Positions 1 through 37,013 of a stretch of DNA of 37,013 bases are shown here, in pieces (the stretch's first letter is position 1; each line of letters opens with the position of its first letter). The position numbers and the translations under genes are program-made. The notes beneath the pieces were generated by a model. It ran no database searches and had not been told where the DNA came from. It worked only from the letters and a program-made list of their open reading frames with translations. The DNA is from Myxococcales bacterium (GTDB lineage Bacteria; Myxococcota_A; Polyangia; Haliangiales; Haliangiaceae): assembly GCA_016794525.1 (NCBI GenBank), contig JAEUJY010000003.1:1-37013 (forward strand). Direction: 5' to 3'.

Positions 1-1722
1 GCGGCCGAGCCGTGCGCCGGCGGGCCGGCCCGGGTGGCGGCGGTGTGGGGCCCGGCGCGCGCCGAGACGCTGCGCCGGATGTTCGGCGCGACCGGCCTGC
101 CGCAGGCCGAGGCGGCGTGGCGCGGCGCGGTCGACCAGCTCGACGCCTACGGCCGCCGCTGGGCGCTGGCCCACCGCGACGCCTGCCTGGCGACCCGGGT
201 CCGCGGCGAGCAGAGCGAGCGGCTGCTCGACCTGCGGATGGCGTGCCTCGACAACCGCCTCGCCGACCTCGACGCGGTGGTCGCGGTGCTCGCGGCGCCG
301 GATCGCCAGCTGGTGATCGACGCCGAGGCGACGGCGCGGCGGCTGCCGTCGGTGGCCGCGTGCGACGAGGCGGCGGCGCGGCGGCTGCTGCCGGCGCTGC
401 CCGACGATCCGGCGGTCCGCGGCTGGGTCCAGGCGATCGAGGCGCAGCTCGCGGCGGCGCGGGCGCGCCTGACCGCCGGGCGCTACGCCGAGGGCCGGGC
501 GCTGGTGGCGCCGGTGCGCGTCGCCGCGGCGGTGCTCGGCGATCGACCGCTCGAGGCCGACGTGCTGCTGGTGGCGGGGCGGCTCGAGCGCGCGACCAGC
601 GACCTGGCGCGCAGCCGGCGCACGCTGGCCGCGGGGCTGCGCGCGGCCACCGCCGGTCGTCACGACGCGGCCGCGGCCGAGCTGGCGCTCGAGGTGATGC
701 GCGGCGCGATCGATCTCGACTACGGCGACGAGGTCGACGCGATCGTCGCCGACGCCCAGGCCTGGGTCGATCGGCTGGGCGACCCGCGGCTGGCGGCGCG
801 GCTGCTCGATCTGCGCGGCAGCCTGGCGCTGCGCCGCAACGACTTCGCCGCCGCGCGCGCGCTGCTGCGGCAGGCGCTCACCACGTACCGCGTCGAGGCG
901 GTCGACGATCCGCTGGTGGTGGCGTCGGTGCTGCGCCGGCTGAGCCTGATCGATCAGCTCGAGGGCAACTTCGCCGCCGCCGACGCCAGCGGCCGCGAGG
1001 CGGTCGACACGATCGCGCGCGCGCTCGGGCCGTGGCACCCCGAGGCGCTGGGCATCCGCTCGAACCTCGCGGTCGGCCTCGGCGATCGCGGCGCGTGGGC
1101 GGCGTCGCTGGCCGAGCACGCCGCGATCCTGGCGCTGCGCGAGCAGGTGCTCGGGCCGGCCCACCTCGACGTCGCGATGTCGCTGTACGGCGTGGCCCGG
1201 GCGCAGCTGCGGCTCGGCCGGCTGTCCGAGGCCGCGGCCGCGGCGGCCCGCGTGCTGGCGATCCGCGCGGCGGTGCTGCCGCCCGACGCGATCGAGATCG
1301 GCGAGGCCCACGGCATGATCGGGCGGATCGCGCTGGCCGGCGGGCGCGCGGCCGAGGCGCGGCCGCACTTCGTCACCGCGGCCGCCTGCTACGCGGCGCA
1401 CCTCGGGCTCGCGCACCCGGCGCGGGCGGTGGCGCTGGGCGAGCAGGCCGCCGCCGATCTGGCGCTGGGCGACGCTGTGGCCGCGCTGGCCACCGCGCGC
1501 GCCGCGCTCGCGCTCGACGTGGCCGACTACCCGGCGGTCCGCGCCGAGCTGACGCTGGTGGCGGTGCAGGCGCTGACCGCCCGCGGGCCGGCCGGCGTGG
1601 CCGAGGCGCGCCCGCTGGCCGAGCGCGCGCGCGCCGACTTCGCGGCGGCGGCGGCGGGCGAGCGGATCGGGCTCCCAGCGCTCGAGGCGTGGCTGGCGGC
1701 GCACCCGCCGGCGCCGCGCTGA
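1..1722 (+). CDS. TPR protein, 3' part; likely ectodomain of a Ser/Thr kinase
   Basis: The reading frame is open from the left edge to a TGA, so the 5' end lies outside the window. The visible ~573 residues are almost wholly helical, with TPR-like units from about residue 130 onward (recurring G-x-Y/F-x-x-A and A-L-x-x-A-L patterns). The first ~130 residues carry four spaced cysteines, at the C of EPCAGG, the C of DACLATR, the C of MACLDNRL and the C of AACDEA. The full kinase at 11891-14764 has a similar cysteine layout just after its membrane helix. In myxobacterial kinases of this type such a region follows a cytoplasmic kinase domain and one membrane helix, and TPRs serve protein contacts. 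The kinase half itself is not visible, so the assignment is inference. It is convergent with the sigma-54 activator, with 10 bases between the stops. Confidence 0.75.
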   Translation, partial: AAEPCAGGPARVAAVWGPARAETLRRMFGATGLPQAEAAWRGAVDQLDAYGRRWALAHRDACLATRVRGEQSERLLDLRMACLDNRLADLDAVVAVLAAPDRQLVIDAEATARRLPSVAACDEAAARRLLPALPDDPAVRGWVQAIEAQLAAARARLTAGRYAEGRALVAPVRVAAAVLGDRPLEADVLLVAGRLERATSDLARSRRTLAAGLRAATAGRHDAAAAELALEVMRGAIDLDYGDEVDAIVADAQAWVDRLGDPRLAARLLDLRGSLALRRNDFAAARALLRQALTTYRVEAVDDPLVVASVLRRLSLIDQLEGNFAAADASGREAVDTIARALGPWHPEALGIRSNLAVGLGDRGAWAASLAEHAAILALREQVLGPAHLDVAMSLYGVARAQLRLGRLSEAAAAAARVLAIRAAVLPPDAIEIGEAHGMIGRIALAGGRAAEARPHFVTAAACYAAHLGLAHPARAVALGEQAAADLALGDAVAALATARAALALDVADYPAVRAELTLVAVQALTARGPAGVAEARPLAERARADFAAAAAGERIGLPALEAWLAAHPPAPR

Positions 1723-1732
1723 TCCGCCGGCC

Positions 1733-3109
1733 TCAGTCGTCGCCGCGCGCGCCGGGTGGCGCGAACTGGCGCGGATCGATCGCGTAGCGGGCCAGCCACC
1801 GGCGCAGCTGGGTGCGGTGCACGCCGAGCGCGCGCGCCGCCCGCGCGACGTTGCCCTCCTCGCGCCGCAGCGCGGCCTCGATGTGGGCGGCGCGGTCCGC
1901 CGGCGCGACCTGATCGAGCTCGACCGGCGCGGCGGCGCTCGTCGGTGGGGCGGGGGCCGGGGCCGGATCGGCGGCGGCGTGGATCGCCCGGCCGGCGTCG
2001 GCGTGCAGGTGGCTGGCGTCGACCAGCGACGCGCCGGCGATCACGGCGGCGCGCGCGGCGGCTCGGGCCTCGGTCAGGAGCTCGCGGACGTTGCCCGGCC
2101 ACGGGCGGGTCAGCGCGGCCTCGACGAACAGCGCGTTGGGCCGCAGCCCGGCGGCGACCGCGGCGATGGCGTGGGCCGCCAGCCACGGCACCTCGTCGGG
2201 CCGCGCCCGCAGCGGCGGCAGCACGACCTCGGGCTTGCCCAGGCGGTAGTACAGATCGTCGCGGAACTCCCCGCTCGCCACCCGCGCGCGCAGGCTGTGC
2301 AGCGTCGCCGAGCACACCCGCACGTCGATCGGGCGCGGCCGGGTGCCGCCCAGCGGCAGCACCTCGGCGGTCTGCAGCACGCGCAAGAGCTTGGCCTGGA
2401 CGCCGAGGTCGAGATCGCCGACCTCGTCGAGGAAGATCGTGCCGCCGTCGGCGGCCTGCAGGTAGCCGTCGGCGTCGGCGTCGGCGCCCGAGAACGCGCC
2501 GCGGCGCACGCCAAACAGCAGGCGCTCGGCCAGCCCCGCCGGGATCGTCGCGCAGTTGACCGCGACGAACGGCCCGGGCCGACCGCCGGCGTCGTGGAAC
2601 GCGCGCGCCGCGACCTCCTTGCCGGTGCCGCTCTCGCCGGTGAGGTGGACGCGCTCGCCGAACCGCACCGCCTGGGCCACCTCGCGCAGCGCGGCCGCGA
2701 ACACCGGGCCGATCACCAGGCCGTCGCGCACCTCGACCCGGGCGTCGTCGTAGCGCCGCAGATCGGCGACGCACACCAGCACGACCAGGCCGGCGCGCAC
2801 CACCCGCAGCTCGGCCCGGGCGACCGCGCCGGCGAGCCGCTCCCCGTCGACGAACGTGCCGTTGCGGCTGCCGAGATCCTCGACCTGCCACGCGCCGTCG
2901 CGCCAGCCGAGCCGGGCGTGGCGGCGCGACAGCGAGGCGTCGTCGATCGCCAGCCCGCACGCGGGATCGCGGCCCAGCTCGATCGGCGCCGCGCCCAGCG
3001 CCACCGCCCGCAGCTGCGGCTGGCCGCCGGCGTGGACCACGATGATCCCGGGGCGCGGCCCGGCGTCGTCGCGGATCACCGGGGTCTGGACGTCGACCGT
3101 GGACTCCAC
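1733..3109 (-). CDS. FHA-domain sigma-54-dependent transcriptional activator
   Basis: A 458-residue bacterial enhancer-binding protein. Residues 35-115 form an FHA (phosphothreonine-binding) domain with LGRD, S-R-R-H and NGTF motifs. Residues 133-365 are the AAA+ sigma-54 interaction domain: Walker A GESGTGK (158-164), Walker B ending FLDE (226-229), arginine-finger region FRDDLYYRL, and WPGNVREL. A Fis-type helix-turn-helix sits at 409-441. The sigma-54-contact loop reads GAFSGA (204-209), not GAFTGA. FHA in place of a receiver domain suggests control by Ser/Thr phosphorylation, which fits the kinases nearby. I chose the GTG start because the FHA domain follows at once and a TATGCT hexamer lies 6 bases upstream; an in-frame ATG at 3181 would add a low-complexity arginine-rich tail. 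The gene is divergent from the repeat lipoprotein, whose upstream region has sigma-54-type sites, so that gene is the likely target (inference). Confidence 0.93.
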   Translation of the reverse strand: MESTVDVQTPVIRDDAGPRPGIIVVHAGGQPQLRAVALGAAPIELGRDPACGLAIDDASLSRRHARLGWRDGAWQVEDLGSRNGTFVDGERLAGAVARAELRVVRAGLVVLVCVADLRRYDDARVEVRDGLVIGPVFAAALREVAQAVRFGERVHLTGESGTGKEVAARAFHDAGGRPGPFVAVNCATIPAGLAERLLFGVRRGAFSGADADADGYLQAADGGTIFLDEVGDLDLGVQAKLLRVLQTAEVLPLGGTRPRPIDVRVCSATLHSLRARVASGEFRDDLYYRLGKPEVVLPPLRARPDEVPWLAAHAIAAVAAGLRPNALFVEAALTRPWPGNVRELLTEARAAARAAVIAGASLVDASHLHADAGRAIHAAADPAPAPAPPTSAAAPVELDQVAPADRAAHIEAALRREEGNVARAARALGVHRTQLRRWLARYAIDPRQFAPPGARGDD

Positions 3110-3115
3110 CGCCCG

Positions 3116-3121
3116 AGCATA
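3116..3121 (-). promoter_or_regulatory. -10 hexamer of the FHA activator gene (leaderless type)
   Basis: On the minus strand the sequence is TATGCT, then 6 bases, then the GTG start. No Shine-Dalgarno and no convincing -35 are visible. Transcription would start at or next to the start codon. Confidence 0.45.
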
Positions 3122-3131
3122 CCGCCGCGGC

Positions 3132-3147
3132 TGGCACGATCGCGGCA
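3132..3147 (+). promoter_or_regulatory. possible upstream sigma-54 (-24/-12) site
   Basis: TGGCAC, then 5 bases, then CGGCA. GG and GC are separated by exactly 10 bases, as sigma-54 needs, but the TT of the -12 element is CG. Weaker than the site at 3174; it may be a second promoter or a decoy. Confidence 0.3.
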
Positions 3148-3173
3148 CACCCCCGCCGGCGCTGACACCGCGG

Positions 3174-3189
3174 TGGCACATCCGTGGCA
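3174..3189 (+). promoter_or_regulatory. sigma-54 (-24/-12) promoter of the repeat lipoprotein
   Basis: TGGCAC, then 5 bases, then TGGCA, against the consensus TGGCAC-N5-TTGCA: one mismatch, with the correct 10 bases between GG and GC. The predicted start near 3200 leaves a leader of about 57 bases before the ATG at 3257. The divergent neighbour is a sigma-54 activator. Confidence 0.6.
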
Positions 3190-3256
3190 CGCCGGGCCCC
3201 GGCGAGCGCGCGGCGAGGCCGTCGGCGATGGCCTGGCGGTTGCTGAGTCGTCGGTC

Positions 3257-4384
3257 ATGCCGCGCACTCCGCTCCCCGTGATCATCCCGCTCTGGTTCGC
3301 CGCCGCCTGCGGCTCGGTGTCGCCGGTCGACGCGCCCGACGCCGCGTCGACGCCCGACGCGCCCGCCGCCCCCGACGCCGCCGCCGAGCCCGACGCCACC
3401 CCCGCGCCCGACGCGGCGAGCGACGCGTGCGTGCAGACCACCTGCGCCGCCGCCGGCGCGGCCTGCGGCGTGATCGCCGACGGCTGCGGCGGCACCGTCA
3501 CGTGCGATCCGTGCGGCGCGGGCCAGGTCTGCGGCGCGACCGCCGATCACGCGTGCGCGCCGACGCCGACGCTCAAGCTGCGCAACGGCTTCGTCCAGTC
3601 CGACGGCGCCAAGGCGCACTCGCAGACCTGCGACGTCGCCGCGTCGGGCGTGCTCGACTGCACGACCACGACGCACCCGTTCGCCGCGTTCGCGCTGCCG
3701 CCGAGCGGTCTGACGTTGCCGGCCGGCGCGCGGATCGCCGATCGCACGATCGTCGTGTACCGCACGCCGACCGGCGCCCGCCGCCTGCTGACCGCGTACC
3801 TGCAGGCCGACGGCGCCCGCGAGTACGTCCAGAGCTGCGCGATGCCGGCCACCGGCCCGCTCACCTGCGACCCCGCGACCAGCCCGTACGTCGCGGTCGC
3901 GCTGCCGCCGGCGGGCGTGACGCTGGCGCCGGGGACCCACGTCGGCGGCCGGTTCGGCTACGCGTTCGTCGCCGACGGGCGGATCAAGGTGCGCCAGGGT
4001 TACGTGCAGTCGGACGGCACGCGCAGCGTCTCGCAGGACTGCGACGTCGCGGCCGACGGCGCGCTGGTGTGCGATCCGGCGACGCACCCGTTCCAGGTCG
4101 TCGCGCTGCCGCCGAGCGGCGTGACCCCCGCCGCCGGCACGGTGATCCGCGATCGCTACACCTACGCGTTCTACGCCGACGGCGTGCCCAAGCTGCGCAG
4201 CGGCTACGTGCAGTCCGACGGCGCGCAGAGCTGGTCGCAGAACTGCGACGTCGCGCCGAGCGGCGCGCTCGACTGCGATCCGGTCACCCACCCGTTCGCG
4301 GCCTTCGCGCAGCCGGGCACCGGCCTCGTGCCCGACGCCGGCACGGTGCTCGATCACCGCTACGCGTTCACCTACGTCGAGTGA
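3257..4384 (+). CDS. lipoprotein with four tandem 68-residue repeats
   Basis: 375 residues. A signal peptide ends in a lipobox (FAAAC, lipidated Cys about 19). An Asp/Ala/Pro-rich linker follows, then a cysteine-rich segment (CGxxxDGCGG, CDPCG, QVCG) of a kind common in myxobacterial surface proteins. From nucleotide 3572 to the stop the protein is four tandem repeats of 68, 68, 68 and 66 residues with no spacers. Each has GYVQSDG or a close variant, a C-x9-C pair (as in SQxCDVAxxGxLxC), then DPxTHPF, ALPPSGVT and RYxYAF. The C-x9-C pair is likely a disulfide, which suggests an extracytoplasmic adhesive or ligand-binding array. I recognise no named family. Probably expressed from the sigma-54 site at 3174. 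It ends 1 base from the stop of the convergent haem lipoprotein gene. Confidence 0.85.
   Translation: MPRTPLPVIIPLWFAAACGSVSPVDAPDAASTPDAPAAPDAAAEPDATPAPDAASDACVQTTCAAAGAACGVIADGCGGTVTCDPCGAGQVCGATADHACAPTPTLKLRNGFVQSDGAKAHSQTCDVAASGVLDCTTTTHPFAAFALPPSGLTLPAGARIADRTIVVYRTPTGARRLLTAYLQADGAREYVQSCAMPATGPLTCDPATSPYVAVALPPAGVTLAPGTHVGGRFGYAFVADGRIKVRQGYVQSDGTRSVSQDCDVAADGALVCDPATHPFQVVALPPSGVTPAAGTVIRDRYTYAFYADGVPKLRSGYVQSDGAQSWSQNCDVAPSGALDCDPVTHPFAAFAQPGTGLVPDAGTVLDHRYAFTYVE
3572..4381 (+). repeat. four in-frame tandem repeats of ~204 bp
   Basis: Unit boundaries fall at 3572, 3776, 3980 and 4184. Units 3 and 4 are the most alike at protein level; unit 2 is the most diverged (AYLQADG, CAMPATGPLTC). 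All four keep the C-x9-C pair at the same place. Confidence 0.9.
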
Positions 4385-4385
4385 C

Positions 4386-4982
4386 TCACGGCGCCGCGCG
4401 GTACTCGGCCCAGGCCAGGCCGCGCAGCGCGCCCTCGGCGTAGCCGGTCGCCTGATCGGTCGGGTACGCGGTGGCCAGCGCGGCCTTCACGTCGGGCGCG
4501 ACGTCGGCGCCGTGGCACTTGAGGCACAGCGCCTGGACCACCAGCGGCTCGGCGTAGCGGGTCTGGCCGTCGGGGAGCTGGCGCAGGTAGTGGAGCCCGT
4601 CGAGCTTCTTGCCGGCGGCGGCCGCGGCCTCGAACTCGGCGAGCGCCTCGTCCTGCCAGCCGGCGACCGCGTTGGCCGGGTTGCGCGGCTTGCGGGTGGC
4701 GCGCCCCACCTTCACGCCGTCGGTGGCCAGGCCGTCGGCGATCGCCTTGGCCGCGGTCCCGCACACCTCGACCGCGTTCGGGGCGCCGCCCTCGAGCGCC
4801 TTGCTCAGCGCCGCCCGCAGCTGATCCTTGAGCGCGGCGATCGCGGCGTGGCCGCGGGGCGAGGCGGTGGCGGTGGCGGCGTCGCTCGTGGCCGGCGGCG
4901 GGCTGGCCTTGGGGCGATCGCGCCCGCAGGCGGCGGCGAGGACGACGACGGCGAGGGTCAGCGGGGCGGCGCGGTTCTGCAC
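4386..4982 (-). CDS. Tll0287-like (DUF3365) c-type haem lipoprotein
   Basis: 198 residues from a GTG start. A signal peptide ends in a lipobox (VLAAAC, Cys 19), then a short Pro/Ala/Ser linker. The body matches the DUF3365/Tll0287-like pattern: a helical N-terminal half with VEVCG (Cys 74), a central KPRNPAN segment, a PDGQTRYAEPLVVQALC stretch and a single haem site CLKCHG (Cys 153, Cys 156, His 157). Proteins of this type bind one haem c and act as small redox or sensor modules outside the cytoplasmic membrane. There is no kinase or GGDEF domain here, so it is a free-standing lipidated haem protein. A TAGAAC hexamer lies 6 bases before the start. Function beyond haem binding is not evident. 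Confidence 0.8.
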   Translation of the reverse strand: MQNRAAPLTLAVVVLAAACGRDRPKASPPPATSDAATATASPRGHAAIAALKDQLRAALSKALEGGAPNAVEVCGTAAKAIADGLATDGVKVGRATRKPRNPANAVAGWQDEALAEFEAAAAAGKKLDGLHYLRQLPDGQTRYAEPLVVQALCLKCHGADVAPDVKAALATAYPTDQATGYAEGALRGLAWAEYRAAP

Positions 4983-5023
4983 GCCGCGGTTCTAGCATCC
5001 TCCCTCGCGGCGGCGGCGCGGCG

Positions 5024-5389
5024 TCAGGTCGCGGCGAGCTGGTGCAGGATGATCGAGTTGCCCTCGGAGTCGGCGATCGTCTGCATGCGGCAGCGCGGGC
5101 CGGCGATGACGCCGCCCTGGAACCGCACCCCGGCGGCCCGCAGCCGCGTCGTCAGCGCGTCGAGATCCTCGACCTCGAACGCGACGCTGGCGCCGCCGGC
5201 GGTGCGCGCGACCGAGGGGTCGGGGTGGCGGAACAGCGCCAGGCAGCCGCCGTCGGGCAGGTCGTACTCGGTCCACGTCCCGCTGGCCGAGGCCATGCCG
5301 CGGGTCAGCCCCAGCACGTCCTCGTAGAAGCCGCGCGCCCGGGTGGCGTCCTCGACCGTGAACATCGTGAAGGCGATCTTGCGCAGCAT
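5024..5389 (-). CDS. VOC (glyoxalase/dioxygenase-fold) family protein
   Basis: 121 residues, the usual size of a single-module VOC protein. The N-terminal KIAFTMFTVEDATRARGFYE motif with DVLGL, the middle ASVAFEVEDLDAL and the C-terminal DSEGNSIILHQL are typical of COG0346-like proteins that bind a divalent metal in a paired beta-alpha-beta-beta-beta fold. The substrate cannot be read from the sequence. It lies 9 bases downstream of the DUF2071 gene on the same strand, so the two may be co-transcribed, but it also has its own -10-like TAGGAT 6 bases before its ATG. Confidence 0.85.
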   Translation of the reverse strand: MLRKIAFTMFTVEDATRARGFYEDVLGLTRGMASASGTWTEYDLPDGGCLALFRHPDPSVARTAGGASVAFEVEDLDALTTRLRAAGVRFQGGVIAGPRCRMQTIADSEGNSIILHQLAAT

Positions 5390-5395
5390 CCCGGC

Positions 5396-5401
5396 ATCCT
5401 A
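5396..5401 (-). promoter_or_regulatory. -10 hexamer of the VOC gene, overlapping the upstream stop codon
   Basis: TAGGAT lies 6 bases before the ATG. Its first three bases are the TAG stop of the DUF2071 gene. No Shine-Dalgarno is seen. Confidence 0.4.
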
Positions 5402-6130
5402 CGCGCGGGCGGGCAGCGGCGCCGGGCCGAACACCTCGACGTCGACGCCGGCGCTGTAGTGCGCGAGCGGCGGGCCGACCGGCGCGGGCAGGCCCGCGGC
5501 CGGCAGCAGCGTCGTGTCGACGGCGTGGACGGTCGCGGCCTGCGCCGGGTAGGGCGGGTGGTGCACCTGGCCGCGATCGATGCGGCCGCGGCGCGCCGAG
5601 AACAGCAGGTAGCGCTCGAGCAAGAAGTGCTCTCGCGTCCCCGGCGTCGAGGCACCCAGCGGCGCGCCGATCGAGGCGTCGAGGTCGAGCGTCGCGGCGC
5701 CGGCCCGCCGCTGCGAGCGGTAGCGGACGCGATCGCCGTCGCGGGTCGAGGTCATCCGGGCGTGGAAGTAGGGCAGGCCCCAGCCGGCGCGGGCGGCGCG
5801 CACCGCGAGCCACGAGCTGGCCTCGAGCGAGAAGAAGTACACGCCGGGCTCGCCGTCGACGATCACGTAGGTGCGCAGGTTGGTCTCGAGGAAGTCGAGC
5901 GCGAACGGCCGCGGCAGCCAGCGCGGGCGGATGGCCTCCATGCGGAACGGCACGACGCCGACGTAGGCCTGGCCGTCCCAGGTGTCGAGCGCCATGCCCG
6001 GCGGCAGCCGCGCGGCGACCACGTCGGGCGCGAAGGTCCAGTGCAGGAAGAACAGCTCGCGCCAGCGCTGGTGGCCGCTGGGCGCCCCCGGCGGGCGGCG
6101 GGTCGGCGCCAGGCGATCGACGTCGCGCAT
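5399..6130 (-). CDS. DUF2071 (YqjF-like) protein
   Basis: 243 residues, the normal length for DUF2071/COG3361. Recognisable landmarks are the WRELFFLHW start of the domain, LPPGMALDTWDGQAYVG, the PFxLDFLETNLRTYV segment, GVYFFSLEA and LPYFHARM. These match the acetoacetate-decarboxylase-like beta-barrel fold assigned to the family; no enzymatic activity is established. The tail contains HPPYPAQ and ends with a region rich in Ala and Pro. The ATG is preceded by TATCCT at 6 bases and no Shine-Dalgarno. It is divergent from the M23 peptidase gene with only 44 bases between starts, so the two promoters sit side by side. Confidence 0.85.
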   Translation of the reverse strand: MRDVDRLAPTRRPPGAPSGHQRWRELFFLHWTFAPDVVAARLPPGMALDTWDGQAYVGVVPFRMEAIRPRWLPRPFALDFLETNLRTYVIVDGEPGVYFFSLEASSWLAVRAARAGWGLPYFHARMTSTRDGDRVRYRSQRRAGAATLDLDASIGAPLGASTPGTREHFLLERYLLFSARRGRIDRGQVHHPPYPAQAATVHAVDTTLLPAAGLPAPVGPPLAHYSAGVDVEVFGPAPLPARA

Positions 6131-6136
6131 GCCGGC

Positions 6137-6142
6137 AGGATA
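6137..6142 (-). promoter_or_regulatory. -10 hexamer of the DUF2071 gene
   Basis: TATCCT on the minus strand, 6 bases before the ATG. No Shine-Dalgarno. Confidence 0.45.
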
Positions 6143-6161
6143 CCGCCGCCGCGCGCCGTAG

Positions 6162-6167
6162 TACGAT
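6162..6167 (+). promoter_or_regulatory. -10 hexamer of the M23 peptidase gene
   Basis: TACGAT, 7 bases before the ATG at 6175. It overlaps the alternative ATG at 6166, which argues for the 6175 start. Confidence 0.4.
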
Positions 6168-6174
6168 GGGCGGG

Positions 6175-7119
6175 ATGCGCGCGGTGACGAGCCTCGGCGT
6201 GGCGGCGGCGATCGTCGGCGCGTGTGGCGACGACGGCGGCGGCGGCGGCGGTCGGGTCACGGCGGTCAGCGGCACGCCGCCGCTGGTGCTGCCGGCGACG
6301 TTCGCGCCGCCGGTGCCGCACCCCGCGGCGATCTCGTCGACGTTCGGGCCGCGCTGGAAGATCAGCGCCGGGCGCACCGACTTCCACCCCGGCGTCGACT
6401 GGTTCGACGCCGAGGGCACGCCGGTGACGGCGATCGGCGACGGCGTCGTCGAGGCGGTCTATCCGGACGGCTCGCCCCAGTTTCCGCTCGGCGGCAACGT
6501 CGTCGCGATCCGTCACGCGCTGCCGACGCCGGTGCGGTTCCACGGGCGCGACGTCGACCACCTGTTCGCGGTGTACCTGCACCTGCAGGCGATCGGCGTG
6601 ACCGCCGGACAGGAGGTCACCCAGGGCCAGCCGGTCGGCGCGATGGGCCAGACCGGCGACACCGACTTCGTCCACCTGCACTTCGAGGTCCGGCTGCAGA
6701 CGATGTGCTCGTTGCCGTACCAGCTCGAGCACCCCGACGCCGGCTGCGTCACCGGCTTCGATCCCCACGTCCACCCCGGGCTGGTCATCCCGGGGCCCGA
6801 CGACGACGCGATCACGCTGGCGCCGATCGCGCCGGCGCCCGGCGACGCCTACGCGGTGCGCTACGCCGCGACCCGCGGCGACCTCGATCTCGACGCGATC
6901 GCCACCGACGCCGGGGCGCTGGGCTTCGACGAGCGGCGCGGCCTCGACGCCTCGTCGCTGGCGACCCTCGACGACTTCCGCTACCCGTGGCTGACGCTGG
7001 CGCCGCAGCCGTTCGCGTCGACCGACGACGCGCTGGTCGTGGACCTGCACTTCCCGACGCGGCCGGCCTTCGTCGAGGTGCGCGACCTCGAGGGCGACGG
7101 GCTGCGGCTGACGCCGTAG
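6175..7119 (+). CDS. M23 (LytM-type) metallopeptidase lipoprotein
   Basis: 314 residues. The signal peptide ends in a lipobox (IVGAC, Cys 17) followed by a Gly-run linker. The LytM domain spans about residues 45-175. The zinc ligands appear present: His 71 and Asp 75 in the HxxxD motif (FHPGVDW), then His 167 and His 169 in VHLHFE; His 136 in YLHLQ is the likely catalytic His. Such enzymes cut peptide bridges in peptidoglycan, in the periplasm or in prey walls. A ~140-residue C-terminal region (from about VHPGLVIPG) has no recognised motif and may be a beta-rich accessory domain. Start 6175 was chosen over 6166 because it gives a clean signal peptide. Convergent with the OPT transporter gene, 15 bases between stops. 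Confidence 0.88.
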   Translation: MRAVTSLGVAAAIVGACGDDGGGGGGRVTAVSGTPPLVLPATFAPPVPHPAAISSTFGPRWKISAGRTDFHPGVDWFDAEGTPVTAIGDGVVEAVYPDGSPQFPLGGNVVAIRHALPTPVRFHGRDVDHLFAVYLHLQAIGVTAGQEVTQGQPVGAMGQTGDTDFVHLHFEVRLQTMCSLPYQLEHPDAGCVTGFDPHVHPGLVIPGPDDDAITLAPIAPAPGDAYAVRYAATRGDLDLDAIATDAGALGFDERRGLDASSLATLDDFRYPWLTLAPQPFASTDDALVVDLHFPTRPAFVEVRDLEGDGLRLTP

Positions 7120-7134
7120 CCCGCGCGGCCGGCG

Positions 7135-8976
7135 CTACTTGGCGATCACGCCGCCGGCGATCAGCATCGCGATCGCGATGCCGGCCAGGCTCTCGCCGGC
7201 GATCAACCCCGACGCCACCGGCACGACGTAGCGGTCGGAGGCGGCGCGGGTGTAGCGGCGCATCAGCGCGGCGATCGCGGCGCCCAGGAACATCGCGATC
7301 GAGTTCGACGCCGGGATGACCATCGCGATGCCGACGCCGGCCGGCGACGGCAGGAACGTGCGCACCGTGGGCGGCGCGAGCTTGTCGACGATCGCCATGA
7401 CGATGCCCAGCGCCAGGCCGACCACCATCGCGGTCTGGGCCGCGCTCGACAGGCCGCCCAGGCCGTTGGAGACGATCGCCGACACGCCCGACCACACCAG
7501 GCACGACGGCGCCGGCCAGGCGTCGCTGCCCAGCACCGACGGATCGGGGATGATCGCGTTGAACGCCGGCACGATGATCGCGGCGCCGGCGAGGACGCCG
7601 AGCAGCTGCGCGTAGACCTGGTGGCGCGGCTTGGCGCCGAGCAGCCAGCCGGTCTTGAGCGTGGTCAGCAGATCGGCGGCGTGGAGGCCGACGCCGCCGG
7701 TGACGTTGGCCGACATGATGTTGCCGGGCAGGTTGCCGGGCGCCAGCGCGCCGAACGTCATCTGCGTGACCGGGCCCAGCGCCTTGGTCGGCGTGGTGTC
7801 GGTCTCGCCGGTGACCCGGGCGGCGATGAAGCCCATCACCACCGACAGCGGCAGCGCGATCACCGCGGCCCACACCGGGATGTCGAACAGGATCGCCATC
7901 AGCGCGACGATGATCGGGCCGAGCGCGAGGTAGCCGGCCGGGAACCACCACTCCGGCGCCTCGATCGCGCCGATGCCGCTGGCGTCGGCGCCGCGGCGGC
8001 CGAGCCGGGCCATGCCGGCGAACGCGCGCTTGAGGCTCTTCCAGTCGAGCAGGAACGACGTGATGCCCGAGCCGACCAGGATCCCGGCGCCCGGCCACAG
8101 CGTCCAGTTGACGATGGCCTTGTAGCTGACCGTCGCGACCTCGTGGTGCTCGATCAACAGCGGCGCGATCACGCCGTAGGTGACGATCGCGCCGAGCAGC
8201 ATCGACCAGCCGGTGCGGAAGCTCATCAGCGCGCCGGCGCCGATCAGCAGCACCTCGGTCTTGAGCGCGATCGTCCACTTGCCCAGCTCGTAGCCAGCCA
8301 GCTTGATCGGCATCGGCAAGGTCGCCGGGATCAGCTTGAGCGCGTCGCGCGCGACCGCGACCAGCGCGCCGACGCCGGCGGCGACCGCGAGCGCCAGCGC
8401 CTTCTGGGTGCCGCCGCCGGCGGCGGCGCTGTGCAGCGAGTCGATCGTCTCGGCGGTGGCGGTGCCGGTCGGGAACGCCAGCCCGTCCTGGTTGATCAGC
8501 TGGCGCTTGATCGGGATCGCGGCGAACACGCCGAGCGCGGCGATCGCGCCGAACCAGGCGATCAGCGCCAGCGTGCTCGGGCGCTGCATCAGCGCCGGCT
8601 GCGCCGACAGCACCATCAGGAGCGCGCCGTAGGCCGCCATGTTGCCGCCGCCGGTCATGTAGCCGGCGCCCGAGGCGACGGTGGTGAGCGCGTTGTTCTC
8701 GAGGGGCCCGAACGGCTTCTTGACCAGGCCGATCGCCTTGAGCCCCTGGAACGACGCGAACGCGAGGATGCACGCGGTGAGCGTCACCCCCATGCTCCAG
8801 CCGGTCTTGAAGAAGACGTAGAGGTTCGACAGGCACATGACCGCGCCGATCAACATCCCGCCGATCGCGGCGCGGACGGTGAGGTTGGGCGCGTCGGGCT
8901 TGTAGGTGTCGCGCAGCCACGCCGCCTCGACGTCGGTCGGCGCAGCGGCGGGGGGAGGTGCGGTCGGGGCGGCCAT
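7135..8976 (-). CDS. OPT-family oligopeptide/metal-chelate transporter
   Basis: 613 residues with about 14 to 16 hydrophobic segments. The conserved OPT features are visible: NLTVRAAIGGMLIG with SNLYVFFKTGW near the N-terminus, NALTTVASGAGYMTGGG, FPTGTATAETI, and MSANVTGGVGLHAADLL with LKTGWLLGAKP in the second half. OPT proteins import oligopeptides or metal-siderophore complexes across the inner membrane; the bacterial branch with this layout is often annotated as a putative oligopeptide transporter. The ATG at 8976 has a Shine-Dalgarno (TGGAG, 5-6 bases upstream) and a TATGGT -10 candidate at 9004-9009 on the minus strand. It stands alone, with no peptidase or binding protein in the same operon, so its substrate is unknown. 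Confidence 0.92.
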   Translation of the reverse strand: MAAPTAPPPAAAPTDVEAAWLRDTYKPDAPNLTVRAAIGGMLIGAVMCLSNLYVFFKTGWSMGVTLTACILAFASFQGLKAIGLVKKPFGPLENNALTTVASGAGYMTGGGNMAAYGALLMVLSAQPALMQRPSTLALIAWFGAIAALGVFAAIPIKRQLINQDGLAFPTGTATAETIDSLHSAAAGGGTQKALALAVAAGVGALVAVARDALKLIPATLPMPIKLAGYELGKWTIALKTEVLLIGAGALMSFRTGWSMLLGAIVTYGVIAPLLIEHHEVATVSYKAIVNWTLWPGAGILVGSGITSFLLDWKSLKRAFAGMARLGRRGADASGIGAIEAPEWWFPAGYLALGPIIVALMAILFDIPVWAAVIALPLSVVMGFIAARVTGETDTTPTKALGPVTQMTFGALAPGNLPGNIMSANVTGGVGLHAADLLTTLKTGWLLGAKPRHQVYAQLLGVLAGAAIIVPAFNAIIPDPSVLGSDAWPAPSCLVWSGVSAIVSNGLGGLSSAAQTAMVVGLALGIVMAIVDKLAPPTVRTFLPSPAGVGIAMVIPASNSIAMFLGAAIAALMRRYTRAASDRYVVPVASGLIAGESLAGIAIAMLIAGGVIAK

Positions 8977-9062
8977 GGGACTCCAGCCGAGGTGGAACGG
9001 CGACCATAGTGAAAGCCGGTCGTCGCGTCCATGCGCCGGGTCGTCGGTCGGCGCCGGCGCGC

Positions 9063-9068
9063 TACGAT
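9063..9068 (+). promoter_or_regulatory. -10 hexamer of the four-cysteine small protein gene
   Basis: TACGAT, 6 bases before the GTG at 9075, no Shine-Dalgarno. Confidence 0.4.
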
Positions 9069-9074
9069 GCGCAG

Positions 9075-9242
9075 GTGGCCGAACCGCCGCCGTTCCCGAC
9101 CAGCGTGTGCCACGGCTGCGCGCACCTGCGCCTGAACGGCAACCGCCGCGGCTCGGTGTTCCTCGCCTGCGCCGAGCCGACGCTGCCGCGCTACCTGCCC
9201 CAGCCGGTGGTGCGGTGCGGCCGGCGGACCCCGGCGGGGTAG
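9075..9242 (+). CDS. 55-residue protein with four cysteines (possible zinc ribbon)
   Basis: Cysteines at 12, 15, 32 and 48 are arranged C-x2-C-x16-C-x15-C around the segments RRGSVFLAC and LPRYLPQPVVRCG. The spacing suits one zinc ion, and the PRYxPQPV phrase is not what a random out-of-frame translation would give. A GTG start is preferred because a -10-like TACGAT sits 6 bases upstream and no ATG is available in frame before the first cysteine except far upstream, within the OPT gene's control region. It lies between the divergent OPT gene and the lipoprotein at 9302, 59 bases ahead of the latter. Function unknown; the family is not one I can name. Confidence 0.6.
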   Translation: MAEPPPFPTSVCHGCAHLRLNGNRRGSVFLACAEPTLPRYLPQPVVRCGRRTPAG

Positions 9243-9288
9243 GGCGGCGCTGCCGCAGCTTGCCGACGCGGCCCGCGGCGCGGCCTGG

Positions 9289-9294
9289 TATCGT
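9289..9294 (+). promoter_or_regulatory. -10 hexamer of the helical lipoprotein gene
   Basis: TATCGT, 7 bases before the ATG at 9302, no Shine-Dalgarno. Confidence 0.4.
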
Positions 9295-9301
9295 CGTCGC
9301 G

Positions 9302-10459
9302 ATGCGGCGCCTGTGGATGCTGGCTCTCGTCGCCTTGCCTGCCGCCTGCGCGGCGCCGAGCGAGCGGCTGGCGCGGCCGAGCCCGCGCCCCGAGCCGGCC
9401 GTGGGCCGCGCGGCGGCCCCCGCGCGGCCGGCCCTCACGCCGTTGCCGCCGGGCCTGCGGGCGTGGCTCGAGGCCCGCACCGACGACGAGCTGACGCCGG
9501 CGATGCGGCGGCTGCTGCCCCAGGCCGCGATCGTGGTGGCGCCGGGGCGGCCGCTCGCCGGGGGCGACGCGCTGGCGCTCGCCGACCGCGCGCTCAACCA
9601 GGGCGACGCCCGGGACGCCGCGGTGCAGCTCGCCGCGCTGATCGATCACCCGCGCCGCGAGGTGGCGATCTACGCGCGGTGGCGGCTGGCCCGGGCGCTC
9701 CTGCAGCTCGGCCGCGGCGACGAGGCCGAGCCGCTCTTGCGCGAGGTCGCGGCGTCGCACCGCCCCGAGGCCTGGGCCGCGCTGACGGCGCTGGCCGAGC
9801 GGGTGGCGGCGCGCGACGGCGCCGACGTCGCCGTGGCGCAGCTCCGCGGGCTGGCGCTGGCCGCCGACGGCACCGCGGCGCAGCTCGAGGCGGCGGTGCT
9901 CGACGTCGGGCCGGTGGCGGGCCGGGTCGCGCTGCTGCTCGACCGCACCCGGCGCGCCGTCGAGGACGAGCCGGCGTGCGCCAGCGCGCTGGCGGCGCTG
10001 GTGCTCGACGTCCGGACCGCCGCGATCGAGCCGGTGGCGCGCTGCCGCCGCGCGCTCGAGCGGGGCGCGCTCGCCGACGCGGTGGCGGCGGCGTTCGCCG
10101 AGCGGCTGACCAGCGAGCGCCAGGCGCTGCGCCTGGTGGCCGCGCTCGCGCGCTGGCGCGCGCTCGACGCCGCGCCGGAGACGACGCCGGCAGACTGGAG
10201 CGCGCTGGCGGGCATGCTGCTGGCCGCGAGCGCCGCCCGGCGGTACACCGATCTCGGCGAGCAGGCCAGCTGGGCCGCGGTGCTCGCGCTCGGCAACGCC
10301 GCGGTGCGCGGCGCCGAGGGCGCGCCGGTGAGCGCCGCCACGGTGACCCACGCCCGCATGGTCGCGGACGGCGTGATGGCGCGCCACGACGCGCGCGCCC
10401 AGGCCGTCGTCGCGGCGCTGGCGGCTCAGGCCGGGCGGACCGCGCGGGTCGCGAAGTAG
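9302..10459 (+). CDS. helical-repeat lipoprotein of unknown function
   Basis: 385 residues. The signal peptide ends in a lipobox (LPAAC, Cys 16), followed by a Pro/Ala/Arg linker to about residue 50. The remainder is alpha-helical and Ala/Leu/Arg-rich, with TPR- or HEAT-like helix pairs (for example DALALADRALNQGDARDAA and ARWRLARALLQLGRGDEAE, each a helix-turn-helix). No catalytic motif is visible. Such proteins usually act as periplasmic scaffolds, but nothing here fixes a partner. Its 3' end overlaps the convergent methyltransferase gene by 34 bases, so the two transcripts are complementary there. Confidence 0.75.
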   Translation: MRRLWMLALVALPAACAAPSERLARPSPRPEPAVGRAAAPARPALTPLPPGLRAWLEARTDDELTPAMRRLLPQAAIVVAPGRPLAGGDALALADRALNQGDARDAAVQLAALIDHPRREVAIYARWRLARALLQLGRGDEAEPLLREVAASHRPEAWAALTALAERVAARDGADVAVAQLRGLALAADGTAAQLEAAVLDVGPVAGRVALLLDRTRRAVEDEPACASALAALVLDVRTAAIEPVARCRRALERGALADAVAAAFAERLTSERQALRLVAALARWRALDAAPETTPADWSALAGMLLAASAARRYTDLGEQASWAAVLALGNAAVRGAEGAPVSAATVTHARMVADGVMARHDARAQAVVAALAAQAGRTARVAK

Positions 10460-11208
10460 CACGGCAAGAAGCGGTGGATCGGCTCGGGCGCGGTCGTCCA
10501 CCGATCTTCGAAGAACCCGGTGATGACCAGCCCGGCGTCGAGCTGGCCGCCGATCAGGTCCTCGAGCGTGTGGCCGAACGACACCGGATCGCCGCGCTCG
10601 TGCAGCGCCCGCACCTCGGGATCGTCGAGGTGCTCGAGGTCGGAGTACGGGATCGCGTACTTCATCTGCATCACGCCGTCGCGCTCGCGCGCCAGGTCGG
10701 CGGTGTAGACGACCGGGTTGGTGGCCCCGGCCAGGAGCGCGCCGCCCGGGCGCAGCACCCGCGCGCACTCGCGCCACACCGGGCGGACGTCGGGCACGAA
10801 GGCGTTGCTGCACGGGTGGAAGATCAGATCGAAGCTGGCGTCGGCGAACGCGCCCAGGTCGCGCATGTCGCCCTCGACGGTGCGCAGCGTCAGGCCGTCG
10901 CGCGTCGCCACCGCGCGATCCTGGGCCAGCTGCGCCGGCGAGTTGTCGAACACCGTGACCTCGGCGCCGGCCGCCGCGAACAGCGGGCACTGCTGGCCGC
11001 CGCCCGACGCCAGCCCCAGCACCCGCGCGCCGCGCAGCTCGCCGAACCACGCCCGCGGCACCGGCCGGGTCGGCGTCAGCACCACCTCCCAGTCGCCGGC
11101 GCGGGCCCGGGCCACCTGGTCGCTGGTCACCGGCACCGTCCACTCGTTCTGTCGCTGCACCGCCGCGTCCCAGGCGGCGCGGTTGTAGGCGCGCACGTCG
11201 TCGATCAT
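10426..11208 (-). CDS. class I SAM-dependent methyltransferase
   Basis: 260 residues with a Methyltransf_11-type core. Motif I is VLGLASGGGQQ (SAM-binding Gly loop), followed by the acidic end of strand 2 (VTVFD), motif II region GDMRDLGAFADASFDLIFHP, and motif III VLRPGGALLAG. The N-terminal VRAYNRAAWDAAV segment and the C-terminal PIHRFLPCYFATRAVRP are typical of a free-standing small-molecule methyltransferase family found widely in bacteria. The substrate is not deducible. The ATG is preceded by TAAGGT at 7 bases. Convergent and overlapping with the helical lipoprotein gene. Confidence 0.88.
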   Translation of the reverse strand: MIDDVRAYNRAAWDAAVQRQNEWTVPVTSDQVARARAGDWEVVLTPTRPVPRAWFGELRGARVLGLASGGGQQCPLFAAAGAEVTVFDNSPAQLAQDRAVATRDGLTLRTVEGDMRDLGAFADASFDLIFHPCSNAFVPDVRPVWRECARVLRPGGALLAGATNPVVYTADLARERDGVMQMKYAIPYSDLEHLDDPEVRALHERGDPVSFGHTLEDLIGGQLDAGLVITGFFEDRWTTAPEPIHRFLPCYFATRAVRPA

Positions 11209-11215
11209 GGGCGCG

Positions 11216-11221
11216 ACCTTA
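11216..11221 (-). promoter_or_regulatory. -10 hexamer of the methyltransferase gene
   Basis: TAAGGT on the minus strand, 7 bases before the ATG, no Shine-Dalgarno. Confidence 0.4.
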
Positions 11222-11251
11222 CCGCGGCGCGCGCGGCCGCGGCGGCCGACG

Positions 11252-11872
11252 TCACGGCACCAGGCCGCGGGCGCGCGCCAGCGCCTGCAGCTCGCGCTTG
11301 AGCCGCTCGTAGCGCTTGCGCAGCGCCGCGACCTGGTTGGGCGTGGGCTCGCGATCGTCGTCGGCCAGCGCCCGCGCCAGGTCGCGCCACGGCAGGTCGG
11401 CGTCGACGCGGAGCTGCAGCAGCAGCTGATCTTCGGGCGCCAGCGTCGCGCGGAGCTCGGCGAAGCCGTCCTTGACGTCGGTGCGCAGGTGGGCGGCGGT
11501 GGTGCTGCGGATCTCGACCACCAGCCGCGACAGCGGCGCGTCCGAGAGCTCGATCTGCCGGCGCTGGCGATCGCGCCGCTCGGTCCAGTGCAAGAACTCG
11601 TGGCGCGCGATCGCGTAGCACCAGGCCCGGCACGCGCCGTCCCAGCGGAACTGCGGCAGGCCGCGCCAGATGCGCTCGCACGTGCCGGCGAAGACGTCGT
11701 CGGCGGCGTCGGCGTCGCGCACCATCGCGACCAGGAAGCGGTACAGCTCCGGCCCGTAGCCGCGGACGATGGCGGCGGTCGCGCCGCTCAGATCGCCGGC
11801 GTCGAAGCGGGCGCGCAGCTCGCGCTCGAAGCCCTCGCGCTCGGTCGGCGTCATCGCGTCGCTACCGTACAT
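11252..11872 (-). CDS. ECF-type RNA polymerase sigma factor
   Basis: 206 residues. Region 2 is at about 40-105: YRFLVAMVRDADAADDVF, then ERIWRGLPQF and RAWCYAIARHEFLHW (regions 2.2 to 2.4). Region 4 is at about 140-200, with LAPEDQLLLQLRVDADLPWRDLARAL followed by an insertion DDDREPTP and RKRYERLKREL. The acidic DADAADD patch that contacts core polymerase is kept. No anti-sigma gene is adjacent. The start codon faces that of a Ser/Thr kinase across 18 bases, so kinase control of this sigma factor is a reasonable inference. A second in-frame ATG at 11854 is possible; the 18-base gap cannot hold two ordinary promoters unless transcripts are leaderless or the true starts lie further in. Confidence 0.88.
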   Translation of the reverse strand: MYGSDAMTPTEREGFERELRARFDAGDLSGATAAIVRGYGPELYRFLVAMVRDADAADDVFAGTCERIWRGLPQFRWDGACRAWCYAIARHEFLHWTERRDRQRRQIELSDAPLSRLVVEIRSTTAAHLRTDVKDGFAELRATLAPEDQLLLQLRVDADLPWRDLARALADDDREPTPNQVAALRKRYERLKRELQALARARGLVP

Positions 11873-11876
11873 CGGA

Positions 11877-11882
11877 TACGAT
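11877..11882 (+). promoter_or_regulatory. -10 hexamer of the Ser/Thr kinase gene
   Basis: TACGAT, 8 bases before the ATG at 11891; the intergenic gap to the divergent sigma gene is only 18 bases. Confidence 0.35.
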
Positions 11883-11890
11883 GACGCGGC

Positions 11891-14764
<2,874 letters not shown>

Positions 14765-14839
14765 CGGCGCGCCGCCGCGCCCGCGGATTGTGCGGCCCGC
14801 GGGAGGACCGGCGGCGGGCGGCGCGCGAGACTAGCGGGG

Positions 14840-16468
14840 ATGCGACGGTCGAGCCGACGCCTCCTGCTGCTGGTCGCGGCGCTGCCGGTGACGCTGGTGG
14901 TGCTCGCGCTCCTGTACATGCTCGGCATGGCGCACCTCGAGCACGACCCGCGCGGCTTCTGGCGGTCGCTCGAGTGGGCCGGCGAGACGATCACGACCAC
15001 CGGCTACGGCGCCGACGCCCGCTGGGAGCACCCGGTGATGGTGGTGTTCACGATCGCCACCCAGTTCGTCGGCGTGTTCATGACGTTCCTGGTGTTCCCG
15101 GTGTTCCTGATCCCGTACTTCGAGGAGCGCTTCGAGGGACGGCTGCCGACCCGCCTGCCGCAGCGGCCGGGGACGGTGCTGGTCTACGGGTGGGGGCCGT
15201 CGGTCGCGACGCTGGTCGACGACCTGGGGCGCGCGCGCATCCCGGTGGTGATCCTCGAGCCCGACCTGGTGGTGGCGCGCCGCATCCACGATCGCGGCCG
15301 CACCGTCGTGCACGCCGACCTCGAGCTCGACGACGCGATCCTGGGCGACCTGCGCGACGTGCGCGGCATCGTCGCCAACGCCGCCGATCACCAGAACGCG
15401 GTGCTGACGTTGAGCGCCCGCCAGCGCGGGTTCGCCGGCCCGATCATCGCGCTGGTCGAGACCCCGAGCCGGCGCGCGCCGATGACGCGGGCCGGCGCGA
15501 CCGCGGTGTTCACCCCGCGCCACGCGCTGGCGGCGGCGCTGGCGGCCAAGGCCAGCGTGAAGATCCGCCCCCGGGTGTCGGGCGAGCTGCGGCTGGGCAA
15601 CGCCCTCGAGATCGCCGAGGTGCGGGTCCACCGCGGCAGCGCGCTGGTCGGCACCACGCTGGCGGCGGCCCGGCTGCGCACCGCGACCGGGGCGACGATC
15701 GTCGGCCGCTGGAACAACGGGGCGCTCGAGGCGCCGCCGTCGCCGACCCGGGCCCTCGACGTCGGCGCGATCCTGGTGGCGGCCGGCAGCCGCGAGGCGA
15801 TCGCGCGGCTGGGCGACCTCGCGACGCCGGTGGCGCGGACCGGGCGGTTCGTCGTGCTCGGCCACGGCGAGACCGGCCGCAAGGTCGCCCAGTTCCTGCG
15901 CGACGCCGACGAGGAGGTCACGGTGATCGGCGAGCGCGCCGAGCCCGGCGTCGACGTCGTCGGCGACGTCCTCGATCCCGAGCTGCTGGCCCGCGCCGGC
16001 ATCGCCCAGGCCCAGGCGGTGCTGCTGGTCATGGAGCGCGACAGCGAGACGACGTTCGCCGCGGCGGTGGTGCGCGACGTCGCCGGCGACGCCGTCATCA
16101 TCGCCAGCGTCGACAGCCCCGAGCACGTGGCGCGCGTCCACCGCGCCGGCGCCGACTTCGTGCTGTCGGTCAGCCAGGTCGCCGGCCAGCTGCTGTCGTT
16201 CCAGCTGCTCGGCGAGGAGGCGGTGTCGCTGCAGCCGGAGATCAAGGTGGTCAAGGTGCCGCCCGGGGCGCTGGCCGGGCAGGCGCTGCGCGCCGCGCAG
16301 GTGCGGCAGCGGACCGGCTGCCTGGTGATCGCGGTCGAGCGCGGCGACGCGGTGGTGGTCGAGTTCCCCGACGACTTCGTGATCGCCGCCGACGACGCGG
16401 TCTACGTCTGCGGCACGCCGGCCACGATCGCGGCGTACGCGGCGGCGTTCGCCGGGGCCCGGCCGTGA
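14840..16468 (+). CDS. two-TM potassium channel with tandem RCK (TrkA) domains
   Basis: 542 residues. TM1 about 8-30; a pore helix and the selectivity filter TTTGYG (52-57), the potassium signature; TM2 about 65-92. Then RCK-N1 from about 110 (VLVYGWGPS, a degenerate nucleotide loop with Ser in place of the last Gly), RCK-C1 about 245-320, RCK-N2 from about 334 with an intact loop GHGETG, and RCK-C2 about 450-535. Two RCK modules on one chain are known in channels such as GsuK and MthK-related proteins, where ligand binding gates the pore; only the second module looks able to bind NAD or a nucleotide in the standard way. No Shine-Dalgarno; GAGACT lies 7 bases upstream. The TGA overlaps the GTG of the next gene. 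Confidence 0.93.
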   Translation: MRRSSRRLLLLVAALPVTLVVLALLYMLGMAHLEHDPRGFWRSLEWAGETITTTGYGADARWEHPVMVVFTIATQFVGVFMTFLVFPVFLIPYFEERFEGRLPTRLPQRPGTVLVYGWGPSVATLVDDLGRARIPVVILEPDLVVARRIHDRGRTVVHADLELDDAILGDLRDVRGIVANAADHQNAVLTLSARQRGFAGPIIALVETPSRRAPMTRAGATAVFTPRHALAAALAAKASVKIRPRVSGELRLGNALEIAEVRVHRGSALVGTTLAAARLRTATGATIVGRWNNGALEAPPSPTRALDVGAILVAAGSREAIARLGDLATPVARTGRFVVLGHGETGRKVAQFLRDADEEVTVIGERAEPGVDVVGDVLDPELLARAGIAQAQAVLLVMERDSETTFAAAVVRDVAGDAVIIASVDSPEHVARVHRAGADFVLSVSQVAGQLLSFQLLGEEAVSLQPEIKVVKVPPGALAGQALRAAQVRQRTGCLVIAVERGDAVVVEFPDDFVIAADDAVYVCGTPATIAAYAAAFAGARP

Positions 16469-17286
16469 GCCTGCCGGAGGACGCGGCGGGCTTCGCGGCG
16501 GCGGGCGTGGCCCGGGTGCGCGGCGCGATCGCGCCGGCCGACCTGGCCGCGATGCGCGCGGCGGTGTGGGCGACGCTGGGGCGCTACGGCATCCGCGCCG
16601 ACGCGCCGGCGACGTGGGTGGCCGGCGGCGCGCTGCCGCTCGTCGAGATCGCCGGCGCGCTGCGGCCGGGCGACGTCGGCCCGATGTGGGCGATCGGCGA
16701 GGCGCCGGCGTGCGCGGCGCTGCGGCCGGCGCTGGCGGCGGCGGTGGACGCGGTGTTCGGCCCGGGCGCGTGGAGCCCCGCCGACGAACACGGCGGTCAG
16801 GCCATGCCGAACCTGCCGGTCGCCGGCGCGCCGTGGGAGGTCCCGCACGCCGCCTGGCACGTCGACGAGCCGACCGTGGCGGGGCAGGCGAGGGCGTGGG
16901 GCCTGCTGGGCTTCGCGTGCCTCGACGACGTCGCGCCCGGCGGTGGCGCGACCGTGGCGGTCGCCGGCTCGCACCGCGCGCTGGCGCGGCTGGCCGACGC
17001 CCGCGGCCCCGGCGCGGTGGTCACCACCGACGACGGCCTGGCCGCGCTGATCGCCGCCGATCCGTGGCTCGCCGCGCTGGTCGCGCCGGGGCCCGCCGTC
17101 GCCCGCCGCGCCGCGTACCTCGACGCCGATCACGATCACGCCGGCGTCGCGCTGCGGGTCGTCGAGCTGACCGGCCGCGCCGGCGATCTGCTGCTGATGG
17201 ATCCGCGGCTCCTACACACCGTGTCGGCCAACCGCGCCGCCCGCCCGCGCCTGGTCATGCGGCTGACCTGCAGCCGCGGCGGTTGA
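16465..17286 (+). CDS. PhyH-family Fe(II)/2-oxoglutarate dioxygenase
   Basis: 273 residues from a GTG that overlaps the channel stop (GTGA), so translation is coupled. The iron triad fits the family: His 132 and Asp 134 in WHVDEPT, and His 251 in LLHTVS; Arg 262 or Arg 266 (PRLVMRL) would bind 2-oxoglutarate. PGGGATVAVAGSHR and RAGDLLLMDPRLLH are typical of the PhyH double-stranded beta-helix. Family members hydroxylate small molecules such as phytanoyl-CoA, ectoine or natural-product intermediates. The ectoine hydroxylase signature is not present, so the substrate is unknown. Coupling to a potassium channel is unusual and might point to an osmotic or metabolite-linked role (inference). Confidence 0.85.
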   Translation: MSLPEDAAGFAAAGVARVRGAIAPADLAAMRAAVWATLGRYGIRADAPATWVAGGALPLVEIAGALRPGDVGPMWAIGEAPACAALRPALAAAVDAVFGPGAWSPADEHGGQAMPNLPVAGAPWEVPHAAWHVDEPTVAGQARAWGLLGFACLDDVAPGGGATVAVAGSHRALARLADARGPGAVVTTDDGLAALIAADPWLAALVAPGPAVARRAAYLDADHDHAGVALRVVELTGRAGDLLLMDPRLLHTVSANRAARPRLVMRLTCSRGG

Positions 17287-17408
17287 CCTGTGATCTCGCC
17301 CGGGTAGGGGGCGCCGCAGGGGGCTCGCATCGGCCGGCGATTCGTGGCAGTCTGCGCGCGCAAACCCGCGACCACGCATAGACACGGCACGGCATGAACC
17401 TTCTGTCG

Positions 17409-17432
17409 AGCTCCGGATGAACGTCCGGGGCT
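17409..17432 (+). promoter_or_regulatory. 9-bp hairpin in the pnp leader
   Basis: AGCTCCGGA pairs with TCCGGGGCT (one G-T pair) around a 6-base loop TGAACG, ending 64 bases before the pnp start. There is no T run, so it is unlikely to be a terminator. In other bacteria pnp is autoregulated through a leader hairpin; a similar role here is inference. Confidence 0.4.
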
Positions 17433-17496
17433 GGAGTGAGGGCCCAGACCGGCGGGTCGTGCGGGGTCATCCCCGAGACACGAAAGGTCTGTAGTC

Positions 17497-19620
<2,124 letters not shown>

Positions 19621-19628
19621 GGGACGGC

Positions 19629-20072
19629 GTGGGCGCTCCGGTCGTTCGCTTCCGCAGGCTGCGCCCCGACGCGGTGGTGCCGGCGTACATGACGGCGGAC
19701 GCCGCCGGGCTCGACCTGGCGGCGGCGCTCGACGCGGCGGTGACGCTGGCGCCGGGCGCGCGCGCCGCGGTGGGCACCGGCCTGGCGATGGAGCTGCCGC
19801 GCGGCTTCGAGGGCCAGGTGCGGCCGCGGTCGGGCCTGGCCAAGAACCACGGCGTGACCGTGGTCAACGCGCCGGGCACGATCGACGCCGACTACCGCGG
19901 CGAGGTCGCGGTGCTGCTGATCAACCTCGGCGACCAGCCGGTCGCGATCACGCCGGGCATGCGCATCGCGCAGCTGGTGATCGCGCCGGTGGTGCAGGCG
20001 ACCATCGAGGTCGCCGACGAGCTGTCGACGACCGCGCGCGGCGCCGGCGGCTTCGGCTCGACCGGCGCGTAG
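19629..20072 (+). CDS. dut: deoxyuridine 5'-triphosphate nucleotidohydrolase (dUTPase)
   Basis: 147 residues, the normal length of the trimeric enzyme that turns dUTP into dUMP and pyrophosphate. All five family motifs are present: AGLDLAAA (1), PRSGLA (2), [11 protein letters not shown] (3, with the catalytic Asp), RIAQLVIAP (4) and GGFGSTG (5). The GTG start is fixed by a strong Shine-Dalgarno (GAGGGA) that overlaps the pnp stop; the two genes are 8 bases apart and surely one transcript. A GC-rich hairpin begins within the dut stop codon. Confidence 0.97.
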
Positions 20073-20098
20073 GCGCGCGCGGCGTGTCGGCGCGCGCC
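20072..20098 (+). terminator. hairpin at the end of pnp-dut
   Basis: GGCGCGCGC pairs with GCGCGCGCC around a 9-base loop, starting in the dut TAG. There is no T tract, so this is a candidate terminator or 3'-end stabiliser rather than a classical intrinsic terminator. Confidence 0.45.
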
Positions 20099-20106
20099 GC
20101 GTGTCG

Positions 20107-20149
20107 GCAACCGCTGCGGGGCGTCGTCGACGACGGCGCAACCGCTTCG
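20107..20149 (+). promoter_or_regulatory. direct repeats and palindrome upstream of hsp20 (candidate activator sites)
   Basis: GCAACCGCTGCG at 20107-20118 and GCAACCGCTTCG at 20138-20149, 31 bases apart (three helical turns), flank a perfect 14-base palindrome CGTCGTCGACGACG at 20122-20135. They sit about 70 to 110 bases upstream of the start point predicted from the sigma-54 site, where enhancer-binding activators usually bind. Confidence 0.4.
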
Positions 20150-20172
20150 CGCGCGCTGGGGGACCACCTCGT

Positions 20173-20187
20173 GATGTCGCGGACATC
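20173..20187 (+). promoter_or_regulatory. inverted repeat just upstream of the hsp20 -24 element
   Basis: GATGTC-GCG-GACATC, a perfect 6-base inverted repeat ending 4 bases before the -24 element. It could be a repressor or modulator site. Confidence 0.35.
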
Positions 20188-20191
20188 GCGC

Positions 20192-20207
20192 TGGCATCGT
20201 TGATGCT
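20192..20207 (+). promoter_or_regulatory. sigma-54 (-24/-12) promoter of hsp20
   Basis: TGGCAT, then 5 bases, then ATGCT, against TGGCAC-N5-TTGCT: two mismatches, with the required 10 bases between GG and GC. The predicted start near 20218 gives a 21-base leader that holds the Shine-Dalgarno. Confidence 0.55.
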
Positions 20208-20238
20208 CGATCGGGGGGCGGCTCACGAGGAGGGTCTT

Positions 20239-20715
20239 ATGAGCGAGATCATCAAGAAGCCCGAAGCGAACGTGGCCGAGTGGGACCCGATGCGGATGAT
20301 GCGCGAGATGCTGCGCTGGGATCCGTTCAGCGAGATGGCGCCGCTGGTCGGCGTGCCGACGCTGGCCCGGGTCGGCTGGAACCCGCGGTTCGAGGTCACC
20401 GAGACCGTCGACGCGTACTTCTTCAAGGGCGACCTGCCCGGCGTGAAGCGCGAGGAGCTGGAGATCTCGGCGACCGGCAACCGGCTGCAGATCACCGGCA
20501 AGCGCGAGCGCGAGCAGGAGACCAAGTCCGAGACCGTGTTCGCCTACGAGCGCGAGTTCGGCAGCTTCATGCGCACGTTCACGCTGCCCGAGTCGGCGGA
20601 CGTCGAGCACGCCAAGAGCGAGCTCAAGGACGGCGTCTTGACGCTGGTCATCCCGAAGAAGGCCGGGATGCAGGCGAAGAAGATCGCGATCGGCTCACCC
20701 GCCGGCAAGTCGTGA
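20239..20715 (+). CDS. small heat-shock protein, Hsp20/alpha-crystallin family
   Basis: 158 residues. An N-terminal arm rich in Met, Trp and Pro (WDPMRMMREMLRWDPF) precedes an alpha-crystallin domain at about 47-145: PRFEVTETVDAYFFKGDLPGV, then ITGKRE, FAYERxFGSFMRTFTLP and LKDGVLTLVIPK. The tail includes the partner-binding IAIG motif (an I-x-I variant). These ATP-independent chaperones form oligomers that hold unfolding proteins; in myxobacteria they are made in heat shock and development. A very strong Shine-Dalgarno (GAGGAGGG, 4 bases upstream) fixes the start. No CIRCE element is seen; the control region instead has a sigma-54-type promoter. An 18-bp hairpin follows the stop. Confidence 0.96.
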   Translation: MSEIIKKPEANVAEWDPMRMMREMLRWDPFSEMAPLVGVPTLARVGWNPRFEVTETVDAYFFKGDLPGVKREELEISATGNRLQITGKREREQETKSETVFAYEREFGSFMRTFTLPESADVEHAKSELKDGVLTLVIPKKAGMQAKKIAIGSPAGKS

Positions 20716-20718
20716 CCC

Positions 20719-20760
20719 CAGGTCGCCGCGCGACGCCCTCGGCGTCGCGAAGGCGACCTG
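20719..20760. terminator. long perfect-arm hairpin between hsp20 and the convergent CX4CH lipoprotein gene
   Basis: Outer arms CAGGTCGCC and GGCGACCTG, inner arms CGCGACGCC and GGCGTCGCG, triloop CTC: 18 paired bases with only a 1-by-2 internal loop. It begins 4 bases after the hsp20 stop and is symmetrical, so it could serve both convergent genes. No T run follows. Confidence 0.65.
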
Positions 20761-20778
20761 CCCGTGCCCGTGCCCGGG

Positions 20779-20817
20779 GCTGCCGAGCACCAGCGCAGAG
20801 CGCCGTTGCGCGGCAGC
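20779..20817. terminator. second hairpin of the convergent junction
   Basis: GCTGCCG pairs with CGGCAGC across a 25-base loop that can fold further (GCGC with GCGC). It reaches the stop codon of the minus-strand lipoprotein gene, so it may be that gene's terminator. Confidence 0.4.
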
Positions 20818-21353
20818 TAGGGAAGGTGGATGCGGTTGCCGGTGGCGTGGCAGCCCGCGGCGTTGCAGTTGGGCTGGTTGACCATCGCGGTCATCGCCAT
20901 GTCGGTGTTGGGGCACAGGCTGGCCTTGGCCCGCACCGGCAGCGTGATCGGCGTCTCGAGGTAGAAGTTGCCGTTGCTGGCGGTGACCATCTTGGTCGGC
21001 GTGCCCATGCCGTTGGGCAGGAGGATGGTCGCGCCGGCCAGCGGCGTGGTGCCGGCGGCCGAGGTGTAGAGCGTGCCCGCCAGGTAGAAGCGCGGCACGC
21101 CCTGGGTGGCGCCGTCGTGGCAACCCTGGCCGATGCACGCGGTGCCGGGGTTGTGCTGGCCGTTGGGCGGCACCGCCGCGGGCTCGCAGTTGGCGTTGCC
21201 GCCGCCGTCGCCGCCACCGCCGCCACCGCCGTCGCCACCACCGCCGCCGCTGTCGATCCCGCTCGCGGCGTCGACGTCGCCCGGCTGGGCGTTGGGGTCG
21301 CCGACCGTGCAGGCGACCAGGAGCAACGACGCGAGGGCGAGGGTCCGGACCAT
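20817..21353 (-). CDS. lipoprotein with two CX4CH motifs and a carboxypeptidase-regulatory-like core
   Basis: 178 residues. Signal peptide with lipobox (LLLVAC, Cys 15), then an Asp/Gly-rich linker with long Gly runs (about 25-52). The folded part begins at HNPGTACIGQGCHDG, which has C-x4-C-H, passes through a CarboxypepD_reg-like stretch (FYLAGTLYTSAAGTTPLAGATILL, with SNGNFYLE), and ends CNAAGCHATGNRIHLP, again C-x4-C-H. C-x4-C-H is a rarer haem c attachment motif (best known in cytochrome c3); alternatively the four Cys and two His may bind metal. No named family can be assigned from the sequence. The gene has TACCGT 6 bases before its ATG and a perfect palindrome upstream of that. Confidence 0.75.
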   Translation of the reverse strand: MVRTLALASLLLVACTVGDPNAQPGDVDAASGIDSGGGGGDGGGGGGGDGGGNANCEPAAVPPNGQHNPGTACIGQGCHDGATQGVPRFYLAGTLYTSAAGTTPLAGATILLPNGMGTPTKMVTASNGNFYLETPITLPVRAKASLCPNTDMAMTAMVNQPNCNAAGCHATGNRIHLP

Positions 21354-21359
21354 GTTCCC

Positions 21360-21365
21360 ACGGTA
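21360..21365 (-). promoter_or_regulatory. -10 hexamer of the CX4CH lipoprotein gene
   Basis: TACCGT on the minus strand, 6 bases before the ATG, no Shine-Dalgarno. Confidence 0.45.
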
Positions 21366-21390
21366 CAGCAAGGCCCAGGCCGGTCCGCGG

Positions 21391-21414
21391 CGATTGCGCA
21401 ACGATGCGCAATCG
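21391..21414. promoter_or_regulatory. perfect 10-bp inverted repeat in a divergent promoter region
   Basis: CGATTGCGCA, loop ACGA, TGCGCAATCG. It lies between the divergent CX4CH lipoprotein and protease genes, centred about 49 bases upstream of the predicted start point of the lipoprotein gene, which suits a regulator site. Pairing can extend by three further base pairs including one G-T. Confidence 0.5.
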
Positions 21415-21557
21415 CTGCGTCGGAGGGTGCAACCGGCGGTCCTCGGCTGGGGAGCGCGGGCCCCGCACCGGGGCTCGCCGCCCTCGGCAAGTAGGCGATC
21501 TGGCTCGCTGCGATCGCGCCGCGGGGGAGGCGTGGCCCGTGCAATGCTCGGGGCCTC

Positions 21558-22508
21558 GTGCGCGAACCGTCCGAGCACCGCCTGCAGCGATCGGCGCCCG
21601 CGGCCGTGCTCGGGCTGCTGCTCGCGATGGCCGCCGCCGGCTGCGTCGAGCCGGCTCCGGGCCTCGGCGAGCGGGTCGATCCGGTCATCGGCGGCACGCC
21701 GACCCCAGCCGGCGCGCACCCGGCGGTCGGCGCGCTGGTCGAGGGCAACGGCGTCACCTGCACCGGCACGCTGATCGCGCCCGACGCGGTGCTGACCGCG
21801 GCCCACTGCTTGCCGCTCGATGGACCGCTGCCCGGGTTCACGCTGGCCCTCGACGCCCGCACCGCCACGCCGCTGGCCGCGGCCGCCGCGACCAGCCACC
21901 CGATGTGGGACATCGATCGGGCGATCGTCGACGGACCGACCCAGTTCTACGACCTCGCGATCCTGCGGCTGGCGGCGCCGGTGACCGACGTCGCGCCGAT
22001 GATCCTGGCCGGCCCGCGCGAGGCCCACGACGTCGGCGACGGCACGGTCGTCACGATGGTCGGCTACGGCGAGACCATCGACGGCGACCCGGCGTCGGCC
22101 GGCGTGAAGGCCGCGGCCGACGCGACGATCACCGCCACCAGCCCCAGCGAGCTGCAGGTCAGCGCCGCCGGCGAGCCGCAGAACTGCTACGGCGACTCCG
22201 GCGGCCCGGCGGTGCTCGACCTCGGGCGCGGCGATCGCCTGATCGGCGTGGTGTCGCGCGGCGCGACCGTCGCGCCGACCTGCGATCAGGGCACGGTCGA
22301 CACCCGCGCCGACTACTACCTGTCGTGGATCCGCCAGCAGGTGCCGGCGGTGTGCGGCGGCGACGACGAGTGCGCCGGCGGCCCCGGCCCGGGCTACGGC
22401 GCCGACGTGACCGGGGGCTGCGCCTCGGCCGGCGGCGGCGGCAGCCTCGGGATCGCGCTGGCGATCGTCGCCGCGCTCGGGCGTCGTCGCCGGCGCCCGA
22501 TCGAGTAG
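21558..22508 (+). CDS. trypsin-fold (S1) serine protease with MYXO-CTERM-like tail
   Basis: 316 residues. The N-terminal signal ends AMAAAGC, a lipobox. A short propeptide leads to PVIGGTP, the S1 activation site. The catalytic triad is clear: His in LTAAHC, Asp in YDLAIL, Ser in GDSGGP. The residue at the base of the S1 pocket, two before the Cys of NCYGDSGGP, is Gln, not Asp, so Lys/Arg specificity is not expected. After the domain come a Cys/Gly linker and a C-terminal GGCASAGGGGS, hydrophobic segment and RRRRR: the MYXO-CTERM anchoring pattern processed in myxobacteria. The protein may thus carry anchors at both ends. GTG start; no clear Shine-Dalgarno. It is followed after 9 bases by the methyltransferase. 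Confidence 0.9.
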   Translation: MREPSEHRLQRSAPAAVLGLLLAMAAAGCVEPAPGLGERVDPVIGGTPTPAGAHPAVGALVEGNGVTCTGTLIAPDAVLTAAHCLPLDGPLPGFTLALDARTATPLAAAAATSHPMWDIDRAIVDGPTQFYDLAILRLAAPVTDVAPMILAGPREAHDVGDGTVVTMVGYGETIDGDPASAGVKAAADATITATSPSELQVSAAGEPQNCYGDSGGPAVLDLGRGDRLIGVVSRGATVAPTCDQGTVDTRADYYLSWIRQQVPAVCGGDDECAGGPGPGYGADVTGGCASAGGGGSLGIALAIVAALGRRRRRPIE

Positions 22509-22511
22509 GCT
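22506..22511 (+). promoter_or_regulatory. -10 hexamer of the RlmI-like gene, overlapping the protease stop codon
   Basis: TAGGCT, 6 bases before the GTG at 22518. Its first three bases are the TAG stop of the protease gene. No Shine-Dalgarno. Confidence 0.4.
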
Positions 22512-22517
22512 GCGCCG

Positions 22518-23699
22518 GTGGCCGCGCCCACCGTGATCCTGCCCGCCGAGGCCGCCGCGTTCGTCGCCGCCGGCGGCCGCGACGTCGACACCGCCAAGCT
22601 GGCCGAGGCCGCCGCGCTGGCGGCCGGCGCGGTGGTGCCGCTGGTCGATCCGCGCGGCGACGAGCTGGGCGTGGCGATCCACGATCCCGACAACCAGCGG
22701 CTGCGGGTGATGGTCACGCCGGCCGACGGCTTCCCGACCGTGAGCGGCGCGGTGCTGGGCTGGCGGGTCGAGCGCGCGCTCACCTGGCGCAAGCAGCTGG
22801 GCCTGCCCGGCGAGGACGCGACCTACCGCGTGCTCAACGGCGCCGGCGACGGCGTCCCCGGCTTCACCTGCGACGTGCTCGGCCGCTACGCGGTGCTGTA
22901 CGCGTACGCGCCGGCGCTGGTGCCGTGGGCGCGGCAGCTGGCCGAGGCGGTGCGCGGCTTCGTCGGCGTCCGCGGCGTCGTCGTCAAGGTGCGCGCCCGC
23001 GGCGGCGCCAGCGACGTCACCCAGGAGATCGTCGGCGAGACCCCGCCCGAGCGCTACTGGGCCGCCGAGCACGGCGTCGGCGTCGAGATCCACCCGCTGG
23101 GCGGCCTCAACGTCGGGCTGTTCACCGACATGCGCGAGGAGCGCCAGCGGCTGGGCCGGTTCGTCGGCGGCGGCGCGGTCGCCAACCTGTTCTCGTACAC
23201 CGCGATGCTGTCGTTGACGTGCGCCCGGGCCGGCGCGGCCAGCGTCGTGTCGGTCGACACCTCCGACGGCGTCGCCGCGTGGGCCCGCGGCAACTTCGCG
23301 CGCGCCGGCTTCGCGCCCGACGATGCGCGCTGGCGGTTCGAGACCGGCGACGCGGTCCGCTACCTCGCCCGCGCGGCCAAGGCCAAGGAGCGCTACCGGC
23401 TGATCGTGATCGATCCGCCGACGTTCTCGACCGCGCGCGGCGCGCCGTGGGTGCTCGATCGCGACTACCCGGCGCTGATCGCCCAGGCCGCGGCGGTGCT
23501 CGAGCCGGGCGGGGTGCTGTGGCTGGCCGCCAACACCCACGAGCTCGGCTCGCTGACCCGGCTGGTCGGCAAGGGCCTTAAGGCCGCGGGCAAGGACGGC
23601 GCGATCGTCGCCCAGGGCGGCCTGCCGGCCGACTACCCGACGGTGGCGGCGCAGCCGCGCGATCGCTACCTGCAGATCGTCGTCGTCCGCGTCGCGTAG
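22518..23699 (+). CDS. RlmI/RlmK-like SAM-dependent 23S rRNA methyltransferase
   Basis: 393 residues, matching COG1092 length. The N-terminal ~80 residues look like a small PUA-type RNA-binding region (AGAVVPLVDPRGDELGVAIHDP). The central part has the family motifs RVLNGAGDGVPGFTCD and GLNVGLFTDMREER. The Rossmann methyltransferase domain shows NLFSYTAMLSL (SAM loop), VVSVDTSD and the DPPTFS catalytic motif. COG1092 enzymes methylate cytosine C5 or guanine in 23S rRNA, in the cytoplasm; which base is modified here cannot be decided. GTG start with no Shine-Dalgarno. Convergent with the membrane protein gene, 11 bases between stops. Confidence 0.9.
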   Translation: MAAPTVILPAEAAAFVAAGGRDVDTAKLAEAAALAAGAVVPLVDPRGDELGVAIHDPDNQRLRVMVTPADGFPTVSGAVLGWRVERALTWRKQLGLPGEDATYRVLNGAGDGVPGFTCDVLGRYAVLYAYAPALVPWARQLAEAVRGFVGVRGVVVKVRARGGASDVTQEIVGETPPERYWAAEHGVGVEIHPLGGLNVGLFTDMREERQRLGRFVGGGAVANLFSYTAMLSLTCARAGAASVVSVDTSDGVAAWARGNFARAGFAPDDARWRFETGDAVRYLARAAKAKERYRLIVIDPPTFSTARGAPWVLDRDYPALIAQAAAVLEPGGVLWLAANTHELGSLTRLVGKGLKAAGKDGAIVAQGGLPADYPTVAAQPRDRYLQIVVVRVA

Positions 23700-23710
23700 C
23701 GCCGGGCGCG

Positions 23711-24412
23711 TCAGCCGGCCGGCCGGCCGCGCGCCGCGACCAGCCGCTCGATCACGCCGGGGTTGTGGACGCCGCCGATCGGCGTCGTGAACGCGCCGAG
23801 CGCCGACTCGATCACCAGCTGGCCGCGGGCGCGGTGGGCCGGGCCGAGATCGCGCCACGGGACGCCGGTGTCGCGGGTCATCAGCCCGTAGCCGGTGAGC
23901 TGGTGGCGCCCGTACGTGAGCGGGTGCCCCTCGCGCAGCCGGGCCTCGACCTCGCGGAGCTGGCGCGGGCCGACGCCGGCCTCGATCGCCGCCACCAGCG
24001 GCCCGAGGTCGTCGGCGTGGCCGGCGATCGCCGTGGTCGCGTCGCGGGTCGCGATGGTCAGCGTCGCCGGCAGCGGCCCCTGATCGGGCGTGGCGTCGAT
24101 GGTGACGACGAGGACGTCGGCCCACGCGACGTCGGCGATCGCGCGCAGGCCGCGCTCGTGGACGTCGGCGTTGGTCGCCGGCTGGACCGCGCGTCGACCC
24201 TTGATCCGGTCGGCGATGCCGATGACGCCGATCGCGCCGAACGCGACCGCCATGCTCAGCTGCCCCGCGACCGCGCCCAGCGCGCTCAGCGCGCTCGCGG
24301 CGATCGCGTACGGCGTGCGTACGTTGGGGGCCGGCGGCGGTCGCGGGATCACGTACCGCTGGAGGCGCGCCCCCAGCGGATCGGCCGTGCCGCGGAACGG
24401 CGCGTCGCTCAT
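23711..24412 (-). CDS. membrane protein coupled to a GMC oxidoreductase
   Basis: 233 residues. Two adjacent hydrophobic helices at about 34-67 (YAIAASALSALGAVAGQL and MAVAFGAIGVIGIAD) form a hairpin, with a short N-terminal tail. The remaining ~165 residues are soluble and beta-rich; the ending (VPWRDL, RGQLVIES, FTTPI, HNPGVIERLV) resembles bacterial PH-like domains, but this is a weak resemblance. Its ATG overlaps the TGA of the GMC gene (ATGA), so the two proteins are made together and probably work together, perhaps with this one tethering the enzyme or a quinone partner to the membrane (inference). Confidence 0.75.
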   Translation of the reverse strand: MSDAPFRGTADPLGARLQRYVIPRPPPAPNVRTPYAIAASALSALGAVAGQLSMAVAFGAIGVIGIADRIKGRRAVQPATNADVHERGLRAIADVAWADVLVVTIDATPDQGPLPATLTIATRDATTAIAGHADDLGPLVAAIEAGVGPRQLREVEARLREGHPLTYGRHQLTGYGLMTRDTGVPWRDLGPAHRARGQLVIESALGAFTTPIGGVHNPGVIERLVAARGRPAG

Positions 24413-26301
24413 CCCAGGCGGGCGGCCAGGCGCTCGGCGGCGCGGGTGGCGAGCGCCATGATCGTGAGCTGCGGGTTGACGCCGAGCGAGCTGGGCACCG
24501 AGGCGCCGTCGACGACGTACAGGCCGGGCGTGCCGTGGACCTGATGATCGGGGTCGACCACCGACGACGCCGGATCGGGACCGAGCCGCGCCGTGCCGAG
24601 CGGGTGGTACGCCGACAGCTCCAGGTCGCTGGCCGAGATCGTCGCGGCGCGGAACCGCGCCAGGTCGGCCTCGCCGCGCAGCTCCATGAAGCCGTGGACC
24701 GGCATCATCACGGAGCGCGCGCCGGCGGCGAAGAACACCCGGGCCAGGATGTCGAGGCCGCGGTGCATCCGCGCCAGATCGGCCTGGTTGAGCACGTAGG
24801 TGATGACCGGGCGGCCGCGCACCTGCCGCACCCGGCCGCGCGAGGTGTCCGACACCATCAGCCCGAAGCTGGCGATGCGCTCGAACCGCTCGCACAGATC
24901 GACCAGCCGCGGGCCGAGGTGTGGCATCAGCGCGGCGGTGAACTCGAGCGGGGTCGCCGCGCCCTCGAACAGGATGCCGTCGTCGTGGAACTCCTCGATC
25001 GCCAGGCTCTGCGGCACGCCGCGCCAGCTGGCGATCGACTCGTCGAACTCGGCCAGCGCGCCGGCCGCCGGGTGGATCGACAGGTTGCGGCCGAGCTGCC
25101 CGGAGCCGCCGCCCACGCCGTTCCGCTCGAGGAACCCCGGCGTCATGATCGAGCCGCAGGCGACGACGACCGCGCGGGCGCGGACCGTCAGCGTGCGGCC
25201 GTTGGCGGTCCGGGCGGTGACGCCGACCGCGCGGCCGCCCTCGATGATGATCCGATCGGCGCGGGCGTGGGTGAACAGCTCGGCGCCGGCCCGCAGCGCC
25301 AGCGGCACGTACGACACGTTGGTCGAGCGCTTGGCGTCGGTCGGGCAGCCGAAGCAGCACACGCCCTGACCGTCGCAGTCGGGCGCGTTGCGCTTGAGCG
25401 GCGCGTGGCGGTAGCCGAGCGCGTCGCAGCCGCGGGCGATGACCCGGGCGCAGCCGCCGAGGATCTCGGGGCGGGTCGGCGCCACGCCGAGCACCCGCTC
25501 GACCCGCTGGTAGTACGGATCGAGGTGGTCGGCGGTGAACTCGCGCAGGCCGAAGTCGTCGCGCCAGTGGGCCAGCACGTGCTCGGGCACGCGGTAGCAG
25601 GTGCCGGAGTTGACCGTCGTGGTGCCGCCGACGGTGACGCCGAGCGGGATCGGGATCGCGACGTTGCCGATCGACATCGTCGTGCCGCCGGCGCGGTACA
25701 TCTGCTGCTGCATCGCGAACGGGCGGCCGGTGAACTCGTGGCGCTCGAAGTAGCGGCCCTCCTCGATCATCACCACCGCGACGCCGGCCTCGGCCAGCTC
25801 GCGCGCCACGACCGCGCCGCCGGCGCCGGTGCCGATCACGACCGCGTCGACCTCGAGCGCCAGATCGCCGTCGGCGGTCGCCAGGTCGTGGACGCGCTCG
25901 CGCGGGTAGGGGGCGCGGGCCTCCTTCTGGCCGCGGATCTCGTAGACGCAGCCGAGCTGGCGGTACAGCGCCGGATCGTCGAAGTGCGCGACCTTGAGCG
26001 GCACCACCAGCGCCCGCACCGCGGTGCGGCGCACCAGATCGCCCGCGCTCCAGCGCTCGAGCATCGCCAGCCGATCGGCGAGCTCCAGCCGGGCGAAGCG
26101 GCGCCGGTGGGTCAGGAGCGCGGCGGCGTCGAGCGCGCCGAGCAGCGCGCCCAGGCCGCGCTCGGCGAGCGCCGGCACCCGGGCCAGCACCGCCTCGACC
26201 CGGCCGATCGTGTGCAGGCCGGCGGCGGGCAAGAACCGACCCGCCGGCAGCGCGGCCTCGGCCACCGCCACGTACGTCGCGCGCTGCGCTGGAGAGAGCA
26301 C
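24409..26301 (-). CDS. GMC-family FAD oxidoreductase, long-chain alcohol oxidase-like
   Basis: 630 residues. An N-terminal helical region (1-150) of the kind seen in long-chain alcohol oxidases is followed by the FAD loop VVIGTGAGGAV (157-162 is GTGAGG), Glu in MIEEG for the ribose, then GGTTTVNSGTC in the FAD-binding domain. A cysteine-rich segment CDGQGVCCFGCPTDAKRS is shared with bacterial GMC enzymes acting on lipophilic alcohols or sterols. The active-site His is in SAYHPLGTARLG and the C-terminal GVNPQLTIMALA closes the FAD site. Substrate unknown; a lipid alcohol is likely. The GTG start is backed by a complete promoter, TTGAAC-18-TACGCT, 7 bases upstream. Confidence 0.92.
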   Translation of the reverse strand: MLSPAQRATYVAVAEAALPAGRFLPAAGLHTIGRVEAVLARVPALAERGLGALLGALDAAALLTHRRRFARLELADRLAMLERWSAGDLVRRTAVRALVVPLKVAHFDDPALYRQLGCVYEIRGQKEARAPYPRERVHDLATADGDLALEVDAVVIGTGAGGAVVARELAEAGVAVVMIEEGRYFERHEFTGRPFAMQQQMYRAGGTTMSIGNVAIPIPLGVTVGGTTTVNSGTCYRVPEHVLAHWRDDFGLREFTADHLDPYYQRVERVLGVAPTRPEILGGCARVIARGCDALGYRHAPLKRNAPDCDGQGVCCFGCPTDAKRSTNVSYVPLALRAGAELFTHARADRIIIEGGRAVGVTARTANGRTLTVRARAVVVACGSIMTPGFLERNGVGGGSGQLGRNLSIHPAAGALAEFDESIASWRGVPQSLAIEEFHDDGILFEGAATPLEFTAALMPHLGPRLVDLCERFERIASFGLMVSDTSRGRVRQVRGRPVITYVLNQADLARMHRGLDILARVFFAAGARSVMMPVHGFMELRGEADLARFRAATISASDLELSAYHPLGTARLGPDPASSVVDPDHQVHGTPGLYVVDGASVPSSLGVNPQLTIMALATRAAERLAARLG

Positions 26302-26308
26302 GGCCCCG

Positions 26309-26338
26309 AGCGTAGCGCCGCTCGGTCCAATGGTTCAA
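26309..26338 (-). promoter_or_regulatory. promoter of the GMC-membrane protein operon
   Basis: Reading on the minus strand: TTGAAC (26338-26333), 18 bases, TACGCT (26314-26309), then 7 bases to the GTG. The predicted transcript starts at the start codon. Confidence 0.6.
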
Positions 26339-26384
26339 CAGGTGAGGGCGCGTCAGCACGCGGCACGCGGTCGCGCGGCGAGGT

Positions 26385-26419
26385 CAGCGCGCGTAGCGCG
26401 CCCGCGTCACTGCGCGCTG
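26385..26419 (-). terminator. hairpin at the end of the HEAT/barrel gene
   Basis: CAGCGCGC pairs with GCGCGCTG across a GC-rich loop; it spans the stop codon at 26407. Tentative, given the base composition. Confidence 0.3.
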
Positions 26420-28149
26420 CGTGCGAAGCCGGCGTCGAGGAACCCGTAGCTGCCGGTGATGCGCGCGCCGATGAACAGCTCGCCCGCGTCGAGCGTGACG
26501 TCGGCCGCCGCGCGCACGGACGACGCCCGGTTGAACACCCAGGTCCAGCCGGCGGTGCCCCCGATCGCCACGCCGAGGTCGGTGTCGTCGCGATCGTCGT
26601 CGGAGGCGGCCAGCCGCGCGCCGACGTCGAAGGCGCCGACCAGCTCGCCGTGATCGGCGTGGACGAAGTGCCGCCAGGTCGCGTCGGCGCCGACCCGCCA
26701 CGGCGCCGGCACCCCGTCGTCGGCGAGGATCCGGTAGCGCGCGTCGAGGTGCGCGATCGCCTCGCTGGCCAGGCCCAGCTGCCGCGCGGCGGTGGCGGTG
26801 ACCAGCACCAGCTCGGTGCGGCCCTCGGGCACCGCCGGCTCGTCCTCGCGGAGCAGGTACTCCTCGCCGATCTGCAGGCTGACGTCGATCCCGTCCTGGC
26901 GGTGGTCGTAGCTGGGATCGCGCAGCACCTCGATCATGCCGAACGTGGTCGCGGCGTCCGGCTCGCCCAGCAGCACGCCGGCCTCGCGCAGGATGGCGAC
27001 CGTCGCGGTCAGCTGGCGGAAGCCGGTACGATCGCGGCGGGTGTCCCACCACACCGACTGCAGCTTGGCCGCGAGGTCGTCGTCGATCGGCCGGCCCAGC
27101 GCGCGGCCCGCCTCGAGCAGCGCCTCGAGCTGCTTGACCCGCAGCCGCGGGCCGCGATCGATGATGCGGCCGTAGCCGCCGCCGATCGCGACGCCGAGGT
27201 CGGCGGCGGTGCGGCCGTCCTTGTAGGCGTCCATCGGGTCGTCGCGGATGACCGACAGGTACTGCAGCTGGCCGGCGATCACCGCGCGGCCGATGCCGTA
27301 GACGCCGGGGCCGGCGTAGGCGCGGAACTGGCCGCCGCCGTCGATGTCGACGATCACCGCGCGCGACCGGGCCGGCCCCTCGGGGTTGAGGTAGCCGGCG
27401 ACGACGCGGGCGCCGGCCTCGGCGCCCCACGCGGTCTTGTCGCGATCGATCCACCGCGCGTAGCGGCCGCTGGCGTCGAGATCGAACGCCGTGCGATCGC
27501 GGACCGAGTCGTAGCCGAGCGACGCGGCGCCGACCGCGAAGGTCAGCTCCTCGCGCTGCGCCAGCACGTCGGGCGCGAAGCGATCGGTGGACGGCGGGGC
27601 CGGGGTGCGGGTGCCGAGCAAGTCGGGCACGCCGTCGGGCGGCGCGATCGCGCCGCCGGTGCCGCCGGTGCCGCCGCCGTCGTCGGGCGGCGAGACGTCG
27701 CGATCCGGCGGGGGCGGGGGCGGGGTGGGATCGTCGGGCGGCGGGGGCGGCGGCGGCGGCGTGGCCGGGGCGCCCAGCTTGGCCAGCGCCTTCTTGGCGA
27801 GGTCGCGCTGCTGGCGATCGCGCGAGCTGTCGGCGGCGATCTTCTCCAGCGTCGGCACCGCGCTCTTGTCGCCGAGCGCGCCCAGCCCCTCGATCGCGAT
27901 CTCGCCGATGACGTCGAACGCCTCGGCGTCGGCCAGCTTGATCAGCGTCGGCACCGCGCGCTTGTCGCCGCTGGCCGCGAGCTTCTTGGCGGCGTCGCGG
28001 CGCTGCTCCTTCCAGGTCGGCCGGTCGACGCCGGCCGGCTGCTTGTCGATCAGCTGGATCAGCGTCGGCACGTCGGCGGGCTGGGCCAGGGCGGGCGCGG
28101 CGGCGGCGGCGGCGAGCGCGGCCGCGAGCACGTACGTCAGGCGGCGCAT
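26407..28149 (-). CDS. exported protein: HEAT repeats, Pro-rich linker, barrel-like domain
   Basis: 580 residues. Signal peptide with a classic AxA site (APALAQ). Residues about 25-125 hold HEAT-type repeats (RDAAKKLAASGDKRAVPTL, then EGLGALGDKSAVPTLEKIA, then KKALAKLG). A linker of Pro runs followed by Gly/Thr runs covers about 126-185. The last ~390 residues alternate polar and hydrophobic residues with many Gly, Tyr and Arg (GVAIGGGYGRII, VGADATWRHF, LGVAIGGTAGWTW, LFIGARITGSYGFLDAGF), suggesting an outer-membrane beta barrel with one inserted helical segment near 400-440. The combination is not one I can name. The ATG overlaps the TGA of the preceding Cys-rich lipoprotein gene by one base, so the two are translationally coupled. 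Confidence 0.75.
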   Translation of the reverse strand: MRRLTYVLAAALAAAAAAPALAQPADVPTLIQLIDKQPAGVDRPTWKEQRRDAAKKLAASGDKRAVPTLIKLADAEAFDVIGEIAIEGLGALGDKSAVPTLEKIAADSSRDRQQRDLAKKALAKLGAPATPPPPPPPPDDPTPPPPPPDRDVSPPDDGGGTGGTGGAIAPPDGVPDLLGTRTPAPPSTDRFAPDVLAQREELTFAVGAASLGYDSVRDRTAFDLDASGRYARWIDRDKTAWGAEAGARVVAGYLNPEGPARSRAVIVDIDGGGQFRAYAGPGVYGIGRAVIAGQLQYLSVIRDDPMDAYKDGRTAADLGVAIGGGYGRIIDRGPRLRVKQLEALLEAGRALGRPIDDDLAAKLQSVWWDTRRDRTGFRQLTATVAILREAGVLLGEPDAATTFGMIEVLRDPSYDHRQDGIDVSLQIGEEYLLREDEPAVPEGRTELVLVTATAARQLGLASEAIAHLDARYRILADDGVPAPWRVGADATWRHFVHADHGELVGAFDVGARLAASDDDRDDTDLGVAIGGTAGWTWVFNRASSVRAAADVTLDAGELFIGARITGSYGFLDAGFARSAQ

Positions 28150-28514
28150 CACTGATCTCCGTACGCGAAGCAGGCCGGCCACTCCCACGGGTGCGGCGAG
28201 CCGGGCGCCAGCAGCTCGTCGCAGGTCGAGCTGGCGATGCAGGCCATGACCAGCTCGGCGCGCCCGGTGGGCAGGCCCTCGAGGGCGCCGACGCAGCGGC
28301 CCCAGTCGCGATCGCCGTCGCCGGCGGCGTCGACCGGCAGGCTGCCGCACTCGACCAGCCGCCAGCAGGCGCCCTCGGGCGTGGTCGGGCTGTCGGCGCA
28401 GCCCGACAGCGCGCCACCAGAGGCGCAGCTGCCGCGAGCGCCGTCGGCGTCTTCGGTGCCATCACAGGCGGCGGTCGCGAGGACCAGCGCAAACCCAAGG
28501 AGCAGACTTCGCAT
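28149..28514 (-). CDS. small cysteine-rich lipoprotein
   Basis: 121 residues. Signal peptide with lipobox (ATAAC, Cys 17). The mature part has eight more cysteines (GSCASGGALSGC, ACWRLVEC, RCVGAL, MACIASSTC, ACFAYG), which suggests several disulfides in the periplasm or on the surface. The pattern of CWRLVECG and a final CF/Y resembles short Cys-rich myxobacterial lipoproteins of unknown role. It is the first gene of a two-gene operon with the HEAT/barrel protein and may be its partner at the outer membrane (inference). TATCAT lies 8 bases before its ATG. Confidence 0.72.
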   Translation of the reverse strand: MRSLLLGFALVLATAACDGTEDADGARGSCASGGALSGCADSPTTPEGACWRLVECGSLPVDAAGDGDRDWGRCVGALEGLPTGRAELVMACIASSTCDELLAPGSPHPWEWPACFAYGDQ

Positions 28515-28522
28515 GGACCGAC

Positions 28523-28528
28523 ATGATA
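28523..28528 (-). promoter_or_regulatory. -10 hexamer of the Cys-rich lipoprotein operon
   Basis: TATCAT on the minus strand, 8 bases before the ATG. Confidence 0.4.
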
Positions 28529-28572
28529 ACGCGGGCGGCTCGGCGCGGCGCGGACGGCGGCGCCGATCACGG

Positions 28573-28602
28573 TTGCGGCGCGCGGGGCGCGCGCGGCATG
28601 CT
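28573..28602 (+). promoter_or_regulatory. promoter of the small exported protein
   Basis: TTGCGG (28573-28578), 18 bases, CATGCT (28597-28602), then 6 bases to the ATG. No Shine-Dalgarno. Confidence 0.5.
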
Positions 28603-28608
28603 GCGGCG

Positions 28609-29073
28609 ATGCGCCACGCCGGGCTCCTCGTCGTCGCCGGGGCGCTCGCCGCGGCGGCCCCGGCCCGCGCCGACGGCGGCGTGCCGCGCTACCAGGTCGT
28701 CGCCGCCGACGTCGCCGCCGACGCGACGATCGCGCTCGGCGTCCACCTCGAGTCGCCCACGGTCAGCGGCTGGGGCGTCGCGGCGTACCTGCTGGTGGCG
28801 CCGGCGATCCACCTCGTCCACGGCGACGGGGGCGACGCCGCGCGCAGCCTGGGGCTGCGGCTGGTGGCGCCGGTCGGCGGCGCCTTCGCGGGTGGCCTGG
28901 TCGGCCTCGCCGCCGGCAGCGGCAAGGACGCGCTCGCCACCGGGTTCGGCGGCCTGGTCGTCGGCGCGGTGCTGGGCACGCTCGCGGTCGAGCTCTACGA
29001 CGTCGCGGTGCTCGCCGGCCCGGCCGAGGCCGCCGCCGCGCCGCGCGTGGTGTCGTTCGGCGGCCAGTTCTGA
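28609..29073 (+). CDS. small exported/membrane protein of unknown function
   Basis: 154 residues. Cleavable signal peptide (GALAAAAPARADGG). The mature part has three hydrophobic segments rich in Gly and Ala: GWGVAAYLLVAPAIHLV, LRLVAPVGGAFAGGLVGLAAG, and FGGLVVGAVLGTLAVEL, the last two with glycine-zipper spacing. This pattern is common in small myxobacterial proteins that sit in a membrane. No catalytic residue or family is recognised. The ATG sits 6 bases after a CATGCT -10. A double hairpin follows the stop within 13 bases. Confidence 0.75.
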   Translation: MRHAGLLVVAGALAAAAPARADGGVPRYQVVAADVAADATIALGVHLESPTVSGWGVAAYLLVAPAIHLVHGDGGDAARSLGLRLVAPVGGAFAGGLVGLAAGSGKDALATGFGGLVVGAVLGTLAVELYDVAVLAGPAEAAAAPRVVSFGGQF

Positions 29074-29084
29074 TCGTCGGCCGC

Positions 29085-29145
29085 GCTCGCCGGGGGCATG
29101 TCCCCGGCGAGGGGAGGCGCGGCGACGCCTGGAACTCAGCGCTCG
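29085..29145. repeat. double-hairpin element, copy A
   Basis: Stem CTCGCCGGGG (29086-29095) with CCCCGGCGAG (29102-29111), then a weaker second stem AGGCG/CGCCT, then ACTCAG and CGCTCG. It is a diverged copy of the element at 29203-29270, 118 bases downstream. Confidence 0.7.
29086..29111. terminator. 10-bp hairpin after the small exported protein gene
   Basis: Perfect 10-bp stem with a 6-base loop (GCATGT), 13 bases after the stop codon at 29073. No T tract. Confidence 0.5.
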
Positions 29146-29202
29146 TCAGTTGTTCGGACGAGCAACGGTCCGCGCGCCGGGCGTCTCGCGTCCTGGTGGG
29201 AG

Positions 29203-29270
29203 GCTCGGCGGGGACCTGGCCCCGCCGAGGGAGGTGCGGCGACGCACCTCCTAATACTCAGTAGCGCTCG
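29203..29270. repeat. double-hairpin element, copy B
   Basis: Stem CTCGGCGGGG with CCCCGCCGAG, then a perfect 9-bp stem GGAGGTGCG/CGCACCTCC closed by a GCGA tetraloop, then ACTCAGTAGCGCTCG. Against copy A the first stem shows a compensatory C-G to G-C exchange. The right end covers the stop and last codons of the minus-strand zinc-ribbon gene. Confidence 0.7.
29204..29251 (-). terminator. paired hairpins after the zinc-ribbon gene
   Basis: Two adjacent perfect stems (10 bp and 9 bp) begin 7 bases beyond the stop of the minus-strand gene. They probably end or stabilise the 3' end of the purM-to-zinc-ribbon transcript (inference). Confidence 0.5.
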
Positions 29271-29656
29271 GCCGGCGGCAATGTCTCGAGCCACGGGAAG
29301 CGCGTCCGGGGCACGCGGCGATCGAGCAGGTTCAGCACGCCGAGGCCGACCGCCGCCATCAGCAAGATCTGATCGGCCAGGAACGGCAGCGCGATCGTGT
29401 GGGCGCGCAGCTTCCAGAACCCGGGGATGAACCAGCACGCGCCGATCGTGACCATGCCGGTCACGACGCCGATCATCCGGTTGCGTCCCGACGCGCGATC
29501 GAGCCGCCGCTGGTCGGTCTCGACCAGCAGGTCGCGCACGCTCGACCGGCGCACGTCGATCAGCTGATCGAACCGGCAGCGCGCGCACGCCGCCGCCTCG
29601 ACCTGCAACAGCCCGCACTGCGAGCACGCGAACCACGTCGCCTCCGGGGCAGCCAT
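29258..29656 (-). CDS. zinc-ribbon membrane protein
   Basis: 132 residues. The N-terminal ATWFACSQCGLLQVEAAACARC gives C-x2-C-x10-C-x2-C, a zinc ribbon; a polar, Arg-rich stretch (30-60) follows, then two membrane helices (about 61-80, MIGVVTGMVTIGACWFI, and about 88-108, ALPFLADQILLMAAVGLGVL). It lies 35 bases downstream of the EtfD gene on the same strand and is probably co-transcribed with it. No catalytic motif; it could help assemble or regulate the neighbouring complex, but that is a guess from position. Confidence 0.75.
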   Translation of the reverse strand: MAAPEATWFACSQCGLLQVEAAACARCRFDQLIDVRRSSVRDLLVETDQRRLDRASGRNRMIGVVTGMVTIGACWFIPGFWKLRAHTIALPFLADQILLMAAVGLGVLNLLDRRVPRTRFPWLETLPPAERY

Positions 29657-29691
29657 CCCGCGACGCTGCCAGACCCCGCCGCCCGGCGCAA

Positions 29692-31851
<2,160 letters not shown>

Positions 31852-31871
31852 GCGTGCCTCGCCCTCGTTTA

Positions 31872-31915
31872 ACACGCAGCGTCGCGGCGTGTCTCGCCGG
31901 AGGTCTGATCTCCGG
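31872..31915 (-). promoter_or_regulatory. two inverted repeats upstream of etfD-like gene
   Basis: ACACGC-N9-GCGTGT at 31872-31892 and CCGGAG-N7-CTCCGG at 31897-31915, within the 108-base gap before the EtfD start. They may be an operator and a hairpin of the leader; no clear -35/-10 pair was found here. Confidence 0.35.
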
Positions 31916-31959
31916 GTGACGCCGGCTCGGGGCGGGCGGCGGTGGCCGCGCGCGGCGGC

Positions 31960-33459
31960 TCAGGCCGAGACGACCTCGTCGCGGAGGTAGTCGCGCTTCT
32001 TGCCGGCGATGTTGCAGGCGATCCGCGCGGCGTGCCACGCGACCGCCAGCTCGCCGTCGAGGCCGAGCGCCGGCAGCACCTGGGGCGAGGCCAGGGTCAG
32101 GTGCTTGACCCCGGTGGCGTAGGGCACGCCGGCCAGGCCGCCGCCGCCCTCGAGGTTGCCCTTCCAGCGCGGGGGCAGCGGCGCGGGGCCGCCGCGCGGC
32201 GGGTCGTAGCCGCCGCGGCCGCCCGGCACGACCGGAGCGATCCCGTCGTAGGGCGAGTGCATGACGATCAGGTGCTGCTGCGCGAACGGGACGATCTCCT
32301 CGACCCGGGCCAGCAGGCGGGCGCGGAACGCCGCCAGCGCCGCCAGATCGGGGGGCTCGTCGGAGGCGCCGCGGGCGATCAGCGCGGTGACGTTGAGGAT
32401 CACCCGGCCCTGATCGTCGGGCTCGGCGGCGTGGATCGCGAACGCGTTGTCGCCGTCGAGCGGCGCCGCCGGATCGACCACGCCGAGCACGACCGGCGCC
32501 ATGCCCTCGGGCACCGCGGCGGCGTCGATCACCAGGTTGATCGCGTAGCTCCAGCCGGCCAGCGCGGCGCCGCTCGCGAGCTCGACGAGGCGCTTGGGCG
32601 GCTTCTTGCCGAACAGCGGCACCAGCTCGCCGACCGGCAACGCCGACACCACCTGGCCGGCGCCCAGCTCCTCGCCGGTGTCGAGCTTGACCGCGTTGAG
32701 CTTGGTCCACCCCGACACCAGCTCGGCCGCGACGCCGCCGCGCAGCTCGCCGCCGGCGGCGGTCAGCTTCTCGCGCAGCAGCTCGCGCAGGCCGGTGCCG
32801 TCGCCGCGCAGCTCGGGGGCGCCGGCGCGCCACAGCTCGAGCGCGCGGGCCATCGCCAGCGGCGGCGGGGCCAGCGCGGCGCCGCCCACGACCGCGGGCA
32901 GGGCCGTGAGCGCGGCCAGGAGCGGCGCCTCGGCCAGCGCCTGCCACCACGCCGCGGCGGCCTCGGTGGCGCGCGCGGCCTGCTTGACCGCGTCGCGGCG
33001 CTCGAAGAAGCCGACGCCCGGGAACGCGTCGTCGCCGGTGAGCAGCGCGTCGCCGGCCTTGGCCACCTCGGCGGCCTGGTCCCACGCGGCCAGCGCGCGC
33101 TCGGCGTGATCGGGCAGCTCGCGCACCAGCTCCTTGGCCTGGCCGGCGGCGTCGGCCAGCAGGTCGACGCGGGCGTCGGGGCCGACCACCTGCGCGGTGA
33201 CCCGCGCGTCGCGGACCTTGCGCTTGAGCGCGTGATCGAGGCCGAGCTCGCGCACGACGCGCGCGGCGGCGCCGGCGCCGCGGCCGGGCAGGACCGCCAG
33301 CGCGGTCGGCAGCTTGAGCGGCCCCAGCGGGTAGCGATCGGGGCGGGCCTCGTCGGTCAGCACCAGCGTGCGCATGCCGCGGCGGGCGCACAGCGCGGCG
33401 CAGGCCAGCCCGGCGGTGGCGTCGCCGAGGACGATCAGCTCATACGAGTTGGTCGGCAC
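31960..33459 (-). CDS. FAD-dependent oxidoreductase (amine oxidase/phytoene desaturase-like)
   Basis: 499 residues from a GTG. The N-terminal beta-alpha-beta unit YELIVLGDATAGLACAALCARRG with a following TLVLTDE end-strand marks an FAD-binding Rossmann fold, though the Gly loop is GDATAG (second Gly is Ala). A mid-protein LRELLREKLTAAGGELRGGV segment matches the NAD(P)/FAD enzyme pattern in which a side domain builds on the substrate, and VVSALPVGELVPLFG is the usual second FAD contact. The C-terminal ASPQVLPALGLDGELAVAWHAARIA is the FAD-closing helix of that superfamily. Substrate unknown. Its start overlaps the purN stop by 20 bases and EtfD follows, so it may donate electrons to EtfD (inference). 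Confidence 0.8.
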   Translation of the reverse strand: MPTNSYELIVLGDATAGLACAALCARRGMRTLVLTDEARPDRYPLGPLKLPTALAVLPGRGAGAAARVVRELGLDHALKRKVRDARVTAQVVGPDARVDLLADAAGQAKELVRELPDHAERALAAWDQAAEVAKAGDALLTGDDAFPGVGFFERRDAVKQAARATEAAAAWWQALAEAPLLAALTALPAVVGGAALAPPPLAMARALELWRAGAPELRGDGTGLRELLREKLTAAGGELRGGVAAELVSGWTKLNAVKLDTGEELGAGQVVSALPVGELVPLFGKKPPKRLVELASGAALAGWSYAINLVIDAAAVPEGMAPVVLGVVDPAAPLDGDNAFAIHAAEPDDQGRVILNVTALIARGASDEPPDLAALAAFRARLLARVEEIVPFAQQHLIVMHSPYDGIAPVVPGGRGGYDPPRGGPAPLPPRWKGNLEGGGGLAGVPYATGVKHLTLASPQVLPALGLDGELAVAWHAARIACNIAGKKRDYLRDEVVSA

Positions 33460-34072
33460 CTGGCCCTCCCGGCGCGACGGTGACCACCCGGCCGGCGACG
33501 GCGACCCGCCCCGCGGCCAGCGCCTGCACGACCGCGGGCAGGAGCCGGTGCTCCTCGACCTGGATGCGGTGGTGCAGCGCGGCGGCGTCGTCGGCGGCGA
33601 GGATCGGCACCGCGCGCTGCGCGATGATCGGGCCGGTGTCGACGCCGCCGTCGACGAAGTGGACGGTGACGCCGGTGACCTTGGCGCCGTGGGCCAGCGC
33701 CTGGGCCGGCGCGTCGACGCCGGGGAACGCCGGCAGGAGCGCCGGGTGGGTGTTGACGATCCGCAGCGGGAACCGCTCGATGAAGGTCGTGGTCAGCACC
33801 CGCATGAACCCGGCCAGCACCACCGCCTCGACCTCGTGGCGGGCCAGCTCGGCGAGCAGCGCCCGCTCGAACGCGGCGCGATCGGCGAACGCCTTGTGAT
33901 CGATCGTCACCGCGGGCTTGCCGGCGGCGGCGGCGCGATCGAGGGCGAGGGCGCCGGGGCGGTTCGAGATGACGACCGCGATCGTCGCCGGCGCCAGCGC
34001 CCCGGCCGCCTCGGCGGCGAGGAGCGCCCCGAGGTTGGTGCCGCGCCCCGACACCAGCACGCCGACCTTCAT
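33440..34072 (-). CDS. purN: phosphoribosylglycinamide formyltransferase
   Basis: 210 residues, normal for PurN, which moves a formyl group from 10-formyltetrahydrofolate to GAR in purine synthesis. Landmarks: MKVGVLVSGRGTNL at the start, VISNRPGA, LAGFMRVLTTTFIERF, the catalytic NTHPALLPAFPG (Asn and His), GVTVHFVDGGVDTGPIIAQ (catalytic Asp), and VEEHRLLPAVV. The ATG overlaps the purM stop (ATGA); its own stop overlaps the start of the FAD gene by 20 bases, so it is the middle of a translationally coupled trio. Confidence 0.97.
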   Translation of the reverse strand: MKVGVLVSGRGTNLGALLAAEAAGALAPATIAVVISNRPGALALDRAAAAGKPAVTIDHKAFADRAAFERALLAELARHEVEAVVLAGFMRVLTTTFIERFPLRIVNTHPALLPAFPGVDAPAQALAHGAKVTGVTVHFVDGGVDTGPIIAQRAVPILAADDAAALHHRIQVEEHRLLPAVVQALAAGRVAVAGRVVTVAPGGPGADQLV

Positions 34073-35106
34073 GCGTGGTCCCCGACGAAGCGGGTGGGCT
34101 CCCCGCCGGCGCGCGGCACCAGGCGGCCGATCGTCCGGCCGCGCCACGGCGCCAGCGCCGCCAGCGCCGCGTCGGCGTGGGCCTCGGGCACGACGATCGT
34201 CATGCCGACGCCGAGGTTGAACGTGCGGCGCAGCTCCGGGGTGGCGACGCCGGCCGAGGCGATCAGCCGCATCACGCCCGGCACCTCCCAGGTCGCCGGA
34301 TCGAGCTCGATCGCCAGCGCGTCGTCGGCGAAGATCCGCGGCGGGTTCTCGACCAGCCCGCCGCCGGTGATGTGGGCCGCGGCCTTCCACGGCAGCGCGG
34401 CGATCGCGCGGAACGCCGGGGTGTAGATGATCGTCGGCGTCAACAGCGCGTCGGCGACGGTGGCACCGCCCAGCTCGGCCGGGGTCGCGTCCCAGGCCAG
34501 GCCCAGCACCTCGAGCACGACCTTGCGCGCCAGCGAGTGGCCGTTGGAGTGCAGGCCGCTCGACGGCAGGCCGATGATCACGTCGCCGGCGACCAGGTCG
34601 GCCCGGGGCCGGATCTCGCTCTTGTCGACGACGCCGACGCAGAACCCGGCCAGGTCGTAGTCGTCCTTGGCGTACAGCCCGGGCAGCTCGGCGGTCTCGC
34701 CGCCGACCAGCGCGCAGCCGGCCTGCCGGCAGCCCTCGGCGATGCCGGCGATGACCCGGCTGGCGACCTCGACGTCGAGCTTGCCGGCGGCGAAGTAGTC
34801 GAGGAAGAACAGCGGATCGGCGCCGGTCACCAGCACGTCGTTGACGCACATCGCGACCAGGTCGATGCCGACGGTGTCGTGGCGACCGGTGGCCAGCGCC
34901 GTCTTGAGCTTGGTGCCGACGCCGTCGGTGCCCGACACCAGGATCGGCTCGCGCAGCCCGGTCGGGATCCGGCACAGCGCCGCGAAGCCGCCGATGCCGC
35001 CGAGCACTTCCGGGCGCATCGTCGAGCGCGCCAGCGGCCGGATGCGGTCGATCAGGGCGTTGCCGGCGTCGATGTCGACGCCCGCGTCCTTGTAGGTGAT
35101 CGCCAT
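34069..35106 (-). CDS. purM: phosphoribosylformylglycinamidine cyclo-ligase (AIR synthetase)
   Basis: 345 residues, the same length as the E. coli enzyme. It closes the imidazole ring of AIR with ATP, one step after PurL. Landmarks: ITYKDAGVDIDAGN, the glycine/aspartate-rich ILVSGTDGVGTKLK, IDLVAMCVNDVLVTGADPLFFLDYFA, GCALVGGETAELPG, DVIIGLPSSGLHSNG, and ITGGGLVENPPRI. It heads the minus-strand run purM, purN, FAD protein. No Shine-Dalgarno is obvious; upstream, on the minus strand, a TTGACC lies within the purM/GT2 divergent gap but without a good -10. Confidence 0.98.
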   Translation of the reverse strand: MAITYKDAGVDIDAGNALIDRIRPLARSTMRPEVLGGIGGFAALCRIPTGLREPILVSGTDGVGTKLKTALATGRHDTVGIDLVAMCVNDVLVTGADPLFFLDYFAAGKLDVEVASRVIAGIAEGCRQAGCALVGGETAELPGLYAKDDYDLAGFCVGVVDKSEIRPRADLVAGDVIIGLPSSGLHSNGHSLARKVVLEVLGLAWDATPAELGGATVADALLTPTIIYTPAFRAIAALPWKAAAHITGGGLVENPPRIFADDALAIELDPATWEVPGVMRLIASAGVATPELRRTFNLGVGMTIVVPEAHADAALAALAPWRGRTIGRLVPRAGGEPTRFVGDHA

Positions 35107-35174
35107 CGGGTGCGGATGTCGCACAAATCGGGCGGTCGGCATAGCGGTCAAGGCCCGGAAGCGCCGTCCTGGTT

Positions 35175-35203
35175 TTGACACCGCGGCGGCGGCGCCGCAT
35201 GCT
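35175..35203 (+). promoter_or_regulatory. promoter of the GT2-like gene
   Basis: Perfect -35 TTGACA (35175-35180), 17 bases, CATGCT (35198-35203), then 6 bases to the GTG start. The best -35 in the window; it predicts a leaderless mRNA. Confidence 0.7.
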
Positions 35204-35209
35204 GGCGGG

Positions 35210-35869
35210 GTGACCCGCGCGCGCACGGACGTCGTGATCCCGGCCCGTGACGCCGAGCGCGATCTGCCGACGACGCTCGATCGCGCGTGCCTGCGAGAGC
35301 TGCGCTCGCTGATCGTGATCGACCGCGGCTCGGCCGATGGTACCGCCGGGGTGGCCCGCGATCTGGGCGCCGTCGTGCTGCGCGAGACCGCCGGCGGCTA
35401 CGGCGCGGCGTGCCTGCGCGCGCTGGCGCACTTCGCCGAGCAGCCCGAGGACCCCGACGTCGTCGTCTTCGCGCCGCCGACGGCGCGGCTCGACGTCGGG
35501 CAGCTGCGCCGGCTGCTGGCGCCGATCGAGAGCGGCGAGGCCGAGCTGGCGATCGGCGGCGCGCCGGCGGCGCGGCTGCGCGATCGTGCGGTCGGCCGCC
35601 TGATCGACGCGGTCTACGGCCACCGCTTCGGCCGGCCCGGCCCGATCCGCGCGATCCGCTACCCGGCGCTGGTGGCGCTGGGCATGAGCGATCGCGGCGA
35701 CGGCTGGGACGTCGAGATGCTGGTGCGGGCGCTGCGCCTGGGCGTCGGCATCGTCGAGGTCGACCTCGGCACGGCGGTCGATCCCCGGCCGACCGGCGGC
35801 GTCAAGGCCGCGTGCGCGGCGGGCGGGCGATCGCTGTTCCACATCCTGCGCCACGCCACCGTGCGATGA
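35210..35869 (+). CDS. GT2-like (dolichyl-phosphate mannosyltransferase-type) protein, DXD motif lost
   Basis: 219 residues, GT-A fold. TDVVIPARDAERDLP and LIVIDRGSADGTAGVARDLGAVVLRE match the nucleotide-sugar half of family 2 enzymes acting on polyprenyl phosphates, and GGYGAACLRAL is the usual following helix. Where those enzymes have DXD(G) for the metal, this one reads FAPPTARLD, so metal binding and catalysis are doubtful. The acceptor half (RLLAPIESGEAELAIGG, GWDVEMLVRALRLG) is well kept. Either a divergent active site or a non-catalytic relative. The GTG start is set by the promoter just upstream; the CRP-like gene follows after 19 bases and is probably co-transcribed. Confidence 0.82.
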   Translation: MTRARTDVVIPARDAERDLPTTLDRACLRELRSLIVIDRGSADGTAGVARDLGAVVLRETAGGYGAACLRALAHFAEQPEDPDVVVFAPPTARLDVGQLRRLLAPIESGEAELAIGGAPAARLRDRAVGRLIDAVYGHRFGRPGPIRAIRYPALVALGMSDRGDGWDVEMLVRALRLGVGIVEVDLGTAVDPRPTGGVKAACAAGGRSLFHILRHATVR

Positions 35870-35888
35870 TGGAGACGGGAGAGTCGAC

Positions 35889-36563
35889 GTGTCCGAGAAC
35901 CTGATCGAGCGCTTCGCCCGTGACTACGCCAGCGGCTGCGTGCTGTTCCGCGAGGGCGACCCGGGCGACTTCATGTACGTGATCCAGGCCGGCACCGTCG
36001 AGATCCGCCGACGGGTCGGCGACAGCGAGCGCGTGCTCGCGATCCTGCCGCCGGGCGAGTTCTTCGGCGAGATGGCGCTGATCAACGCCCGGCCGCGCTC
36101 GGCCACCGCGGTCGTGCGCGACGACGCGCGGCTGCTGGTGATCGAGTCGCGGACGTTCGAGGCGATGCTGCGTGGCCGCGTCGAGATCGCGGTGCGGATG
36201 ATCAAGACGCTGGCCGGCCGCCTCGAGCGCGCCAACCAGCAGGTCGAGCTCTTGCTCCTCCCCAACGCCAACCACCGGGTCGTGCAGTGTCTGCGCCAGA
36301 TGTCCGAGCAGCAGCTCGAGGCTACCGGCGGCGGCCAGGAGCACGCGGTCCACCTGCCGATCCAGGTCGACGAGCTGGCCCAGCGCGTCGCGCTGACGAC
36401 CCCCGAGGTCGCCGAGATCCTGAACCGCCTCCACGCCGCGCAGCTCGTCACGACCGCCTCCGACTACGGCATCGAAGGTCACGGCCTCGTCATCCCGGAG
36501 GTCGGCCGACTCCTCGACTTCCTCGAGTTCCTCGAGCTGCGGGACCGCTTCCCGGGCGCGTAG
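35889..36563 (+). CDS. CRP/FNR-family regulator with cyclic-nucleotide-binding domain
   Basis: 224 residues from a GTG with a clear Shine-Dalgarno (GGGAGAG, 5 bases upstream). The cNMP-binding domain occupies about 8-120: LFREGDPGDFMYVIQAGTVEI, then the phosphate-binding cassette GEFFGEMALINARPRSATA with the Glu and Arg that hold cyclic nucleotides. A long dimer helix follows (about 108-140). The C-terminal winged-helix region is at about 155-205 (VDELAQRVALTTPEVAEILNRLHAAQLV). The tail (LLDFLEFLELRDRF) is an amphipathic extension. This is a DNA-binding regulator in the cytoplasm; targets unknown. Its last 85 bases overlap the minus-strand HNH reading frame. Confidence 0.9.
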   Translation: MSENLIERFARDYASGCVLFREGDPGDFMYVIQAGTVEIRRRVGDSERVLAILPPGEFFGEMALINARPRSATAVVRDDARLLVIESRTFEAMLRGRVEIAVRMIKTLAGRLERANQQVELLLLPNANHRVVQCLRQMSEQQLEATGGGQEHAVHLPIQVDELAQRVALTTPEVAEILNRLHAAQLVTTASDYGIEGHGLVIPEVGRLLDFLEFLELRDRFPGA

Positions 36564-37013
36564 CCAGCCGCCGGAGGCGAGCCTTCGACGCGCGCGGTGG
36601 AACGTCGGCGGGCTGATGGCCGGTCGGGCGGTGGCTGGTGGCGCGTCGGCGGCGCGACGGCTCGCGCGTCCGTCCGCCGGCGCGCCGCCGCGCCTGCGTC
36701 AGGTCGACGCTGCGCGGGCGACGCGCCCGCGCCGTGATCTCCCACGTGGGACGGCGGCGCGCCGTACGGCCGACCATCGGCGTGCACGAACCGCAGCTTG
36801 CCGGGGGCGACCCCGTCGATCCGCAGCCGGCCGTCGTGCGCCGCGGTGTGGTGCGCCGAGCACAGCGCCGCGAGCTTGGTCGGCGTGTGATCGCCGCCCA
36901 CCGCCCGCGGCACGAGGTGGTGGACGTCGACGTACCGCGCGTTGCGACAGCCCGGCACGACGCACCGCCCGCGATCGCGCCGCAGCACCGCGCGCCGGGT
37001 CCGCGGCGGGATG
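36479..37013 (-). CDS. HNH endonuclease-like protein, 5' end outside window
   Basis: The frame enters from the right edge (IPPRTRRAVLRRDRGRCVVPGC) and shows an HNH domain: CVVPGC zinc Cys pair, DVHHLVPRAVGG, then TKLAALCSAHHTAAH. The Asn of HNH is Lys in the corresponding place (TPTKLAALC), so nuclease activity needs checking. Many such domains in high-GC genomes belong to 13E12-type or restriction-linked proteins. Beyond about position 36790 (FVHADGRPYG) the tail is Arg/Pro/Ala-rich with no family resemblance, and its last 85 bases lie antisense to the CRP-like gene; the real protein may end earlier or be frameshifted there. Confidence 0.65.
   Translation of the reverse strand, partial: IPPRTRRAVLRRDRGRCVVPGCRNARYVDVHHLVPRAVGGDHTPTKLAALCSAHHTAAHDGRLRIDGVAPGKLRFVHADGRPYGAPPSHVGDHGAGASPAQRRPDAGAAARRRTDARAVAPPTRHQPPPDRPSARRRSTARVEGSPPAAGYAPGKRSRSSRNSRKSRSRPTSGMTRP

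Follow-up and report, generated by a model that had tools for sequence, protein, structure and literature searches.

Among the closest described systems are the REPs and REPtrons with their RAYT (TnpA-REP) proteins, in which high-copy extragenic palindromes show compensatory changes, form clusters, are patchy in related genomes and, as outward-facing copies, flank a linked Y1 (HUH) transposase gene (PMC2817692; PMC8266576). For the first described RAYTs, neither multiple copies nor a change of place was seen (PMC2817692); thus, a genome with multicopy Y1 genes and repeats would be useful for testing how REPs spread. It has also been reported that the ends of GTAG REPs often supply TAG stop codons, and that in TIRtrons (TIRYT) a RAYT-like gene is flanked by longer inverted repeats, some of them built of hairpins, which also occur as dispersed copies (PMC3733652). 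Members of the IS200/IS605 family have a Y1 transposase, subterminal hairpins and a boundary word at the target and the right end, and lack a short variable target duplication.

Here, we analysed a locus in a 37,013-nt stretch of a myxobacterial genome (the window; the genome is called the home genome, or G000, below). It probably holds two copies, one full and the other decayed, of a mobile element that is dispersed, non-autonomous and of the REP/IS200-IS605 kind. The element is a real, structured and dispersed mobile repeat, of REP type but with a new layout. It shares with the REP and REPtron systems the high copy number, the extragenic palindromes with compensatory changes, the clusters, the patchy occurrence and, at part of the Y1 loci, the outward-facing copies beside the gene; with GTAG REPs the stop codon supplied by the terminus, a trait that therefore has a precedent; with TIRtrons a RAYT-like gene beside longer, partly hairpin-built repeats that also occur dispersed; and with IS200/IS605 the Y1 protein, the subterminal hairpins, the boundary word and, in full-length copies, an apparent lack of a short variable target duplication. 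On the other hand, the GTAG or CGTC tag that stands beside the palindrome in the REP super-families of those names is absent, and the head is TGAG-TTYCA; REPs are single hairpins of 20-40 nt, whereas the unit here is ~122 nt long and has two strong hairpins and a third, weaker one. Unlike in REPtrons, the transposase gene is multicopy, and no Y1 was found in a second genome rich in the element (G006). TIRtrons have been described from other taxa and with other sequences, and unlike in IS200/IS605 the Y1 cassette carries its own inverted ends. With two related, uncultivated myxobacteria (home genome and G006) as hosts, the element seems to extend the REP/RAYT world to a myxobacterial lineage, one with an unusual layout of long multi-hairpin units, a stop-supplying TGAG head, a multicopy transposase and tandem arrays. 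The literature searched yielded no myxobacterial TIRtron or TIRYT case and nothing relevant on Kofleriaceae repeats.

Anatomy of the two copies in the window

The first-pass annotation had described a duplicated element of two hairpin pairs, copies A and B, whose starts lie 118 bases apart. Both pairs were found at that place, with first stems at 29086-29095/29102-29111 in copy A (CTCGCCGGGG/CCCCGGCGAG) and 29204-29213/29220-29229 in copy B (CTCGGCGGGG/CCCCGCCGAG), and the C-G to G-C swap noticed between these stems is real. The second stem ascribed to each copy pairs perfectly over 9 bp in copy B (29230-29238/29243-29251), around a GCGA loop, but in copy A it has decayed to about 5 bp. Likewise, the hairpins are repeated as had been proposed, but the unit of repetition is a full ~122-nt element beside the remnant of a second one. 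A BLAST search of the home genome with the hairpin region gave 47 matches, most of them at query positions of about 56-182, i.e., 29135-29261. Thus, the real unit is one ~122-nt element ending in the copy B hairpins, and not A plus B.

The full-length element occupies 29140..29261 on the minus strand, with boundaries set by alignment of the genome copies. In gene orientation it reads CTGAG-TATTA-H1 (9 bp)-H2 (10 bp)-CCTCCCACCAGGACGCGAGAC... (H3 region)-H4 (7 bp)-G, and then CTGAG (29135-29139), which it has in common with copy A. Folding and covariation define both H1 (29230..29251, with the loop GCGA on the plus strand) and H2 (29204..29229, with a 6-nt loop), and H4 (29141..29163, GCTCGTC/GACGAGC) is predicted by DNA folding and has weak family support. 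The boundary pentamer, CTCAG on the plus and CTGAG on the minus strand, stands at the junction with copy A (29135..29139), where it is kept in most full-length copies despite unrelated flanks, and at the gene-side end (29257..29261). Copy A (29086..29139, minus strand; 33 bits with the covariance model R1 described below) represents the H2-H1 end of another, decayed element in tandem, in which H2 is intact, H1 is shortened and the CTCAG end is kept. In comparison with shuffled sequences, copy B folded as RNA with z -4.5 and the whole unit as DNA with z -4.7 and -4.6, and copy A alone gave a non-significant z of -1.5.

The TGA at 29258-29260, within the gene-side CTGAG, is the stop codon of the adjoining gene (29258..29656, minus strand; ORF end and reading-frame G+C test), whose 132-aa product contains CxxC pairs as well as hydrophobic segments. 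On the other side, a convergent gene from the ORF list (28609..29073, plus strand) ends in TGA at 29071-29073; start codons of both genes were chosen by eye. Copy A had also been said to repeat the neighbouring gene's end. The minus-strand sequence CGAGCGCTGAG at the unit junction indeed resembles CGAGCGCTACTGAG at the gene end, but both finish in CTGAG, so the resemblance is really that of the boundary word.

Copies, covariation and distribution

Besides the window, 29135-29261 is present at about 40 other sites of the home genome, and the search with R1, of the kind that the first-pass annotation had suggested, retrieved at least 137 copies there (9.8 Mb); 150 candidates were scored in each genome, so that the counts are minimum values. 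Hence, the hairpin pair in the window is not due to chance, and the finding of no further copies, which would have spoken against the proposed element, did not occur. At least 129 copies were also detected in G006, a MAG of the same genus, as compared with 0-2 in each of five other same-genus genomes and none in 23 other genomes of the family. When 84,980 species genomes were scanned for an exact pattern, with home-genome records possibly left out, the sole match was G006 (a same-genus Kofleriaceae MAG from activated sludge, JAGPCY). Such a patchy distribution among related genomes fits a mobile element. Many copies in G006 lie in head-to-tail arrays with steps of 62, 80 and ~122 nt. Runs of N were noticed inside tandem element arrays at two loci of this genome (L044 and L046), and many of its copies lie near contig ends, which suggests that the repeat breaks the assembly.

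Most full-length copies have CTCAG at both ends and unrelated flanks. The family consensus in gene orientation is CTGAG/TTYCA-H1-H2-(spacer, H3)-H4-G-CTGAG/ (slashes at the boundaries), where the head consists in most cases of TGAG or TGAA and, after it, a short spacer (e.g., TTYCA). Of the 60 home copies compared, about half belong to a discrete short form that begins near GTCTCGCGTC; these are 5'-shortened with a fixed 3' end. Several sequence subfamilies have the H2-H1 end in common.

Structure in H1 and H2 is conserved beyond sequence alone, as the first-pass annotation had proposed from its single swap. In an alignment of 21 chosen copies from the two genomes, 10 of 17 pairs had changed on both sides and 98.6% of cells could pair, against 37-60% in slid controls. 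Among 12 full-length copies, two-sided changes affected 6 of 10 H2 pairs and 5 of 9 H1 pairs; H4 showed none, with 86% of its cells paired. The 139 model-aligned copies, read on the plus strand, contained 2,294 Watson-Crick cells, 22 G-T and 10 A-C, an asymmetry too weak to make the strand of action clear.

Three short-form copies are flanked by long direct duplications: 64 bp, exact, at L014 (G000:C95:6859-9926); 38 bp, near-exact, at L121 (G000:C102:49427-51525); and 30 bp, near-exact, at L125 (G000:C160:20792-22864). All three start exactly at the ACTCAG-side end of the element, and they are the only clear cases in the 60 copies. The duplicated stretches take in starts or ends of genes, among them, as judged by eye, a tmk-like and a 2-isopropylmalate-synthase-like start.

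Placement at stop codons

In 39 of the 60 home copies, a TGA stands in register at the gene-side end of the element, and 33 of these are stop codons of the coding frame according to the reading-frame G+C test. As a control, only 19 of 97 non-genic TGA[GA] sites at the same loci (20%) were stops. A coding stop was also present near 23 of 31 array ends in G006, with about half of all ends lying within 0-5 nt of it. These data fit either targeting or selection against other insertions as the cause of this placement. With regard to gene context, 30 of the 60 copies are between convergent and 25 between co-directional genes. For insertion 3' of a fixed target, the evidence consists of the CTCAG at both full-length ends, set beside the three copies with long duplications; an ortholog of the adjoining gene in the window was sought in six relatives and none was found, hence there was no empty site to compare.

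Y1 transposase genes and the proposed movement of the element

A REP-associated transposase had been named as something to look for, and Y1 (HUH) genes are indeed present in the home genome. Seventeen matches to Y1_Tnp (PF01797) exceeded the Pfam cut-off, 15 of which are closely similar, near-identical proteins of ~250 aa. They carry HIH and AYVLNN motifs, as read from sequence, and thus combine the Y1_Tnp domain with the HUH and catalytic Tyr of IS200/IS605 (Y1) proteins. Their best NCBIfam match is REP-associated tyrosine transposase (E 6e-6), although at 26.1 bits it does not pass the 80-bit cut-off of the curated RAYT model NF047646. The suggestion of a REP-like dispersed element is therefore borne out by the many copies, the conserved structure and, in the same genome, a tyrosine transposase of the REP type.

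R1 matches lie within 1.5 kb at seven of the 15 Y1 loci, and in every case the CTCAG end faces away from the gene. If the genome has 137 copies, at least seven linked loci would arise by chance with a probability of about 1e-6, and for 500 copies the value is still 3e-3. Flank layouts, read by eye, are varied. At L185, the cassette is bracketed by both halves of one element (H1-H2 on the left, H3-H4-CTGAG on the right), and L190 has a right end of the same kind; H1-H2 is on the left at L187 and L193, and inverted H2-H1 or H1 is on the right at L059, L061, L186 and L189 and likewise at L057. The other Y1 copies carry short remnants, and most show truncated element ends. Several inverted right-end matches were thus seen, and no locus has two intact inverted copies. 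Left ends of the Y1 units sit at stop codons, as elements do. Inverted ends of ~28 bp, found at 10 genome places, bound the cassette itself, which joins the element internally at a nearly constant point, GAC/CTGATCATTC; at L185, a 10-bp direct repeat stands on both sides of the cassette.

From this linkage we infer that the element is mobilised by the home Y1 protein, moving as single-stranded DNA and being joined behind TGAG. The transposase would fold the single-stranded element and cut it after CTGAG at each end, and the cut element would then be joined behind a target TGAG, at tolerated sites mostly a gene's stop codon. Since the element has CTGAG on its far side too, another copy could land there, which would account for both the tandem pair of the window and the G006 arrays. 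The main evidence against movement by Y1 is that G006, with its at least 129 copies, has no Y1 match by the Pfam model or the home protein, and the Y1 unit may merely land in the element. Furthermore, the 30-64-bp duplications at three copies are not predicted by the Y1 mechanism, H4 is weakly conserved, the head differs from the GTAG of known REPs and about half of the copies are short forms. We consider it unlikely that a mechanism is at work that has a real stop-codon preference, makes some target duplications of 30-64 bp and thrives without a Y1 of its own, as in G006; if all this were so, the miniature element would be one that seeks out stop codons, in contrast to the REPs known so far.

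There is a modest chance that the element is a mobile repeat in its own right and that the Y1 insertion sequence uses it only as a landing site. ISPpu9 is reportedly an example of an insertion sequence that uses REPs in this manner. The cassette's own inverted ends, its near-constant junction and the direct repeat at L185 are all consistent with landing, as are the abundance of the element in G006 without Y1 and the same-genus genomes that have 7-12 Y1 copies and no element. However, the copies at L059, L061, L186, L189 and L057 end in inverted H1 or H2-H1, which is the REPtron layout, rather than in the opposite half of a single element; the Y1 left ends at stop codons also speak against landing.

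Hairpins immediately after stop codons, half of the 60 copies between convergent genes and a GNRA-type loop (GCGA/GTGA) kept on the plus strand could instead point to a structured RNA or a signal for mRNA 3' ends, spread and kept for regulation; a small RNA and a paired terminator had both been proposed in the first-pass annotation. A mild effect of the hairpins on mRNA 3' ends is possible, but regulation as the reason for the family appears quite improbable, given that an Rfam scan of the window feature gave no match, that scans for intrinsic terminators (G+C-rich hairpin with T-run) and sigma-70 promoters found none at the element, that wobble pairs are almost absent with weak strand asymmetry, and that the element is absent from sister species. 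Accordingly, neither the small RNA nor, with no T-run at the hairpins, the paired terminator was upheld. Copying during repair of long staggered breaks (target-primed or break-filler insertion) would produce duplications such as those at L014, L121 and L125 and 5'-shortened forms with a fixed 3' end, yet it is highly improbable, since clear duplications are confined to those three copies, full-length copies have just the CTCAG word at both ends and the msd region of the home retron is unlike the element. Movement by the Y1 protein is the reading that we prefer.

Several minor observations were made in the course of these searches. An origin from retron msDNA was considered and rejected, the home retron msd being unrelated to the element. 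One strong RT match was obtained in each of four same-genus genomes searched. The retron-like locus L064 (G000:C165, about 620-1050, before an RT gene at 1054-2400) has a long msd-type hairpin, and between this hairpin and the RT gene lies a hairpin pair, GAGGGTCTTTCGCAAAGACCCTC-CCCCGGCATGCGCCGGGG, that is faintly element-like (R1 19 bits). No convincing recurrent passenger gene was found beside the copies in the home genome. Long hexamer-like simple repeats (GATCCC, GGCTCC, GACCGC) directly adjoin the Y1 genes at L052, L194, L195 and L196, and at L055, L057, L059 and L185 ~560 bp of nested inverted repeats lie upstream of Y1, between the element end and the gene, in both orientations among Y1 copies. 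At L190 (G000:C47:35700-38700), an apparently different insertion sequence is nested in the left element end of the Y1 unit.
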